From Alicyclobacillus fastidiosus (GTDB lineage Bacteria > Bacillota > Bacilli > Alicyclobacillales > Alicyclobacillaceae), in the NCBI RefSeq assembly GCF_026651875.1, contig NZ_CP104067.1:2604001-2668000 (forward strand): a stretch of DNA of 64,000 bases, in the 5' to 3' direction. Within the stretch, counting starts at the first letter, position 1. Each line of letters opens with the position of its first letter. Of this stretch, positions 1-64,000 are shown piece after piece. Made by a program: the position numbers and the translations under genes. Under the pieces are notes generated by a model. That model was not told the origin of the DNA and ran no database searches. It saw only the letters and a list, made by a program, of their open reading frames with translations.

Positions 1-1
1 G

Positions 2-205
2 TTTGAGGTGCCAGAGGCTTCGATTGAACTCAGTTACGGCAGTGAATTCAAATACGTCGTCCTGTGGAGCGTAGCTGGGCGGGATTTCATCTGCGTCGAA
101 CCGTGGATGGCAAAGAATCAGGCGTTCAATACCGGGGAAGGTTTGGTCTACGTCGAGCCTGGCGCAGAGTTGCGCACACACGTGTCTATCCGTCGACAAT
201 CTTGA
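2..205 (+). CDS. Aldose 1-epimerase family protein, C-terminal fragment
   Basis: Only the last ~68 codons lie in the window; the frame is open to the left edge, so the gene begins upstream. The visible tail has FICVEPWMAKNQAF followed by NTGEG and VEPGAEL, the pattern that closes galactose-mutarotase-like (aldose 1-epimerase) beta-sandwich proteins. Members interconvert alpha and beta anomers of free or phosphorylated sugars in the cytoplasm; the exact substrate cannot be read from this fragment. A 15-bp-stem hairpin follows, before a convergent gene. Confidence 0.75.
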   Translation, partial: FEVPEASIELSYGSEFKYVVLWSVAGRDFICVEPWMAKNQAFNTGEGLVYVEPGAELRTHVSIRRQS

Positions 206-247
206 GCGTTCCGGCGCCACCAACGGACGTCGCCGCCGTCGGCGGCT

Positions 248-288
248 GGTCGCATGCGCGGCGAAGAGCTTCAGCCGCGCATGCGACC
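248..288. terminator. Perfect 15-bp inverted repeat between convergent genes
   Basis: GGTCGCATGCGCGGC (248-262) pairs exactly with 274-288 around an 11-nt loop, itself nearly palindromic (GAAGAGCTTC). It sits between the plus-strand epimerase tail and the minus-strand HTH gene ending at 413. No T-run follows on either strand, so it may be a bidirectional transcription barrier or a REP-like palindrome. The rest of 206-412 shows no gene. Confidence 0.45.
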
Positions 289-412
289 GGCGAAAGAGCC
301 AAGGCCAAAAGACCCGCGGTGACTACCTCTGTCCGGCAGAGTGGACGACTCAAAAGATGACACAGTCATAGGCCACGCGTTGGCGTGAATAGGGTGTTAG
401 CAACGCTGTGCG

Positions 413-691
413 CTACAGGAATGAGTGGCCCCGATACTGTTGGACGATGGAGCGGACCTCTGCGATGGCTTCTCGGGGAAGACGTTTGACCTGCTCGGCA
501 AGTTGTACCGCTTCCGCCAATTCCTCAGACGTCATTTGACCTGCCAGCAGGTTCATCTGTCGTCGCCGGTTGTGGACTGTGTTGCTGGAAACTCCGAACA
601 TCTGCGCGATTTCGGCGTCCGACTTGCCAAGGTCGGCCACGAGGTGACGCAACTGTTCGCGAGATAACAACTGAAAATCTGTTTGGAACAT
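413..691 (-). CDS. Small helix-turn-helix protein
   Basis: A 92-residue protein. Residues ~21-48 read SREQ..LVADLGKSDAEIAQMFGVSSNTVHNRRRQM, a clear helix-turn-helix of the kind that recognises DNA in homeodomain-like or sigma-region-4-like folds. The C-terminal half is a charged amphipathic helical stretch that could dimerise. The ATG is preceded on the minus strand by AAGGGGG at 9-nt spacing, which supports this start. Product family not recognised; a small DNA-binding regulator is the most that can be said. It is convergent with the epimerase and divergent from the small gene at 830. Confidence 0.65.
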   Translation of the reverse strand: MFQTDFQLLSREQLRHLVADLGKSDAEIAQMFGVSSNTVHNRRRQMNLLAGQMTSEELAEAVQLAEQVKRLPREAIAEVRSIVQQYRGHSFL

Positions 692-829
692 CGACTGCGA
701 CCCCCTTTTCTATGTACATGTCCAAATTCACCAAATTTTATGCCCCGGCGACCCATTCGCCGTGATCGAGAGGACACATACCGATGGCTGCAGCGGGGTA
801 CGTTAGACCTACGGATTGGGGGGATTCGT

Positions 830-1024
830 GTGCAGGAACAAACACACCGTAAGCCTGGTCATCCATTGCGCAAATTTGACATCGAACAAGTGAGCGAAAG
901 AGACAAGGAGAATGTTTCCAAGTTTGGCGTGCAGACGACCGTGGAAAACACCTCGCGCAAGCCGACGCCGGAGGACGGTTTGCGCATGGTGACTGCGCCA
1001 AAACGGACGACGCCGATCGATTGA
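830..1024 (+). CDS. Small basic hypothetical protein
   Basis: A 64-residue, highly charged frame starting at GTG 830 with a GGGGGG ribosome-binding run six bases upstream. Composition is Lys/Arg/Glu/Thr rich with no hydrophobic segment, so a soluble, possibly disordered protein. The frame is open further upstream, but those codons have no good ribosome site. A hairpin follows its stop within 10 bases, which supports a short transcription unit. Family not recognised. Confidence 0.4.
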   Translation: MQEQTHRKPGHPLRKFDIEQVSERDKENVSKFGVQTTVENTSRKPTPEDGLRMVTAPKRTTPID

Positions 1025-1031
1025 CAGGACG

Positions 1032-1052
1032 GGCGGATGCATTGCATCCGCC
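1032..1052 (+). terminator. Hairpin after the 830-1024 gene
   Basis: GGCGGATGCA (1032-1041) pairs with TGCATCCGCC (1043-1052). The T tract after it is weak (GTTCTCC), so this is a candidate terminator only. Confidence 0.45.
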
Positions 1053-1191
1053 GTTCTCCAAAAGAAAACGAAGAAGACTCGCACCGCTATGTATTCCACC
1101 GCCAGAGCGACGAAGGATACGGTTTGAAGCTTTCTTCGCAGTCTGATAGTGTGAATACGGTAGAGTGCGTATAGGGCGAGGAGATTAGAGG

Positions 1192-1863
1192 GTGGCCTCT
1201 CAAATCAGGCGGTTTCTAACGGACTGGCGCACCATGTCCATGATCGTCATTGGCGTCGCGATGGTCGGCACGGTACTATACCTAGACAGACACCACAAAG
1301 TGTCCCAACTGATTAGGTCGTGGGGCGCTTTCGGCATAATCATCGCTATCGTTCTCATGTTGATCTGGTGTTTGACCCCGATTCCCTCAGAAGGGCTGTT
1401 GGTGATCTTCCTTCGGGTGTATGGCGTGGGTTGGGGGACCGCCTATGCGTATCTCGGCTCGACGCTCAGCGCTCTCATTATATTCTTTATTGCGCGCCAC
1501 TTCACGAAAATCTGGTTGTCCAGAGCGACATCTCATGAACGGTTTGAACAAGTGAATCGTTGGGTAAAAGATTGGGGGAGTCTAGGGTTATTGGTCGCCC
1601 GCTTGCTCCCGGTCCCTGCGTTCGTCGTCAACTACGTGGCAGGGATGGTGCCGGCAGTCAATTTGTGGAATTATTTATGGACGGCCGTGGTGGCGATTTT
1701 TCCCTATTACCTCGGTGTCGCGTTGGTGTTTCAGGGCGTGTCTGGCAACTGGATCTACATCCTCATCGGAGTGATTCCGCTGGCCGTGGTCGGCTTCGTC
1801 GGACTGTTGATTCGACGGCGCGCGCAGCGCAATGTCGAGATGCATCGCAGGTTTTCCAGATGA
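1192..1863 (+). CDS. TVP38/TMEM64 (VTT domain) family membrane protein
   Basis: A 223-residue integral membrane protein. A hydrophobic segment lies at ~15-31, then a VTT/DedA-like core (about 50-185) with the diagnostic TPIPSEG near residue 62, GxxxGxxxAYLGSTLSALIIFFIARHF and ARLLPVPAFVVNYVAGM, ending with a membrane helix and an Arg-rich cytoplasmic tail. VTT proteins are related to DedA lipid scramblases or flippases and are often linked to envelope lipid homeostasis; substrate not determinable. The GTG start has GAGGAG eight bases upstream. A MarR-type gene follows 74 bases downstream in the same direction. Confidence 0.85.
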   Translation: MASQIRRFLTDWRTMSMIVIGVAMVGTVLYLDRHHKVSQLIRSWGAFGIIIAIVLMLIWCLTPIPSEGLLVIFLRVYGVGWGTAYAYLGSTLSALIIFFIARHFTKIWLSRATSHERFEQVNRWVKDWGSLGLLVARLLPVPAFVVNYVAGMVPAVNLWNYLWTAVVAIFPYYLGVALVFQGVSGNWIYILIGVIPLAVVGFVGLLIRRRAQRNVEMHRRFSR

Positions 1864-1937
1864 CACGTGTGGCTCGGGGTAGTCTTGAAAAACCGCAATC
1901 GTTACAATATAGAAAGCAAATCCCGAGGTGATGCAGT

Positions 1938-2381
1938 TTGAACGAGCCAGAAAACATCGACCAGGTGCGGAAACTGGACAATATTCTAGAACGGCTGTTT
2001 CGTGCGATGAAAGCGCGTGGCGGAATAGAGACTGGGCTGACGACCACTCAATTGTTCGTCATGCGATATTTGTCCTACAACGATGACGTAAAATCATCCG
2101 ACATCGCCCGCATTGCTGGTTTAAGCCCAGGCGCGATCACGCAAGTTTGCGACGAATTAGTGCGGCTGGGGTACGTCGAGCGAACGAGGTCGAAGGACGA
2201 CCGTCGGGTCGTCTTCGTGGCGCTGACGGACGAGGGGCGTGCCAACGTGAAGGATTGGTTGGCGCGCCGAGCCATTCGCCTCAGTCAGTTGTTGGACAAG
2301 ATGGGTAGAAAGGACGCGGACGCCCTGACGGAACTTCTGGAGAGGCTCGTGAATGTCGTGGAGACGGAATCGATAGAGTAG
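1938..2381 (+). CDS. MarR family transcriptional regulator
   Basis: A 147-residue winged-helix regulator. TTQLFVMRYLSYNDDVKSSDIARIAGLSPGAITQVCDELVRLGYVERTRSKDDRRVVFVALTDEG (about residues 35-105) has the MarR recognition helix and the wing signature DRR. Terminal helices would form the dimer. The start is TTG 1938, with GAGGTGA six bases upstream. A dehydrogenase gene starts 12 bases after its stop, so the two are probably cotranscribed. MarR proteins usually repress their own or adjacent operons in response to phenolics or oxidants; the ligand is unknown. Confidence 0.88.
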   Translation: MNEPENIDQVRKLDNILERLFRAMKARGGIETGLTTTQLFVMRYLSYNDDVKSSDIARIAGLSPGAITQVCDELVRLGYVERTRSKDDRRVVFVALTDEGRANVKDWLARRAIRLSQLLDKMGRKDADALTELLERLVNVVETESIE

Positions 2382-2393
2382 GAGGCGCTATTC

Positions 2394-3254
2394 GTGAAAG
2401 TTGGCTGGATTGGACTGGGGAACATGGGCGTCCCGATGATCCGCAACATCGCCCAGGCGGGCATCGATGTCATCGCCTATAATCGGACGCAAAAGACGCT
2501 GTCCATCGACGGCGTACAGTTGGTTACCTCGCTTGGTGACGCGGTGCGCGACAGAGATGTGGTCGTCTTGATGGTCTCCGATGTAGCGGCCGTGCGAGAT
2601 GTCCTGTTTGCTCAAGGGGCGGCCCAGCAGATGGGGAGTGGCACGCTCGTCGTCAACATGAGCACCATCGGTGTGGACGAGACCCTCGAAATCGCGAAAG
2701 ACCTTCATTCGCGCGGCCTTCGGTTCGTGGATGCGCCTGTCCTCGGCTCCGTCAAACCGGCAGAGAACGGTGCGCTGACCGTTGTCGCAGGTGGCGACGC
2801 TTCCGACTTCGAGCTGCTCAAACCGCTCTTTGATGCCGTTGCGAAAGCGGCGTTTCACATCGGTCCTTGCGGCAAAGGCGCGACGATGAAGTTGCTCGTA
2901 AACGCCTACTTGGGCGTGGCCGTCGAAGCGCTCGGCGAGTGTCTCACCTTCGGAGCCGAGAATGGGCTCGCGACAAAGCTCATGCTCGATGTTCTGCAAA
3001 ATAGTGCAGTGTGGTCGCCAATGATCGCCGGTAAGCGAGACATGTTGTTGCAACAGGCGTACGACGCGCAATTCGCCCTGCGCCATCTGACGAAGGACTT
3101 GGGACTCGCCATTCGGCAGGCTTCCAGCATAGGTGCGCACATGCCCGCGGTGGATGCGACTTTGGATACGTTATGCGCCGCTGTCGAAACAGGGCTTGGA
3201 AACCGGGATATGGTTGCCGTAGTCGAATATTTAAAGGCGCAAACGCGCCCATGA
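2394..3254 (+). CDS. NAD(P)-dependent 3-hydroxyisobutyrate dehydrogenase-family oxidoreductase
   Basis: A 286-residue beta-hydroxyacid dehydrogenase. The N-terminal Rossmann signature is GWIGLGNMGVPM (3-14), followed by AYNRT. The family substrate-binding motif DAPVLGSVKPAENGALTVVAGG is at ~110-135, and the catalytic-Lys helix GKGATMKLLVNAYLG lies near 160-175. Family members oxidise 3-hydroxyisobutyrate, tartronate semialdehyde or glyoxylate/succinic semialdehyde; the substrate cannot be fixed here. GTG start with GGAGG just upstream. Its stop overlaps the next gene (ATGA at 3251-3254), indicating translational coupling to the phosphatase. Confidence 0.88.
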   Translation: MKVGWIGLGNMGVPMIRNIAQAGIDVIAYNRTQKTLSIDGVQLVTSLGDAVRDRDVVVLMVSDVAAVRDVLFAQGAAQQMGSGTLVVNMSTIGVDETLEIAKDLHSRGLRFVDAPVLGSVKPAENGALTVVAGGDASDFELLKPLFDAVAKAAFHIGPCGKGATMKLLVNAYLGVAVEALGECLTFGAENGLATKLMLDVLQNSAVWSPMIAGKRDMLLQQAYDAQFALRHLTKDLGLAIRQASSIGAHMPAVDATLDTLCAAVETGLGNRDMVAVVEYLKAQTRP

Positions 3255-3790
3255 GGCCGGCTGTCTTTCTCGATCGCGACGGCGTCATCAACGACCACCG
3301 ACGCTACGTCAACGAACCAGATGACTTTTATCTGTTTCCCTTCGCCCCGGAGGCCATCGCGCGGTTGAACGAAGCCGATTTCTTTGTCGGCGTGGTGACC
3401 AATCAGGGCGGCATCGGCCTAGGTTACATGACAGAAGAATCACTTCGTGAGATACATAAGAAAATGTCGGCAGAACTGGAAGCGGCCGGCGCTCGTTTGG
3501 ACGACATCATGTACTGTCCCCATGCCCCAAAGGCGGGGTGCCGCTGTCGCAAACCAAAACCCGGCATGATCGAACTGTTGGCGAGGCGCCACGACCTGGA
3601 CGTAAAGCGATCATATATGGTGGGGGATCGCGATGTCGACGTTCTGGCTGGGCGAGCTGCAGGTTGTAAGACGATTTTTGTCGGCGATGGCACACCACCG
3701 GTTCGGGTCAAGCCGGATGCGCACGTGCGAGATATCGCGGCGGCCGCACAATGGATTTTGCGCGACGCAGGACGAACTCCCTCTTCATAA
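3251..3790 (+). CDS. gmhB: HAD-family heptose/histidinol-phosphate-type phosphatase (GmhB-like)
   Basis: A 179-residue HAD-IIIA phosphatase. FLDRDGVIND (6-15) supplies the nucleophile and acid/base Asp pair; VVTNQGGIGLGYM is motif II. CPHAPKAGCRCRKPKPGM is the Cys-rich zinc loop typical of D-glycero-D-manno-heptose-1,7-bisphosphate phosphatase GmhB, and MVGDRDVDVLAGRAAG gives motif IV. The start is the ATG overlapping the upstream stop. In Gram-positive bacteria this enzyme can supply heptose for S-layer glycans or act on other sugar bisphosphates. A glycosyltransferase lies 360 bp downstream. Confidence 0.82.
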   Translation: MRPAVFLDRDGVINDHRRYVNEPDDFYLFPFAPEAIARLNEADFFVGVVTNQGGIGLGYMTEESLREIHKKMSAELEAAGARLDDIMYCPHAPKAGCRCRKPKPGMIELLARRHDLDVKRSYMVGDRDVDVLAGRAAGCKTIFVGDGTPPVRVKPDAHVRDIAAAAQWILRDAGRTPSS

Positions 3791-3830
3791 TGTGGTGAGT
3801 GAAGCTATCGTGCGGGTGGGAGGTCTTGCG

Positions 3831-4073
3831 ATGCCGAGCGTATCCGTCGGGTCTGATTCACTGTACCTGTGGTATGAGGAGTCGGAGGATCCACTTTGGG
3901 TCACTATCCCGAATGAAAATGTGTTATCTTGGTGGCTGAGGGAATCCGAGCCCTCTTCGGCTCCTGGGTGGTTTACAAAAGCCTATCCCGCGCTGGCGCC
4001 GTACTACCCAACCAATGCACTGGGTGGTGCAATCGACCCTGTAGCACAGTACCAGGGATATTGGTGGCCCTGA
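3831..4073 (+). CDS. Tryptophan-rich small protein, unknown
   Basis: An 80-residue frame starting at ATG 3831 with GGGAGGT at seven-base spacing. The composition is striking: seven Trp and many Tyr/Pro, for example LYLWYEE, LSWWLRE and QGYWWP at the C-terminus. No membrane-length hydrophobic run and no Cys. A good rho-independent terminator starts nine bases past the stop. Family not recognised; the strong ribosome site and terminator make it a likely real gene. Confidence 0.6.
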   Translation: MPSVSVGSDSLYLWYEESEDPLWVTIPNENVLSWWLRESEPSSAPGWFTKAYPALAPYYPTNALGGAIDPVAQYQGYWWP

Positions 4074-4081
4074 GGTCCGTG

Positions 4082-4105
4082 AAGAGAGGCTGTCGCCTCT
4101 CTTTT
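4082..4105 (+). terminator. Rho-independent terminator
   Basis: AAGAGAGGC (4082-4090), loop TGTC, GCCTCTCTT (4095-4103), then T residues. It ends the unit containing the dehydrogenase, phosphatase and Trp-rich gene. Confidence 0.85.
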
Positions 4106-4147
4106 GTGTGTTATAGTCGACGGGATCATACTAAAGGAGATGTCTCA

Positions 4148-5278
4148 TTGGACCTGAGTATCATCATACCGTCGTTCAACGAGCGGGAGAACATTGAGCC
4201 CATCGTCGAACGGATTCACTCCGCACTTCGCGATCAGGGGATTGCGTACGAAATTTGGTTTGTCGACGACAGCACCGATGAGACTGTCTCGGTCTTAACG
4301 CGTGTGGAAAGCATAGATGAACAGGTTCACGTGCACCATCGAACCGGGGCGCGTGGACTGGCCAGTGCCGTGGTGGAGGGCTTCGAGAGAGCTACGGGAG
4401 AGCACTTCATCGTGATGGATGCGGATTTGCAGCATCCACCGGAGCTTTTACCGGATATCTACCGCAAACTCGCGGCGGGGATCGACGTCGTGATTCCCAG
4501 TCGATTTGTCAGCGGTGGTTCGGATGGGGGCCTCGGCCCGTTGCGCAAACTGGTGTCGTGGACGGCTCGGGTCATCGGCCAGGTGGCACTTCGCCGGCTA
4601 CGCAAGATCTCCGATTGTACAAGCGGCTTTTTCGGGGTTCATCGCAATGTCGTCGTAGGTGCACCCCTTGATCCGATTGGGTGGAAAATCCTCATTGAGG
4701 TGCTTGTGAAAGGGCGCTATCGGACGGTACACGAGTTGCCGTACGAGTTTCTGGCGCGTGACGCTGGGGAGTCGAAAATGAGTCTACAGGAGCAGTGGAA
4801 TTACTTTCGCCACCTGTTCCGGCTCGTCTCGCAGAGCCCGTCGGATAGACGGTTCTTCCTGTTCTGTATCATTGGGGCCAGCGGCGTCGTCGTCAATTTG
4901 GTGGTACTGACTATCTTGAAGTACGCGTTTGGCATATCGGATATAAGTGCGTCTATCACGGCTTCGTTGGTCGCTATGCTCAGCAACTACATTTGGAATG
5001 ATCAGATCACTTGGCGCGCATCAGGGAAGCGTAAATGGAATGTCAAACTCCCGCTGTTCGTCGGAATCTCTCTTATCGGTATTATCGTGACGACGCTTGT
5101 GATGAATGGTCTCAAACACCTGGATGTGCCGGTTCCCGTGGGACAGGCCATCGGCATTCTGGTATCCACGGTTTGGTCGTACGCCATGAACAATCGATTG
5201 ACCTGGAGAGATTCAGCCAAGCAGCTGCGGGAAGATGTCATCGTCACGCGGGAGGACAGGCGGATACGGTCTGTGTAA
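4148..5278 (+). CDS. Family 2 glycosyltransferase fused to a GtrA-like membrane domain
   Basis: A 376-residue two-domain protein. Residues 1-~230 form a GT2 catalytic domain of the dolichol/polyprenol-phosphate mannosyltransferase type: SIIIPSFNERENI, FVDDSTDET and MDADLQHPPELL (DxD-like metal site). Residues ~235-355 hold four hydrophobic helices with FCIIGASGVVVNLVVL and the NNRLTWRD end of a GtrA domain. Such fusions load a sugar onto undecaprenyl phosphate and help flip it for wall or S-layer glycan decoration. Start chosen at TTG 4148 because AAAGGAGA lies seven bases upstream; codons further upstream in frame have no ribosome site and run through the preceding terminator. Confidence 0.88.
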   Translation: MDLSIIIPSFNERENIEPIVERIHSALRDQGIAYEIWFVDDSTDETVSVLTRVESIDEQVHVHHRTGARGLASAVVEGFERATGEHFIVMDADLQHPPELLPDIYRKLAAGIDVVIPSRFVSGGSDGGLGPLRKLVSWTARVIGQVALRRLRKISDCTSGFFGVHRNVVVGAPLDPIGWKILIEVLVKGRYRTVHELPYEFLARDAGESKMSLQEQWNYFRHLFRLVSQSPSDRRFFLFCIIGASGVVVNLVVLTILKYAFGISDISASITASLVAMLSNYIWNDQITWRASGKRKWNVKLPLFVGISLIGIIVTTLVMNGLKHLDVPVPVGQAIGILVSTVWSYAMNNRLTWRDSAKQLREDVIVTREDRRIRSV

Positions 5279-5314
5279 CGGTCAGACCCAGCCGCGTGCG
5301 AGAATGACAAATCA

Positions 5315-5353
5315 AAACACCTCCACCATGGTGATATTCAGGTGGAGGTGTTT
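5315..5353. terminator. Bidirectional terminator between convergent genes
   Basis: AAACACCTCCACC (5315-5327) is complementary to GGTGGAGGTGTTT (5341-5353). A and T flanks on both sides suit both directions: the glycosyltransferase (+) and the LCP gene (-), whose stop lies within the hairpin. Confidence 0.88.
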
Positions 5354-6372
5354 GTCGTGTTCGCATGCTTACTCGCGGAGGGAGGAACCCGCCAGGTCTG
5401 TGTGACGGACGGATCTTGAATGGGATTGGACTGAGTGATGCCATCTTCGAAAAACTGTTTGGCGATGTAATGCGCCTGATGTGGATTGACGACCCAGTAG
5501 CTCAGGCCGCCCGTCCCGTGTGATGGATCGTGAAATGAACCGGGCAGCGTCTCGTGAATGGTCGGGTACGTCGAGTACTTGTGTGCCTGTGCACCGAGTT
5601 TCCCGAGTTCGACAAGCGTCATATCGGTATCCAAACTGTTCATCGCATCCATGATAATGCCGGGCAGCTTGGGAATGATTTGAGGTTGCAGCAACTGCTC
5701 CTTGAGGGCGACGAGAAATTCCTGTTGGCGTTCGGTTCGCCCGATATCCCCCAGTGCGTCGTGTCGATAGCGCACAAACCCGAGCGCTTGCTCTCCAGAA
5801 AGATGCTGCAACCCAGGTCGCAGGTCGATGGTCCCATGCACGGTGTCTCCGGTCGTGTAATACATGCGCTTTTGCACGTTGACCTGCACGCCTCCAGCCC
5901 GGTCGATCATCTTGATAAGACCGTCGAAGCGCGTGAGCGCATAGTGGTCGATTGGCAGGCCAATGAGGCTTTCCACCACCTGCGCCGTCAGCGACGGGCC
6001 GCCAAGTGCTAATGCATCGTTGATCTTCCTGTAGCGCCCATCTGGGAATGCCACTTGTGTATCACGTGGGATGGACAGCAGTTCGACGCGGCGATGCGCG
6101 TCGTCAAGACTCGCCACGCAGAGCACGTCGGAGTTGCCGTTTGGATCACCTGTTCGCGCATCGGTACCAATCAACAAGATGGTTTTTCGATCCGGCTGGG
6201 ACGCGTGTGTAAATCGCATTGGAGGCAAAGCGGCGTGCACGTGTTGGTGAGGAAATAGAACTCGTGCTGTGGCAAAGGTAAAGCCGCCGCCGACCGCCAT
6301 GAGCAAAGCCAGCGCTCCGGTGAAGCGCAACGCGCGAGGAGCTCTTCGTTTCCGATCACGACGCTCAGACAT
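5338..6372 (-). CDS. LytR-CpsA-Psr (LCP) family cell-wall ligase
   Basis: A 344-residue type II membrane protein. A basic N-terminus is followed by one membrane anchor (~18-38) and the extracellular LCP domain: ILLIGTDART (~64), NSDVLCVASLDD, LLSIPRDTQV, RKINDALALGG and LSGEQALGFVRYRHDALGDIGRTERQQ. The conserved Arg and Asp residues that bind polyprenyl pyrophosphate are visible. LCP enzymes transfer teichoic acids or other anionic glycans from undecaprenyl carriers to peptidoglycan. Facing the GT2-GtrA gene across a shared terminator, it may act in the same envelope-glycan pathway. Confidence 0.9.
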   Translation of the reverse strand: MSERRDRKRRAPRALRFTGALALLMAVGGGFTFATARVLFPHQHVHAALPPMRFTHASQPDRKTILLIGTDARTGDPNGNSDVLCVASLDDAHRRVELLSIPRDTQVAFPDGRYRKINDALALGGPSLTAQVVESLIGLPIDHYALTRFDGLIKMIDRAGGVQVNVQKRMYYTTGDTVHGTIDLRPGLQHLSGEQALGFVRYRHDALGDIGRTERQQEFLVALKEQLLQPQIIPKLPGIIMDAMNSLDTDMTLVELGKLGAQAHKYSTYPTIHETLPGSFHDPSHGTGGLSYWVVNPHQAHYIAKQFFEDGITQSNPIQDPSVTQTWRVPPSASKHANTTNTST

Positions 6373-6548
6373 CCCGGGGCCACTCCCATCTCCATGTGAT
6401 CATGCGTATTGTCTCAGGAGCGGGCGCTCTTTATGCAATTTCGGGGCACTTTGACTGGGGAAAGCAGGGCAAAAAGTGGTGTGCCATGCGGCAACCGTGC
6501 GACGCCGCACGCACACCTGATGGACTTGTGTCACATCCGTCGTGTTTC

Positions 6549-6734
6549 TTAGTCGTGCGTCAGAATTTCGTTGCACTGAACACAGATGTAGCGATACGTC
6601 TGTGCGAGTGTGCGGCCCTGCACAGGCAGGTCCTTCCGAATGACGACACTGGAGTCGAGTTGGACGATGCGCTCTTCGCGGAAAGTGGTGTTGTTGCACT
6701 TCGGGCAATGAATTGCGTGTTGGCTACTAGCCAT
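6549..6734 (-). CDS. Small zinc-ribbon protein
   Basis: A 61-residue protein with two CxxC knuckles, CPKCNN near residue 10 and CVQCNE near residue 53, forming a probable zinc ribbon. Start set at the ATG 6734 because GGAG lies nine bases upstream; an ATG three codons earlier abuts the GGAG and is less likely. Function unknown; small single-ribbon proteins often bind nucleic acid or scaffold complexes. It is divergent from the DUF72 gene. Confidence 0.65.
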   Translation of the reverse strand: MASSQHAIHCPKCNNTTFREERIVQLDSSVVIRKDLPVQGRTLAQTYRYICVQCNEILTHD

Positions 6735-6897
6735 GTCGGTCATCTCCAATATGTAAGGTTCAAGACGATACCTGGATGTGCTCATCCGCGTGGCTATGAG
6801 ACACACACAACTTGTATTATAAATGGGGTATGGTAGAGGGGTCAAAATATGCTTGCTCCAGGACTTTGTGTATGATGAGGGGAAAGGGGGCGTCGTG

Positions 6898-7758
6898 ATG
6901 ATTCGGGTGGGGACGTGTGCATTCCAAGATCACGACTCGTTTTATCCGCGAACCATCCCCCAAAAAGAGCAACTTCGCTATTACGCCAAATATTTTTCCG
7001 TTGTCGAGATAGACAGTACGTTTTACGGCCTGTTGCGGGAAGGGACATGGGAACGCTGGCTCGGTCTGGTACCTTCCAACTTTCTGTTCCACGTGAAGGC
7101 ACACGGCGCGATGACCTTACACGTCCGTGGTCTGGACAAGGGGGAGCGGCGCGAAATTGCCAACCAATTTCTAGACGGTCTTGCTCCGGTGATGGAGCGC
7201 GGACAGTTGGGCTGCGTGCTATTGCAATTTCCACCGTGGTTCCACGTGTCGAAGGTCAATGTCGTCACCGTGGAGCGAATCGTCGCCATGTGCCAAGCTC
7301 ATGGCGTGCCGACCGCCGTCGAGTTTCGCGAGCGCAGTTGGTTTGCAAGCGGCGAGCGCAGTGAGCTGACGCTTGGGTGGTTAAAACGAATTGGCGCGAT
7401 TCACGTCATCTGTGACGAACCGGATGCCGGCAACGTGAGTGTCCCGTTTGTTCCTGCGCTCACTCATCCGTCGTTTGGCATGTTGCGGATGCATGGGCGC
7501 AACCGTGAGATGTGGGATAGGCCTGGATTGAAGTCCTCTAAAGAGCGGTTTGATTACCGGTATTCAATGGAAGAACTCGCCGCGATATTGCCTGCCATTG
7601 AACCGGTCGCGAAGCAGGTAGACGAATTTCACATTCTCATGAACAACAACTCGAACAACGATGCCATCTGGAACGGCTTCGATTGGCTGGAACTGCTGCA
7701 CATGGCCAAGGGGCCGCGACCGGACCTCATAAGCAGTGAACAAATGCGTCTGTTGTAA
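6898..7758 (+). CDS. DUF72 (YunF/YecE-like) TIM-barrel protein
   Basis: A 286-residue protein starting MIRVGTCAFQDHDSFYP. It carries the DUF72 landmarks: YYAKYFSVVEIDSTFYGLLREGTWERWL, FLFHVKAHGAMT, LQFPPWFH, VEFRERSWF and a C-terminal LMNNNSNNDA. The fold is a TIM-barrel similar to AP endonuclease-like and xylose isomerase-like proteins; its biochemical role is undefined. AAAGGGGG lies seven bases before ATG 6898; a GTG three bases earlier is the alternative. Confidence 0.85.
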   Translation: MIRVGTCAFQDHDSFYPRTIPQKEQLRYYAKYFSVVEIDSTFYGLLREGTWERWLGLVPSNFLFHVKAHGAMTLHVRGLDKGERREIANQFLDGLAPVMERGQLGCVLLQFPPWFHVSKVNVVTVERIVAMCQAHGVPTAVEFRERSWFASGERSELTLGWLKRIGAIHVICDEPDAGNVSVPFVPALTHPSFGMLRMHGRNREMWDRPGLKSSKERFDYRYSMEELAAILPAIEPVAKQVDEFHILMNNNSNNDAIWNGFDWLELLHMAKGPRPDLISSEQMRLL

Positions 7759-7863
7759 CGCCCGCGGCTCTCGCAGATTGGCCCTAGGTGCTGGCTCGCG
7801 CACGGCGTGCGGTCAAATGTTGTGGTATGGTTGTAGTGAGCAAGACGACACTGGAGGACAATG

Positions 7864-8088
7864 ATGAGTTACGGCTTTCCTGATTGGATGTTCGCAGCTA
7901 TCGCCATCGCCGCGTATGAAGTTGCGGCTTGGTTAAAACATCGGTTTCATTTGGACTGGGCGATGTGGGCTGCCTATGGAGTAATTGCAATATGTGCCAT
8001 CGTATTGATCATACGGTATATCGTTCGAAGGCTTCGTCGGCACAATGACAACGATGCGGATGATCCTGAGGATTGGAGAAACTATTGA
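7864..8088 (+). CDS. Small two-helix membrane protein
   Basis: About 74 residues with two hydrophobic segments (PDWMFAAIAIAAYEVAAWL and MWAAYGVIAICAIVLIIRYI) and an acidic C-tail (DNDADDPEDW). Tandem ATGs occur at 7861 and 7864; GGAGG at 7853 is spaced best for 7864. Family not recognised. A GC-rich hairpin follows the stop. Confidence 0.6.
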   Translation: MSYGFPDWMFAAIAIAAYEVAAWLKHRFHLDWAMWAAYGVIAICAIVLIIRYIVRRLRRHNDNDADDPEDWRNY

Positions 8089-8099
8089 AGCACAGAAAC

Positions 8100-8117
8100 G
8101 GGCGCCTGATGGCGCCC
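8100..8117 (+). terminator. Short GC-rich hairpin
   Basis: GGGCGCC, loop TGAT, GGCGCCC. No clear T-run follows, so a weak terminator candidate after the small membrane protein. Confidence 0.4.
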
Positions 8118-8153
8118 TACTGGTTCACAAAAAGAGCTCGGCGTACAACCTGT

Positions 8154-8525
8154 TTACGCCAGCGAAGATGATTGCAAGCAGTCCTCAAGCTGTTGTGCGA
8201 ACGGACGCGACAAACGCGTGTAAAACGACACTTGGGCCTGTTCGACAACGCCTGACGGCGACACCAAGTGCAGTACGCTTGCCACGATTTTATAGCCACG
8301 ACCAAACCCGTCTGACCGGGCGACGGATAGTCGATTGACGTGACGCGAAAACTCTACGTCGTCGCACTCGACGAAGCCGATGATATTTTCGAGCGCGATT
8401 CGAAACGTCGTATGACCGCGCTGTTGGATAAATTCTTTCGTGGTAAGTTGATATTTCACGCTGTTGCGCACTTCGCTTCGCTTCAATTCGCCGCGTAACA
8501 TCTTCACTTTGGGAAAGTAATACAT
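8154..8525 (-). CDS. Conserved-looking hypothetical protein
   Basis: A 123-residue soluble protein starting MYYFPKVKMLRGELKRSEVRNSVKYQLT. Start at ATG 8525, with AAAGGTGG upstream on the minus strand (an in-frame TTG directly precedes it). Mixed alpha/beta composition, no signal peptide and no Cys motif; the central stretch RIALENIIGFVECDDVEF looks like a folded beta region. It is divergent from the antiporter gene at 8640. Function not recognised. Confidence 0.55.
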   Translation of the reverse strand: MYYFPKVKMLRGELKRSEVRNSVKYQLTTKEFIQQRGHTTFRIALENIIGFVECDDVEFSRHVNRLSVARSDGFGRGYKIVASVLHLVSPSGVVEQAQVSFYTRLSRPFAQQLEDCLQSSSLA

Positions 8526-8639
8526 CAACTCGCCACCTTTACACCAAGAGAAGTGATGTTCATCATTGTATCATATCTTTGAAATATATCCGTGTAAGTT
8601 GGTCGGAATGACCAGGAAGACGATAATCCGTCGAAAAGG

Positions 8640-9719
8640 GTGAACGTTTCGTTGAATCGTTTGATGAGTATTTTTGCGGCTGTCATGATCGTCTTGAGTG
8701 CGGTCGTTCGGTTTGGCCACGTGAGCCAAACGCTGGAATTTTTCGTTTCCGCGGTGGCCATTATTCCGCTCGCCGCCATGATGGGGCAGGCGACCGAATC
8801 GATTGCCGCGCACGCTGGACCGCGGCTGGGTGGTCTCTTGTCCGCGACGTTCGGCAACGCCGTGGAATTGATCATCGGTATTTTCTCACTGCAACAAGGG
8901 CTGTACTCGTTAGTGAAAGCTTCGATCACCGGATCGATCATCGGAAACCTCCTGTTCGTCTTGGGCCTCAGTTTCTTTATTGGAGGGATACGGCACCCCA
9001 TTCAGTACTTCAACCTCCGCGTCGCCCGGAGCAATGCGTCGATGCTCATGCTCGGCGTCGGCATCGCATTTGTCGTGCCCACTATCTTTTCGATGACGTC
9101 GCAGTCAAACCGGTACACGTTATCGTTCGGCGTGGCGGCCGTCTCCCTCGTGATCTACATCCTCGGGCTATTTTTCAGCCTATTTACGCACCGTGAAGTG
9201 TTTGCCTACATAGAAGATGCCTCTGCCGAAGCTGAGGAACACGGAGAAGTGAAGTACCGCCTCTGGCCGGCTATTCTCTTATTGCTCGTCGCGACTGTCC
9301 TCGTCAGTGTCGAGAGCGATTGGCTGGTGGGCAATGTGAAGTCCATCGCGCAAGGCCTCGGCTGGAGTGAAGTGTTTATCGGCGTCGTCGTGGTCGCCGT
9401 GATCGGAAATGCGGCGGAGCACGCGTCGGCCGTGTGGATGGCGTGGAAAAATCGGATGGATCTCTCGCTCGAGATAGCGGTGGGAAGTACGCTGCAAGTG
9501 GCGATGTTTATCGCACCCGTGCTGTTCTTCACGAGCCTCGTGATGGGGAATCCGTTTCAACTGGTCTTTTCTTGGCCAGAGCTCGTCAGCATGGTCGCCG
9601 CGGTCCTGCTCGTCGTCGTTTTGATGCTCGACGGCGAATCTAACTGGTTGGAGGGTGCGATGGCGGTGGGTGCCTATCTCGTGCTTGCAGTGGGCTTTTA
9701 CACGCTGCAGAGCGCTTGA
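8640..9719 (+). CDS. Calcium/proton (cation) antiporter, CaCA family
   Basis: A 359-residue, ~11-helix membrane protein. The two duplicated alpha repeats of Ca2+:cation antiporters are clear: GNAVELIIGIFSLQQG near residue 78 and GNAAEHASAVW near 258, each with the ion-binding Glu. An acidic loop (YIEDASAEAEEHGEVKYR) separates the halves. It exports Ca2+ in exchange for H+ across the cytoplasmic membrane. GTG 8640 gives the longest frame; TTG 8652, 11 bases after AAAAGGG, is equally possible. A DUF502 gene follows after 14 bases, suggesting cotranscription. Confidence 0.9.
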   Translation: MNVSLNRLMSIFAAVMIVLSAVVRFGHVSQTLEFFVSAVAIIPLAAMMGQATESIAAHAGPRLGGLLSATFGNAVELIIGIFSLQQGLYSLVKASITGSIIGNLLFVLGLSFFIGGIRHPIQYFNLRVARSNASMLMLGVGIAFVVPTIFSMTSQSNRYTLSFGVAAVSLVIYILGLFFSLFTHREVFAYIEDASAEAEEHGEVKYRLWPAILLLLVATVLVSVESDWLVGNVKSIAQGLGWSEVFIGVVVVAVIGNAAEHASAVWMAWKNRMDLSLEIAVGSTLQVAMFIAPVLFFTSLVMGNPFQLVFSWPELVSMVAAVLLVVVLMLDGESNWLEGAMAVGAYLVLAVGFYTLQSA

Positions 9720-9733
9720 TTGGAGATGAATGT

Positions 9734-10381
9734 ATGAAGGTTTTCATCCGGGGGATTGCGAAGCACTTTGGCATTGGGTTGGCCACGGTGCTCCCCTTTG
9801 TCTTCGCGATTTGGGTGGTTGTCATCGTGGTCAACTACGTGGATGGTCTCGTCGGACAGTATATCCCGTATCCCGGGTTTCACATTCCAGGGACGGGGTT
9901 TGTCTTGATTCTCGCGGCCATCACGGTGATCGGTCTATTGTCGCGCATTTACATCAGCCGCGTGTTGCTGTCCTGGATGGACGCGTTATTTACGCGGATT
10001 CCCGTCATCAAATCGCTCTACTCCACGGCGAAAGAACTGGTGCAAAACACCTTTGGACGCCGTGGCGCATTCCAGACGCCCGTCCTCGTCGAGTGGCCGG
10101 ACGACCGAGCGCTCGTCCTCGGCTTCATCACGTCCGAGTCGTTGCCCAGTGAGATGGATCCGCACGGAACAAAAGTGTCTGTGTATCTGCCTAATGCGTT
10201 TCAATTTGCTGGTGCCACCGTCATCGTACCGAGGTCTCGCGTGAAACCCTGCGGCCTCTCAGTGGAGCAGGCGCTCAAGTTTGCGCTATCCGGTGGACTA
10301 GGGCAGCCCGCGGACAGCGTCAAGAGAGAGGACGGGGACGCGCCGCCGCTCGGGAAACCGGGGGACTCGCTCGACATGTGA
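9734..10381 (+). CDS. DUF502 family membrane protein
   Basis: A 215-residue protein with two N-terminal membrane helices (about 12-35, VLPFVFAIWVVVIVVNYV, and 55-80, GFVLILAAITVIGLLSRIYI). A soluble domain then carries TRIPVIKSLYSTAKELV and a PNAFQFAGATVIVPRSRV-like segment typical of DUF502. Molecular role is unknown; plant homologues are endomembrane proteins. Start is ATG 9734, with GGAG eight bases upstream. A very stable terminator follows. Confidence 0.85.
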   Translation: MKVFIRGIAKHFGIGLATVLPFVFAIWVVVIVVNYVDGLVGQYIPYPGFHIPGTGFVLILAAITVIGLLSRIYISRVLLSWMDALFTRIPVIKSLYSTAKELVQNTFGRRGAFQTPVLVEWPDDRALVLGFITSESLPSEMDPHGTKVSVYLPNAFQFAGATVIVPRSRVKPCGLSVEQALKFALSGGLGQPADSVKREDGDAPPLGKPGDSLDM

Positions 10382-10390
10382 CCAAAATAA

Positions 10391-10435
10391 ACGGCCACCC
10401 GGACTCAAGGGTCGCTCCTGAGTCCGGGTGGCCGT
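10391..10435. terminator. Strong bidirectional terminator
   Basis: A 17-bp perfect stem, ACGGCCACCCGGACTCA (10391-10407) with its complement at 10419-10435, lies between the convergent DUF502 and ilvA genes. Confidence 0.88.
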
Positions 10436-10477
10436 TCGTGTTCAGTGGGAGGGATGCAGTTCACTCACGCACGCGCG

Positions 10478-11707
10478 TCAATCCCGCGGGACAGGTGCAT
10501 ATCCCCGCTGCTTCAACGTGCTGTAAATGAGTTCGATATGCGCTTTATCGCGCGTCTCCAAGTCCAGTTCCACTTCAGTTTGGCCGAGGTGGATGTGTGT
10601 ACCGACTCGGTGGTGCTGCACGGACAACACGTTCGCTCGAAGACTTGCCAAGATGTCGAGCAAGTCGCGCAGGGCACCGGGGCGGTCGAGCAGGTTCACT
10701 GCCGTGCGCAGATAGCGACCTGATTCGATCAGCCCGTGCTCGATGATCCTCGACAAAACGGTCACATCGACGTTCCCTCCGGACAAAATACAGACCACCT
10801 TGCCGAGGTGGTTTGGGATCTTTTTGTTGATGACCGCAGCGACGCTCGTGGCTGCAGCGCCCTCTGCGACGATTTTGCAGCGCTCTAGCAACAACACCAT
10901 CGCCCGCGAGATCTCTTCTTCTTCCACCACGACGACGTCGTCGATAAACTGTTCAGCGAGACGATAGGTCAGATCGCCAGGGCGCTTGACGGCAATTCCG
11001 TCGGCGATGGTCGACTGTGCTTCCACCGTTGCGGGATGGCCCAGATCTAGTGAGTGTCGGAAGGAAGGCACCGCACTGGCCTCAACCCCGTAAATTTTCA
11101 CATCCGGGCGAAGCGTCTTCACGGCGAGCGCGGTGCCTGCAGCCAATCCGCCTCCGCCCATGGGAATGACGATAGCGTTCACGTCCGGTAGCTGTTCAAG
11201 AATTTCGAGGCCAACCGTCCCTTGACCCGCGACGACTGCTTCGTCGTCGAACGCGTGAACGTATGTATACCCCTCATTGTTGCTCAAGGACAGCGCGTGC
11301 GCATACGCATCGTCGTAAGACGCCCCCTCGAGGACTACCTTCGCGCCGTAGCGCTGTGTGGCGGCGATTTTGGCGAGACTGGCGCCCTCCGGCATGACGA
11401 TGGTGCACGGGACGCCGAGATCTCTCGCGGCAAAGGCGACACCTTGCGCGTGATTCCCTGCAGATGCGGCGATGACTCCATGACTTCGCTCGACGTCAGT
11501 CAGCGTTGTGATCTTGTTATAGGCACCGCGGATCTTAAACGAACCTGTCTTTTGCAGGTTCTCGAGTTTTAGGTAAATTTCATTGTCGGAGAACTGTGAA
11601 AACGTAGCAGAGTAGTCGAGCGGAGTCTGTTGGACAACCCCTTGAATGCGCTTTCTAGCCTCTCTAATGATGTCGATGGAGAGTTTCGCTGGTTGCTGTT
11701 GTGTCAC
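10478..11707 (-). CDS. ilvA: Threonine ammonia-lyase (threonine dehydratase) with C-terminal ACT domain
   Basis: A 409-residue fold-type II PLP enzyme. The PLP lysine is in KTGSFKIRGAYNK (~55-67), the phosphate-binding Gly loop is MGGGGLAAG (~185), and the Ser-type cofactor contact is in CILSGGNVD (~315). A ~75-residue ACT regulatory domain ends the protein. It deaminates threonine to 2-oxobutanoate, the first step to isoleucine. The single ACT domain and length match the short TdcB-like/biosynthetic class rather than the 500-residue E. coli IlvA. GTG start with AAGGAAG upstream on the minus strand. It is divergent from hisC. Confidence 0.92.
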   Translation of the reverse strand: MTQQQPAKLSIDIIREARKRIQGVVQQTPLDYSATFSQFSDNEIYLKLENLQKTGSFKIRGAYNKITTLTDVERSHGVIAASAGNHAQGVAFAARDLGVPCTIVMPEGASLAKIAATQRYGAKVVLEGASYDDAYAHALSLSNNEGYTYVHAFDDEAVVAGQGTVGLEILEQLPDVNAIVIPMGGGGLAAGTALAVKTLRPDVKIYGVEASAVPSFRHSLDLGHPATVEAQSTIADGIAVKRPGDLTYRLAEQFIDDVVVVEEEEISRAMVLLLERCKIVAEGAAATSVAAVINKKIPNHLGKVVCILSGGNVDVTVLSRIIEHGLIESGRYLRTAVNLLDRPGALRDLLDILASLRANVLSVQHHRVGTHIHLGQTEVELDLETRDKAHIELIYSTLKQRGYAPVPRD

Positions 11708-11809
11708 AAGGGACTCTTCCTTTCGTCTTCATCCAGCACACAAACCATAGTGCATCGGGGTGAAGCGTGATAAAATGTCACACATACTTTCCGGTGTAGC
11801 ACACCGCTC

Positions 11810-12928
11810 ATGATCGTACTGGAGGTGTTCACGATTTTCAATACACACGAACGAGTTCGTTCCAACTTGCACAACATCCACCCTTACCAGCCAGGCATCA
11901 GTGAGGATCAACTGCGCAAAGAGTTCGGACTAGCCCACTTAATCAAGCTCAATTCCAACGAAAATGCTCTAGGCCCGTCTCCCTTGGCGCTAGAGGCCAT
12001 CGCCAGAGAACTTCCCAAACTCCACCTCTATCCAGATGGCGGCAGCGACTTGCTCCGAGAAGCGATTGCTAGACACCATGCTCTGAGGATGGAAGAGGTG
12101 TTTGCGGGCAACGGATCAGACGATATTATCAAACTGATCTCAGAGACCTTCTTGGAAGAGGGAGACGAAGTGGTCGTCCCATTTCCTTCTTTCTCGCAGT
12201 ATGGATTCGGCGCCGAGGTGATGAAGGCGAACATCCGTTCAGTGCCGTTGCGGAGCGACTTTTCGTATGATGTACAGGCGCTCCTTGCAGCAATCACCAA
12301 CAAGACGAAATTGTTGTATTTGTGCACACCGAACAACCCGACGGGAACCGTCCTGAAATACAGTGAGTTCACCTGGTTGATGGAACGTGTGCCGAAGGAC
12401 GTGTTCGTCATCGTCGATCTCGCCTACGACAACTACGCCACCGATCCTGAGCGCTTCTTCGTGACCAAGGACGCCCTCATCTATCCCAACGTCTGTTACC
12501 TCCATACATTCTCAAAATTATACGGCCTCGCGGGCCTTCGCGTCGGTTATGCCCTTGGGAACGAACAGGTCTGGTCCTATGTCCATCGCGTGCGGGAGCC
12601 GTTTAACGTCAACCGCGTCGCACAGCGTGGCGCACAGGCGGCACTCGAGGATGTCGAACACGTTCGCAGATCGGTAGCCCTGGCGCAGCGAAGCCGCGAG
12701 CAGTACGCCACACTGGAAAACTACGGCCTGCGGGTGATTCCTTCGGAGGCAAACTTTACGTTAGTCGAAGTGGGGAACGGCATCCAGGCGTTTGAGCAGT
12801 TAAAGCAGAAGGGAATTCTCGTTCGCGCAGGGTATCCTGGCCTCGAGTCGTTTGTACGGGTGACGTTTGGCTTGGATGAGGAAAATGAAGTGTGCATCGA
12901 AGCGCTGTGCGAATTCGGCCGCGCCTGA
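11810..12928 (+). CDS. hisC: Histidinol-phosphate aminotransferase
   Basis: A class I/II PLP aminotransferase with HPYQPGISEDQL, NSNENALGPSP, GNGSDDIIK, CTPNNPTGT and the PLP lysine in HTFSKLYGLAGLRVGY. It converts imidazole-acetol phosphate to histidinol phosphate and may also serve aromatic amino acid synthesis. Boundaries use ATG 11810 (372 residues), but no ribosome site lies at proper distance from it. A perfect GGAGGTG at 11820-11826 is instead spaced seven bases from an in-frame ATT at 11834, and a GTG lies inside that site. The true start may be ATT. It stands alone, not in a his operon. Confidence 0.92.
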   Translation: MIVLEVFTIFNTHERVRSNLHNIHPYQPGISEDQLRKEFGLAHLIKLNSNENALGPSPLALEAIARELPKLHLYPDGGSDLLREAIARHHALRMEEVFAGNGSDDIIKLISETFLEEGDEVVVPFPSFSQYGFGAEVMKANIRSVPLRSDFSYDVQALLAAITNKTKLLYLCTPNNPTGTVLKYSEFTWLMERVPKDVFVIVDLAYDNYATDPERFFVTKDALIYPNVCYLHTFSKLYGLAGLRVGYALGNEQVWSYVHRVREPFNVNRVAQRGAQAALEDVEHVRRSVALAQRSREQYATLENYGLRVIPSEANFTLVEVGNGIQAFEQLKQKGILVRAGYPGLESFVRVTFGLDEENEVCIEALCEFGRA

Positions 12929-13035
12929 GTACAAGGGCACGCGTGCGGATGCGGCAGCCGGGGAAGTTTTGGCATCACGCCGCGGATAGGCGCGACTGAG
13001 CTTGGCGACATGCTGCAAGGTGTAGATACAATGAT

Positions 13036-13073
13036 GGCCCCCTATGGTAAACCAACCAGATTAGGGGGCCTTT
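13036..13073 (+). terminator. Terminator after hisC
   Basis: GGCCCCCTA (13036-13044) pairs with TAGGGGGCC (13062-13070), followed by TTT. The preceding 12929-13035 holds no gene that I can see. Confidence 0.75.
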
Positions 13074-13211
13074 AGCCAATCAGATTGACTGATTTCGCTA
13101 TTATGTTACCTAGTGGCGAGTGGGACGGCAAGTGGAGTTTACTGGGAAGCGGTGCAACCAATGACATGTTCGCCCGATCTCGGCATCTTCTTGTGCCAGC
13201 CCCCTGGGTGC

Positions 13212-13562
13212 TTAGTTTTGGCCTTCCAGGGTGCCCGGCGGGTCTTCAAAGTGGTCTTCCTCGGTTGCCGAGCGCCTGTCGGAGTGAATCATATTCGCAT
13301 CGCGGAAGCGGCCCGTAACCGCCTGGCCAGGTTTCCACTCGGACACCTTGCCAAGGCGCGTTTCGTTGTGGGCGGCTCCGTACGGCCCTTCGGCAAATTC
13401 CTCGACGGCCAAGTCGTAGTCGCGGGACTGGACTTCCCAGAGTTCGGCGTTCGGGAAGTCGTTTTCTCCACTTTTGATGGGGCCAGGGTTGTACGATCCG
13501 GAATTGGGACTCTCCACGACCTCACTTTGTCGTACTTGTGTCTGTGGTTTATCATGGTTCAT
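13212..13562 (-). CDS. Hydrophilic hypothetical protein, possibly spore-related
   Basis: A 116-residue, very hydrophilic protein rich in Glu, Asp, Asn, Gly and Pro, with no hydrophobic core segment longer than a few residues, starting MNHDKPQTQVRQ. AGGTGA lies seven bases before the ATG on the minus strand. The composition recalls small spore or stress proteins, but no family is recognised, so that is only a guess. It is divergent from gltX. Confidence 0.5.
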   Translation of the reverse strand: MNHDKPQTQVRQSEVVESPNSGSYNPGPIKSGENDFPNAELWEVQSRDYDLAVEEFAEGPYGAAHNETRLGKVSEWKPGQAVTGRFRDANMIHSDRRSATEEDHFEDPPGTLEGQN

Positions 13563-13630
13563 GCGTACTCACCTCATGGGGTAGTGTACGCCAGCGAAGT
13601 CAGTGTATCCGACACAGGAGGCAATTCTCG

Positions 13631-15124
13631 ATGGACAAGCAAGTTAGGGTTCGCTTTGCGCCGAGTCCAACTGGCGCATTACATATTGGCGGGGCGCGTA
13701 CTGCCTACTTCAACTGGCTGTACGCACGCCAACACAACGGTGTCTTCGTCCTTCGTATCGACGATACGGACAGGGCGAGATCGACAGAGGCGTCATACGA
13801 GCAGATTCTCGACAGTTTTCGCTGGCTTGGCATCGACTGGGATGAAGGTCCGGAGGTGGGGGGCGAGTTTGGTCCGTACCGCCAGTCTGAACGAATGGCG
13901 ATATACGAGGAACAGCTAGCCCGACTGCGGGAGGAAAACCGCGCTTATCCGTGTTTTTGTACGCAGGAGGAACTCCAGGCGGAGCGCGAAGCCGCTCAAC
14001 AAGCGGGGCGCGCCCCGAGATATTCGGGGAAATGCCGCCACCTGAGCGCGGATGAAGTCGCGTCCCGCCTGGCCCAAGGCATCCCCCATGTGTATCGGTT
14101 GCGCGTGCAACCGGAAGGGGAAACGGTGGTGCACGACGTCATTCGCGGCGACGTGGTGTTCCGGAATGCGGAGATTGACGATTTCATCATTTGGAAGGCA
14201 GACGGTACGCCGACATACCACTTCGCCTCTTGCGTCGACGACGCGAAAATGGAGATCACCCATATCATTCGCGCTGAAGAACACTTGTCGAACACGCCGA
14301 GGCACGTGGTGCTGTTCGCGGCACTCGGCTTTGACATTCCACTGTTCGCGCACGTTCCGATGATTTTGGCGCCGGATCGAAGTAAGTTGAGCAAACGGCA
14401 CGGTGCTACAAGTGTGTCCGAATATCGGGAGCAGGGAATCCTGCCGGAGGCGCTCGTCAACTACCTCTTGTTGCTCGGATTCTCCCCGGGTGAAGACCAC
14501 GAAGTGCTCACGCGGGACGAGGCGGTACAGCGCTTCACGCTGGAACAAGTGGCGAAGCACGCGGCCGTGTACGACGTCAAAAAGCTCGAGTGGTTGAATG
14601 CGCAATACTACCGGGCACAATCGCCTGATACGGTGCTCGAACAAGTCTTGCCGGTGTTGTTTGCGCGCGGGTGGGTAGACGAACGGGAAAAGAGTCGCGA
14701 GCGGCTGGCGTGGCTTCGGACGGCGATTGAGTTTGTGTTGACGCGGAGTCGGAACGAGGCCGACTTAATCGAGGGTCTTCGGTATTATTTCGAACCAGTC
14801 GCCTCCTACGATGAGAAGGGTGTCAAAAAGCAGTTCGCGGACAAAGAGGTGCCTCTGCGCTTGCGGAAGGTGGCGGAACGCCTCAGTGCGGTTTCGCCGT
14901 TCGCCACGTCGCGAGTGGAGACTGCGTTTCGCGCACTCATCGACGAATTGGGCGTCAAAGGCGGCCAACTGATTCACCCAACGCGACTGGCTTTGACTGG
15001 ACTGACGGTTGGACCTGGGTTGTTTGACGTCATGGTTCTGCTAGGTGGCGACGAGTGTGTGTCGCGCTTGCGCGCGGCGGCAGACTTGATCGAAGCGGGG
15101 ACGGTGGCTGTGTCGCAGGCGTGA
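13631..15124 (+). CDS. gltX: Glutamyl-tRNA synthetase
   Basis: A 497-residue class I synthetase. RFAPSPTGALHIGGARTAYFNWLYA carries the HIGH-type motif, and LSKRHGATSV is the KMSKS-type loop (~250). The C-terminal anticodon-binding helical region is present. It charges tRNA-Glu and, in most Bacillota, also tRNA-Gln before amidation. ATG 13631 has AGGAGG nine bases upstream; the frame is open further upstream without a ribosome site. A tRNA-Glu gene lies 355 bp downstream. Confidence 0.95.
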   Translation: MDKQVRVRFAPSPTGALHIGGARTAYFNWLYARQHNGVFVLRIDDTDRARSTEASYEQILDSFRWLGIDWDEGPEVGGEFGPYRQSERMAIYEEQLARLREENRAYPCFCTQEELQAEREAAQQAGRAPRYSGKCRHLSADEVASRLAQGIPHVYRLRVQPEGETVVHDVIRGDVVFRNAEIDDFIIWKADGTPTYHFASCVDDAKMEITHIIRAEEHLSNTPRHVVLFAALGFDIPLFAHVPMILAPDRSKLSKRHGATSVSEYREQGILPEALVNYLLLLGFSPGEDHEVLTRDEAVQRFTLEQVAKHAAVYDVKKLEWLNAQYYRAQSPDTVLEQVLPVLFARGWVDEREKSRERLAWLRTAIEFVLTRSRNEADLIEGLRYYFEPVASYDEKGVKKQFADKEVPLRLRKVAERLSAVSPFATSRVETAFRALIDELGVKGGQLIHPTRLALTGLTVGPGLFDVMVLLGGDECVSRLRAAADLIEAGTVAVSQA

Positions 15125-15250
15125 CCTTGCCGTTGTTCGCTTGCAACAGCGATTGAAAAGCGGCGAGTTGCGGCTTCGAGCGCCGTCAGACCGCCACCTG
15201 CAGAACGTAGGCAGTAATGATATCCGATCCGCCCCTTGTGTGGTTGCAAG

Positions 15251-15279
15251 CCGGCATGCGCACGCTTGCGCGTGCCGGG
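15251..15279. other. GC-rich palindrome downstream of gltX
   Basis: CCGGCATGCGC and GCGCGTGCCGG pair, with one mismatch, around a short loop. No T tract follows. It lies in the 15125-15402 interval, which otherwise holds only the tRNA promoter; a possible terminator for gltX. Confidence 0.35.
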
Positions 15280-15349
15280 TGCTTCCTCGACCTTTTGGGA
15301 TATGAACGGTAGAGAGCGACACGCGGGTTCAAAAAATATGACTTGATGT

Positions 15350-15378
15350 GTTGACAGACTCTATTTCTGTGTGTATAT
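15350..15378 (+). promoter_or_regulatory. Sigma-A promoter of the Gln-Glu-Lys tRNA operon
   Basis: TTGACA, exactly 17 bases, then TATATT, about 25 bases upstream of the first tRNA. Consensus -35 box and a near-consensus -10 box. Confidence 0.75.
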
Positions 15379-15402
15379 TTATATAGCGTTGAACGACACC
15401 TT

Positions 15403-15476
15403 TGCCGAATGGTGTAATGGTAGCACGACTGACTCTGACTCAGTTAGTCTAGGTTCGAGTCCTAGTTCGGCAGCCA
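15403..15476 (+). tRNA. tRNA-Gln (CTG)
   Basis: Acceptor TGCCGAA pairs with TTCGGCA, discriminator G and encoded CCA. The anticodon stem ACTGA/TCAGT closes the loop CTCTGAC, giving anticodon CTG, which reads CAG. T-loop GGTTCGAGTCC is present. Confidence 0.93.
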
Positions 15477-15478
15477 AT

Positions 15479-15553
15479 GGCCCTATCGTCTAATGGTTAG
15501 GACGCCGCCCTCTCACGGCGGTAATAGGGGTTCGAATCCCCTTAGGGTCACCA
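15479..15553 (+). tRNA. tRNA-Glu (CTC)
   Basis: Acceptor GGCCCTA pairs with TAGGGTC (one G-T), discriminator A, encoded CCA. Stem CCGCC/GGCGG closes loop CTCTCAC, giving anticodon CTC, which reads GAG. It is two bases from the previous tRNA. Confidence 0.93.
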
Positions 15554-15561
15554 CTAGATGC

Positions 15562-15637
15562 GGGTCATTAGCTCAATTGGCAGAGCATCCGACTCTTAAT
15601 CGGCAGGTTGAAGGTTCGATTCCTTCATGACCCACCA
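15562..15637 (+). tRNA. tRNA-Lys (CTT)
   Basis: Acceptor GGGTCAT pairs with ATGACCC, discriminator A, encoded CCA. Stem TCCGA/TCGGC-type closes loop CTCTTAA, giving anticodon CTT, which reads AAG. It is the last tRNA before a terminator. Confidence 0.93.
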
Positions 15638-15651
15638 AATTATACCGTTTT

Positions 15652-15681
15652 CGCGACTTCCTTCAGGGGGTCGCGTTTTTT
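15652..15681 (+). terminator. Terminator of the tRNA operon
   Basis: CGCGAC (15652-15657) pairs with GTCGCG (15670-15675), followed by six T. Confidence 0.8.
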
Positions 15682-15792
15682 GTGTGCGACGGGCGGTTCT
15701 GTGCATTTGTTTTTTCTGGAAGGCGGCATGTCCGTCGGTATCTTTGGTATCATGAACGGAGAGTTTGTACGAGATGCGGGGGCGGCAGACAC

Positions 15793-17364
15793 TTGCGAAC
15801 GCGGATAACCGGTACTGAACGGCGGCAATGGGTCGATAAACTACTTGAGCAGTATGCATCGTTCGTCTGGACGTATCTAATAGATCACTGTGAGACTGTG
15901 CAACAGGCAGAGGACGCGTTTGTGCACGTGTTTGTTCAGGCGAGTGACCGCATTGGTAGGCGTGCGGTCAGGGAAGTATCGGATGACTGGATCCTGGCAT
16001 TGCTGCAGGAGGTGGTTGCGGTCAATCCGCCGCACATTGCCTGGGAGGAGTCGGTCGACGAGGAGGAAGGCGATGACTCCCTGCAAAGAGAGCAGGCTGG
16101 GGAGTCGGCAAACGATTGTGCGGGGCGCGTGCCGGGCGCGCTCATTCGCCGGAGCGCGCAGATGATGCGTGCGCACATCGCGAGAGACGAAGCGATGCGC
16201 CACCATCGGGGGCCGCTCGGGACGAAGATCGGCGCCATCGCGGTCGTCATCGTGGGCGTTGCGGGCGTGGGATACGGCCTTTCTGACAGGTGGACGAATC
16301 CGATACAGGATCGGCCCACTGTCAGCGCGAAGTCGGGTAAGACGGCGGCTCCAGCTCCACATATCGGCGGCGATTTGCCCGTCTCGGCCGCGGCAATGTA
16401 TCAGATCAGTCCGTCAGACAATCTAGATGTCACGCATTTGGCCGTGGATTCGCAGGCTGTGTATCAGGGTACCTTGGTGCTGGCGGCGGACAGCTGGCCG
16501 CGAATCGACGTCGGTCGGCACCCGTTCTCCACCTCAAATAAACCATTCGGCGTCAGCGGGAGCGATACGTACACGATGGAACTCGTTCCTCCGCTGCAGG
16601 TCAACAGCCAGGTCTCGACGTCGTCATGGCAGATCTCCGAGTGGCATATCGAAGTGATGGGGAACTGGATCGTCGGTTTGGTGACGTGGAATGACGGCCG
16701 AGCGTCCGATGCGTCCGTCGAGCAAATTTATGCGCTGTGTACGACCAATGGAAAATACAGTCTAGTTTGTACGCTAGCGCCGGAAAAGGGCATTGAGAAC
16801 CGTTTCGCAGTCGCGGTCGGGGATGGCAAGATCATCGTTCAACCCGGCCTCGATGACGGATCCGGCGCGGCTCCACTGGGGTTGCCTATTCAAATCTACA
16901 CCTTGCGCGGGGAGGATCCCACGCGTGCGTGGACGGAGTTGAGTCAGATTCCGGCCTCGTTTGGCCTGATGGAGTCTCCGATTGCAACCGCCGATGGAAT
17001 TGTCTTTCAAGGGATAGTTGGGAAGACAGACACTAGTTCCGACAACGTGGACACGTGGTATCAATTGACGTGGAGCGGGACGTTAAACCATTATGACGGG
17101 CCGCCTGTGGATGGTCAGATGCACTGGGCGGTGGAAGGGGCTACGGGCACCCCGTGGTGGGTGGAAACTACGCCGGACGCCTCGGAGAATCACCGCGGTT
17201 ATCAGGTTTCCATGGCGCAGTTGGCGAACGACAAGTCCGCCAGCCCGACGAAGAGCTTACAGAATTCGGTGTTACAATTTACGGTAGATGGTCGCGATTT
17301 AATTTGGGTTGAATCAGAAGGAAATGACGACGAGACATTAGTCGTCGCACAAGTGGATTCGTAA
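15793..17364 (+). CDS. Membrane protein with sigma-70-region-2-like N-terminus and large extracytoplasmic domain
   Basis: A 523-residue protein of unrecognised family. Residues ~18-75 (LLEQYASFVWTYL..., QQAEDAFVHVFVQA, DDWILALLQEV) follow the spacing of ECF sigma-factor region 2, including the AED and the Trp-Leu helix, but there is no region 4. A charged linker follows, then one membrane helix (TKIGAIAVVIVGVAGVGYGL, ~144-163), then ~360 residues of beta-rich, Trp- and Gly-rich sequence resembling propeller or sensor domains. Start is TTG 15793 (GGGGGCGG seven bases upstream); uncertain. uvrC begins 12 bases after its stop, so the two are likely cotranscribed. It may be a sensor; the sigma resemblance is inference. 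Confidence 0.65.
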   Translation: MRTRITGTERRQWVDKLLEQYASFVWTYLIDHCETVQQAEDAFVHVFVQASDRIGRRAVREVSDDWILALLQEVVAVNPPHIAWEESVDEEEGDDSLQREQAGESANDCAGRVPGALIRRSAQMMRAHIARDEAMRHHRGPLGTKIGAIAVVIVGVAGVGYGLSDRWTNPIQDRPTVSAKSGKTAAPAPHIGGDLPVSAAAMYQISPSDNLDVTHLAVDSQAVYQGTLVLAADSWPRIDVGRHPFSTSNKPFGVSGSDTYTMELVPPLQVNSQVSTSSWQISEWHIEVMGNWIVGLVTWNDGRASDASVEQIYALCTTNGKYSLVCTLAPEKGIENRFAVAVGDGKIIVQPGLDDGSGAAPLGLPIQIYTLRGEDPTRAWTELSQIPASFGLMESPIATADGIVFQGIVGKTDTSSDNVDTWYQLTWSGTLNHYDGPPVDGQMHWAVEGATGTPWWVETTPDASENHRGYQVSMAQLANDKSASPTKSLQNSVLQFTVDGRDLIWVESEGNDDETLVVAQVDS

Positions 17365-17376
17365 GGGGGGCCGACC

Positions 17377-19173
17377 GTGGAACAGACGCTGTCCGACAAG
17401 TTGGCGTTGTTACCCGCAAAACCGGGCGTTTATCTGATGAAAGGCCAGTCCGGTGAAATTTTGTACGTCGGCAAGGCAAAGGTGTTAAAGAATCGCGTGC
17501 GGTCGTACTTTACCGGATCGCACGACAGAAAGACCCAGGCACTGGTCGCAAATATTTGCGATTTCGAATACATCGTGACGGATACGGTCGCGGAGGCGCT
17601 GATTCTCGAATGCAATCTGATCAAGCAGCACACGCCTCCGTACAACATCATGTTGCGCGACGACAAGACGTATCCGTACATCAAGATCACCAACGAGATG
17701 CACCCTCGCCTGCAGATCGTCCGGCGCGTCAAACGCGACGGCGCTAAGTATTTTGGCCCGTATCCAAGCGCATTTGCCGCACAGGCGACGAAGCGTTTGC
17801 TCGACAGACTCTATCCCTTGCGTAAGTGCAAGACGCTGAAAAAGCAGGTCTGCCTGTACTATCACATCAATCAGTGTTTGGCGCCCTGCGAGTTTGTGGT
17901 AGAGGCGCAGGTGTATCAGACGATGGTCAAGGAGATTGCGCACTTCCTCGCCGGCGGGCACCACGAGGTCGTCGCAGACTTGCGTCAGAAGATGGAGCGC
18001 GCTGCCGAAGAGTTGAAGTTTGAGCGCGCGTCCGAGTTGCGCGATTTGATTCGCCACATCGAACAGGTGATGGAAGAACAGAAAATTACGACGCCTGACC
18101 AGATTGATCGCGACGTCTTCGGCTTCTCGGAGGATCGCGGACTCTTGAGCGTCCAAGTGTTTTTTGTTCGCGCCGGCAAGCTCATCGAGCGGTCTGTGAG
18201 CATTATGCCGCACTTCGGCGAGCCTGTGGACGACTTTGTGTCATTCGTGGAGCAGTTCTACCATGACCGCGCCGACGTTCCGCGAGAAGTGCTCTTGCCA
18301 GAGGGGACGACAAGCGAGGCCTTGGTCGAGTTCCTCGACGCCAAAGTAATTGAACCCAAGCGCGGTCAGAAGCGAGATCTCGTCAACCTGGCGACGAAGA
18401 ATGCACGCCAGGCACTGGACGAGAAGCTGCAGTTGATGGAGCGCAACATGGACCGAACGCTCGGCGCCGTGCTGGAGCTTGGCGACGTCCTCGCCATCGG
18501 CGCCCCGCGGCGAATTGAGTCGTTTGACAACTCGAACATCCAAGGCGCGGATGCGGTCGCCGCGATGGTGGTGTTTATCGACGGCAAGCCCGCTAAGTCG
18601 GAGTACCGCAAATTTAAAATCAAAACCGTGGAGGGCCCGGACGACTATGCCTCGATGCGCGAGGTCATCCGGCGTCGCTACTCGAGAATGCTCAAGGAGC
18701 AGCGGCCGCTGCCAGACCTTATCGTGATCGACGGAGGGCGAGGGCAATTGAGCGCGGCGCTCGACGTGCTCGAAAATGAGCTCGGTTTGGAGATTCCCGT
18801 GTGCGGCCTCGCGAAGGACAGCCGCCACAAGACGAGCCAACTGTTTTTCATGGACGAAGAGTCGCCAGTGCATATCGACCGCCATTCGCAAGCATTCTAT
18901 TTGTTGGAAAGAGTGCAGGAAGAAGTTCACCGCTTCGCCATCACATTCCATCGGCAAACGCGCAAGAAGAGCGGGTTTGCATCGGTGCTGGACGAGATTC
19001 CAGGCGTGGGACCGCAGCGGCGAAAAGTGCTGATGAAGCACTTCGGCTCGGTGAAGGCAATTGCGGCCGCGGACGTCGACGCGTTTCGCGGGATGGGCAT
19101 CGGCGACAAACTGGCGGAGGAAATCCTTCGCCAAGTTCAGACCCACCTGGCTGCGGCAGAGCGTCCCACCTAG
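17377..19173 (+). CDS. uvrC: Excinuclease ABC subunit C
   Basis: A 598-residue nucleotide-excision-repair nuclease. The N-terminal GIY-YIG domain is visible (KPGVYLMKGQSGEILYVGKAK), with CxxYHINQCLAPC, the UVR motif near 200-235, the RNase H-like nuclease core (SFDNSNIQGADAVAAMVVF, VIDGGRGQLSAA, GLAKDSRHKTSQLFF) and a C-terminal helix-hairpin-helix pair (LDEIPGVGPQRRKVLM...). UvrC cuts both sides of a lesion marked by UvrAB. GTG start 12 bases after the preceding gene, with GGGGGG between. In B. subtilis uvrC also precedes sdhCAB. Confidence 0.96.
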   Translation: MEQTLSDKLALLPAKPGVYLMKGQSGEILYVGKAKVLKNRVRSYFTGSHDRKTQALVANICDFEYIVTDTVAEALILECNLIKQHTPPYNIMLRDDKTYPYIKITNEMHPRLQIVRRVKRDGAKYFGPYPSAFAAQATKRLLDRLYPLRKCKTLKKQVCLYYHINQCLAPCEFVVEAQVYQTMVKEIAHFLAGGHHEVVADLRQKMERAAEELKFERASELRDLIRHIEQVMEEQKITTPDQIDRDVFGFSEDRGLLSVQVFFVRAGKLIERSVSIMPHFGEPVDDFVSFVEQFYHDRADVPREVLLPEGTTSEALVEFLDAKVIEPKRGQKRDLVNLATKNARQALDEKLQLMERNMDRTLGAVLELGDVLAIGAPRRIESFDNSNIQGADAVAAMVVFIDGKPAKSEYRKFKIKTVEGPDDYASMREVIRRRYSRMLKEQRPLPDLIVIDGGRGQLSAALDVLENELGLEIPVCGLAKDSRHKTSQLFFMDEESPVHIDRHSQAFYLLERVQEEVHRFAITFHRQTRKKSGFASVLDEIPGVGPQRRKVLMKHFGSVKAIAAADVDAFRGMGIGDKLAEEILRQVQTHLAAAERPT

Positions 19174-19248
19174 AGGGACACATTCGCGCAGGATGGCTAT
19201 CTGATTCGACAAATTGCGAGAAACCAGTCGAGAAGTCGCATTGATTCC

Positions 19249-19277
19249 TTGACCCTGTCAAACTCAATCATTACAAT
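19249..19277 (+). promoter_or_regulatory. Sigma-A promoter of sdhCAB
   Basis: TTGACC, 17 bases, TACAAT; about 98 bases upstream of sdhC. A GC-poor stretch surrounds it. Confidence 0.65.
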
Positions 19278-19374
19278 CTATATGGAATTGAGGGCACCCT
19301 ATCCGGTTGGCAGTCGCTTGCGACTGCCGATACATATGTTGTTGACTGGTTAGGAATGGAAGGGAGGCAACCTT

Positions 19375-20001
19375 GTGGCAGTGGCACAAGCCCAGAAGAA
19401 GAACCTTACGTTCTTATGGCGCCGGTTACATACACTGTCCGGTGTGATTCCAGTGGGATTGTTCTTACTGGAACACCTGTTTACGAACTCTACGGTGTTG
19501 GGCGGGCCAGCGGCATACAACGAGGCCGTTGATGCGATTCAGTCGCTACCGTTCTTGCACGTCATCGAGTTCGTCTTCATCTTTTTACCCATCACGTACC
19601 ATGGTGTGTGGGGGCTGTACGTAGCCTTTGTATCCGGGTACAACGCGGGTCAGTATTCGTTTGGCCGCAACATGTTGTTCGCGCTCCAACGGATCACTGG
19701 GGTCATTACGTTTGTGTTCATTATCTTTCACCTGTGGACGACGCGCTTTTCAGGAAACGCGCCCACGTTTGACATGGTGCACAACCTCGTGTCGAACCCG
19801 GCGTACTTTTGGTTCATGGTTGTGGGTGTCGTTGCGGCGACGTTCCACTTCGCGAACGGCTTGTGGTCATTCTGTATTCACTGGGGCATTACGGTTGGCG
19901 CTCGCGCACAACTCGTAACCGCTTGGGTGACCATGATTATCTTCGTCGTGTTGGCAGGCATGGGCGTCGTATCGCTCATCGCGTTCACCCACACTGCGTA
20001 A
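19375..20001 (+). CDS. sdhC: Succinate dehydrogenase cytochrome b558 subunit
   Basis: A 208-residue membrane anchor with five hydrophobic helices and the pattern FLWRRLHTLSGVIPVGLFLLEHLFTN, GVWGLYVAF, RITGVITFVFIIFHLWTTRF and HFANGLWSFCIHWGIT. The His residues in these helices are the expected ligands of two b hemes. It anchors SdhAB and passes electrons to menaquinone, as in the single-subunit (type B) anchor of Bacillus. GTG start with GGGAGG nearby; sdhA follows after 15 bases. Confidence 0.94.
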   Translation: MAVAQAQKKNLTFLWRRLHTLSGVIPVGLFLLEHLFTNSTVLGGPAAYNEAVDAIQSLPFLHVIEFVFIFLPITYHGVWGLYVAFVSGYNAGQYSFGRNMLFALQRITGVITFVFIIFHLWTTRFSGNAPTFDMVHNLVSNPAYFWFMVVGVVAATFHFANGLWSFCIHWGITVGARAQLVTAWVTMIIFVVLAGMGVVSLIAFTHTA

Positions 20002-20016
20002 GGAGGGGACTTCATC

Positions 20017-21777
20017 GTGGCAGAACAAACGATTATCGTCGTAGGCGGCGGTCTGGCTGGTCTCATGACGACGATTAAGATTGCTGAAGCAGGCGTTCCA
20101 GTGAAGTTGTTCTCGCTGGTTCCTGTAAAGCGGTCCCACTCTGTGTGCGCGCAGGGCGGAATCAACGGTGCCGTCAACACCAAGGGTGAGGGCGACTCGC
20201 CTTGGGAGCACTTTGACGACACGATTTACGGCGGTGACTTCCTCGCAAACCAACGCCAAGTGCTTGGCATGTGCGAAGCCGCTCCTGCAGTCATTCACTT
20301 GATGGATCGCATGGGCGTCATGTTCAACCGTACACCGGAGGGTTTACTCGACTTCCGCCGCTTTGGTGGAACCAAACATCACCGCACGGCGTTCGCCGGC
20401 GCATCGACGGGACAACAGCTTCTCTACGCGTTGGACGAGCAAGTCCGCCGCTACGAAGTGGCAGGCCTCGTGGAGAAGTACGAAGGCTGGGATTTTCTTG
20501 GCGCGGTCATCGACGACGAGCAAATTTGTCGCGGCGTGGTAGCGCAAGACCTTCGTTCGATGGAAATTCATTACTTCAAATCAGACTCCGTCGTCATGTG
20601 TACGGGCGGTAATGGACTCATTTTTGGCAAGAGCACCAATTCCATGATCAACACCGGTTCTGCAGGCTCGGAGCTCTATCAACAGGGTGTGAAGTATGCG
20701 AACGGTGAGATGATTCAGGTTCACCCGACGGCCATCCCCGGCGACGACAAGCTGCGTCTGATGTCCGAGTCAGCCCGCGGTGAAGGCGGTCGCATTTGGA
20801 CGTACAAGGACGGAAAGCCCTGGTACTTCCTGGAAGATATGTACCCAGAGTATGGGAACTTGGTCCCTCGCGACGTCGCAACGCGTGCCATTCACAAGGT
20901 CTGCGTGGAAATGGGCCTCGGGGTCGACGGCCAAAACCAAGTGTACCTCGACCTTTCGCACATTCCGGCAAACGTTCTAAATGTGAAGCTGGGTAACATT
21001 CTCGACATCTACGAGAAGTTCGTCGGCGACGACCCGCGCAAGGTTCCGATGCGCATCTTCCCGGCCGTTCACTACACGATGGGCGGTCTCTGGGTCGATC
21101 TCGACCAGATGACCAACATCCCCGGTTTGTTCGCGGCGGGTGAGGCGGAGTATCAATACCATGGTGCCAACCGTTTGGGCGCGAACTCGCTGTTGTCGTG
21201 TATCTACGGCGGCATGGTCGCCGGACCGAACGCCGTACGCTATGCCAAGAGCGTCAAAAAATCTGTGGACAGCATTCCAGAGTCTCTGTTTGAGTCGTAC
21301 CGGAAGAAATATGAGGACGACTTCGAGAGTATCCTCAAGATGGAAGGCGACGAGAATCCATATCAATTGCACCGTGAACTTGGTCAATGGATGAACGACA
21401 ACGTCACTGTGGTCCGCGTGAACGACCGCCTGCAAAAGACGGACGAGAAGATTCAGGAATTGCAGGAGCGCTTCAAGCGAATTCACATGGCGGACACCTC
21501 GCGCTGGGAAAACCAAATGGCGCAATTCACGAGACACTTGCGCAACATGTTGCACATGGCTCGCGTGATCACCTTGGGTGCCCTCAACCGCAATGAGAGT
21601 CGTGGGGCACACTACAAGCCAGAGTTCCCGGACCGCGACGACGAGAACTTCTTGAAGACCACGATTGCACAGTTTACTCCAGATGGTCCGAAGCTCTCGT
21701 ACGAGGACGTCGACGTGTCTTTGATCAAGCCCCGTCTTCGTAACTATGCCGTGAGTAAGGAGGCGACGAAAGAGTGA
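20017..21777 (+). CDS. sdhA: Succinate dehydrogenase flavoprotein subunit
   Basis: A 586-residue FAD-binding subunit of complex II. The dinucleotide fold IIVVGGGLAGLMTTIKIAEAG starts at residue 4, the flavinylation region is HSVCAQGGINGAVNTKGEGDSPWEHFDDT, and the catalytic-site segments HPTAIPG and RGEGGRIW, together with HYTMGGLWVD and EAEYQYHGANRLGANSLLS, are present. It oxidises succinate to fumarate. GTG start behind AAGGAGGGG. Its stop overlaps the sdhB start. Confidence 0.96.
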   Translation: MAEQTIIVVGGGLAGLMTTIKIAEAGVPVKLFSLVPVKRSHSVCAQGGINGAVNTKGEGDSPWEHFDDTIYGGDFLANQRQVLGMCEAAPAVIHLMDRMGVMFNRTPEGLLDFRRFGGTKHHRTAFAGASTGQQLLYALDEQVRRYEVAGLVEKYEGWDFLGAVIDDEQICRGVVAQDLRSMEIHYFKSDSVVMCTGGNGLIFGKSTNSMINTGSAGSELYQQGVKYANGEMIQVHPTAIPGDDKLRLMSESARGEGGRIWTYKDGKPWYFLEDMYPEYGNLVPRDVATRAIHKVCVEMGLGVDGQNQVYLDLSHIPANVLNVKLGNILDIYEKFVGDDPRKVPMRIFPAVHYTMGGLWVDLDQMTNIPGLFAAGEAEYQYHGANRLGANSLLSCIYGGMVAGPNAVRYAKSVKKSVDSIPESLFESYRKKYEDDFESILKMEGDENPYQLHRELGQWMNDNVTVVRVNDRLQKTDEKIQELQERFKRIHMADTSRWENQMAQFTRHLRNMLHMARVITLGALNRNESRGAHYKPEFPDRDDENFLKTTIAQFTPDGPKLSYEDVDVSLIKPRLRNYAVSKEATKE

Positions 21778-22550
21778 GCGTCAGCAGCGAAGCAGTCGCA
21801 ACAGCAACTCGAACCGTCCATCTGATCATTGAGCGGCAAAAAGATCCGACTTCCGCGCCGTACAAGGAAGAGTTTGTCGTTCCTTATGTACCGGGGATGA
21901 ACGTCATCGCCTGTTTGATGGAAATCCAGCGGAATCCAAAGGACAAAAACGGCAAGGCCGTAGCACCAGTCACTTGGGAAATGAACTGTTTGGAAGAGAT
22001 CTGCGGCGCATGTACGATGGTGATCAACGGTCGTCCGCGCCAGGCTTGTTCCACGCTCGTCGACAAGCTCGAACAGCCGATCACCGTTCGTCCGATGCGG
22101 ACATTTCCCGTCGTACGCGACTTGGTCGTGGATCGCAGTCGCATGTTCGACGCACTGAAAAAGGTCAAGGCGTGGGTGCCTATCGATGGCACTTATGATC
22201 TCGGCCCTGGCCCACGGATGTCCGCTAGGGACCAGCAGACGGCATACGAGTTGTCCCGCTGTTTCACGTGTGGTGCGTGTGTCGAGGCGTGTCCGAACGT
22301 CAACGACAAAAATTCGTTTATTGGGCCATTCGCCATTTCTCAGGCGCGGTTGTTTAACATGCATCCAACTGGCGCAATGAACAAAGAAGACCGCCTCGAG
22401 GCTCTGATGGCGGAAGGTGGAATTCAGGAGTGCGGAAATGCGCAAAATTGCGTACAAGTTTGCCCGAAGGGCATTCCGCTCACGACCTCCATTGCCGCGA
22501 TGAACCGTCAAGTCACGTATCGCGCGCTCGGCGCTTGGCTGCGTAAGTAA
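21774..22550 (+). CDS. sdhB: Succinate dehydrogenase iron-sulfur subunit
   Basis: A 258-residue ferredoxin-type subunit. Cys motifs are CLEEICGACTMVINGRPRQAC for the 2Fe-2S cluster, CFTCGACVEACP for 4Fe-4S and CGNAQNCVQVCPKG for the 3Fe-4S cluster. It carries electrons from SdhA flavin to the heme/quinone site in SdhC. GTG 21774 overlaps the sdhA stop (GTGA), so translation is coupled. A hairpin ends the operon. Confidence 0.96.
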   Translation: MSVSSEAVATATRTVHLIIERQKDPTSAPYKEEFVVPYVPGMNVIACLMEIQRNPKDKNGKAVAPVTWEMNCLEEICGACTMVINGRPRQACSTLVDKLEQPITVRPMRTFPVVRDLVVDRSRMFDALKKVKAWVPIDGTYDLGPGPRMSARDQQTAYELSRCFTCGACVEACPNVNDKNSFIGPFAISQARLFNMHPTGAMNKEDRLEALMAEGGIQECGNAQNCVQVCPKGIPLTTSIAAMNRQVTYRALGAWLRK

Positions 22551-22562
22551 GCAGACTTCAGA

Positions 22563-22591
22563 CGAGGCCCCTTCGGGCCTCGCCTTTGGTT
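22563..22591 (+). terminator. Terminator of sdhCAB
   Basis: CGAGGCCC, loop CTTC, GGGCCTCG (22563-22582), then CCTTTGGTTTT. Confidence 0.82.
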
Positions 22592-22642
22592 TTAGGTTCC
22601 AATCCGCATGGTCATACTGTGACGGAGAGGAAGTGACCATGC

Positions 22643-23263
22643 GTGTGGAATCGAAAGTTTGAAGCTGCAATGATCATCGCCATGGGCGGTTTTACGACGC
22701 TTGTCGTCGGCTCCTACATACACGACATGCAGAGCCATCAAGAGGATGGGATGAGTCGCCAAGTTAGCCAGCTAGCACATCGGGTGGGCCATTGGATGCT
22801 TCAGCACAGCAGTCCTGACCCCGCTTCTGGCACGGGATCTGAGGTGGCGACCATGGCTTTGCCGAACATGGGCTCGCTCGGGGGCTCGGCAAATTCGACC
22901 ACCTCTAATGAGGGGGCAAATCAAGCTCCTCTGTCGTATGCGGATGACCAGCGCCTGATGAGCATCGCCAAGTCGTTGTCTGGTGAGTTGACACAAGCGG
23001 ATTGGGATGCCATGGCCAAAGCGGTCGAGACGCAGGACTCGACCGAAGCAGCGAAGACGGTGAAACAGATCTTGTGGTCGAAACTGTCGACGGAGGATCA
23101 AACCTGGGTACAAGCGCACTTCCAAGGGAAACAAGCGTTTGGCCCCGAGGATATCACCCTTGTTAAAGATGTGATTCAGGACGTTCAGAGTATGCTGACG
23201 CCAGATGAGCGGACTCTTTTACGGGAACAGCTGTCTCATCTGGGTGTAAACATAGGCCAGTGA
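22643..23263 (+). CDS. Single-span membrane-anchored hypothetical protein
   Basis: A 206-residue protein. A short basic N-terminus precedes one membrane helix (AAMIIAMGGFTTLVVGSYI, ~7-25). A Ser/Gly/Asn-rich linker follows, then a helical domain (~95-206) with LTQADWDAMAKAVE, LSTEDQTWVQAHF and LTPDERTLLREQLSHLGVNIGQ, repeated acidic helix caps. GTG start with GAGGAAG about eleven bases upstream, a weak site. It precedes another small anchored protein. Family not recognised; the position after sdhB and before gerE makes sporulation a possibility only. Confidence 0.55.
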   Translation: MWNRKFEAAMIIAMGGFTTLVVGSYIHDMQSHQEDGMSRQVSQLAHRVGHWMLQHSSPDPASGTGSEVATMALPNMGSLGGSANSTTSNEGANQAPLSYADDQRLMSIAKSLSGELTQADWDAMAKAVETQDSTEAAKTVKQILWSKLSTEDQTWVQAHFQGKQAFGPEDITLVKDVIQDVQSMLTPDERTLLREQLSHLGVNIGQ

Positions 23264-23321
23264 GGTGTTCGACAAGGGCGTGCACCGCTTCTGGTAGACT
23301 TTCCTCGAGTGGGGGATCATG

Positions 23322-23798
23322 ATGAATACAGAAACGATGCTAGTCCGTCGGAGAAAGCGGCAGACATCGAGCTTTATCACGCTCGTCGTCGCCTTGCTCA
23401 TTCTAATCGTAGGCAGTTTCTTTCTCTTGCGGCCCGTGATGAAAAACCAGAACACGCCCGTTGCTGTCACGCAGCGATTTATTGGTTTTGTCGAATTGAA
23501 ACAGTTCGATGATGCGCGCAATTTGATGACGCCGGCGTTTCAAAACACGGCTGGATGGCATGGTATGCTCTATTCCTTGTATGGTTCAATTGATCCAGCA
23601 GAAGCCGGTTACCAACTCGTGGCGGAGAAGGATGGTATTGCTCAAGTGCAGTTCTCCAACGAGTCTGGTGGGTACCTGTACCTGAAACAGGTGAACGGCC
23701 AGTGGCGTGTAGCGAGCCCGAATGAGCTTCCTGCGTCCGTGACGGGAACTCAGGGAACCGGCACGACGACGAGCAGTGGGACGACAACTGGACAGTAA
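23322..23798 (+). CDS. Anchored NTF2-like hypothetical protein
   Basis: A 158-residue protein with one N-terminal membrane helix (FITLVVALLILIVGSFFLL, ~17-36). A compact extracytoplasmic domain reads TQRFIGFVELKQFDDARNLMTPAFQ ... LKQVNGQWRVASP, the helix-then-sheet order of NTF2-like/DUF4878 lipoprotein domains. The C-terminal tail is Gly/Thr/Ser rich and likely disordered. ATG 23322 is spaced six bases from GGGGGA; ATG 23319 is the alternative. A strong terminator follows. Confidence 0.6.
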   Translation: MNTETMLVRRRKRQTSSFITLVVALLILIVGSFFLLRPVMKNQNTPVAVTQRFIGFVELKQFDDARNLMTPAFQNTAGWHGMLYSLYGSIDPAEAGYQLVAEKDGIAQVQFSNESGGYLYLKQVNGQWRVASPNELPASVTGTQGTGTTTSSGTTTGQ

Positions 23799-23811
23799 CA
23801 GGTCGTTTGTG

Positions 23812-23842
23812 ACGCCGATCCCGTCGGGATCGGCGTTTTTTT
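23812..23842 (+). terminator. Rho-independent terminator
   Basis: ACGCCGATCCC (23812-23822), loop GTC, GGGATCGGCGT, followed by seven T. Confidence 0.93.
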
Positions 23843-23922
23843 TCGCCCTCGACCAGCGGGACGAGAGGCCGGTTTTGTGGTATCATTAAGGATTGAGAAC
23901 GTTATGGGGGTGATTCGCACAC

Positions 23923-24852
23923 ATGAAGGACTATCAAATCCTTTTGTACTACATGTATACGCCGATTGAAGATCCTGAACAATTCGCGCGCGACCATGCT
24001 GCGCTTTGCGAATCACTGGGTCTTCTTGGCCGAATTATTGTCGCTTCTGAGGGGATCAATGGCACGGTTTCTGGGCTGGTGAAATCGACCGAAGCGTATA
24101 TGCAGACGATGCACGCGGACGCTCGATTTAAAGATATGGTGTTCAAAGTTGACGACTCTGACACACACGCCTTCAAAAAGCTGTCTGTGCGTCACAAGCC
24201 TGAAATTGTCAATTTTCATTTACACGAAGATGTCGATCCGCGTGTTGAAACGGGGAAAAAACTCAGTCCAAAGGCGTTTCACGACATGCTCCAGCGGGAT
24301 GAAGTCGTGGTGATTGATGGACGAAACGACTATGAGTACGAGATTGGTCATTTTCGCAAGGCAATTAAGCCGGACGTAAAGGCATTCCGCGAGTTCCCGC
24401 AGTGGTTTGAGCAGCACCGGGACGAGTTTACCGGGAAGACCGTACTCACGTACTGCACGGGAGGCATCCGTTGCGAGAAACTCTCCGGCTTTCTCGTTCG
24501 CGAGGGACTGCAGGACGTGTATCAGTTGGACGGGGGTATTGTCACGTACAGCAAAGATCCCGAGGTGCGCGGGCACTTGTTTGACGGCAAGTGTTATGTG
24601 TTTGATGAGCGAATTGCCGTGCGGATCAATCATACGGACGAAGACGTCATTGTCAGCCAGTGCGAACACTGTGGCAAGGCATCGGACAGGTACATCAACT
24701 GCGGGTATCTAGACTGCCATCGCCAGCACATCTGCTGCGAGTCCTGTGAGCAGGAAATGCGCGGTTTCTGCAGTACGGAGTGCGAAGCGCAAGCGAAGGC
24801 GAACGACCGGGTCGATCCGCTGGTGGTACATCTCCAATCCACGCTTGGCTAA
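23923..24852 (+). CDS. trhO: Rhodanese-domain tRNA uridine(34) hydroxylase
   Basis: A 309-residue protein with the TrhO/YceA layout. An N-terminal acylphosphatase-like domain contains GRIIVASEGINGTVSG, a central rhodanese domain has the active Cys in LTYCTGGIRCEKLSGFL (~182), and a C-terminal Cys cluster reads CEHCGK, CGYLDCHRQHICCESCEQ and CSTECE. TrhO uses molecular oxygen to form 5-hydroxyuridine at wobble U34 of certain tRNAs. ATG start with GGGGGTG upstream. Single-gene unit bounded by terminators. Confidence 0.93.
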   Translation: MKDYQILLYYMYTPIEDPEQFARDHAALCESLGLLGRIIVASEGINGTVSGLVKSTEAYMQTMHADARFKDMVFKVDDSDTHAFKKLSVRHKPEIVNFHLHEDVDPRVETGKKLSPKAFHDMLQRDEVVVIDGRNDYEYEIGHFRKAIKPDVKAFREFPQWFEQHRDEFTGKTVLTYCTGGIRCEKLSGFLVREGLQDVYQLDGGIVTYSKDPEVRGHLFDGKCYVFDERIAVRINHTDEDVIVSQCEHCGKASDRYINCGYLDCHRQHICCESCEQEMRGFCSTECEAQAKANDRVDPLVVHLQSTLG

Positions 24853-24872
24853 GGTTAATAACGACGACTTTG

Positions 24873-24908
24873 ACGAGTCCTCACGGCGCGGCTGTGAGGA
24901 CTCGTTTT
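24873..24908. terminator. Bidirectional terminator
   Basis: ACGAGTCCTCAC (24873-24884) pairs perfectly with GTGAGGACTCGT (24894-24905), then TTT. It lies between the convergent trhO and radical-SAM genes. Confidence 0.85.
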
Positions 24909-24949
24909 CGCGTTCTCCCTCCGCTTTTGCCGCACATCTTTCAGCATCC

Positions 24950-25798
24950 TCACGCATTCCTGGGGCCTGTTCGCAGCTTCGGGGGCAAGAAGCCGTTTTT
25001 GCTCAAGAAGACATGCCGACAGCCAAACTGCTCCACGAATTGGCGGTGCAGTTCACCAATTTTTTCTCTGCTGTACCACTCGCTCAGTTCCGATGGCCGA
25101 TAGAGATCGGCAACGTGCAGCCCGGTTGACCGTCGCCCTTGAGCTCCGTCCCCTAAGAAGTAGTCGTCGATGACCACATTCTCGGTCACCTGTCGCAACC
25201 TATCGGCGAATTGGTCGCTCGACGGCAGCAGCGGCGCCACGGCCACTTGGGTGCGCACGCCGCGTTCGCGCAAGGAATCGAGTGCGCATAGCCGCGTTTC
25301 AATTGGCGGAGCGTAAGGGGCAAACCGGCGTCTCACGTCCTCTACATCCGTTTCGATGGTCATGCTGACGAGCGCCTTGTCACCAAGCGAACGAATGAGT
25401 TCGGCGTCGTCCGTCACGAGCGGAGATCTCGTCTGGATGAACAGAAAATCGATGTTCGCTGGATCGGCTGCGATCACTGTGAGGATCTGGCGCGTCCTGC
25501 GAACGCGCGCTTCGATGGGCTGATATGGATCTGTGCTTGAGGACATAAAGATATTTACGCTTCCGCGCCGACGTGCGAGGTTCAATTCGTGTCGAAACGG
25601 CGCGTCGTCGATGTGCTTGACGTCGACGTAGCTCCCCCAATCGCCTTCGTGAAAGCGAGCCACAGGCAGAGCTCGAACGTAACAATAGTTGCATGCGTAC
25701 ACGCAGCCCACATAGGGATTCAGGGTGTAATCGTAGGCGCCGAGATAGCCGTTTGCCTTTGTCAGCAGTCGTCGTGGATTCGTGTCTCCTATTCTCAC
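24950..25798 (-). CDS. Radical SAM protein, SplB/Rv2578c-like
   Basis: A 282-residue radical S-adenosylmethionine enzyme. The cluster motif is CVYACNYCYVRALP (residues ~32-45, CxxxCxxC). NIFMSSSTDPYQPIEA matches the SPL-type signature of spore photoproduct lyase-like and Rv2578c-like proteins. The remaining TIM-barrel strands include FLFIQTRSPLVTDDAEL and VSMTIETD. Substrate unknown; it lacks the length and C-terminal Cys of true SplB. GTG start at 25798 is weakly supported: a GGAGGTG lies 17 bases upstream. Confidence 0.82.
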   Translation of the reverse strand: MRIGDTNPRRLLTKANGYLGAYDYTLNPYVGCVYACNYCYVRALPVARFHEGDWGSYVDVKHIDDAPFRHELNLARRRGSVNIFMSSSTDPYQPIEARVRRTRQILTVIAADPANIDFLFIQTRSPLVTDDAELIRSLGDKALVSMTIETDVEDVRRRFAPYAPPIETRLCALDSLRERGVRTQVAVAPLLPSSDQFADRLRQVTENVVIDDYFLGDGAQGRRSTGLHVADLYRPSELSEWYSREKIGELHRQFVEQFGCRHVFLSKNGFLPPKLRTGPRNA

Positions 25799-26156
25799 AC
25801 GGCTCGTGGCTACAACACCTCCAGAACATCAGCATGGTTGATAGGGTGATAGGTTGGTAGGGGGAGAGCGCTCGCGCGCGTTCGTCAATCGTCCTCGGAA
25901 TGGAGCTCGCGCAGCGGAGAACGGGCCACCATTTGGTCGCAATCAACACGGAGGGCTTGACGCGCAGGCGGGAGAATCAGATCTTCCTAGCGTTCTCTTT
26001 TGGACCCGGGTCACGTTTTGCCACTCCAAGACACCACTGAATTCGATTCCACTCCAACTTCCAACAAATCCTTGACTGTATGATAGATTATACACAGTAC
26101 ATGTTGGACATGTATCACTCGCAGGAGCAGGTTGGGGAGAAACGGAGGACATACAC
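25799..26156. other. 358-bp gene-free interval between divergent genes
   Basis: No credible coding frame. It holds the divergent upstream regions of the radical-SAM gene and patB, including the palindrome at 26098-26114. An A/T-rich stretch around 26070-26095 (TTGACTGTATGATAGATTATACAC) probably contains the patB promoter, but -10 and -35 boxes cannot be assigned with correct spacing. Confidence 0.5.
26098..26114 (+). promoter_or_regulatory. Operator-like palindrome upstream of patB
   Basis: TACATGT-TGG-ACATGTA is a perfect 7-bp dyad with three-base spacer, about 43 bases before the patB start and next to a probable promoter. The geometry suits a dimeric HTH repressor. Confidence 0.45.
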
Positions 26157-27341
26157 GTGGCATATGATTTTGATTCCGTCATTTTAAGGCGCCAAACCGG
26201 GGCGTCGAAGTGGGATACATTAGCGGAACGATTTGGCAAGGATGACGTCATCCCGATGTGGGTTGCAGATATGGATTTTGCCTCGCCTAGTTGTGTCCAA
26301 GAGGCGCTCGTCGAGCGGGCGAAACACGGCGTGTATGGATACGCTGTCCGCACGGACGAGTATTTTGACAGCATCATCCACTGGATGAAGGAGCGACACG
26401 GTTGGACCGTCGAGCGGGAGTGGATTGCCTCGGCAACGGGTGTCGTCCCAGCGCTGACCGTGATCGTCCAGGCATTTACCCAGGAGGGTGACGGGGTGCT
26501 GATTCAACCCCCTGTGTACTACCCATTCAAGCGCGTGATTCGCGCCTGGGGTCGCAATGTCGTGGAAAACCCATTGGTTTACCGAAACGGTCACTACGAA
26601 ATCGATTTCGATGACCTCGAGGAAAAGGCCAAAGAGGCCAGAGTGATGTTCCTTTGCAGCCCGCACAATCCGGTCGGTCGCGTGTGGCGAGAAGACGAGC
26701 TTCGCCGCATTGGGGAGATCTGCTTGCGCCACCAAGTGCTGGTGGTCGCGGACGAAATTCACGCTGACTTGGTCTACAGCGGCTTTCACCACACCCCGTT
26801 TGCCAGTTTGTCCGAGCAGTTTGCGGCCGCTTCCATCACTTGCGCGGCGCCGAGCAAGACCTTTAATCTCGCTGGCCTCAATACGGCGTATGTCGTCGTG
26901 CCAAATGCGGCCCTCAAGTCCCGTTATGAACTGATGTTGGCGAAGGCGTCGATGGCATCCGTCAACGTGTTTGGCGCCCACGCGTTGGCCGCAGCGTACC
27001 GCGAGGGTGGGCCGTGGCTCGACGCGTTGATGGATTATCTCGAAGGGAACTTGCGGTACTTAAAGGACTTCGTCGGACGGCACATCCCTGAGCTCAAGGT
27101 CATCGAGCCGCAAGGTACGTATCTCGTCTGGGTGGACTGTCGGGCGTTAGGGTTCGAGCGCGCGGCACTCGATCACTTCTTCGTTCACGAAGCGGGTCTG
27201 GCGCTCGACGAAGGTCACTTGTTCGGGGAGGAAGGCGTCGGGTTTCAGCGCATCAACATCGCCTGTCCGAGGTCGGTGCTCGAGCAGGGACTTCAGCAAT
27301 TGAACGAAGCGGTGGAACGGGTGGTTCGCAGGAAGGCCTGA
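26157..27341 (+). CDS. patB: Cystathionine beta-lyase / aminotransferase, MalY-PatB family
   Basis: A 394-residue fold-type I PLP enzyme. Landmarks are MWVADMDFASP (~31-41), YGYAVRTDEYFDSIIHWMKERHGW, SPHNPVGRVW, VVADEIHADLVYSG and the PLP lysine in APSKTFNLAGL (~237-247). PatB/MalY enzymes cleave cystathionine to homocysteine, ammonia and pyruvate in methionine synthesis. GTG start with GGAGG at eight-base spacing. Monocistronic, with a palindromic candidate operator upstream. Confidence 0.9.
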   Translation: MAYDFDSVILRRQTGASKWDTLAERFGKDDVIPMWVADMDFASPSCVQEALVERAKHGVYGYAVRTDEYFDSIIHWMKERHGWTVEREWIASATGVVPALTVIVQAFTQEGDGVLIQPPVYYPFKRVIRAWGRNVVENPLVYRNGHYEIDFDDLEEKAKEARVMFLCSPHNPVGRVWREDELRRIGEICLRHQVLVVADEIHADLVYSGFHHTPFASLSEQFAAASITCAAPSKTFNLAGLNTAYVVVPNAALKSRYELMLAKASMASVNVFGAHALAAAYREGGPWLDALMDYLEGNLRYLKDFVGRHIPELKVIEPQGTYLVWVDCRALGFERAALDHFFVHEAGLALDEGHLFGEEGVGFQRINIACPRSVLEQGLQQLNEAVERVVRRKA

Positions 27342-27400
27342 GTCGCCACACCCGGCCTGCCCAGTGGGCGTGATTTCACGCCCATCGTACGGTTTTGCGG

Positions 27401-27429
27401 CACGCCCTTGACGACGATTTCATACTATA
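27401..27429 (+). promoter_or_regulatory. Candidate sigma-K promoter of gerE
   Basis: A -35 element of the mACm type (CACG, 27401-27404), 16 bases, then CATACTATA matching CATAnnnTA (27421-27429), about 50 bases before gerE. gerE is a sigma-K gene in B. subtilis, so the match is expected. Confidence 0.5.
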
Positions 27430-27480
27430 ACCTGACTGTATCCCGCTCTTGTATTCAATTGCACAAGGAGGGATAAGGGG

Positions 27481-27708
27481 ATGTCTTCTGGAAAGGACGC
27501 GCGCGTGAAATCGTTATTGACAAACCGGGAACGGGAGGTGTTTGAGCTCCTCGTTCAGGATAAGACCACCAAAGAAATCGCCGCGCAACTCTTCGTCAGC
27601 GAAAAAACAGTGCGGAACCACATCTCTAACGTGATGAAGAAGTTGAACGTAAAGGGTCGATCCCAAGCGGTGGTTGAGCTGGTCCGTCTCGGTGAGCTGA
27701 CGATTTGA
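27481..27708 (+). CDS. gerE: Spore coat regulator GerE
   Basis: A 75-residue LuxR-type HTH protein consisting of little but the DNA-binding domain: LTNREREVFELLVQDKTTKEIAAQLFVSEKTVRNHISNVMKKLNVKGRSQAVVELVRLGEL. It is nearly collinear with B. subtilis GerE, which in the mother cell tunes late sigma-K coat genes. AAGGAGG precedes ATG 27481. Flanked by a sigma-K-like promoter and its own terminator; the same neighbours (sdhB upstream, marR-murI downstream) occur in B. subtilis. Confidence 0.95.
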   Translation: MSSGKDARVKSLLTNREREVFELLVQDKTTKEIAAQLFVSEKTVRNHISNVMKKLNVKGRSQAVVELVRLGELTI

Positions 27709-27713
27709 AACGA

Positions 27714-27743
27714 ACACCCCTACTTTTCACGTAGGGGTGTTTT
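27714..27743 (+). terminator. Terminator after gerE
   Basis: ACACCCCTAC, loop TTTTCAC, GTAGGGGTGT (27731-27740), then TTT. Confidence 0.88.
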
Positions 27744-27877
27744 GCGTGGAAGGATTCCGCCCTTCGATGTCTAACTTTTATGCGAGATGCCATCGTTCGG
27801 ACAAGCTGTGCGCATTGACCACAGAAATTGTCGAATGGTAGTATCTAAGCTATCTGTACATGAGCGGGGTGCGTGCG

Positions 27878-28318
27878 GTGTCGCAGGAGTACTCGGATTA
27901 CGTGGTCGAGATCGAACATTGTCTTCGGTCAGTCGCCGCAGCTGTCCGGCGAAAAGGGCGCATGCTCCTTTCCGACTATGGGCTGACCTCTCCTCAATTC
28001 GAAGCGCTTATCGTGTTGGACCGAGAAGGGGAGTTGACCATTGGGGAATTGAGTGGAAAGCTGTATTTGGCATACAGTACGACGACCGACTTGGTTGATC
28101 GACTCGAGAAGTCAGCCTACGTGACGCGTCAGCGCTGCTCTGAAGACAGACGTGTGGTACGGGTGCGGCTCGAGCCACATGGCGTCACATTGATTGAGGG
28201 CGTGTTAGACGCGCGCCGGAACTATTTGAACTCTGTGTTGGCATCGGTCGATACGGACACGCGAAAGACCATCCTGGATTCACTGGAACTGCTACATATG
28301 AATATGGCTAATCAATAA
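27878..28318 (+). CDS. MarR family regulator (YsmB-like)
   Basis: A 146-residue winged-helix protein: LTSPQFEALIVLDREGELTIGELSGKLYLAYSTTTDLVDRLEKSAYVTRQRCSEDRRVVRVRLEPHG, with the MarR wing DRR. GTG 27878 is chosen because GGGGTG sits six bases upstream; ATG 27860 is open in frame but lacks a ribosome site. It lies directly ahead of murI, matching the ysmB position in B. subtilis. The regulated target is unknown; autoregulation of this small operon is plausible. Confidence 0.87.
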   Translation: MSQEYSDYVVEIEHCLRSVAAAVRRKGRMLLSDYGLTSPQFEALIVLDREGELTIGELSGKLYLAYSTTTDLVDRLEKSAYVTRQRCSEDRRVVRVRLEPHGVTLIEGVLDARRNYLNSVLASVDTDTRKTILDSLELLHMNMANQ

Positions 28319-28350
28319 AGTTGGGTTTTTAGACGGCAAGGAGCGTTACC

Positions 28351-29202
28351 ATGAAGGCGTGTGAACTGCCCATCGGGGTATTTGATTCTGGGGTTGGAGG
28401 CTTGACGGTAGCGCGTGCGATTCAAACACAACTACCGCAGGAGTCGGTGATATATTTTGGCGACCGCGCGAGGTGTCCCTATGGGGATCAAGCGCCGGAG
28501 GACGTCCTGCGTTACGCGATAGAGATCTCGGAGTTTTTGTTGGCTCAGCCGGTCAAGTGCATCGTGATCGCCTGCAATACCGCCACTGCTGTGGCGTTGC
28601 CCACGCTCCGGTCGATGTTCTCGGTGCCGGTCATCGGCGTCATTGAACCGGGCGCGGCAGCGGCTGTGGCGACGACGAGGAATGGACGAATTGGCGTCAT
28701 CGGGACAAGTGTTACGATTCAAAGCCACGCGTATCGAAAGGCAATTGTAGCGCTTGATGGCGCTATGCATGTGGTCGAGCACGCGTGTCCGGACTTCGTG
28801 CCACTTGTGGAACGAGGGCAATTCGATGGTCCGGCGGTCGAGCAAGTGGTCCGCGACTCGCTTCTGGCGTTTGCCGATACGGGCGTCGATACGCTGGTGC
28901 TCGGATGTACGCACTACCCACTCCTGCAGCCGGTCATCCGCCGGGTGTTGGGGCCGCTTGTACAAGTCATTTCGTCGGCGGACGCGACGGCCAACGTGTT
29001 GATGAATCGACTGAACGTCGAGGGTTTGACGAACCCTCACGAAACCGAGATCACACAGCGGTATTTCACCACGGGCGACGGCTCGAGAATGTGGTTGGCA
29101 CTCGCAAATTGGTTTGGTAAGCCGATTGCGTCCGACTCGGTGGTTCAGGTACAACTGCCCTTGCCGCTTCGTCACGTCGTCAAGCAGGCAGCAGTACAGT
29201 AG
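28351..29202 (+). CDS. murI: Glutamate racemase
   Basis: A 283-residue cofactor-independent racemase that makes D-glutamate for peptidoglycan. IGVFDSGVGGLTVARAI is at the N-terminus, the first catalytic Cys is in VIACNTATAVALP (~70-82), and the second in LVLGCTHYPLLQP (~185-197). AAGGAG precedes ATG 28351. It is 32 bases after the marR gene and 11 bases before rdgB, so cotranscribed. In B. subtilis gerM and rph separate murI from rdgB; neither is present here. Confidence 0.95.
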   Translation: MKACELPIGVFDSGVGGLTVARAIQTQLPQESVIYFGDRARCPYGDQAPEDVLRYAIEISEFLLAQPVKCIVIACNTATAVALPTLRSMFSVPVIGVIEPGAAAAVATTRNGRIGVIGTSVTIQSHAYRKAIVALDGAMHVVEHACPDFVPLVERGQFDGPAVEQVVRDSLLAFADTGVDTLVLGCTHYPLLQPVIRRVLGPLVQVISSADATANVLMNRLNVEGLTNPHETEITQRYFTTGDGSRMWLALANWFGKPIASDSVVQVQLPLPLRHVVKQAAVQ

Positions 29203-29213
29203 GGGGCTTATCT

Positions 29214-29801
29214 TTGAAACTGGTCATCGCTACACATAACGCCCATAAGCTAGAAGAATTTCGCGGGCTGCTACAGTTGCCTGGACTGGACGTCGCCATG
29301 CTCCCGCAAGGGGTGCCCGACGCGCCGGAGACGGGCACGACGTTCGTGGAGAACGCAAATATGAAGGCGCGGTTTTACGCCGAATACGTCGGGGACTGGG
29401 TGTTGTCGGACGATTCTGGGCTAGAAGTCCCGTTGTTAGGCGGTGAGCCCGGTATCTATTCGGCGCGCTACGCCGGCGTCCACGGAGATGACGCGGCAAA
29501 TAACGCGAAATTGATCGCGCGATTGCATGAATGCGGGCAGACCCAGGCTAGTGCGTCGTTCGTTTGCGCGCTGGCGGTCTACCACAAGGGGAACAGGCTG
29601 GCGTCGGTCGAAGGGCGCGTCGCGGGAACGATTTTCGATCACGCCCTCGGACACGCGGGCTTCGGCTACGACCCGCTGTTTCAGCCAAGCGGCTCCACGC
29701 TGCGCTTCGCGGAGATGACGCAGGCGCAAAAGGCCGAACATTCGCATCGCGCCGCCGCCCTTCGACAACTTGCCCCGCGCTTGCAGGAGTGGCTGGATTG
29801 A
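29214..29801 (+). CDS. rdgB: XTP/dITP diphosphatase (Ham1/RdgB)
   Basis: A 195-residue house-cleaning pyrophosphatase for non-canonical purine nucleotides. ATHNAHKLEEF (5-15), LSDDSGLEVPLLGGEPGIYSARYAG (~68-92), the GFGYDPLF loop and KAEHSHRAAAL match ITPase family catalytic and base-binding segments. TTG start with AGGGGG upstream. The final TGA overlaps the TTG start of the phosphoesterase gene. Confidence 0.94.
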   Translation: MKLVIATHNAHKLEEFRGLLQLPGLDVAMLPQGVPDAPETGTTFVENANMKARFYAEYVGDWVLSDDSGLEVPLLGGEPGIYSARYAGVHGDDAANNAKLIARLHECGQTQASASFVCALAVYHKGNRLASVEGRVAGTIFDHALGHAGFGYDPLFQPSGSTLRFAEMTQAQKAEHSHRAAALRQLAPRLQEWLD

Positions 29802-30331
29802 AACTGTGTATTGTAAGCGATACACACGGGCGAACGGATGAGCTTCACGCGGCAGCCCTCATCGCGGGAGATGTGGATGTGTTTTTGCACGCGGGGGACG
29901 AGACGGCAGACGCGGCGTGGCTTGCGTCGTATATGAAAATCCCCGTGGTCGGCGTCGCGGGCAACTGGGACAAGCCTTCCGTTGACTACCCCTTGGAGCG
30001 AATTGTGTCGGTGGACGACGTGCCACTCTTTCTCGCTCACGGACACCGGCTGCAGGTCACGGAGTCGTTGCAACCCCTGGTTGCACGGGCGGAGTCGATG
30101 GGCGCTAGGATTGCAGTGTACGGGCACACGCACGTTTTACACGCGGGGGTACACGATGATGTACTGGTGGTAAATCCCGGGAGTTTGGCGCTGCCTCGAG
30201 GCGGCACAAAGGGCTCCTTTGTACGCCTGACGTCGACCGCCGTGCCAGGCGGTTTCGTGCGGTATCTGGTCGAACACCTGACGACGACGGCGGAAATCAT
30301 CTCCAAGTTCGAATTTGTAGGCAAAAAATGA
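29798..30331 (+). CDS. YfcE/YsnB-type metallophosphoesterase
   Basis: A 177-residue calcineurin-like phosphoesterase. CIVSDTHGR (4-12) and the HAGD motif (~33-36) bind the first metal; GNWDKPS, AHGHRL and YGHTHVLH complete the two-metal site, and VNPGSLALPRGG closes the fold. It probably hydrolyses phosphodiesters. TTG 29798 overlaps the rdgB stop (TTGA). Matches ysnB of B. subtilis by position. Confidence 0.9.
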   Translation: MKLCIVSDTHGRTDELHAAALIAGDVDVFLHAGDETADAAWLASYMKIPVVGVAGNWDKPSVDYPLERIVSVDDVPLFLAHGHRLQVTESLQPLVARAESMGARIAVYGHTHVLHAGVHDDVLVVNPGSLALPRGGTKGSFVRLTSTAVPGGFVRYLVEHLTTTAEIISKFEFVGKK

Positions 30332-30346
30332 TGGTCTGCGACAGTC

Positions 30347-30375
30347 TTGATATCCAGAGTGGTATCGTCTAAACT
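30347..30375 (+). promoter_or_regulatory. Sigma-A promoter of the Gly-Arg tRNA pair
   Basis: TTGATA, 17 bases, TAAACT, ending 23 bases upstream of the first tRNA. Confidence 0.6.
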
Positions 30376-30398
30376 GTCAGGGGTAACCTCGCCGAGAT

Positions 30399-30472
30399 GC
30401 GGGTGTAGTTCAGTGGCAGAACTCCAGCCTTCCAAGCTGGTCGCGTGGGTTCGATTCCCATCACCCGCTCCA
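30399..30472 (+). tRNA. tRNA-Gly (TCC)
   Basis: Acceptor GCGGGTG pairs with CACCCGC, discriminator T, encoded CCA. Stem CCAGC/GCTGG closes loop CTTCCAA, anticodon TCC reading GGA. Confidence 0.95.
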
Positions 30473-30475
30473 TGC

Positions 30476-30552
30476 GTCTCAGTAGCTCAGCAGGATAGAG
30501 CAACAGCCTTCTAAGCTGTGGGTCGGGGGTTCGAATCCCTCCTGGGACGCCA
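30476..30552 (+). tRNA. tRNA-Arg (TCT)
   Basis: Acceptor GTCTCAG pairs with CTGGGAC (one G-T), discriminator G, encoded CCA. Stem ACAGC/GCTGT closes loop CTTCTAA, anticodon TCT reading AGA. Three bases after tRNA-Gly. Confidence 0.93.
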
Positions 30553-30565
30553 CGCTGGTGCTGCC

Positions 30566-30590
30566 TGAGCATCCCGCAACGGGATGCTCA
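30566..30590 (+). terminator. Hairpin after the tRNA pair
   Basis: TGAGCATCCC, loop GCAAC, GGGATGCTCA: a perfect 10-bp stem. The T tract is poor (ATTCGG). 30591-30758 shows no gene and should contain the tig promoter. Confidence 0.6.
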
Positions 30591-30758
30591 ATTCGGTGAT
30601 TAGGGTAAAAGGCGCTGGCGGGGCCATGTTTCACGGGCTCGGAACAGGGGACTGTCCTACTTGGGACATGTCATAGGCCATACATACCGATGTGGTGGCG
30701 TTTCTTGAAGATTTGGTTCGTACAGCGCGGGCCGTTGATTGTTGGGAGGAAGTATTGC

Positions 30759-32051
30759 ATGACAGTGAAGTGGGAAAAGACGGAGGCCAATGTTGGCGTA
30801 TTGGAAGTCGAGGTGACGAGTGATCGGTTTAAGACAGCTCTCGACGACGCCTTCAAGAAGGTCGTTAAAAATGTAAATGTTCCAGGTTTCCGCAAGGGAA
30901 AAGTGCCTCGTCGAATTTTTGAACAACGATTTGGCGTGGAGGCACTGTACCAGGATGCGGTAGACCTGGTTTTGCCAGAGGCATATGAGCAAGCTATCGC
31001 CGAGACGGGCATTCAACCAGTGGATCGTCCGTCCGTCGATTTGGTTCAAGTAGAGAGCGGCAAGCCGTTCGTCTTCAAGGCGACGGTCACGGTGAAGCCG
31101 GAAGTGCAGCTCGGAGAGTACAAAGGGATTTCCGTCGAGGACAAAGCTTTTGACGTGACGGATGAGTCCATCGAAAACGAAATTGAACAGGTACTCAAGG
31201 GTCATGCGTCTGTGGAAGTCGTAGAAGATGGAGAAGTGCAAAACGGCGATACGGTCAGCATCGACTTCCTGGGCAAGGTCGACGGCGAAGCGTTCGAGGG
31301 TGGCGAAGCCGAGAACTTTGAACTGGAGATCGGGTCCGGTACCTTCATCGGCGGGTTTGAAGACCAGCTCATCGGGATGAAGACCGGGGAGGAGCGCGAC
31401 ATCGAGGTTACGTTCCCGGAAGATTACCACGTGAAGTCGCTGCAGGGGAAAGCAGCTACGTTCCACGTCGTGCTGCACGATGTGAAACGCAAAGTACTCC
31501 CTGAGTTGAATGACGAGTTTGTACAAGAGGTCAGCGAATTCGATACGGTGGACGAATACCGTGCGGACCTCAAGAAGCGGCTCGAAGAGCGTGCGAAACA
31601 AGACCATGACCGCTACGTGGAAGACGAAGTGGTAAAACAGGTTACGGCCAACGCGACCATCGACCTGCCAGAAGTCATGGTCAACCACGAAATTGACCAC
31701 CAGTTGAACTCGTTTGCGCAACAACTGCAAATGCAACAAATTCCGTTTGACGCATACCTGGAATTCACGGGCACCAGCGTGGACGAACTTCGTGCGCAGT
31801 TCCGCGAAGCTGCAGAACAAAGCGTTCGCACTGCACTCGTGTTGGAAGCCATCACGGCAGCCGAAAACATTCAAGTGACGGACGAAGAAGTGACTGCGGA
31901 GCTCGAAAAGGTCGCCGCGAATTCCGGTCTGGACCTCGACCGCGTCCGTCAGCTCATGAGCGTTCGCGACCCGAACCTGGAATCGTTCAAACGCGACTTG
32001 GCTTCGCGCAAGACCATCGAGTTGCTCGTTCAAAATAGCAAACTCGTATAA
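30759..32051 (+). CDS. tig: Trigger factor
   Basis: A 430-residue ribosome-associated chaperone and peptidyl-prolyl isomerase. The N-terminal ribosome-docking signature is NVNVPGFRKGKVPRRIFEQRFG (~39-60). The FKBP-type domain (~150-245) contains GDTVSIDFLGKVDGEAFEGGEAENFELEIGSGTFIGGFEDQLIGM, and long helical arms follow. ATG 30759 has GGGAGGA upstream. It starts the proteostasis block with clpP, clpX, lonB and lonA. Confidence 0.96.
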   Translation: MTVKWEKTEANVGVLEVEVTSDRFKTALDDAFKKVVKNVNVPGFRKGKVPRRIFEQRFGVEALYQDAVDLVLPEAYEQAIAETGIQPVDRPSVDLVQVESGKPFVFKATVTVKPEVQLGEYKGISVEDKAFDVTDESIENEIEQVLKGHASVEVVEDGEVQNGDTVSIDFLGKVDGEAFEGGEAENFELEIGSGTFIGGFEDQLIGMKTGEERDIEVTFPEDYHVKSLQGKAATFHVVLHDVKRKVLPELNDEFVQEVSEFDTVDEYRADLKKRLEERAKQDHDRYVEDEVVKQVTANATIDLPEVMVNHEIDHQLNSFAQQLQMQQIPFDAYLEFTGTSVDELRAQFREAAEQSVRTALVLEAITAAENIQVTDEEVTAELEKVAANSGLDLDRVRQLMSVRDPNLESFKRDLASRKTIELLVQNSKLV

Positions 32052-32109
32052 ACTGCGGTACACTATAGAAGTGGAACACTGTAGCTAACTGAATGCTCGT
32101 TGTATGCTC

Positions 32110-32138
32110 AAGACAAGGGGACGTTGTCTCCTTGTCTT
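32110..32138 (+). terminator. Hairpin between tig and clpP
   Basis: AAGACAAGGGGAC pairs with GTCTCCTTGTCTT over 13 positions (one wobble) around a three-base loop. No T tract follows, so it could be a processing or attenuation structure as well as a tig terminator. Confidence 0.5.
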
Positions 32139-32175
32139 GTCACACACTCGGCATGCTTCGCGGGGAGGAGTCGCA

Positions 32176-32769
32176 ATGAGTCTAATTCCATATGTGATTG
32201 AACAGACCAGTCGCGGTGAGCGTTCGTATGACATATACTCGCGCCTGCTCAAAGATCGAATCGTGCTTTTGGGAACGCCAATCGACGACAACGTGGCGAA
32301 CGCCATCGTGGCTCAGTTGCTCTTCTTGGCGGCCGATGACCCGGACAAGGACATTCAACTGTATATCAACAGTCCCGGTGGTTCTGTAACCGCAGGACTA
32401 GCCATATATGATACCATGCAACATATCCGACCTGCGGTCTCGACCATGTGTGTAGGGTTGGCTGCGAGTATGGGTGCCTTCCTCCTCGCCGCTGGAGAAA
32501 AGGGCAAGCGCTACGCGCTCCCGAATGCCGAGATTATGATTCACCAGCCGCTGGGCGGTGTGGAAGGGCAAGCCTCGGACATTCAAATCCACGCGGATTG
32601 GATGCTTAAGACGAAGGAGAAGCTCAATCGTATCTTGTCAGAGCGGACCGGTCAGCCGCTGGATCGCATCGTCGAGGACACCGACCGCGACAACTTCATG
32701 TCCGCAGAGGCAGCTTGCGCTTATGGGTTGGTCGATGAGGTGCTCACGAAAGGGTCGACGCAGGCATAA
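32176..32769 (+). CDS. clpP: ATP-dependent Clp protease proteolytic subunit
   Basis: A 197-residue serine peptidase. The catalytic Ser is in [11 protein letters not shown] (~97), His in [13 protein letters not shown] (~121), and the Asp in the following helix region (EDTDRDNFM). SPGGSV gives the oxyanion loop. It forms the 14-mer barrel fed by ClpX, encoded 91 bases downstream. ATG 32176 has GGGAGGAG six bases upstream. Here clpP sits between tig and clpX, as in Gram-negative bacteria; in B. subtilis clpP is elsewhere. Confidence 0.96.
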
Positions 32770-32860
32770 CCGGAAATAAGAGACGGACACACTGCTAACA
32801 GGGTTCCGTTTTGTATTTAACGCTCTGTGTGGTAACCTCGATTTGGGGAGGGAACAATGC

Positions 32861-34135
32861 ATGTTCAAGTTTAATGAGGAAAAGGGCCAACTCAAGTGCT
32901 CCTTCTGTGGTAAGACACAGGAGCAAGTTCGAAAGTTGGTTGCCGGTCCCGGCGTATACATCTGTGATGAATGTATTGAATTATGCAACGAAATCGTCGA
33001 AGAACAGCTGGGCGAGGAAGAAGACTTTGAACTGAAGGACGTACCCAAACCGACTGAAATCAAGTCCATTCTAGACCAGTACGTGATTGGGCAGGAGCAG
33101 GCAAAGCGTTCGCTTTCTGTCGCGGTTTACAATCACTACAAACGAATCAACGCCGGTTCGCAGAAGAGCGAAGACGTGGAGCTGGCCAAGAGCAACATCC
33201 TGCTAATTGGACCAACCGGCAGCGGTAAGACGTTGTTGGCACAAACATTGGCTAGGATTTTGAACGTACCGTTTGCCATCGCGGATGCGACTTCGCTCAC
33301 CGAGGCTGGTTACGTTGGTGAAGACGTCGAAAATATCCTTTTGAAACTCATACAGTCCGCCGATTATGACATTGAAAAGGCGGAGCGCGGTATCATCTAC
33401 ATCGACGAGATCGACAAGATCGCTCGCAAGTCGGAAAATCCGTCGATCACTCGCGATGTTTCAGGCGAAGGCGTACAGCAGGCTCTGCTCAAGATCCTTG
33501 AAGGCACAGTGGCAAGCGTTCCGCCACAGGGCGGTCGCAAACATCCGCATCAGGAATTTATCCAGATCGATACGACGAATATCCTGTTCGTCTGCGGTGG
33601 TGCGTTTGACGGCATCGAACCCATCATCAAGCGCCGTCTGGGCAGCAAAGTCATCGGCTTTGGAAGTGCAAATGCTCAGGATCAGAAGGATACCGCCATC
33701 ATGCACAACGTGTTACCGGAAGACCTCCTGAAATTCGGCTTGATTCCGGAGTTCATCGGACGTCTGCCCGTGTTGACGACACTCGATGCCCTCGACGAAG
33801 AAGCGCTCACGCGAATTCTTGTCGAGCCGAAAAACGCGCTTGTCAAACAGTTCCAGAAGCTGCTTGACATGGACAATGTGGTGCTCGAATTCCACGATGA
33901 CGCGTTGGCGACCATCGCTAAAGAGGCGATTCGCAGAGGCACAGGTGCGCGTGGACTGCGCGCCATCATCGAATCCATCATGCTCGACGTGATGTACGAG
34001 TTGCCGTCGCGCGATGATATACAGAAGTGTATTATTACGCAAGACGCGGCGCTGCGTGAAGAAGCCCCGATCGTCTTGAAAAAGGACGGCAGTACGATTC
34101 CGTTCACGGTGCGAAAGTCAGAGGAAACGGCCTAA
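32861..34135 (+). CDS. clpX: ATP-dependent Clp protease ATP-binding subunit ClpX
   Basis: A 424-residue AAA+ unfoldase. The N-terminal C4 zinc domain is CSFCGKTQ...CDECIELC (13-42). Walker A is GPTGSGKT (~117), Walker [39 protein letters not shown], and sensor and RGLRAIIE-type C-domain segments follow. It unfolds tagged substrates for ClpP. ATG 32861 lies nine bases after GGGAGGG; an ATG four bases earlier is out of frame. A strong terminator follows. Confidence 0.97.
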
Positions 34136-34156
34136 GCGTTTTTCTTAGGGCTCAGA

Positions 34157-34201
34157 AAAGGGCGACGGAGATGTGAACATACATCGCCGTCGCCCTTTTT
34201 C
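34157..34201 (+). terminator. Terminator after clpX
   Basis: AAAAGGGCGACGG (34157-34169) pairs with CCGTCGCCCTTTT (34187-34199), then T. Confidence 0.9.
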
Positions 34202-34330
34202 TGTCCTGTTTGAGGGTAGCGCGTGAGGTTATGTCATTCTGCGTGGACCCGGTTCGAATTCGGTGGTTTATCAGATTGGTCGCACGGAAATACTGGTCCT
34301 ATTGTTTGTCACAACATTGGAGGGGACAGC

Positions 34331-36022
34331 ATGACTGCCAGTATTCTTGCGGCCATTCAGATATTTTTCGCGGTTGTAATCGGACTTTACTTTTGGAACC
34401 TGCTCAAGTCGCAAAATCACAATAAGCACGCGATTGAGCGGGAGTCTCGTAAAGAGTTGGACAAGTTGCGTCGGATGCGGGCGATATCACTGACCGTGCC
34501 ACTTGCGGAGAAAACGCGTCCGGTCACGATAGACGATATGATTGGTCAGCGCGATGGGATCAAAGCGCTGCGAGCGGCGCTATGTGGACCCAATCCACAA
34601 CATGTCATCGTCTACGGGCCGCCTGGAGTGGGGAAGACGGCGGCCGCTCGGGTGATTCTCGAGGAAGCCAAGAAGAATACGCAGTCGCCGTTTCGTCCCG
34701 ACGCCAAATTTATCGAACTAGACGCCACAACGGCTAGGTTCGACGAGCGAGGGATTGCCGACCCGCTGATTGGTTCCGTGCACGATCCAATCTATCAAGG
34801 TGCGGGTGCGATGGGGGTTGCGGGCATTCCTCAGCCCAAGCCTGGTGCGGTGACTAAGGCGCACGGCGGTGTGCTCTTCATCGACGAAATTGGGGAGTTG
34901 CACCCCATCCAACTAAACAAGTTGTTAAAGGTACTGGAAGATCGAAAGGTGTTTTTAGAGAGCGCCTATTACAGCAGTGAAGACCAGAATATCCCGATGC
35001 ACGTGCACGATATCTTTCAGAATGGCCTGCCGGCGGATTTTCGTCTCGTAGGGGCGACGACCCGATCACCGGACGACTTGCCGCCCGCCATAAGGTCCCG
35101 CTGCGTAGAGATCTTTTTCCGGTCCCTCTCGCAATCGGAGATCTATGAGGTAGTGGTCGGTGCGGCAGAGAAACTCGAGATGCCGCTCGCAAAGAACGTT
35201 GCAACAGAGATCACCCAGTACGCGACGAACGGGCGCGACGCCGTCAATATCGTACAGGTCGCAGGCAGTGTCGCGCTCGCGGACGGGCGAACGGAGATTG
35301 GACTCGAGGACGTCGAGTGGGTCATTCAGTTTAGTAACATCAGTCCGCGGCCGGAACGGAAAATTCCCGCCGAGCCACAGGTGGGCGTCGTCAATGGACT
35401 GGCTGTCTACGGGCCACAGAGTGGTTTGCTCTTAGAAATCGAAGTCACGGCTGAACAAGCGGACCCAGGTTCAGGACGACTGACGATCACGGGGCTGGTC
35501 GAAGAGGAGACCATCGGCGGCCGCGAACGGAGCATGCGGCGCAAAAGCATGGCCAGAGGGTCGCTCGACAACGTGATGACGACGCTCAAGCGCGTGCTTA
35601 AGGTCGACCCGAGCGACTATCACATCCACATCAACTTCCCCGGCGGCATGCCAGTCGATGGACCGAGTGCGGGTGTTGCGATGGCGGTGGCCATCTATTC
35701 GGCAATGATGAAGCGGCCGGTGCTGAATACGATTGCCATGACGGGGGAACTCTCCATCCGTGGCCTCGTTCGCCCCGTAGGCGGCGTTCCGGCGAAGGTC
35801 AGCGCCGCGGTGGAAGCGGGTGCCACAGTTGTACTCGTGCCGAAGGCGAATTGGCAGGAGACGTTCCGCCACGTGGAAGGTGCGACGGTCGTGCCCGTGG
35901 AACGGGTCGAGGACGCGCTCAGGTTTGCACTTGTGGGCGGGATCGAAGAGGATTTCCCAACTACCCCGACAGAGGTTGTTCCGGGCCAGATGAGCGGTGG
36001 GTTGACCTCGGCGCAAGGTTGA
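34331..36022 (+). CDS. lonB: Sporulation-associated ATP-dependent protease LonB
   Basis: A 563-residue membrane-anchored Lon-like protease. An N-terminal helix (ILAAIQIFFAVVIGLYFWNLL, 5-25) replaces the LonA substrate domain. The AAA+ domain has [13 protein letters not shown] (~98) and GGVLFIDEIGEL. The C-terminal serine-lysine protease domain has MPVDGPSAGVAMAVAIYSA (catalytic Ser) and RPVGGVPAKVSAA (catalytic Lys). In B. subtilis LonB acts in the forespore. ATG 34331 has GGAGGGG upstream. It is paired with lonA as in Bacillus. Confidence 0.94.
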   Translation: MTASILAAIQIFFAVVIGLYFWNLLKSQNHNKHAIERESRKELDKLRRMRAISLTVPLAEKTRPVTIDDMIGQRDGIKALRAALCGPNPQHVIVYGPPGVGKTAAARVILEEAKKNTQSPFRPDAKFIELDATTARFDERGIADPLIGSVHDPIYQGAGAMGVAGIPQPKPGAVTKAHGGVLFIDEIGELHPIQLNKLLKVLEDRKVFLESAYYSSEDQNIPMHVHDIFQNGLPADFRLVGATTRSPDDLPPAIRSRCVEIFFRSLSQSEIYEVVVGAAEKLEMPLAKNVATEITQYATNGRDAVNIVQVAGSVALADGRTEIGLEDVEWVIQFSNISPRPERKIPAEPQVGVVNGLAVYGPQSGLLLEIEVTAEQADPGSGRLTITGLVEEETIGGRERSMRRKSMARGSLDNVMTTLKRVLKVDPSDYHIHINFPGGMPVDGPSAGVAMAVAIYSAMMKRPVLNTIAMTGELSIRGLVRPVGGVPAKVSAAVEAGATVVLVPKANWQETFRHVEGATVVPVERVEDALRFALVGGIEEDFPTTPTEVVPGQMSGGLTSAQG

Positions 36023-36115
36023 GCGAGTTGCTGGTGAACTGAAGCGATTAGACTTCGCGATTTCCTTTCTGTACAATTGAGACCAATCCACGGGGAGAGC
36101 TATGGAGGTGAGGAG

Positions 36116-38554
36116 TTGGCTGCAGAAGAACGACATGGGCCACTCGAAGAACAAGGAACTTATCCTCTGTTGCCGTTGCGCGGTTTGCTAGTCTATCCCT
36201 CGATGGTGCTCCATTTTGATGTAGGGCGTCCGAAGTCGGTCAAGGCCTTGGAGCAAGCGATGGTCGATGACAACTTGATTGTGCTAGCCTCGCAGGAAGA
36301 CGGTCAAGTGGATGAGCCGGAAGTAGATGACTTATATCGTGTGGGTACCTTAGCTCGGGTCAAGCAGATGATGAAACTTCCGAACGGGACCATCCGCGTG
36401 TTGGTCGAGGGACTGTCGCGCGCACAGATCATAAATTTTGTGAACGACGAAGAGTTTTTCGAAGTGGAAGTCTCGCTTTACAACGAGCCGGATGACGCGA
36501 CGGCCAACGCAGAGATGCAGGCCATGATGCGGTCGGTTTCGCAACAATTCGAGCAATACGTGAAGCTGTCGCGAAAGTTGGACCAGGAGACGTATGCGGC
36601 AGTGGTCGACATTGACCATCCAGGGCGATTTGCAGATATGGTCGCATCGCACTTGCCTTTGAAAGTGCGGGAAAAGCAAGACATTCTAGAAGCGTTTGAA
36701 ATTCAGCACCGCCTCGAGAGACTGTTGCAAATTCTCTTCGACGAGCGCGAAGTGCTGGAGTTGGAGCGCAAAATTCATCAACGCGTCCGCAAGCAGATGG
36801 AGAAGACGCAAAAGGAATACTATCTGCGCGAGCAGATGAAGGCCATTCAACGCGAGCTCGGAGACAAAGAAGGGCGCGCTTCCGAGATCGACGAGTTGCG
36901 CAGCAGGTTGGACGAGAAGAAGCTGCCGCCTGATGTGTACGAAAAGGTGGACAAGGAGATCAGCCGCCTCGAGCGCATCCCTGCCGCCTCTGCAGAAGGC
37001 ACTGTCGCCCGTTCCTACATCGATTGGCTGTTGGCGCTTCCGTGGACGGAACGTGCGAACTCCGTTATCGATTTGGGTCGCGCCGAGCGGGTGCTGGACG
37101 AAGAGCACTATGGCATGGAGAAGATCAAGGAGCGCATTCTCGAGTTCATCGCCGTGCAGAAGCTCGTCAACAAGCAGGCAGGGCCGATCATCTGTTTGGC
37201 AGGGCCTCCGGGCGTTGGCAAGACGTCGTTGGCGCGGTCGATTGCCACGTCGCTCAAGCGGCCGTTTGTTCGCGTGTCGTTGGGGGGCGTTCGCGACGAC
37301 GCGGAAATTCGCGGTCACCGTAGGACGTATATCGGTGCGATGCCAGGGCGGATCATCCAGGGGATGAAACAGGCAGAGGTGAAAAACCCGGTATTTCTGC
37401 TCGACGAGATCGACAAAATGGCCAGTGACTTCCGGGGCGACCCCGCGGCTGCCATGCTCGAGGTGTTAGACCCGGAGCAGAACAGCACGTTCTCCGACCA
37501 TTACGTCGAGATTCCGTTTGACTTGTCGGACGTGATGTTCATCACGACTGCGAACAATTTATATCAAATTCCGGGACCCCTGCGCGACCGCATGGAGATC
37601 ATTCAGCTCGCTGGGTACACGGAGGACGAGAAACTCCACATCGCGAAGCTTCACTTGCTGCCTAGGCAGCGAGAGAATCACGCGCTAAAGGGAGATAAAA
37701 TCCGTGTCTCGGACGACGTTTTGCTCGAGGTGATCCGCCACTACACGCGGGAAGCTGGTGTGCGTCAGCTCAATCGGCTCATTGCAACCGTGTGTCGCAA
37801 GTGTGCGAGGGTCATCGCCGCTGGCGAAAGTAAGCGCATCACGGTCACGTCGAGTCTGCTTCGCACGTTCCTCGGTCCCCACAAGTTCGAGTACGGGCGC
37901 ATTGAGGAGAAAGATGAAGTGGGCGTCGTGGCTGGGCTCGCTTGGACAGAGATGGGCGGCGATTTGCTGACCGTCGAAGTGTCTGTCGTCCCTGGCAATG
38001 GCAAGGTCAAGCTGACGGGACACCTTGGCGACGTGATGAAGGAAAGTGCGCAAACCGCGCTGTCCTACATTCGTTCGAGAGCGACACAACTACATATCCC
38101 GGCCGACTTTCACGAGAAGGTGGACATCCACATTCACGTGCCTGAAGGCGCCATTCCCAAGGACGGCCCTTCAGCCGGCATCACCATGGCTACGGCCATC
38201 GCGTCTGCCCTGACGAATCGACCAGTTCACCACGACGTGGCGATGACGGGTGAGGTGACACTCCGTGGCCGCGTGCTGCCGATTGGTGGGTTGAAGGAAA
38301 AGATTTTGGCCGCCCATCGGGCGGGCATTCGGACCATCGTCATTCCGCAGGGGAATGAGAAGGACTTGGCAGATATCCCCGAGTTGGTGCGGGAACAAGT
38401 GGAGTTCAAGCCAGTGTCTCAGATGGACGCCGTGCTCGATATCGCACTGGGGACCGAAGCGACACTCGACGAGCGCCACCCTCTGCACAATGAGGCGTGG
38501 TTTGCGGACCTCTTCGCGGAGGATAAATATTCTGGAGAGGGAACACACCAGTGA
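36116..38554 (+). CDS. lonA: ATP-dependent protease La (LonA)
   Basis: An 812-residue AAA+ protease. The N-terminal LAN domain starts at [22 protein letters not shown] (~18), followed by a coiled middle ([21 protein letters not shown]), Walker [14 protein letters not shown] (~363), Walker [12 protein letters not shown] and the Ser-Lys protease domain with [15 protein letters not shown] and [17 protein letters not shown]. It degrades misfolded and regulatory proteins. Start TTG 36116 follows GGAGGTGA; the frame is open back to 36077, where there is no ribosome site. The stop overlaps ysxC. Confidence 0.96.
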
Positions 38555-39156
38555 TCATCCACAACTCTACGTTTGAGATCAGCGCAGTTCGCCCTAGCCA
38601 GTGGCCAGAGGGCGGACTGCCTGAATTTGCGTTTATTGGGCGCAGTAACGTTGGCAAATCGACATTGCTCAACCGACTGCTCAATCGCAAAAACCTGGCT
38701 CGAGTGTCTTCGCAGCCAGGGAAGACAAGACAGATTAATTTCTTCGCCATCAATGAACAATTTCGGTTTGTCGATCTGCCTGGGTACGGGTATGCGGCCG
38801 TCAGTAAACGGGAGCGGTCGGAGTTTGCATCGATGATCGACAAATATCTCTTGGAACGAGAACCGCTGTGCCGCATTGTCCAGTTGGTCGACATCCGCCA
38901 CGAGCCGTCAAAGGACGACGTAGCGGTTCATGAGGGCCTGGCGCAGTTGGACGTTCCGCTCGTCGTCGTCGCGACCAAGCTGGACAAGATAGGTAAATCT
39001 CAAGTACCGTCACAGGTGAAGAAAATTCGCCAGACACTGCGCGCTGATGTTCCTATCTACCCAGTCTCTGCGGAAAAGAGACTCGGGTTGGATGAGCTAT
39101 GGGCGCTGTTTGAGTCTGATATAGCCCAGTGGCCGGAGCACGAGGAATTGACATAG
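38551..39156 (+). CDS. ysxC: Ribosome-biogenesis GTPase YsxC (EngB/YihA)
   Basis: A 201-residue TRAFAC GTPase. G1 is [15 protein letters not shown] (~30), G3 [12 protein letters not shown] (~74) and G4 TKLDKIGK (~145). It is needed for 50S subunit assembly. GTG 38551 overlaps the lonA stop (GTGA), giving tight coupling; lonA-ysxC is conserved in Bacillus. Confidence 0.95.
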
Positions 39157-39204
39157 AGCTTTCACACATGGCAGTTCACCAGGAATGATCTCATTTTGTA
39201 CAGG

Positions 39205-39213
39205 TGCTATAAT
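39205..39213 (+). promoter_or_regulatory. Extended -10 promoter of the hem operon
   Basis: TGCTATAAT (TGn plus a consensus -10) 30 bases before hemA, without a good -35 box. It is a plausible start for hemAXCDBL transcription. Confidence 0.6.
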
Positions 39214-39242
39214 ATCGTGTGGAAAGAAAGGGGGACGTGACA

Positions 39243-40655
39243 ATGCACATCGTGGTACTAGGCATGAACCACAAAACGGCGAGTGTCGAATTGCGCGAAC
39301 GCGTCAGTTTGAGCGAAGACGCCCTCGAGCGACTGCTTCAGGAACTGCGCGACTCGCGCACCGTGATGGAGAGCGTTGTTCTGTCTACCTGTAACCGCAC
39401 GGAGTTGTATGCACTCGTCAACAGCATTCGCGCTGGACAGGACTATTTACTTACGCGATTTGCCGGCATGGCCGGTCTCGATAAATCACTCGTGGAATCT
39501 TCTACCTATTTTATTCAAGGCGAGCAAGCTGTGGCGCACGCGATGCGGGTCGCATCCGGTCTCGATTCGGTCGTGGTCGGTGAGACGCAAATCCTCGGCC
39601 AGATGCGGACCGCATTTCAAACCGCGTTTGAAGCAGGGAACACGGGCGCCATGTTTAATCGGCTCTTTCGTGAGGTCATCCACGTGGGTAAGCGCGCGCA
39701 GGCGGAGACGACGATTGGCCAGAGCCCGGTGTCCGTCAGCTACGCGGCGGTTCAGCTCGCGAGCAAGTTTTTCGGCGACATGAGCAATCGAAAGGCGTTG
39801 GTCGTAGGAGCCGGACACATGGGGGAATTGGCACTGGTGCACCTGCACGCGCTAGGCGTTCGGCACTTGGTTGTCGCTAACCGCACCCTCGAACGAGCAC
39901 AATCGCTGACGGAAACTGTGTCGGCCACGGTGATTTCGCTGGCGGACGTGGCTGGCGCACTCGCGCAGTTCGACGTCGTCATTTCCGCAACTGGGGCGCC
40001 CGGATACACCATTCAAGCCCTAGATGTAGAACTTGCGATGAAGATGCGCAAACACCAATCGATGGTGTTGCTCGACATCGCCATGCCTCGCGATATCGAT
40101 CCAGCTGTGGGCGCCTTATCAGGTGCTTATCTCTACGACGTCGACGATCTCGACGGCGTCATCGAAGCCAACTTGCAGGAGCGCAAGCGGCAAGCCGCAG
40201 TGGTGGAATCGATGATAGCCGAATCGGTAGACGCGTTTTCCAAGTGGCTCACCGAACAGGAGGTCGTGCCGCTTATCACGGCGCTGCGCGAAAAGGGCTT
40301 ATCGATTCAACAGGGTGTCATGGACAGCCTGTTGCGGAAGTTGCCCGATTTGACGGAGCGTGACCGCAAGGTGTTGAACAAGCACACGATGAGCATCGTT
40401 AATCAAATTCTGCGGGATCCGATTCAAAACGTAAAAGAGCTCGCGATGGCATCGGGAGACGCGGAATACGTGAGCCTGTTCGCACAATTGTTTGGCATTG
40501 ATGAGTCGTCCTTGCAGTCGCCGGGCGCCTCGGTTACCGGGGCCACCGCCCACTTTGCTTCTGAAGGGACGTTTGTGGAACTCTTTCAGCGCATGCGCGG
40601 AGAGGCAAAGCGATTGTCAGAAGATAAACGGGTAATACACCCTGTTCTTCGGTGA
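39243..40655 (+). CDS. hemA: Glutamyl-tRNA reductase
   Basis: A 470-residue NADPH-dependent enzyme that makes glutamate-1-semialdehyde from Glu-tRNA, the first committed step of C5 heme synthesis. LGMNHKTASVELRERVS (5-21) and the catalytic Cys in LSTCNRTELYA (~49) are visible, as are GETQILGQMR and the NADPH fold ALVVGAGHMGELALVHL (~188). A dimerisation helix region follows. ATG 39243 has AAAGGGGG upstream. Heads the six-gene hem cluster. Confidence 0.95.
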   Translation: MHIVVLGMNHKTASVELRERVSLSEDALERLLQELRDSRTVMESVVLSTCNRTELYALVNSIRAGQDYLLTRFAGMAGLDKSLVESSTYFIQGEQAVAHAMRVASGLDSVVVGETQILGQMRTAFQTAFEAGNTGAMFNRLFREVIHVGKRAQAETTIGQSPVSVSYAAVQLASKFFGDMSNRKALVVGAGHMGELALVHLHALGVRHLVVANRTLERAQSLTETVSATVISLADVAGALAQFDVVISATGAPGYTIQALDVELAMKMRKHQSMVLLDIAMPRDIDPAVGALSGAYLYDVDDLDGVIEANLQERKRQAAVVESMIAESVDAFSKWLTEQEVVPLITALREKGLSIQQGVMDSLLRKLPDLTERDRKVLNKHTMSIVNQILRDPIQNVKELAMASGDAEYVSLFAQLFGIDESSLQSPGASVTGATAHFASEGTFVELFQRMRGEAKRLSEDKRVIHPVLR

Positions 40656-41482
40656 TGAACTTGTGGTGGACACGCCTTTTATACGATGCCATCATCGTGT
40701 CCTATGCCGTCAGTTTAACGCTATTCTTCAGCGACGTGCTGCAACCTCGCCGGGCGTTTAATCGGTCGGCGGTGGTGTTGCTGTTCGTCGCTTTCTTGTG
40801 TACGACGGGCCTGCTGTTCATCAGGTTCCGGGCGATTCACGCGTTTCCCGCTTATACAAGGTCCGATCTGATGCTGTTCATCGCCTGGATCATGCTGGTC
40901 ACGACACTTGTGCTGGACACGTTTTTTCCGATTGGGCTGGTGTTGTTTTTCGCCAATGTGGTCGGCTTTTTTATCTTTTTGTTCGCCGGCTACCGACAGG
41001 GATCCGACGTCGTGCGCTGGTTCCCAAACCAGGACCTCTTGTTGTTGCACATCATTCTGGCGATGGTGAGCGAGACTGCACTCGCGTTCTCGTGTGCGTT
41101 TGCGGTCATGCACCTGCTACAGGAGAGTAACTTGCGGTACAAGCGGTGGAATCGATGGTTTCTGTTGCTTCCGCCGCTCGCTAAAATTGAGAGTTTGTGT
41201 CTGGTCACGACGGCGATTGGCTTCTTCTTGCTCTTTGCGGCCATGGCTGTAGGCGACGTCTGGGGCAAACTCGTGCTCCACGAGTGGGTTGTTTGGTCAG
41301 CAAAGACCGTTGCCACATTGGTCATTTGGGTCATGTACGGCGTGTTTCTCTTTCTTCGCGTCCGAAACTCAGGTGCCACTCGAGGCTTGGTCATTTTTCA
41401 AGTGATTTGCTTTATCGCGACCGTCATCAACCTTGGGGCCATCGGTCACATTCTACCGGGACACCAACAGGTTTCTCCGTAA
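40652..41482 (+). CDS. hemX: HemX/CcsA-like integral membrane protein
   Basis: A 276-residue protein with about eight hydrophobic helices, resembling the cytochrome-c-assembly (ResC/CcsA) fold in low-complexity form; His residues in LLLHIILAMVSETALAFSCAFAVMHLL recall heme-handling positions. B. subtilis HemX, in the same place, lowers HemA abundance, so a role in feedback is likely. GTG 40652 overlaps the hemA stop; ATG 40655 directly follows and may be the true start. Confidence 0.85.
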   Translation: MMNLWWTRLLYDAIIVSYAVSLTLFFSDVLQPRRAFNRSAVVLLFVAFLCTTGLLFIRFRAIHAFPAYTRSDLMLFIAWIMLVTTLVLDTFFPIGLVLFFANVVGFFIFLFAGYRQGSDVVRWFPNQDLLLLHIILAMVSETALAFSCAFAVMHLLQESNLRYKRWNRWFLLLPPLAKIESLCLVTTAIGFFLLFAAMAVGDVWGKLVLHEWVVWSAKTVATLVIWVMYGVFLFLRVRNSGATRGLVIFQVICFIATVINLGAIGHILPGHQQVSP

Positions 41483-41496
41483 AGAGAGGGAGTTTC

Positions 41497-42417
41497 ATGA
41501 GAACGATTCGAGTCGCTTCACGTCGTAGCCAATTGGCCATGACACAGACAAACTGGGTAATTGATGAACTCCGGGCTCGCCGTCCGGACTGGACGTTTGA
41601 AATCGTGCCGATCACGACGAAAGGGGACAAAATTCTCGACGTGACCTTGTCGAAGGTAGGCGGCAAGGGGTTGTTCGTCTCCGAGATTGAAGACGTGTTG
41701 ACTGCCGAGTACGCAGATCTGGCCGTACATAGCCTCAAGGACGTACCATACGAGCTCGCACAGGGACTGGTGCTCGCCGGCATTCCGCTTCGGGCGGACC
41801 CGCGCGACGCCTTGATCTCGCACGACGGTACTACGCTCGCACAGCTGCCGGAGGGAGCGGTCGTCGGCACTTCGAGCCTTCGCCGCGCGGCACAGCTGCA
41901 AACGCTCCGTCCCGACTTGCGGGTGGAGCCCTTGCGCGGCAATATTGACTCGCGACTCCGGCGCGTGATAGACGGGGAGTTCGCGGCTATCATCTTGGCG
42001 GCCGCGGGTCTGTCGCGGATGGGGTGGCAGGATAGGATTACGGAGTACTTAGATCCGGACGCTTTTATTCCTGCCGTCGGCCAGGGGATTCTAGGTGTCG
42101 AGTGCCGCGCGAGCGATGCTGAACTCGTCCAAGAACTCGGCCGCTGGACGGATCCGTTCACGGCGGATTGTGCCGTGGCTGAGCGCACCCTGCTTACAGA
42201 ACTTCAGGGAAGCTGCCAGGTCCCCATCGCGGGGTACGCACGGCGCAATTCCGCGGGCGACTTGACGCTCACCGGGTTCGTGGCAAATCCGCAGGGAGCT
42301 GGCAGCCTGCGCTTTGAAGCCGCGGGGATGGAGCCGGCGGCGCTCGGCAGTATCGTCGCACAAACGCTGTTGCAGCGAGGCGCAGCAAACTATCTACGAG
42401 CTGCCAGCGAGGGTTGA
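41497..42417 (+). CDS. hemC: Hydroxymethylbilane synthase (porphobilinogen deaminase)
   Basis: A 306-residue enzyme. ASRRSQLAMTQTNWV (6-20), GKGLFVSEIEDVL, AVHSLKDVPYE and RGNIDSRLRRV are typical, and the dipyrromethane-anchoring Cys is in LLTELQGSCQVPIAGYA (~235). It polymerises four porphobilinogens. ATG 41497 has GAGGGAG upstream. hemD starts two bases after its stop. Confidence 0.96.
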   Translation: MRTIRVASRRSQLAMTQTNWVIDELRARRPDWTFEIVPITTKGDKILDVTLSKVGGKGLFVSEIEDVLTAEYADLAVHSLKDVPYELAQGLVLAGIPLRADPRDALISHDGTTLAQLPEGAVVGTSSLRRAAQLQTLRPDLRVEPLRGNIDSRLRRVIDGEFAAIILAAAGLSRMGWQDRITEYLDPDAFIPAVGQGILGVECRASDAELVQELGRWTDPFTADCAVAERTLLTELQGSCQVPIAGYARRNSAGDLTLTGFVANPQGAGSLRFEAAGMEPAALGSIVAQTLLQRGAANYLRAASEG

Positions 42418-42419
42418 GA

Positions 42420-43220
42420 ATGAAGGGTGATTGGTCCGTCGTCATCACTCAATCTGGGGAACGGGGACGTGGACTCGTCCGTCGATTGGAGTCGCTCGGG
42501 GTGCGGGCGATCCACTGGCCACTGATCTCCACGGTCGTGCGCAGTGCGGTGGATGTCCGTCGACAGTGTGAACGCCTGCCGGCAGGCATCGACGGTGTCC
42601 TTGTGACATCGGCTACGGCTGCCCGCGTGCTGGCAAAACTGTATGGATCTGCGGATTGGAAGTGGGGACGTGCGGTTTGTTATTGTATAGGCGACGCCAC
42701 CGCCTCTGTGTTGCGCGAGAAAGGTATTCCTTGTGTCGTGTTTCCAGGCGTCCGAGACGGAGCCGACATGGCCGAGGCGATGGTGGCACAGTGGCCTGTA
42801 GGCGGTCGAACCTTCCTGTTCGTGCGGGGGGTCCAGGCGAGGCAAACCGTGTCGGAGGCGCTCATGGCCCACGGGCACGCGGTGGTTGATTTGGAAGTGT
42901 ACGACACCATCGCCGCGCCTTGCGCACAAATGGAGTCCATTGGCGCGGGCGGACCGCTTATCTTCGTGCTCTTTAGCCCGTCTGGAGTGCAGGCGTTTGT
43001 GCAGTCCGCGCGGGTAATCCGGGATGACGTTCTGCGCGGGCGGCATTTGGTCGTCGCATTTGGCAGGACGACCCTGGCGGCGCTGAACGAAGCTGAGATC
43101 CCCGTCGCGTTCACACCAGTAGAAGTGACCCATGATGGGTTAGTAGATACGTTAATGGCTTTTTTCAAGGGAGGAATAAGGAATGACTTTTCATCGTCAT
43201 CGTCGACTTCGGGCAAGTAG
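42420..43220 (+). CDS. hemD: Uroporphyrinogen-III synthase
   Basis: A 266-residue, poorly conserved two-lobed enzyme: VVITQSGERGRGLVRRLESLGV at the N-terminus, VLVTSATAARVLAKL, CIGDATASVLREKGI, FLFVRGVQARQTVSEAL and LVVAFGRTTLAALNEA. It closes the linear tetrapyrrole with D-ring inversion. ATG 42420; a TTG two codons earlier is also in frame. Its last 38 bases overlap hemB in another frame, an unusually long overlap. Confidence 0.9.
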   Translation: MKGDWSVVITQSGERGRGLVRRLESLGVRAIHWPLISTVVRSAVDVRRQCERLPAGIDGVLVTSATAARVLAKLYGSADWKWGRAVCYCIGDATASVLREKGIPCVVFPGVRDGADMAEAMVAQWPVGGRTFLFVRGVQARQTVSEALMAHGHAVVDLEVYDTIAAPCAQMESIGAGGPLIFVLFSPSGVQAFVQSARVIRDDVLRGRHLVVAFGRTTLAALNEAEIPVAFTPVEVTHDGLVDTLMAFFKGGIRNDFSSSSSTSGK

Positions 43221-44160
43221 TGGCATCCGTTCATTGGTTCGGGAACATCAGGTGACCGTCAACGATTTGGTGTATCCGATGTTCGTTGAGGAAGGACTTT
43301 CGGGTGCGAACGAAATCGGGGCGATGCCGGGTGTGATGCATTACGGACTCGACGCGTTCCGTCGCGAAATCGCCAACCTATCGGAACTTGGCATTCCTGG
43401 AATCATCGTCTTCGGACTTCCAGCAGAGAAGGACGAGCGGGCGTCCTCGGCGTACGCCGAGCGCGGCATCGTGCAAGAAGCGGTTCGGGTCGCGAAGGCG
43501 GAGAACCCAGATCTCGTCGTCATGACCGACGTCTGTCTGTGTCAATACAATTCCACCGGGCATTGTGGCATTGTTCGCGACGGGAAAATCGTCAATGACG
43601 ATTCCCTGACGTTAATTGCAAAGACCGCGTTGTCACACGCCCAGGCCGGAGCGGATATCGTGGCTCCATCCGACATGATGGACGGTCGGGTGGCGCGCAT
43701 CCGCGAGGTGCTCGACGAACACCAACTCGAGGATGTCTCTATTCTTTCGTACGCTGTAAAATACGCGAGTGCATTTTACGGTCCGTTCCGGGAAGCAGCG
43801 CATTCGGCGCCTTCGTTTGGCGACCGCAAAACCTACCAGATGGATCCCGCCAACGCCCGCGAAGCGATGCGCGAGGCGGTATCCGACGTCGAGGAAGGCG
43901 CGGATATGCTGATGGTCAAACCTGCGCTCTCCTATCTGGACGTCATGTATCGGATGCGCGAGGCGTTTGACCAGCCGATTGCCACCTACAACGTCAGTGC
44001 GGAGTACAGCATGGTCAAGGCCGCTGCCAAGCAGGGGTGGATCGATGAGCGAGGGATCGTCATGGAATTGATGACGTCGTTCAAGCGCGCTGGCGCAGAT
44101 ATGATTCTCACCTATCATGCGCCGGACGTTGCGCGGTGGCTAAAGGAAGAGAACCGATAA
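43183..44160 (+). CDS. hemB: Delta-aminolevulinic acid dehydratase (porphobilinogen synthase)
   Basis: A 325-residue TIM-barrel enzyme condensing two ALA molecules. HRRLRASSGIRSLVREH at the N-terminus, the zinc/active-site Cys region MTDVCLCQYNSTGHCG (~112), Schiff-base lysines in ILSYAVKYAS (~188-197) and DMLMVKPALSYLD (~242-254), and MDGRVARIR are present. Cys-rich active site suggests the Zn-dependent type. AAGGGAGG precedes ATG 43183, inside the end of hemD. Confidence 0.96.
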   Translation: MTFHRHRRLRASSGIRSLVREHQVTVNDLVYPMFVEEGLSGANEIGAMPGVMHYGLDAFRREIANLSELGIPGIIVFGLPAEKDERASSAYAERGIVQEAVRVAKAENPDLVVMTDVCLCQYNSTGHCGIVRDGKIVNDDSLTLIAKTALSHAQAGADIVAPSDMMDGRVARIREVLDEHQLEDVSILSYAVKYASAFYGPFREAAHSAPSFGDRKTYQMDPANAREAMREAVSDVEEGADMLMVKPALSYLDVMYRMREAFDQPIATYNVSAEYSMVKAAAKQGWIDERGIVMELMTSFKRAGADMILTYHAPDVARWLKEENR

Positions 44161-44205
44161 TCGCGGACAACCTTTGTAGGGGATGTCTTTCAATGTCAAA
44201 GGGGC

Positions 44206-45513
44206 GTGAACAGATTGGCTGGACCGAAGTCGACTGCGGCTTTTGAACGAGCAAAGCGCGTGTTGCCTGGCGGGGTGAACAGTCCTGTGCGGGCATTTAA
44301 GTCGGTGCATGGAACTCCATTTTTTGCAGACAAGGGCGAAGGGCCGTACCTCTACGACATCGATGGGAACCGTTACGTCGATTACCTGATGAGCTGGGGT
44401 CCGCTCATCTGGGGCCACGCGCATCCGCAAATCGTAGCTGCGGTGCAGGAGGCGGCGAGCAAGGGGACGAGCTTTGGCGTGCCGACGGAATTGGAGACCG
44501 ACGTGGCTCAAAAAATCGTCGACTTCGTGCCGTCGATAGACGTTGTCCGTATGGTTAACAGTGGAACGGAGGCGACGATGAGTGCGGTTCGCGTAGCGCG
44601 CGCCGCGACGAGTCGGTCGTACGTCGTGAAGTTTATCGGGTGTTACCATGGACATGCGGATCACTTTTTGGTGAAAGCGGGCTCGGGTGTGGCAGATCTC
44701 GGTTTGCCGGACAGCCCGGGTGTGCCAAAGGAGACCGCAGAGCGTACGATTGCCGTCCCATATAATGATATCGATGCTTTGCGAGACGTTTTCCTAGAGC
44801 GTGGTGAGGAGATTGCGGCGGTGATCATCGAGCCGGTCGCTGGCAATATGGGGTGTGTGTTGCCGCGACCTGGATATTTGCAGGCCGTTCGCGAACTGAC
44901 AAGATCTTTTGGGACACTGCTCATCTTTGACGAGGTCATCACCGGCTTTCGGGTGGGACTTGGCGGCGCTCAAGCCAGGTTCGACATCGAGCCGGACCTC
45001 ACGACGTTCGGAAAAGTCATCGGGGCAGGCCTCCCGGTTGGCGCGTACGGTGGCCGTCGCGATCTGATGGAGATGGTCGCCCCGAGCGGACCCGTCTATC
45101 AAGGTGGCACGCTATCTGGCAACCCGCTCGCGATGTCGGCTGGCCTCGTTTCGCTCAACATGTTGGAAGCGGCGAACCGCGAGGGATTCTACGATAAGCT
45201 CCAGGCGTATGGTCAACAAGTTGTCGACCAGTTTGTCGAGCTCGGCAAACAGCACGGCATCCCGACGTATGGCCACGCGATTGGCGGTCTGTACGGTCTA
45301 TTCTTTCACGAGGGCCCCGTTTACGACTTCGAGGGTGCGATGGCGAGCGACGGCGCCTCGTACGAACGGTTCTTTCACGCGATGTTGGAAAACGGCGTCA
45401 CGTTCGCGCCGTCGCCACTAGAATCCGCGTTTGTCTCAGGTGTGCACACGTCGCGTGAACTCGAGATCACGCTTGGCGCCATGAAGGCCGTGTTTGCACA
45501 GCTTACATCCTGA
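44206..45513 (+). CDS. hemL: Glutamate-1-semialdehyde 2,1-aminomutase
   Basis: A 435-residue class III PLP enzyme making delta-aminolevulinate. RVLPGGVNSPVRAFKSV near the start, MVNSGTEATMSAVRVARA, CYHGHADHFLVKAGSG, LIFDEVITGFRVGLGGAQ and the PLP lysine in [19 protein letters not shown] (~270) are present. GTG 44206 lies close to AAAGGGG; TTG 44215 has more normal spacing. It ends the hem operon before a terminator. Confidence 0.96.
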   Translation: MNRLAGPKSTAAFERAKRVLPGGVNSPVRAFKSVHGTPFFADKGEGPYLYDIDGNRYVDYLMSWGPLIWGHAHPQIVAAVQEAASKGTSFGVPTELETDVAQKIVDFVPSIDVVRMVNSGTEATMSAVRVARAATSRSYVVKFIGCYHGHADHFLVKAGSGVADLGLPDSPGVPKETAERTIAVPYNDIDALRDVFLERGEEIAAVIIEPVAGNMGCVLPRPGYLQAVRELTRSFGTLLIFDEVITGFRVGLGGAQARFDIEPDLTTFGKVIGAGLPVGAYGGRRDLMEMVAPSGPVYQGGTLSGNPLAMSAGLVSLNMLEAANREGFYDKLQAYGQQVVDQFVELGKQHGIPTYGHAIGGLYGLFFHEGPVYDFEGAMASDGASYERFFHAMLENGVTFAPSPLESAFVSGVHTSRELEITLGAMKAVFAQLTS

Positions 45514-45541
45514 TTCGAACCGCGCGATATCGATTTCTGAT

Positions 45542-45584
45542 AGAGATTACGTCAGGCGTTTTGTCTGGCGTAGTCTCTATTTTG
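45542..45584 (+). terminator. Terminator of the hem operon
   Basis: AGAGATTACGTCAG pairs with CTGGCGTAGTCTCT (two wobbles) around a T-rich loop; ATTTTG follows. Confidence 0.75.
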
Positions 45585-45628
45585 ATCCCGCTTGCGCCGT
45601 CGAGGCCACCTTACCACGCGCTTTCGAC

Positions 45629-45655
45629 ATATGTAGCAGAGTGTGTACATACATT
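45629..45655 (+). promoter_or_regulatory. Candidate sigma-E promoter of spoVID
   Basis: ATATGT (-35-like), 13 bases, then CATACATT, matching the sigma-E -10 CATACA-T, 36 bases before spoVID. spoVID belongs to the sigma-E regulon in B. subtilis. Confidence 0.4.
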
Positions 45656-45690
45656 GGTGATGGAATCTTGGCGCGCGAGGAGGGGCTTAG

Positions 45691-47190
45691 ATGTCTGAAC
45701 ATGCTCGAGAACCGCTCATCCGGCTGCCGATCGATCAAGAAATCTTCATGGATACTGTGACCAGCACAGACTCTGTCGAAGATGCGACGGTCGCGACGGA
45801 AGTGGTTTCGTTTGAAAAAGATGGCGATGTCTACGAGCTAGAAGGTGCCGTTGTATTTGCAGGCTACGTGCGTTCCACAAGCGATGCCGCCACCATCGAT
45901 GAGGCGGTTTCCGTCGGCGTCGAAGACGAAGAGGCGGTACGTCATATTCACCATCGCTTGCCATTTGTTCTGCGGGTTCCTGTGGAGGCACAGTCCAGTG
46001 GCCTAGTGAACGTGAAGAGCCGTTTGTCCGGCTGGGCCCTTGAGGTCGTCAGCGACAATTGGCTCAACGTGCGTGGCACACTCGAAATTCATGGTCTCGT
46101 AGGGGAACAAGGCTACCACTTCCAGTGTGGAGCACAGGAGGGGAGTCGACCATTTCTACGTGACGAGATCGAAGAACAGGTGATCGAGGAACCGGAGGTT
46201 GAACTGCCAGCCGATGAGGCGGATTCTGTGACGTCTGATTTCCCGGCGCCAGTCGAGGAAACGGCTGAGGCCGTGTCGGAATTGGCTCAGGCAGACAGGG
46301 AGGAATTGGCTCAGGCAGACAGGGAGGATACGGCGCCAAAGACGCAGGAATTTGCAGAAATAGACCGGACATCCACGGCCGAGCCTGAGTTGGAACTCGT
46401 CTGCGCGCCGGACGACATGTGGCGTCACGAGGGCGAAGCGGAGCAAGGTGACGTCGAGTCGGAGCCCAGTGAGGAGGGGGCGAGCGAGCGCAGCGAGAAC
46501 AACACTCCGTTCGAGAAAGTGAGTGAGGCGCGAGGCGGACATGGCTGGGCCGAAGAGGAAGCACGCAAAGGTGAACGCCGCGGTGAAGCGTCCGAACCGG
46601 CGGCCTCGGAGTCCGTTCGCAGTGAGCTGGTCAATTTGGACCGCTTCTTCGTACCGTCTACACCCCAACCGTCGGATCGTCAGGAGGTGTCCACGCCGGA
46701 ACCAACCAAGGAACCAACGCCGGTTGCCTCGTTCGAGTTTGAGCACCAACTCGATGATGAAGTGTTAGCCACACCTCTCGAAGGGGCCTCCGCACCGTTG
46801 GACCTTCCGCCTGAATTCCGCGGGGAGGAACGCGTGGCGCCAAAATTTACGATTTCCGGCGCCGTCGCAACGGATGATCAAAACGCGCTAGACGAGGCGC
46901 TCGCGGAGGAAGAGGTGGTGGAAGAACCGCGAAGCGAATACGATGTCTCGTCTGTCTTGAAGTCCGATTTGTGGTCCTTCGTCGATTTCAATGGTCCTGA
47001 GCCGCGGTGCGCTCTTCGCTACGCCATCGTCGCGGAAGAAGAGACCCTAGAGATGGTCGCCGACCGCTGCGGATGCCTCCCGAGTGAATTGATCCGCGTG
47101 AACAATTGTCCTAGCGGCCAAGTTTCGCCGGGTCAGGCGCTTCGCATTCCGGATGGCCCGATTTCGATTCCGCGGGTGACGTCTGTGTAG
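45691..47190 (+). CDS. spoVID: SpoVID-like spore coat morphogenetic protein with C-terminal LysM
   Basis: A 499-residue protein. Residues ~1-155 form the conserved N-terminal SpoVID domain (LPIDQEIFMDTV, YELEGAVVFAGYVRS). A long Glu-rich, low-complexity middle (~160-420) contains a 24-nt tandem duplication at 46279-46326 encoding ELAQADRE twice. The C-terminus is a LysM domain (YAIVAEEETLEMVADRCGC...) that could bind peptidoglycan or lipid II. In B. subtilis it mediates coat encasement of the forespore. ATG with AGGAGGGG upstream; next to ysxE, as in Bacillus. Identity is by position and layout. Confidence 0.85.
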   Translation: MSEHAREPLIRLPIDQEIFMDTVTSTDSVEDATVATEVVSFEKDGDVYELEGAVVFAGYVRSTSDAATIDEAVSVGVEDEEAVRHIHHRLPFVLRVPVEAQSSGLVNVKSRLSGWALEVVSDNWLNVRGTLEIHGLVGEQGYHFQCGAQEGSRPFLRDEIEEQVIEEPEVELPADEADSVTSDFPAPVEETAEAVSELAQADREELAQADREDTAPKTQEFAEIDRTSTAEPELELVCAPDDMWRHEGEAEQGDVESEPSEEGASERSENNTPFEKVSEARGGHGWAEEEARKGERRGEASEPAASESVRSELVNLDRFFVPSTPQPSDRQEVSTPEPTKEPTPVASFEFEHQLDDEVLATPLEGASAPLDLPPEFRGEERVAPKFTISGAVATDDQNALDEALAEEEVVEEPRSEYDVSSVLKSDLWSFVDFNGPEPRCALRYAIVAEEETLEMVADRCGCLPSELIRVNNCPSGQVSPGQALRIPDGPISIPRVTSV

Positions 47191-47255
47191 ACGCGCTTAC
47201 AGCCGATGGCGAGGATCATTGCAGTGCGCTGTGACGACGCTTGAACACGAAGAAA

Positions 47256-47288
47256 CAGGGCCGCGACCGGGAAACGCCGACGGCCCTG
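47256..47288 (+). terminator. Hairpin between spoVID and ysxE
   Basis: CAGGGCCG (47256-47263) pairs with CGGCCCTG (47281-47288); loop of 17 bases and no T tract. Weak candidate. Confidence 0.35.
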
Positions 47289-47351
47289 ATGCCGTCTCTG
47301 AACCAGGGGTGGCATTTCGAACAACATGACTGGACAGTGGAGTGAGGCGCG

Positions 47352-48374
47352 ATGGATTATGATGATGTCCGTCGGCAGCTGATGGCCTACGGTGCTGATC
47401 CTTCCATACTCGACGAGTACGCGTGCGTCGTCGACTGCGCGAACATCGTCAGGGATGTCGTAAAACTTTCCGGGCCATACGGCGCGTTTGCCCTAAAGAA
47501 GGTATACGTCGACAAAGGGCGGTTGGAGTACATTCACCAGGTGACGGAGCACCTTCTGCGCTGCGGTCACGAGAGTGTGCCACGTATGCTCAAAACGCGC
47601 TATGGAGATGCCTATGTGGTTCATCCGTCCGGATTGTACTACATGACCGACTGGCGCCAAGGGCGGTGTCCACCTGCGCAGTACGCGCACCACATCATCG
47701 CGCTCGCGCGCGAGCTCGGCACCTGGCATCGACATGCCACAGGCTTCTACGGTGCCCCAACCTGGTATGCGGCTGAGGAAGACAGGTCGCTCATACAGCG
47801 GCTCATCGAAGGTAAAAAAGCGCTCGGCGCCATTCGGGACTCGGCGATTCAGGACGCGAGCACGACGCCATTCCCGGCACTGATTCGCACGCACTACGAA
47901 ACCATCGCAATGCGCATGGACGAGGTAATCGCTCGCGCACATGCAGAGGGCTATGTCCAGATGGAGGCAGAGGCGCGCAGCCGGGGGTTCGTGTGCCACG
48001 GCGCCTATACGGTTGACAACGTCCTCTACCATTCGGGCAAGTACCACGTCCGCAACTACGATCACGTTCACCCCGGCGTTCCCCTCTTCGAACTCACCGT
48101 GTATATCCATCGATATATGCCACTGTTTGATTGGAAAGTGGATGTGCTTGACGCGATTCTCGACGCGTATACGGTCGGGCTAGGAGAGACGCGCATCGAC
48201 CGGTCGGTGCTCTCGACCATCCTCTTGATGCCCATGCAGGCGCTGCAACTCGTGGAGGGTTATGTCACCCGGATGACGGATTGGAGTGAGTATGAATTCG
48301 CCGCGCGGATGGAGCGGGAACTGCGACTTCTTGCGCTGCGGGAGCGTGCGGCAGAAGAGTTGGTGCGCGGCTGA
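47352..48374 (+). CDS. ysxE: YsxE-like spore coat protein, CotS/aminoglycoside-phosphotransferase fold
   Basis: A 340-residue kinase-like protein. YGAFALKKVYVD (~42-53) is the beta-3 Lys segment and HHIIALARELGTWHRHATGF a CotS-type helix. CHGAYTVDNVLYH takes the place of the catalytic HGDxxxxN loop, with Ala where the Asp should be, and YHVRNYDHVHPG retains the metal-binding Asp. It follows spoVID as in Bacillus, where YsxE is a spore-coat component. The altered loop suggests a pseudokinase (inference). Confidence 0.85.
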   Translation: MDYDDVRRQLMAYGADPSILDEYACVVDCANIVRDVVKLSGPYGAFALKKVYVDKGRLEYIHQVTEHLLRCGHESVPRMLKTRYGDAYVVHPSGLYYMTDWRQGRCPPAQYAHHIIALARELGTWHRHATGFYGAPTWYAAEEDRSLIQRLIEGKKALGAIRDSAIQDASTTPFPALIRTHYETIAMRMDEVIARAHAEGYVQMEAEARSRGFVCHGAYTVDNVLYHSGKYHVRNYDHVHPGVPLFELTVYIHRYMPLFDWKVDVLDAILDAYTVGLGETRIDRSVLSTILLMPMQALQLVEGYVTRMTDWSEYEFAARMERELRLLALRERAAEELVRG

Positions 48375-48476
48375 CTGCAGGCACAGGAAGGAGGTGCGGC
48401 CCGGTTTGGCGGCCCTGGGCGCTGCGTTGCAATCGCCCCGGACCCGCGCTCGCCTGGGCCGCGTATCTTGTCCCTG

Positions 48477-48638
48477 TCATGGCGCGCCGATGAACATCGC
48501 GACGAACACGATGAACAGCAGCATGAGAATGAGTAAATCGAGGACGCTTGGCCAAAAAATTGCCCTGAGAAACAGGAGAAAAATCGCGAGCGCCAGGATG
48601 AGCTTCACGAATCGCAGCAGGGAGTATAACAACCGCAC
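48477..48638 (-). CDS. Very small hydrophobic membrane protein
   Basis: A 53-residue protein composed almost entirely of two hydrophobic helices (LLRFVKLILALAIFLLFLRAIFW and LDLLILMLLFIVFVAMFI). GTG 48638 follows AAAGGAGG at eight bases on the minus strand, an excellent site, so this is preferred to the longer frame from 48683. Function unknown. It lies between ysxE and the 48794 gene, divergent from the latter. Confidence 0.6.
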   Translation of the reverse strand: MRLLYSLLRFVKLILALAIFLLFLRAIFWPSVLDLLILMLLFIVFVAMFIGAP

Positions 48639-48793
48639 GGTCAAAACCTCCTTTTCCCGTGGTCTATTAATGTATATGCACATGGCCCTCTCGGGTATTT
48701 GTCCTGTGACAAGAGTTATTTTCCTTGCTAAGATAAGAACGTGATTTTAGAGGCGGACAGGCTCTGGCCGTGACTATGTTTGGGGGATGAAAG

Positions 48794-49306
48794 TTGGAGC
48801 AATCGATGAGTTCAGGAGGACCAGGGGTTTGGCGCGGCTGGTATTGGCGATTTGTTGGCGGAACAGTCGTCGTCCTCGCGGTGTTGGAAGTCGCCGCATA
48901 TTATTTGTCGAATGGGAAATACTCGTTTATCACCAGCGGCGAGCTCGGGATGTTTATCTCCGCCATCCTAGTCGTGCAGCGGGTGAAGGAGAAGCGGACG
49001 CTGAACACGTTGTTGGCGACTGTTCTCGGGTTTGTCATCAACGTGATCTTTCAGTTGACGCTCGGATACGCAGGCACGATTCACTATGGTTGGGGGTTCT
49101 TTTTCGAGCAAAACGCCATCATTGGCGCGATTGGCATCCTGTTTTCGATGGTGTACGCCAGGACCACGGAGTGGTCGAATCGCCGGCGTGACCAGTTACA
49201 GGCGAAACGTCGGCAGGAAGCCGCAACTCGTGCCGAGGATTCCGACGCGCCGCCGGTACGCGTGCACCGTGTGAAGAAGAAGCGCGGGCGCGGGCGCCGC
49301 TCCTAA
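48794..49306 (+). CDS. Four-helix membrane protein, unknown
   Basis: A 170-residue protein with four hydrophobic helices (about 18-40, 48-64, 71-90, 103-122) and a highly basic C-terminal tail ending KKKRGRGRRS, likely cytoplasmic. TTG 48794 lies six bases after GGGGGA; ATG 48806 with GGAG at six bases is an alternative. Family not recognised. A T-box leader for valS follows. Confidence 0.6.
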   Translation: MEQSMSSGGPGVWRGWYWRFVGGTVVVLAVLEVAAYYLSNGKYSFITSGELGMFISAILVVQRVKEKRTLNTLLATVLGFVINVIFQLTLGYAGTIHYGWGFFFEQNAIIGAIGILFSMVYARTTEWSNRRRDQLQAKRRQEAATRAEDSDAPPVRVHRVKKKRGRGRRS

Positions 49307-49429
49307 GCGGAAAGGTTTGTGATTCGAGGAAAAAGGGCGTAGTCGGATCGACAAAGCTTGACAACTTGGCGTCCGGTTGCGTAGTATACAAAACATCGAT
49401 TCACATAGAGCGGCTTTGAAGAGGGAGGA

Positions 49430-49625
49430 GTAGGGCGGTCCCGATTGTCCAGAGACGGTGCACGTGCTGAGAAGCACCGCTTTCGGTCGCCTGAATGTCA
49501 CCCTTTAGCTGATTATCCGGGTCATTCCGTTATCGATGTCGAGTGTCTCACTTGTCGTATTGAAGTGAGAAATTCAGGTGGTAACGCGGAGCCTATCCGT
49601 CCTGAGAGACGGATAGGCTTTTTTT
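49430..49625 (+). promoter_or_regulatory. T-box riboswitch leader of valS
   Basis: A Stem I-like hairpin (GGTGC...GCACC, 49457-49478) begins the leader. AGGTGGTAACGCGG at 49576-49589 is the conserved T-box sequence, directly followed by the terminator stem GCCTATCCGTC/GACGGATAGGC (49591-49618) and a T-run to 49625. A GTC at 49497-49499 is a possible specifier codon for valine; its placement is inference. Uncharged tRNA-Val should stabilise the antiterminator. Confidence 0.88.
49591..49625 (+). terminator. Regulated terminator of the valS T-box
   Basis: 11-bp perfect stem, six-base loop CTGAGA, then seven T. It competes with the antiterminator that includes the T-box sequence. Confidence 0.92.
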
Positions 49626-49682
49626 ATTGTTCGGTGTCTCCTCGCAGGACGAAGGGCGAGGCACGTGTAAGGAGGATATCTC

Positions 49683-52340
49683 ATGTCAGCAGAAGAGCAT
49701 GAACTACCAACCGTTTACGATCCGCGCAACGTCGAACGGCGCATCTACGAGCGCTGGGAACGGTCCGGGTACTTTCAAGCCGGACGGCATCCTGAGCGAC
49801 CGCCATTTTCGATTGTGATGCCACCTCCGAACGTCACGGGGGTATTGCACCTCGGTCACGCGCTCGACAACACGCTACAAGACATCACGATTCGCTACAA
49901 ACGACTCAATGGGTTCGACGCACTGTGGGTACCGGGAACGGACCACGCCGGAATCGCTACGCAAGCACGTGTGGAAAAGACACTGCTGGAGACCGAGGGC
50001 AAGTCGCGCCACGATTTGGGCCGGGAGGCCTTCGTCGAACGCGTTTGGGAGTGGAAGCACCAATACGGGGATGCCATCACGCGACAAATTCGCGCGCTTG
50101 GCAGTTCTTGTGATTGGAGTCGGGAGCGGTTCACCATGGACGAGGGTTTGTCCGGAGCGGTGCGCGAGGTCTTTGTCCGACTCTATGAAAAGGGGCTCAT
50201 CTATCGTGGGCATCGCATTATCAATTGGTGCCCGCGGTGTTCTACGGCGCTGTCCGACATCGAGGTAGAGCACAAGGACCAAACGGGTCACTTGTATCAC
50301 ATTCGCTATCGACTCACCGATGGCAGCGGCGAGGTGGTCATCGCCACCACGCGCCCCGAGACGATGTTTGCGGACGTCGCCGTCGCGGTCCATCCTGACG
50401 ACCCGCGCTACGCACAGATGGTCGGGAAAACGGTGCGCCTGCCGCTTACGGACCGGGAAATTCCCGTCATTGCCGACGATTATGTGGATAAGGACTACGG
50501 GACGGGGTGTCTCAAAATTACTCCGGCGCACGACCCGAACGATTTTGAAGTCGGCGAACGCCACCACCTCGAGCAGTTGCAGTGTATCGGCGCAGATGGC
50601 CGATTGAACGCGCTGGCCGGCGAGTTTCAGGGGCTCACGCGCGAGGAGGCCCGCGTTGCCGTGGTCGCCGCTCTGGAGGCGAATGGACACCTGGTTCGCA
50701 CCGAGGAAATCGATCACGCCGTCGGGCACTGCAGTCGGTGTGATACGGTGGTCGAGCCGTTTCTGTCCGACCAATGGTTCGTTCGGATGGAGCAGTTAGC
50801 GCGTCCGGCACTCGAATCGGTCGCACGAGACGAACTGCACTTTGTCCCGTCGCGGTTTTCCAAAGTGTTTGTCCACTGGCTGGAAAACGTCCGCGACTGG
50901 TGTATCTCCCGCCAACTCTGGTGGGGGCACCGCATTCCCGCCTGGTACTGCGATAACTGTGGCCAACTGAGCGTCTCCAAGGTAGACCTCGAGCGATGTC
51001 CGCACTGCGAAAGTACCAACATCCGCCAGGATGAGGACGTGCTCGACACGTGGTTCTCGTCCGCACTGTGGCCGTTTTCGACGTTGGATTGGCCGGACCT
51101 TCAGTCGCCTGACTTCAAGCGCTATTACCCGACCAGCGCCCTGATGACCGGTTACGATATCCTGTTCTTCTGGGTGGCTCGTATGGTGTTCATGGGCATG
51201 GAGTTCACGGGGACGATGCCATTTGAAACGGTCGTGCTGCACGGCCTCGTCCGCGACGCAAAAGGGCAAAAGATGTCGAAGAGCAAGGGCAACGGCGTCG
51301 ATCCGATCGAGGTCATCGAACAGTACGGCGCCGACGCCCTGCGGTTTATGCTCGCTACTTCGACGTCACCTGGCAATGATCAGCGGTTCACCTGGGATAA
51401 GATTGAAGGCGCTCGAAACTTCATCAATAAGATTTGGAACGCGTCTCGGTTTGTCCTGATGAACCTAGAGGGCGATTTCCAACCGGCTGATCTGGCAGAA
51501 GGACAGCTTGACGTGGCGGATCGCTGGATTTTACACCGCTTGTCGCAAACCGTGCGGACGGTCACGCATCACCTCGACGAATACGACTTCGGCGAAGCGG
51601 CTCGCGCCATGTACGATTTTGCTTGGGACGATTTTTGCGATTGGTACATCGAATTCTCGAAGCTGGCGCTGTACGGAGCCGATGAGGAGCGAAAAGTGGT
51701 CGCACGGACCGTTCTCCATCGCGTTCTGACGTCGCTCTTGACGCTTCTTCATCCGTATATTCCGTTTGTCACGGAGGAGATTTGGCAAGCGTTGCCGAAC
51801 ACTTCCGAGGCCCTTATTGTCGAAACCTGGCCGATTTCGCAAACGGCGTTTGTCGACGAGGCGGCTGTTAGCCAGATGCAACTTGTGATGGACGCCATTC
51901 GAGCTGTCCGAAACGTCCGGGCAGAACTGCAGGTGGCGCCGAGCAAGCCGGTGTCTATGCACATTCGTTGCGAGAGCGGCGATGATGTACAATTGTTTGA
52001 GTCGGTTCGCCACTATATCGCCCGGTTCTGCAATAGCGATGACCTGACCATTGTGGCGGGGGGTGAGGCGCCAGAGAAGTCGCTGACACAAGTGGTCACG
52101 GGCGCTGTGATTCACATTCCGCAAGCTGGGCTCATCGACGTCGAGGCGGAAATTGTGCGCCTGTCCAAAGAGGAAGCGCGTTTGCAGGGCGAAGTGGACC
52201 GAATTGAAAAGAAACTGGCGAACGCCGGTTTCGTCGCGAAGGCGCCGGAGGCTGTCGTCGCGAAGGAACGGGAGAAGATGCAAGACTATCAGATGAAGTT
52301 GCAGGCGGTACAAGGCCGAATTTCCGATCTACAGAAGTAG
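49683..52340 (+). CDS. valS: Valyl-tRNA synthetase
   Basis: An 885-residue class Ia synthetase. PPPNVTGVLHLGHAL (~41-55) is the HIGH motif. The editing domain is inserted (ATTRPETMFADVAVAVHP). Zinc-type Cys pairs CPRC and CDNC/CPHC are present, KGQKMSKSKGNGVDP (~530) is the KMSKS loop, and the C-terminal coiled-coil arm (~820-885) contacts tRNA. ATG 49683 has AGGAGG upstream. Regulated by the T-box leader. Confidence 0.97.
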   Translation: MSAEEHELPTVYDPRNVERRIYERWERSGYFQAGRHPERPPFSIVMPPPNVTGVLHLGHALDNTLQDITIRYKRLNGFDALWVPGTDHAGIATQARVEKTLLETEGKSRHDLGREAFVERVWEWKHQYGDAITRQIRALGSSCDWSRERFTMDEGLSGAVREVFVRLYEKGLIYRGHRIINWCPRCSTALSDIEVEHKDQTGHLYHIRYRLTDGSGEVVIATTRPETMFADVAVAVHPDDPRYAQMVGKTVRLPLTDREIPVIADDYVDKDYGTGCLKITPAHDPNDFEVGERHHLEQLQCIGADGRLNALAGEFQGLTREEARVAVVAALEANGHLVRTEEIDHAVGHCSRCDTVVEPFLSDQWFVRMEQLARPALESVARDELHFVPSRFSKVFVHWLENVRDWCISRQLWWGHRIPAWYCDNCGQLSVSKVDLERCPHCESTNIRQDEDVLDTWFSSALWPFSTLDWPDLQSPDFKRYYPTSALMTGYDILFFWVARMVFMGMEFTGTMPFETVVLHGLVRDAKGQKMSKSKGNGVDPIEVIEQYGADALRFMLATSTSPGNDQRFTWDKIEGARNFINKIWNASRFVLMNLEGDFQPADLAEGQLDVADRWILHRLSQTVRTVTHHLDEYDFGEAARAMYDFAWDDFCDWYIEFSKLALYGADEERKVVARTVLHRVLTSLLTLLHPYIPFVTEEIWQALPNTSEALIVETWPISQTAFVDEAAVSQMQLVMDAIRAVRNVRAELQVAPSKPVSMHIRCESGDDVQLFESVRHYIARFCNSDDLTIVAGGEAPEKSLTQVVTGAVIHIPQAGLIDVEAEIVRLSKEEARLQGEVDRIEKKLANAGFVAKAPEAVVAKEREKMQDYQMKLQAVQGRISDLQK

Positions 52341-52359
52341 TGCAATCGAGGTGCAGCCA

Positions 52360-53673
52360 GTGAATGTGAGCGACGCATTTGCGTGGATCGGCTCCTTGCG
52401 CAGGTTCGGCATCAAGCCGGGACTGGAGCGGGTCGAACGCGTGCTCGACGCCCTTTCGAACCCGCAAGATGGGCTTCGTTTCTACCATGTTGCGGGGACC
52501 AATGGCAAGGGGTCCGTCTGCGCGATGCTGTGTGCGATGTCGATGTCTGCCGGTTATAAAACGGGGTTGTACACCTCGCCCGGCTTTGAAGGGTTTAACG
52601 GCCGAATTTCGGTCAATCAGCAGGCGATTGATGACCAGTCGTTCACACGCTATGCGACGGTCGTCAAACACGCCATCGAACAGGTCACGGTGGGGGATCC
52701 ACTCACGGAATTTGAGGTTCTCACGGTGATGGCGTTACTGTACTTTCGCGATCAGGCAGTTGACGCGGTGGTGTGGGAAACGGGCCTCGGCGGGCGATAC
52801 GATGCGACGAGTGTCGTGCATCCGGTCGTCACGGCCATTACGAACGTTTCGTATGATCACGTCGAGATTTTAGGACCCACTCTAGCCGATATCGCTTATG
52901 ATAAAGCAGGGATTATCAAACCTGGCGTGCCGATTGTGACAGGTGCACAGGGTGAAGCGTACGGTATCATAGAGAAGGTCGCCGAAACGGTCGGAGCCTC
53001 GGTGGTTCGCATCGACAGGGATGTGGAACTGACTCGGGCGGCTTACGACGACCATTATCAAACGCTGCGTTACACAGGGATCGAACATCAATCGTCGGAG
53101 TTTGCGTTATCTTTGTTTGGCCGCCATCAGCTGGCGAATGCCGCAGTGGCCTTGGCCATGTTTGAACTGGCGCACCCGAATCTCGATGAGACTGCGTGGG
53201 AGCGCGCTGTCGCATCGTTGCGCACCATTCGCTGGCCATTGCGGTTTGAGGTGTTCGATCACCGCGGGACGCCAGTGGTCTTGGACGGAGCGCACAATCC
53301 GGCAGCTGCCCGTGCGCTGGCGCTCGGCTTGAACGAGTTTTCTGCTGCGTTGTCGCAAAAGTCGTTGTGGCATATGGTGATCGGAGTGTTTCGCGACAAG
53401 GATGCTAGGTCGATGTTTGAAGAGGTACTGCCCCTCGCACAGGATGTGGTGGTCTGTCGGCCGAATCACGTCAGAGGGGCAGACCCTGAGGCCATCAAAA
53501 ATCTGATTGGTGAGTTGGGCCCTCATCTGTCGATTCGCGTTATCGAGCAGCCGCTGGCTGCCGTGCAGGCTGCCCTTGAGGCGCCGGGACCTCTCGTCAT
53601 CTGGGGTAACTTGCATATGGTGGAAGACGCGAGGAAAGCTATTGCTAAATTGGAAATGAACTACTGGACATGA
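52360..53673 (+). CDS. folC: Folylpolyglutamate synthase/dihydrofolate synthase
   Basis: A 437-residue Mur-ligase-fold enzyme adding glutamates to folates. IKPGLERVERVLDAL, the P-loop YHVAGTNGKGSVCAM (~42-56), LYTSPGFEGFNGRISVN, ETGLGGRYDATSV and the C-terminal VLDGAHNPAAARALA are present. GTG 52360 is chosen for GAGGTG six bases upstream; GTG 52351 is also in frame. It follows valS as in B. subtilis and overlaps murC. Confidence 0.94.
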   Translation: MNVSDAFAWIGSLRRFGIKPGLERVERVLDALSNPQDGLRFYHVAGTNGKGSVCAMLCAMSMSAGYKTGLYTSPGFEGFNGRISVNQQAIDDQSFTRYATVVKHAIEQVTVGDPLTEFEVLTVMALLYFRDQAVDAVVWETGLGGRYDATSVVHPVVTAITNVSYDHVEILGPTLADIAYDKAGIIKPGVPIVTGAQGEAYGIIEKVAETVGASVVRIDRDVELTRAAYDDHYQTLRYTGIEHQSSEFALSLFGRHQLANAAVALAMFELAHPNLDETAWERAVASLRTIRWPLRFEVFDHRGTPVVLDGAHNPAAARALALGLNEFSAALSQKSLWHMVIGVFRDKDARSMFEEVLPLAQDVVVCRPNHVRGADPEAIKNLIGELGPHLSIRVIEQPLAAVQAALEAPGPLVIWGNLHMVEDARKAIAKLEMNYWT

Positions 53674-55079
53674 GGACGGTGAGGCGCGTGCGCGGTTCGC
53701 AACACGTGCATTTTGTAGGCATTGGTGGTTATGGGATGAGTGCCATCGCTCGTGTCATGCTGGATTTGGGATATCAAGTCTCCGGGTCGGACGTATCGCG
53801 TCAGGAGTTGACGGATCGTCTTGCGGCTCGTGGTGCCAACATTTTTTACGGGCATGACGGAGGGCAAGTCGAAGGTGCGGACATTGTGGTACACAGTACT
53901 GCAGTAAAGAAGGACAATGTGGAGTTGCTCGAGGCGCGGGCCCGGAACATTCCAGTCATTCATCGCAGCGAAATGCTCGCTCGGCTGATGCAAGACCGAA
54001 TCGGCGTTGCAGTCACTGGAGCGCATGGCAAAACCACGACGACCTCCATGATTGCATATATGATGGAGCGCAACAATTTAGACCCGACTTTTGTCATCGG
54101 CGGTGTCGTCTCGAACATTGGCGACAACGCAAAGGCTGGCGGTGGTCAGTTTGTCGTGGCCGAGGCCGATGAATCGGATGGATCATTTTTGCACTACCGC
54201 CCGGCGATCGCCGTGGTGACTAACGTAGAAGCCGACCACTTGGAACACTACGACGGCAAATTCGAGAATTTGAAAAATGCGTATAGGACGTTCATTCAGC
54301 AGATCCCTGAAAGCGGCTTGGCCGTCTTGTCAGCAGATGATGTGCATTTGCAGGAATTGAAGTCCGAATCTCACGCACGTGTAGTCACCTATGGATTTTC
54401 TGACGATGCGTTCATTCAGGCGCGTAACGTGCAGTTGTTGGATCGAACCAGTTCTTCGGAAGTGTACGTAGGCGGCGAGTTCGTCGGACGATTGTTGCTC
54501 TCGCTCCCTGGCGAGCACAACGTGTTAAACGCGCTTGCGGCAGTAGCCGTCGGCCGCGAAGCGGGGCTCTCATTTAATCAAATTGCCATGGCACTAGCGG
54601 AGTTCCACGGGGCGAAACGTCGCTTTCAGGTGATCGCCGAGGCGAACAACCTGCTGGTGATTGACGATTACGCGCACCACCCAACTGAAATCAGCGCGAC
54701 GATCGCCGCGGCAAAGGCGACAGGGCGTCGGATTGTAGCGGTCTTTCAGCCGCAACGATACACGCGGACCTACTTCCTGTTTGATGCGTTTGCCCGTTCG
54801 TTTTCGCAGGCGGACGAAGTGATTATCTCGGAGATTTATTCTCCAGCGGGTGAGCAACAAATCGAGGGCGTGACCGCGGAGCGGCTTGCGGCCGAAATCC
54901 GCAAGCAGAGCAATCCTCGGACGCAATATCTCGGGACGCAAGATGAGATCTTTGCATATCTTCGCTCGTCCATCCGACCTGGAGATCTGGTTCTCACGAT
55001 GGGGGCCGGCGACATTTGGAAGGTCGCCGAGCGGCTCGGAGATGATTTGGAGCGGACTTCGCGAAAGGCTCTGGTTTAA
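53670..55079 (+). CDS. murC: UDP-N-acetylmuramate-L-alanine ligase
   Basis: A 469-residue cytoplasmic ligase adding L-Ala to UDP-MurNAc. FVGIGGYGMSAIARVML (~16-32) binds the UDP moiety. The ATP loop is VTGAHGKTTTTSMIAY (~113-128), VAEADESDGSFL binds metal, and DDYAHHPTEISATIAAA (~332) is the C-domain signature. ATG 53670 overlaps the folC stop (ATGA). In B. subtilis murC is not at this place. Confidence 0.96.
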   Translation: MRTVRRVRGSQHVHFVGIGGYGMSAIARVMLDLGYQVSGSDVSRQELTDRLAARGANIFYGHDGGQVEGADIVVHSTAVKKDNVELLEARARNIPVIHRSEMLARLMQDRIGVAVTGAHGKTTTTSMIAYMMERNNLDPTFVIGGVVSNIGDNAKAGGGQFVVAEADESDGSFLHYRPAIAVVTNVEADHLEHYDGKFENLKNAYRTFIQQIPESGLAVLSADDVHLQELKSESHARVVTYGFSDDAFIQARNVQLLDRTSSSEVYVGGEFVGRLLLSLPGEHNVLNALAAVAVGREAGLSFNQIAMALAEFHGAKRRFQVIAEANNLLVIDDYAHHPTEISATIAAAKATGRRIVAVFQPQRYTRTYFLFDAFARSFSQADEVIISEIYSPAGEQQIEGVTAERLAAEIRKQSNPRTQYLGTQDEIFAYLRSSIRPGDLVLTMGAGDIWKVAERLGDDLERTSRKALV

Positions 55080-55110
55080 ATCGGACTACGAGCGCTTGAG
55101 TAAGTAAAAA

Positions 55111-55271
55111 GGGGCTGTCCCAAAAGGGTCGTGCCAAATCATCCAGTCCCAAAATTTTATGCAAAAGCCTCCAAAACCACTATAAAAGTGGAGATGGAGG
55201 CTTTTTGTTTTGGTAAATTCTCAGCCGAAGTGGGGCTCCAAAAATCGAAAATTGACTTTTGGGACACCCCC
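55111..55271. repeat. MITE-like element, copy 1
   Basis: A 161-bp element with terminal inverted repeats: GGGGCTGTCCCAAAAG at the left and CTTTTGGGACACCCCC at the right, 15 of 16 positions complementary. It contains a nested hairpin of the terminator type (AAAAGCCTCC...GGAGGCTTTTT, 55162-55206, with inner CCACT/AGTGG). Copy 2 at 56893-57053 is the same length and orientation and differs at only a few positions. The ends resemble those of common Bacillota insertion sequences; the family is not certain. No transposase. Confidence 0.85.
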
Positions 55272-55448
55272 TTTGCATGGTGGAAGCGATTCGTACTCAT
55301 TCATAACCACAACCTTCAACTCATTTACTTAAGAAGTGCGATCATTGTTCTTCGTTGTACAGACCTAGAACAACACCAACTGATTTTGGTATCACGAAGG
55401 CATGTCCTACTTAGCATACTGAACTACGCGACAGGGGCGGAGCAAAAA
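55272..55448 (+). other. Upstream region of the decarboxylase gene
   Basis: 177 bases between the MITE and the decarboxylase start, more A/T-rich than neighbouring genes. No separate gene or hairpin is evident; it must hold any promoter not supplied by the element. Confidence 0.4.
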
Positions 55449-56852
55449 ATGTCACATTGGAACCCACGCCGTACGCAAATGAAGTTGCCTCCAGAACTGA
55501 CTATAAATCCACTGTTCACTCGCGAGGGAGAACAGAACGTTCCGCGGTTTCACATCCGTGATCAAGGAATGCTTCCTGAGACAGCATATCAAATTATCCA
55601 TGATGAACTCGCACTAGATGGCAATGCCCGCTTAAATCTTGCAACATTTGTTGGTACATGGATGGAACCCGCTGCCGATCTCCTTTACGCCGAAACATTC
55701 GACAAGAACATCATTGATAAAGATGAGTACCCTCAGACGGCAGCCATTGAGGAGCGATGTATCCGCATTTTAGCGAATCTCTGGCATTCACCTCACCCAA
55801 TGAGTACGGTGGGGGTTTCGACGACGGGATCGTCAGAAGGATGTATGTTGGGGGGGATCGCATTAAAGCGACGCTGGCAACATGCTCGAAAGAAACAAGG
55901 AAAGCCGATTGATCGGCCAAATATTGTGTTTAGTTCTGCTGTTCACGTCGTTTGGGAAAAGTTCGCGAACTATTGGGATGTTGAGCCGCGTTATGTGAAT
56001 ATCACCAAGGAGCGTCCTTATTTGGACCCCAAGGGCGTTCGTGATGCCGTGGACGAAAATACGATTGGTGTCATTGCGATTCTCGGGGTGACTTACACTG
56101 GGATTTACGAACCGGTTGCCGAGATTGCCAAAGCGCTAGATGATTTACAGGCTAGGACGGGTCTCGATATTCCAATGCATGTAGATGCTGCTTCCGGAGG
56201 GTTTATCGCTCCTTTTCTCCAACCAGACTTGGTCTGGGACTTTCGATTACCTCGAGTAAAGTCCATCAATGTTTCCGGGCACAAATATGGTTTGGTCTAC
56301 CCTGGAATAGGATGGGTAATTTGGCGAAAAGCTAAAGATTTTCCTGACGATCTCGTCTTTCGTGTCTCCTATTTAGGCGGTAATATGCCGACCTTCGGCT
56401 TAAACTTCTCTCGCCCCGGCGCACAAGTGCTCCTGCAATACTACAATTTTCTTCGTTTAGGCAGAGAGGGCTACTACCAAGTGCAAAGGACATGCCAGTC
56501 GGTGGCAAAATTACTGAGTCGAGAGATTTCCAAAATGGGACCGTTTAAGATACTTACATCCGGAACCGATACTCCTGTAATCACGTGGCAGATGAAAACT
56601 GACTACACATCAAAATGGAATCTTTATGACCTATCCCGACAACTACGGACGTATGGATGGCAAGTTCCTGCTTATTCCATGCCCCCAGATTTAGAGGATA
56701 TCACGGTGATGCGCGTTGTAGTTCGAAACGGATTTTCCATCGATCTCGCTCATTTATTCCTCCTGAATCTCGAACAGGCCGTTACATTTCTCGATTCCTC
56801 GCCTACAACTACGCCACATGGAAGCAAAACAGACAATGGATTTCATCATTAA
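55449..56852 (+). CDS. gadB: Glutamate decarboxylase-like PLP enzyme
   Basis: A 467-residue group II PLP decarboxylase. IIHDELALDGNARLNLATFVGTWMEP (~50-75), DKDEYPQTAAIEERC, GSSEGCMLGGIALKRRW, HVDAASGGFIAPFL and the PLP lysine in NVSGHKYGLVYPGIGW (~275-290) match glutamate decarboxylase. The reaction makes GABA and CO2 and consumes a proton, the basis of acid resistance. ATG 55449 follows GGGGCGGAG; the frame is open back through the MITE without a better start. Base composition is visibly lower in G+C (23 of 60 at 56281-56340). No GABA antiporter gene is adjacent. Confidence 0.9.
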   Translation: MSHWNPRRTQMKLPPELTINPLFTREGEQNVPRFHIRDQGMLPETAYQIIHDELALDGNARLNLATFVGTWMEPAADLLYAETFDKNIIDKDEYPQTAAIEERCIRILANLWHSPHPMSTVGVSTTGSSEGCMLGGIALKRRWQHARKKQGKPIDRPNIVFSSAVHVVWEKFANYWDVEPRYVNITKERPYLDPKGVRDAVDENTIGVIAILGVTYTGIYEPVAEIAKALDDLQARTGLDIPMHVDAASGGFIAPFLQPDLVWDFRLPRVKSINVSGHKYGLVYPGIGWVIWRKAKDFPDDLVFRVSYLGGNMPTFGLNFSRPGAQVLLQYYNFLRLGREGYYQVQRTCQSVAKLLSREISKMGPFKILTSGTDTPVITWQMKTDYTSKWNLYDLSRQLRTYGWQVPAYSMPPDLEDITVMRVVVRNGFSIDLAHLFLLNLEQAVTFLDSSPTTTPHGSKTDNGFHH

Positions 56853-56892
56853 ATACAATAAATTCGTATGTAACCTTCATGAAAAGGCAGAA

Positions 56893-57053
56893 GGGGCTGT
56901 CCCAAAAGGGTCGTGCCAAATCATCCAGTCCCAAAATTTTATGCAAAAGCCTCCAAAACCACTGTAAAAGTGGAGATGGAGGCTTTTTGTTTTGGTAAAT
57001 TCTCAGCCGAAGTGAGGCTCCAAAAATCGAAAATTGACTTTTGGGATACCCCC
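56893..57053. repeat. MITE-like element, copy 2
   Basis: Same 161-bp length and orientation as copy 1. Visible differences are G for A at the inner hairpin (ACTGTAAAAG), AGTGAGGC for AGTGGGGC, and GGGATACCCCC at the right end. It also carries the internal terminator-type hairpin. It stands 40 bases after the decarboxylase stop and may terminate its transcript. Confidence 0.85.
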
Positions 57054-57088
57054 TTTGATGTGAAGCCGCGGCGATGCGATAGACTTAA

Positions 57089-57280
57089 TTATCGATATCT
57101 CCGATTGCGCCGCGGCCTACGATTCAAGGACTCGGCTGCGCGAGCATAGAGGTAATACGCCGCGGCAATGACGAGTGCGAGAAACGCTATTTTCAGCACG
57201 AACGCGACAAATGCAGAGATCACGAACAGGAGCACGATAAACCCGAGTGCGCTTACCAGGAATGAAGGTCGGCGATACAT
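57089..57280 (-). CDS. Small basic-tailed membrane protein
   Basis: A 63-residue protein with a hydrophobic core (SALGFIVLLFVISAFVAFVLKIAFLALVIAAAYYL) and a very basic C-terminus ending RRPRRNRRYR. AAGGGGG lies eight bases before the ATG on the minus strand. Family not recognised. It is divergent from comC and resembles in layout the small membrane protein at 48477-48638. Confidence 0.6.
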   Translation of the reverse strand: MYRRPSFLVSALGFIVLLFVISAFVAFVLKIAFLALVIAAAYYLYARAAESLNRRPRRNRRYR

Positions 57281-57420
57281 ATCTACAACCCCCTTACATG
57301 TGCTTGAGCAGGTCTACTCTATTTCTACAATTATATCACATCGTGTAACATCCCCCGTTTTGCGCAGGATTATCGGCTATGGTGTCGAATTTCGCTGTAC
57401 CAGATGGGGGGAGAGCTCAA

Positions 57421-58188
57421 TTGGCGTTGCAAGGCTTGATGTCTCTATATCTATTTTTCGTGGGCGCGGTGTTTGGTTCGTTTGCGACGCTAGTAGGCGA
57501 CCGGATTCCGAGTGGGCAATCGATCGTGCGGCCGGGATCGAGCTGTAATCACTGCGGTTTACCACTGCGCGCTTGGCACTTGATCCCCGTCGTTTCGTGG
57601 GTGGTCTTGCGAGGGCGTTGCACGTCGTGCCGGGCGCCCATTCCCATGCGATACCCCGCACAGGAAGCGCTGTTGGGCGGGGCGGTCGTCCTTTCTGTTT
57701 GGCATCGTCAAAGCGTCCTTCTGACGCTGACGTGGTGTGGTTTGTGGTTTGTGCTGACAGTCGCCATCAGTTCCGACTTTACGAAACTGATTGTGCCGAA
57801 CTGGTTGACATACCCGAGTGCGGTAGTCCTGTACATCTCCTCAGCCCTTTCCTGTGGTAGCTTTCTTCACCCGGTGTTCGGAATGCTTGGTGGATTTGCG
57901 ATGATTTTCGTCGTCCACCTGATCTCGGGCGGGAAGATGGGGTTAGGCGACGCGAAACTCTATCTCAGCATTGGTGCAGTGCTCGGAGTCGCGTTGACGG
58001 TCGAATCGTTCATACTCGCGTGCCTGTTTGGTGCGGTCATGGGTGGGATACTCCGCTTGACAGGCCACATCGGGCGCAAGCAATATGTCCCGTTTGTCCC
58101 ATTTATTGCACTGGGCGTGGCAGGTGCACAGTTTGTCTTTGGCGCCTTCCCGCAGTGGTATCTGCATCATATTCTCGGCGTTCTCTAG
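57421..58188 (+). CDS. comC: Type IV prepilin peptidase (ComC/PilD)
   Basis: A 255-residue integral membrane aspartyl peptidase. The cytoplasmic loop has two zinc CxxC pairs, CNHCGLPL (~41) and CTSCRAP (~65), typical of enzymes that also N-methylate the new N-terminus. The two catalytic Asp are in SSDFTKLIVPN and GKMGLGDAKLY. It processes ComG/Pil pseudopilins for DNA uptake. TTG 57421 lies seven bases after GGGAG. Position between folC/murC and spoIIB matches B. subtilis comC. Confidence 0.93.
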   Translation: MALQGLMSLYLFFVGAVFGSFATLVGDRIPSGQSIVRPGSSCNHCGLPLRAWHLIPVVSWVVLRGRCTSCRAPIPMRYPAQEALLGGAVVLSVWHRQSVLLTLTWCGLWFVLTVAISSDFTKLIVPNWLTYPSAVVLYISSALSCGSFLHPVFGMLGGFAMIFVVHLISGGKMGLGDAKLYLSIGAVLGVALTVESFILACLFGAVMGGILRLTGHIGRKQYVPFVPFIALGVAGAQFVFGAFPQWYLHHILGVL

Positions 58189-58357
58189 CCCCTATAAATC
58201 CACTCGCCGCGCGCTATTCCTCTGGAAATTGGCACTTCTTGTCGGAAAGTCGATAGTTTTCCACGGGTACCAGCCGACATGTTTCAACACCTATTGTCAT
58301 ACCATCTGATATACACTATCCCCGATCCACAAGAAAAGCTGGCTGACAAAAGTTGTC

Positions 58358-58386
58358 TTGCATTTGCATAAGGGGACCGATATACT
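58358..58386 (+). promoter_or_regulatory. Sigma-A promoter of the G5/3D protein
   Basis: TTGCAT, 17 bases, TATACT; about 67 bases before the start codon. The remainder of 58189-58452 shows no gene. Confidence 0.6.
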
Positions 58387-58452
58387 ATCCCCAGCCCCGG
58401 AGTCCCCTATCAGCCTTCTTTCTCTCGTGAGTAGTTAGGAAGAGGTGATGGA

Positions 58453-59439
58453 GTGCGTCTACCAAAGTCGAAAGCCGTGTACGCCACAGCTGCAGCAGCA
58501 CTTACGCTGCTGGGCGGCGCCGCTACCACGTATGGTGCTGCGTTCAAGACGGTGACGGTCCAAGACAGCGGGCAACGCAAGACGTTACGTGGATTTTGCA
58601 CAGGCACGGTAGGACAGTTTCTCGAAAAGTACGGTATCCACGTAAATGAGAGAGAGCGCGTCAGCCCGGCGCTTGATAGCCCTGTGCGGGACGACATGAC
58701 GGTCGAGATCGAAGATCCGAAGTCAATCACGATCAACGACCAGGGTCACCTGGTCAACATTTCGACCTTTGATACGTCAGTGGGGCAACTCTTGAAGGAT
58801 GAGGGGATTACCCTCACCGACTCGGATCACGTGAGTGTCCCGGTCAGTTCAGAACTGTCGAATGGAGAATTTTTCTCTATTCACAGCACATTGCAAAAAG
58901 TGTCGACCGAGACGCAGGAAATACCATATCAGACCATACGTCGCCGAACGTCAGAATTGACTTCTGGAAACGAGCAAGTGGTGACGCACGGTGTGACAGG
59001 GTTACTAAAGGTCAAGACAACAAGCGTCTATCGAGACGGGCATAAGGTCTCGCAAAGTATCACAAAGCAAGTCGTTCGCAACCCGGTCGATAGTGTAGTG
59101 GAGGTTGGAACCGCTCCGGAGGTTCATCACTACACGCTGGCGAGCCGAAGTGATTCCCCTGCCAGCAGCTTGTTCAAATCGTCGATGACGGTGCTCGCCA
59201 CCGCGTATTGTGCCGGAGGCACCACAGCTTCCGGAATACCAGCGCAACCAGGGGTCATCGCGGTAGACCCGAGCGTGATTCCACTGGGTACCAAAGTATA
59301 TGTCCCAGGCGTTGGTGAACTGGTCGCTGCCGATACGGGTGGGGCGATTGTCGGTAACCATATCGACATCTGCATGTCATCTGAGGCTGCAGCGGAAAGT
59401 TGGGGAGAACGAACTATCACAATCTACATCCTGAGTTAA
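58453..59439 (+). CDS. Cell-wall protein with DUF348, G5 and 3D domains (YabE-like)
   Basis: A 328-residue exported protein with a signal/anchor segment (~9-29, AVYATAAAALTLLGGAATTYG). Two DUF348 ubiquitin-like repeats follow (~31-140), then a G5 domain (~145-215) and a C-terminal 3D domain (~240-328) with the three Asp: AVDPSVIPLG, AADTGG, HIDIC. This is the layout of YabE/YocH/Rpf-type wall hydrolases that cleave peptidoglycan. GTG start with GAGGTGAT upstream. It sits in the comC-pilT-spoIIB interval, an insertion relative to B. subtilis. Confidence 0.9.
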   Translation: MRLPKSKAVYATAAAALTLLGGAATTYGAAFKTVTVQDSGQRKTLRGFCTGTVGQFLEKYGIHVNERERVSPALDSPVRDDMTVEIEDPKSITINDQGHLVNISTFDTSVGQLLKDEGITLTDSDHVSVPVSSELSNGEFFSIHSTLQKVSTETQEIPYQTIRRRTSELTSGNEQVVTHGVTGLLKVKTTSVYRDGHKVSQSITKQVVRNPVDSVVEVGTAPEVHHYTLASRSDSPASSLFKSSMTVLATAYCAGGTTASGIPAQPGVIAVDPSVIPLGTKVYVPGVGELVAADTGGAIVGNHIDICMSSEAAAESWGERTITIYILS

Positions 59440-59477
59440 TCTGGATGTCTCAGAAGGGTGATAGGGTAGAGGGCAGG

Positions 59478-59508
59478 TACGCGGAACTTCGGTTTCGCGT
59501 ATTTTTTT
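59478..59508 (+). terminator. Terminator after the G5/3D gene
   Basis: TACGCGGAAC, loop TTC, GGTTTCGCGTA (one bulge/wobble), then a run of T. Confidence 0.85.
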
Positions 59509-59658
59509 CTGTTTGCACTCCCCTGATGTCTTCCTTGGCTCTCTTTGGTCCATGAACCACCGGCCATCCCGATGAAGCCCCTTGTTGGGCGCAGGACATC
59601 CACCGCGCGAACGCGAATGTTTGTTGCACAGAGAAGTGTGTTACCAAGGGGTGTCTGT

Positions 59659-60684
59659 ATGCGCGTGGATGAATTGTTGACGAGGGCCGCGGATCTCAAG
59701 GCGAGCGATATCCATCTCGGTGTGGGGCACGCACCAACTTTTCGAGTCGACGGTGAACTCGTTTCTGAAGGCGTATCCGTCTTAAATGACGACATCGAGT
59801 CTTGGACTCGCGAACTGTTATCAGCACAGGAGCTCGAACAGTTGCACGAGCGAGGTGAGGTGGATTTGCCGTACAGCGACAGTTCCGGGACGAGATACCG
59901 CGTAAACGCCTTTTTGCAACAAGGGTATAAAACGTTAGCTGTCCGAGTTATTCCAAATCGCATTCCAACGCTGTCCGATCTCGGCCTCCCGACTGCGCTG
60001 ACGAAGCTCGTAAGCCAACCGCATGGCTTGATTTTAGTCACGGGACCGACTGGTAGCGGGAAGACGACCACGCTTGCTTCGCTCATCCAACATATCAACC
60101 TCACGAGTGCGAAGCACATCATCACGCTTGAGGATCCGATTGAATACATACATCCGCACGCGGCGTCGGTCATTCACCAACGTCAAATTGGCCGGGATAC
60201 ATTGGGATTTGCGCCGGCATTGCGAGCGGCGCTGCGGCAGGACCCGGATGTCATCCTCGTTGGTGAATTGCGCGACCTAGAGACTGTGCAAACGGCGATT
60301 ACCGCCTCCGAAACCGGTCACCTGGTGTTATCCACGTTACATACTGGTGGCGCGGTGCAGACGGTTGATAGACTCATAGACATGTTTCCGGGCCATCAGC
60401 AAGGCCAAATCCGCTCGCAATTGTCGTCAGTACTGCTAGGCGTCGTATCGCAGAGGTTGCTTCCACGCACCTCCGGCGGTCGGGTGGCTTTGGCGGAGTT
60501 GCTCGTCAACACGGCCGCAGTGTCCAATTTAATCCGGACACAGAGGACGCATCAGTTGAAATCTGTGATGCAAACGTCGCGGCAATTAGGAATGCAGACG
60601 TTTGAGATGGCTGCGCGGGAGCGGCTTCAATCCGGTCATATTTCTAGTGCGGTCGCGGGAACGTGGTTGGAGGCGACGTCATAG
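59659..60684 (+). CDS. pilT: Type IV pilus retraction ATPase, PilT family
   Basis: A 341-residue secretion/pilus ATPase. The N-terminal PAS-like half has LKASDIHLGVGHAPTFRVDGEL. The P-loop is [17 protein letters not shown] (~128-144). Asp box VITLEDPIEY and Walker B DPDVILVGELRDLETVQTAI follow, then the His box HLVLSTLHTGGAVQTVDRLIDMF. PilT depolymerises type IV pili for twitching or DNA uptake. ATG 59659 with AAGGGG seven bases upstream. The prepilin peptidase gene lies nearby but no pilin gene is in the window. Confidence 0.93.
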   Translation: MRVDELLTRAADLKASDIHLGVGHAPTFRVDGELVSEGVSVLNDDIESWTRELLSAQELEQLHERGEVDLPYSDSSGTRYRVNAFLQQGYKTLAVRVIPNRIPTLSDLGLPTALTKLVSQPHGLILVTGPTGSGKTTTLASLIQHINLTSAKHIITLEDPIEYIHPHAASVIHQRQIGRDTLGFAPALRAALRQDPDVILVGELRDLETVQTAITASETGHLVLSTLHTGGAVQTVDRLIDMFPGHQQGQIRSQLSSVLLGVVSQRLLPRTSGGRVALAELLVNTAAVSNLIRTQRTHQLKSVMQTSRQLGMQTFEMAARERLQSGHISSAVAGTWLEATS

Positions 60685-60735
60685 ATTCTAGGTTTCACTC
60701 ATAGACTTATGATAACTGAGATTCGGGAGGCAGTT

Positions 60736-61824
60736 ATGATGGCTGAGAGTGGAGCGCGAAACTACACAACGAACTCATCGTCCATTCTTGTTCGCCTTGG
60801 AGATAAGGCATGGGAAATTCAAAAAGAGGCATCGGAAGACTCCGGGCGAGAGGCCCCGGCGGACAAGCTGTCAGAGGCGCCTTACGACGACGCCTCGTCG
60901 ACACGGGATCTCGGTTCGCGGCCACTTTTGCAGACGCGCTGGAAGGCCGAGTCGATGCGTCCGGCGAGTCGGCGTCGGTCGCAAAAGATGTCGTTTCGAT
61001 TGTGGAAGCTATTTCAAATTTGGATCGCCAAATGCGTGACGTACGTCATGCAGACGTTGTTTCCCCGCCAAGGCAATCGCAGTGTGGCCAGTTTAAAAGG
61101 GGGTTTACTCATCGGGATGCTGTTTGGTTGCGTCGCGATGTGCCTCTTTCATCAAATGGCCCCAGTCTCCGCGACGCCACTTGGCGACAGCGCCTCGTCG
61201 CAAGGTGGTGCGAAGGCGCTCGCTGCCTCGGCGCTCCCAGCGAAAGTCATCAGTGCGCCGGGGACCACCGTGTACTTTGTCCAGTTGGGCGCGTATCCGA
61301 CCCAGGCAAAGGCGGCCACCGAGGCGAGAATCCTCTCGAAACAAGGCATTTCCACGACCATGGTACCACTGGACGGATACAGTCTGATTGCGACTGGAGC
61401 AGTCGTCGAACAAGACGCCAACGCCGTTGCGTCCCAACTTCAGAAGTCGCACGTCGCGGCGACGGTGAAATCCTTCTCCCAAGGGGCGCGCCAACTGCAG
61501 GTCCTCGGCACGGCTGGCGATTCCGCGGTCAATGGCGTTGAGCGGTGGCTGGCTCAGACGTCGAGTGGGCTGTTGGCCTTGGACACGTGGCTGGCCGACA
61601 ATGGGCGGGTCGCCGATGCACAGATGGCGATGGCCTCTGCGGTTCAGAGTTACCCTGGCGACGATGTGGTTGCACAGACGGGGCTCGGGGACCAATTGAC
61701 AGCGATCGACGCATCGCTGGAAGCGGCTAATCGGGCATTCCAAAAGGGAGATAAAAGCGCTGCGATGAACAATGTGATTCAGGCGTTTGTGGAAATGGCT
61801 GAAATACACGGAATCAATGGCTGA
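60736..61824 (+). CDS. spoIIB: SpoIIB-like protein with SPOR domain
   Basis: A 362-residue bitopic membrane protein. A long basic cytoplasmic N-terminus (1-~118) precedes one membrane helix (GGLLIGMLFGCVAMCLFHQM, ~119-138). The SPOR domain (~175-255) reads VYFVQLGAYPTQAKAATEARILSKQG...VAATVKSF, and a helical C-terminal region ends the protein. SPOR domains bind denuded septal peptidoglycan. SpoIIB acts in forespore engulfment in B. subtilis and lies upstream of radC-mreB there too. Tandem ATGs at 60736 and 60739 after GGGAGG. Confidence 0.85.
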   Translation: MMAESGARNYTTNSSSILVRLGDKAWEIQKEASEDSGREAPADKLSEAPYDDASSTRDLGSRPLLQTRWKAESMRPASRRRSQKMSFRLWKLFQIWIAKCVTYVMQTLFPRQGNRSVASLKGGLLIGMLFGCVAMCLFHQMAPVSATPLGDSASSQGGAKALAASALPAKVISAPGTTVYFVQLGAYPTQAKAATEARILSKQGISTTMVPLDGYSLIATGAVVEQDANAVASQLQKSHVAATVKSFSQGARQLQVLGTAGDSAVNGVERWLAQTSSGLLALDTWLADNGRVADAQMAMASAVQSYPGDDVVAQTGLGDQLTAIDASLEAANRAFQKGDKSAAMNNVIQAFVEMAEIHGING

Positions 61825-61838
61825 TTTTAAATAGTCTT

Positions 61839-61883
61839 GCGGACCAGGCGCACGCGGTTTAAAATAACCTGCGCCTGGTCTGC
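61839..61883 (+). terminator. Large hairpin after spoIIB
   Basis: GCGGACCAGGCGCA pairs with TGCGCCTGGTCTGC (one wobble); the loop itself holds GGTTTAAAATAACC, a second dyad. No T tract follows. Confidence 0.6.
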
Positions 61884-62172
61884 GTGTGCGCAAATCGCGT
61901 GGGTAACGGCCAATTACCGAGCGTGCGCGTTTGGCGCTAGCCGCCCGGACGACGATTGTGCTTTCGTTTTTCCGGAGTGACACAGAATCGACACAGGATG
62001 GCGGCACAAGCGCCAAAATCGGTACCACAGCAACCACAACGAGGGGATTGCGAAGCGCATGACAGCCGCTTACATAGGATTGCGCAGAAATTAATCGACA
62101 TGTTTCGGCAGGAATCAATGGTTTCGTGTCGAAACAAGACCGTCATGCACGTTTCCAGACTGGGGTGATCCT
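61884..62172. other. Interval without an assured gene
   Basis: A minus-strand frame (61937-62146) encodes a Cys-rich peptide with nine Cys, including CGCC and CRFC, but has no ribosome site at any ATG. A plus-strand frame in the same place is equally unsupported. In B. subtilis maf occupies this part of the cluster; nothing like Maf is seen. Confidence 0.35.
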
Positions 62173-62412
62173 ATGCGCAATACTGGCTGGCGCAAAGTGG
62201 GTCTGGTAGCCGCTGCGACAGTCGTCGGCAGCTTGGCGGACATTCTCCTATCCTCGCGGTTGCCCATGTTGAGGCCTCTTACACACGTGTCATGGCATCC
62301 GAATTTCAACTTAGCTGTGATTCAGTTTTCCCTGTCATTGACGTTGACTGTCAACTGGGGCACACTTGTTGGATTCGCTTGCGGGGTTCTTGTGTTGCGC
62401 GGTTCCAAATAA
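62173..62412 (+). CDS. DUF4321 family membrane protein
   Basis: A 79-residue protein with two membrane helices (about 8-27, KVGLVAAATVVGSLADILL, and 48-75, LAVIQFSLSLTLTVNWGTLVGFACGVLVL), with the central polar loop typical of DUF4321. GGGGTGAT precedes ATG 62173. Such proteins commonly adjoin maf/radC/mreB in Bacillota; function unknown. Confidence 0.75.
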   Translation: MRNTGWRKVGLVAAATVVGSLADILLSSRLPMLRPLTHVSWHPNFNLAVIQFSLSLTLTVNWGTLVGFACGVLVLRGSK

Positions 62413-62517
62413 AGTTTTGCGTTTTGCGTCTATATGTATATACATAGACACTTTAGGGTTTGTGGTGGTCGTCGTTCCTTCGTACAGTGTAGGGAAACTG
62501 CTGTCGGAGGGATGTTC

Positions 62518-63216
62518 TTGTTTGCGGAAAAAGACTCAGTCCTAGTATCATCTATCACGGCGGATTCTCCCAGGGAGCGCTTGTTGCACTTGGGGCCTTC
62601 CGCTTTGCGTGCAGATGAATTGCTTGCATGCGTCATGCAATCTGGCAACGGGCGGACGACCGTATTCGACATCGCGCATAGACTTCTTGAATCAATTGGT
62701 GGCGTATACGCCCTGGCAGATGTGGAAGTCAGCGAGTTGGTCCATGTGCCGGGGATTGGCAGGGCGAAGGCGATTCAAATTGCGGCTGCCGTTGAGCTCG
62801 GCCGCCGAATCGCGCACAAGCCCAGCGAATCGAGGCTGCAAATTCGAACCGCAGACGACGCAGCAAGGTATGTTATGGATAGGATGAGGTACCTTAAAAA
62901 GGAACATTTTGTAACTCTGCTCTTGGATACGAAGCACAGGCTCGTGGGTGAAGAGACGTGTTCAATTGGAAGCTTGGATGCATCTATCGTACATCCTCGA
63001 GAGATATTTCGGCTTGCGGTTCGGCGGGTTGCGTCCGCGATACTCTGCGTACACAACCACCCTAGCGGTGACCCGACGCCGAGTCCGGAAGATATCGCGG
63101 TCACGAAGCGTCTCACGCAATCGGGCCGAGTACTGGGTATCGAGGTGCTTGACCACCTGGTCATTGGGGACGGGCGTTTTATCAGCTTGCGAGCGGCTGG
63201 TTATATGGACAAATGA
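62518..63216 (+). CDS. radC: RadC/YsxA-type JAMM domain protein
   Basis: A 232-residue protein. SPRERLLHLGPSALRADELLACVMQSG at the N-terminus and the helix-hairpin-helix LVHVPGIGRAKAIQIAAAVELGRRI (~70-95) precede the MPN/JAMM domain with ILCVHNHPSGDPTPSPED (~180), the metal-binding HxHxxGxxxPSxxD pattern. Once linked to DNA repair; the true role is unsettled. TTG 62518 is spaced six bases from GGAGGG; ATG 62512 abuts that site. mreB follows after 24 bases. Confidence 0.92.
   Translation: MFAEKDSVLVSSITADSPRERLLHLGPSALRADELLACVMQSGNGRTTVFDIAHRLLESIGGVYALADVEVSELVHVPGIGRAKAIQIAAAVELGRRIAHKPSESRLQIRTADDAARYVMDRMRYLKKEHFVTLLLDTKHRLVGEETCSIGSLDASIVHPREIFRLAVRRVASAILCVHNHPSGDPTPSPEDIAVTKRLTQSGRVLGIEVLDHLVIGDGRFISLRAAGYMDK

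Positions 63217-64000
<784 letters not shown>

Follow-up and report, generated by a model that had tools for sequence, protein, structure and literature searches.

In the 64,000-nucleotide stretch of Alicyclobacillus fastidiosus DNA that was analyzed (the window), a glutamate decarboxylase gene (gad) lies between two nearly identical 161-bp elements, E1 and E2. The segment E1-gad-E2 (positions 55111-57053, 1,943 bp) is best explained, with a probability of about 0.6, as a composite MITE transposon that was moved in trans by an IS1182 transposase and replaced the terminator of murC. The structure of the unit is confirmed; the manner of its insertion is read from four empty sites.

The left element, E1, occupies positions 55111..55271 of the forward strand and the right element, E2, positions 56893..57053 of the same strand. 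They have the same orientation and show 3 differences over 161 bp (98% identical); before trimming to this length they appeared as 174-nt direct repeats at 97%. The 16-bp TIRs of E1 (55111-55126 and 55256-55271; GGGGCTGTCCCAAAAG and CTTTTGGGACACCCCC) are complementary at 15 of 16 positions, with 1 mismatch, and its inner hairpin is located at 55163-55205. In E2 the TIRs (56893-56908 and 57038-57053) are complementary at 14 of 16 positions, with 2 mismatches, and the inner hairpin extends from 56945 to 56987. The initial annotation had described two almost identical 161-bp elements with 16-bp TIRs of their own, and this description holds. A comparison with Rfam at gathering scores gave no match in positions 53000-59000.

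When a 181-bp query containing E1 was compared with the genome that holds the window (G000, 6.04 Mb in 4 contigs), 21 matches were obtained at 19 places, E1 and E2 among them, indicating that the repeat is beyond chance. Two of the 21 were opposite-strand hits within other hits. Near-complete copies number 12, namely E1, E2 and ten others (L003-L012); the additional ones found in this search, which the initial annotation had proposed, belong to a separate subfamily, 96-100% identical mutually and 84-88% identical to E1 and E2. Among 41 genomes of the family, its own included, no further element of the E1/E2 type was detected, with 20 of 42 candidates scored in G000 and 20 of 33 in the closest relative, G007. 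At all 3 positions that distinguish E1 from E2, one element or the other has the base shared by the 12 remaining aligned copies, indicating that both derive from one sequence.

Several observations were made on the wider repeat family. Two of the ten L003-L012 copies sit on contigs C2 and C3, which may be plasmids to judge from their sizes. L004 and L005 (G000:C1:622604 and G000:C1:570673) share their flanking sequence, in opposite orientation and at a distance of about 52 kb, and are part of an inverted duplication. The inner hairpin also occurs without TIRs in G007 (L071, L072, L073, L075 and L077), and matches to it were seen in a genome of another genus, G027 (L201 and L203); these stray hairpins are either decayed copies or an older terminator-like repeat. 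Furthermore, an old, decayed element is located between the same two genes, clpC- and radA-like by eye, in both G000 (L014, G000:C1:362043) and G007 (L250). Since the decayed element is common to both genomes at this site, the element family is probably older than their split.

E1 and E2 are short, have no transposase gene, carry TIRs and belong to a family of multiple copies, as expected of MITEs. Judged from their terminal sequences they are of the IS1182 type, because the ends match those of IS1182-family insertion sequences in the same genome. A 15-base end pattern was found with at most 1 mismatch at 35 places in G000, and the reversed pattern at none. Among eight such stretches examined were two full-length insertion sequences with both ends present, L052 (1,553 bp) and L054 (1,803 bp), so that the full insertion sequence with the same ends that had been proposed for a search does exist in this genome. 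The 16-bp ends of the elements are identical at L052; at L054 a single mismatch affects one of the two ends. The open frame within L054 encodes an IS1182-family transposase (NF033551, 467.9 bits against a cut-off of 270); the frame in L052 is split. No likeness of the elements to L052 was seen beyond the 16-bp TIR when the ends were read by eye, and the E1 query matched neither L052 nor L054; the two comparisons gave no sign of an origin by internal deletion and no parental insertion sequence. At L053:1971-1996 (G000:C1:4258970), two IS1182-type ends abut to form a 26-bp palindrome, GGGGGTGTCCCAAAAGGGACACCCCC, with a four-base loop, which may be a minimal element, an excision scar or a bare hairpin.

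The flanks of the unit are syntenic with those of other genomes of the genus. The gene on the left, murC (53670..55079, forward strand), has 92-97% amino acid identity in G007, G004 and G013 and 86% in G006; the comC-like gene on the right (57379..58188, forward strand) has 84% in G007 and 56-66% in G004, G013 and G006. Both names are those of the initial annotation, which rightly called this backbone conserved. In all four comparable relatives (G007, G004, G013 and G006) the two genes are adjacent, with neither gad nor the elements between them, and the proposal of a mobile unit thus withstood the empty-site comparison at this junction. In the other ten of the 14 same-genus relatives, no murC was detected within 1.5 kb of comC, and these genomes fall outside the junction comparison.

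At the place of the unit, the G007 junction carries a hairpin, AAAAAGGGGAATCCCCTCCT-CAAAT-AGGAGGGGATTCCCCTTTTT, with a 20-bp stem that starts 27 nt after the murC stop and a fold energy of -36.8 kcal/mol with its flanks. A hairpin was also seen by eye 27-31 nt after the murC stop in G004, G013 and G006. In the window, the murC stop is followed by 26 nt, by AAAAA (55106..55110, forward strand), which aligns with the A-tract bordering the G007 hairpin at its 5' foot, and then by E1. Past E2 stands TTT (57054..57056, forward strand), which aligns with the T-tract at the 3' foot, and then the sequence that follows the hairpin in G007. This alignment of the flanks indicates that E1-gad-E2 occupies the place of the hairpin. 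The junctions are placed with an accuracy of a few bases, and conservation with G007 is poor over the 26 nt that precede the A-tract. The target-site duplication that the initial annotation had proposed to look for is not visible around the unit by eye in comparison with G007. None is to be expected if insertion proceeds as reported for IS1272, because the stem-loop is then replaced.

The comparison of occupied and empty sites was tried at eleven sites: the unit, L010, L052, L066, L059, L011, L012, L014, L004 (left flank), L054 and L057. L003, L005, L006, L007, L008, L009 and the right flank of L004 stood outside it. Both sides were readable at four of the eleven, the unit, L010, L052 and L066, and in all four cases the empty site is a hairpin. 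For the MITE L010 the empty site in G007 is the hairpin ACCAGTCCAAGTGGACTGGT, and for the full-length insertion sequence L052 it is AAACCGAGCCACGAGTGGCTCGGTTT, with an 11-bp stem. For L066, a MITE of G007, the empty site in G000 is a terminator-like hairpin with an 18-bp stem, ATAAAAAGGCTACCCTT...AAGGGTAGCCTTTTTAT, accompanied by A- and T-tracts. No target duplication was seen by eye at any of these four sites. Perfect stems of at least 8 bp with loops of 3-10 cover 0.6% of the window, and against this whole-window baseline four hairpins at four sites are beyond chance, even with a several-fold enrichment of hairpins in intergenic DNA. Additionally, the insertion sequence L059, readable on one side only, starts at the foot of a G007 hairpin or no more than 3 nt from it; its right end was not found in the compared stretch. 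The remaining sites were unusable. The left and right flanks of L011 match different G007 loci, those of L012 are 5.5 kb apart in G007, and in that genome the L014 position is occupied by an old element. The left flank of L004 had no match, L054 could be read only from its right flank, with G007 diverging near the insertion sequence, and the left flank of L057 matched G004 and 47 bases of G007.

The possibility was also considered that remnants of the target stem are left in the flanks. A permutation test for residual complementarity between left and right flanks was negative, with a value of 36 over 13 junctions against a mean of 34.3 in shuffles, 7905 of 20000 of which were as high. These were 13 of 16 junctions, the omitted ones being L005, which duplicates L004, and E1 and E2 taken singly, and only L054 shows a residual stem, of 11 nt. 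Residual complementarity is not known to define such replacement where the whole stem is removed. The gene context of the copies, determined from automatic ORFs of at least 90 aa, is mixed. Neighboring genes are convergent at L004, L005, L006, L008, L009 and L066, divergent at L003, L007 and L011, and in the same direction at L010 and L052; one side is missing at L012 and L054, and the scans of L005 and L066 caught one element end only. The negative permutation test and this mixture, with three copies between divergent genes, count against a habit of inserting at hairpins.

The cargo gene (55449..56852, forward strand, ATG at 55449) is intact and encodes a PLP-dependent glutamate decarboxylase of 467 aa (TIGR01788, PF00282). 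Its product scores 634.7 bits with TIGR01788, for which the cut-off is 380.4, matches PDB sequences of glutamate decarboxylase alpha and beta with E of about 1e-141, and has HKYG at residues 278-281. The GC3 of gad is 0.454, compared with a mean of 0.652 (sd 0.039) for the 43 other automatic ORFs of at least 200 codons in the window, none of which is lower; the gene is indeed poorer in G+C than its neighbors, as first noted. However, low G+C was rejected as proof of a recent transfer. A second gad of G000 (gad2) has a GC3 of 0.463 and the gad of G007 one of 0.478, so that the composition does not date a transfer. The absence of gad from this locus in all four comparable relatives is in line with acquisition; its composition is not diagnostic, and the tree described below likewise weakens the case for a recent one.

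The same relatives bear on the possibility that gad is an ordinary, vertically inherited gene that the relatives have lost, the elements being incidental. A tree of 84 GAD proteins places gad in a clade of 20 rows, mostly Bacillaceae and Alicyclobacillaceae (100/98), as vertical descent would have it; within the clade it pairs with Alicyclobacillus sp. ALC3 at weak support (96/67). Of 15 genomes of the genus, 4 were found to carry a gad. However, the four comparable relatives have a hairpin where gad stands here, and the gad that G000 and G007 have in common is a different gene, gad2, with 86% DNA identity between the two genomes and 77% amino acid identity to gad. Vertical inheritance is therefore highly improbable. 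Copies of the element were also noted upstream of both genes of the gad2 type, L008 about 10.5 kb from gad2 (L103) and L067 about 6 kb from the G007 gad (L102); the remaining surroundings differ. The gad of G004 (L105:5993-7473) is in two overlapping frames, with neighbors that are aminotransferase- and permease-like by eye.

Between E1 and gad there is an upstream region of 177 bp (55272..55448, forward strand), in which the promoter scan flagged no site. Over its first 48 bp it is similar to the right flank of L003 (55272-55318 and L106:4706-4752), at 79% and E 7e-4 in the 1.1 Mb compared. The alignment score was 65, whereas 300 shuffles reached at most 56, and no likeness was seen past those bases. 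Searching the whole genome with the 177-bp region (E up to 10) did not return this likeness. L003 is of a different subfamily from E1, yet the likeness starts directly at the edge of the element. Transposase genes are abundant around L003. The resemblance of the two right junctions suggests that the inner junction of E1 was not made at murC and may predate the murC site. Bases 17-151 of the upstream region resemble the sequence upstream of gad2 (score 58, maximum of 44 in 300 shuffles); comparison with the sequences upstream of the gads of G007, G004 and G013 gave nothing above shuffles. On the other side, the 40-bp 3' flank (56853..56892, forward strand) has no strong hairpin of its own, and E2 takes the position in which one would look for the gad terminator. 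The 43-nt stretch between the gad stop and E2 has a fold energy of -2.5 kcal/mol; for the first 100 nt past the stop at five other gad loci, a length that differs from the 43 nt, the values are -26.7 to -44.3 kcal/mol in four and -14.5 kcal/mol in gad2. The weak fold would fit a capture of gad in which E2 replaced the gad terminator, as reported for sh-fabI.

The possibility was considered that gad arrived in some other way and that the elements came later and independently, E1 into the murC terminator and E2 into the gad terminator, their identity reflecting a common source or gene conversion. Single elements do occupy hairpin sites, E2 lies at the expected position of the gad terminator, and a divergence of three positions between the elements agrees with gene conversion. 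However, the sequence to the right of E2 resumes as in G007 just past the murC hairpin, so that the entry point of gad would have to coincide with that hairpin. The L003-like right junction of E1, despite its absence from the genome-wide search, likewise suggests a junction older than the murC site. Independent insertion is accordingly regarded as quite unlikely. Of the two origins that the initial annotation had offered, a composite mobile unit or two independent MITE insertions around the gene, the MITEs and the mobile unit stand, and the composite form is favored.

The composite unit is favored because its outer boundaries coincide with a single G007 hairpin, because E1 and E2 are a private pair, and because the right junction of E1 resembles that of L003. 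Two near-identical elements bound one cargo gene, and the empty site of G007 is consistent with insertion as one unit. A full-length IS1182 copy elsewhere in the genome would supply the transposase in trans, and this would act on the outer ends, the left TIR of E1 and the right TIR of E2. In one transposition step the whole unit would insert into the stem-loop of the murC intrinsic terminator, which would be removed, leaving the neighboring A-tract and T-tract in place. The capture of gad would be earlier, when copies of the element replaced terminators on either side of it, and E1 and E2 would now terminate the transcription of murC and gad, respectively. The 2 mismatches affecting the outer TIR of E2 count against transposition by the outer ends. 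No second E-gad-E locus was found in G000, and the terminator scan gave no hit in E1 or E2.

A further route to the same arrangement is that a single element first replaced the murC terminator and that a circle of one element and gad was later integrated there by homologous recombination, giving E-gad-E. Under such an integration the structure, the flanks and the near-identity of the copies would all be as observed, and in the TnSha work a probe was designed for circular forms of IS1272 and TnSha1. It needs two earlier copies of a subfamily that has no other copy in the 41 family genomes searched (candidates partly scored in G000 and G007), and for this reason it is considered unlikely.

A donor of the unit was sought in other collections. 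Among plasmids there were 30 matching records, none with 80% of the query in one place; among the best 20 of the 30 matches, the best, H1, had 74.1% over 67% and one record fell in the 80-90% band. An exact 28-base pattern was not found in viral contigs. In the 80 named gad loci scanned with flanks of up to 3 kb, taken from the best 80 of 404 relatives, E-like TIRs with at most 2 mismatches were represented by two weak strings, L130 and L142.

A role of gad in acid resistance is plausible by homology, as glutamate decarboxylase would consume protons in an acidophilic host. The best score for GadC (TIGR00910) in G000 was 24 bits, compared with a cut-off of 673.5, which was reached in neither G000 nor G007 and in 2 of 14 control genomes. 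We infer both this role and the termination of transcription by E1 and E2.

It is tentatively proposed, at less than even odds, that IS1182-type MITEs are mobile terminators, which swap places with intrinsic terminators of the host and keep the A- and T-tracts so that termination survives. Pairs of them would carry a gene into a slot downstream of an essential gene, a harmless and low-cost gene gain at the ends of operons. Should the elements indeed act as terminators, new genes could be placed behind essential ones at little cost by units of this kind, which screens based on target duplications would miss. In the literature searched, which included few subscription journals, no title on IS1182-family MITEs replacing stem-loops was found, no report joined this mechanism with that of MITE-bounded composites, and no paper on the murC-gad-comC locus was recognized.

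IS1272 belongs to the IS1182 family (PMC4923244, PMC5678879). Both IS1272 and the fabI-carrying TnSha1 of staphylococci reportedly insert at hairpins, with the stem-loop wholly or partly deleted and no duplication (PMC4923244, PMC5678879), and five of seven TnSha1 target hairpins were confirmed as terminators (PMC4923244). The present unit shares with them the IS1182-family ends, the hairpin target, the loss of the stem-loop and the lack of a target duplication, and with TnSha1 also the carriage of a metabolic gene and, probably, an element at the terminator of the cargo gene. However, TnSha1 consists of one complete IS1272 and a diverged IR upstream of fabI, whereas here both ends are 161-bp MITEs without a transposase and the cargo is a glutamate decarboxylase gene in an Alicyclobacillus-type genome. 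The finding provides sequence-level evidence, from outside the staphylococci, that a full IS1182 copy and 161-bp MITEs both occupy the places of terminator-like hairpins. As in classical composites such as Tn5 (PMC10969869), the cargo lies between two copies of one mobile element, but unlike in Tn5-type composites neither flanking element holds a transposase gene. TIME-COMPs and IMU are composites bounded by Tn3-derived MITEs and moved by a transposase in trans (PMC13367494), and they resemble the unit in that a gene lies between two near-identical, non-autonomous miniature elements. They are of the Tn3 type, usually with 5-bp direct repeats, whereas the ends here are of the IS1182 type and a hairpin is replaced without duplication. 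The unit joins two mechanisms known separately, the hairpin-replacing transposition of IS1272 and TnSha1 and the MITE-bounded composites represented by the TIME-COMPs.
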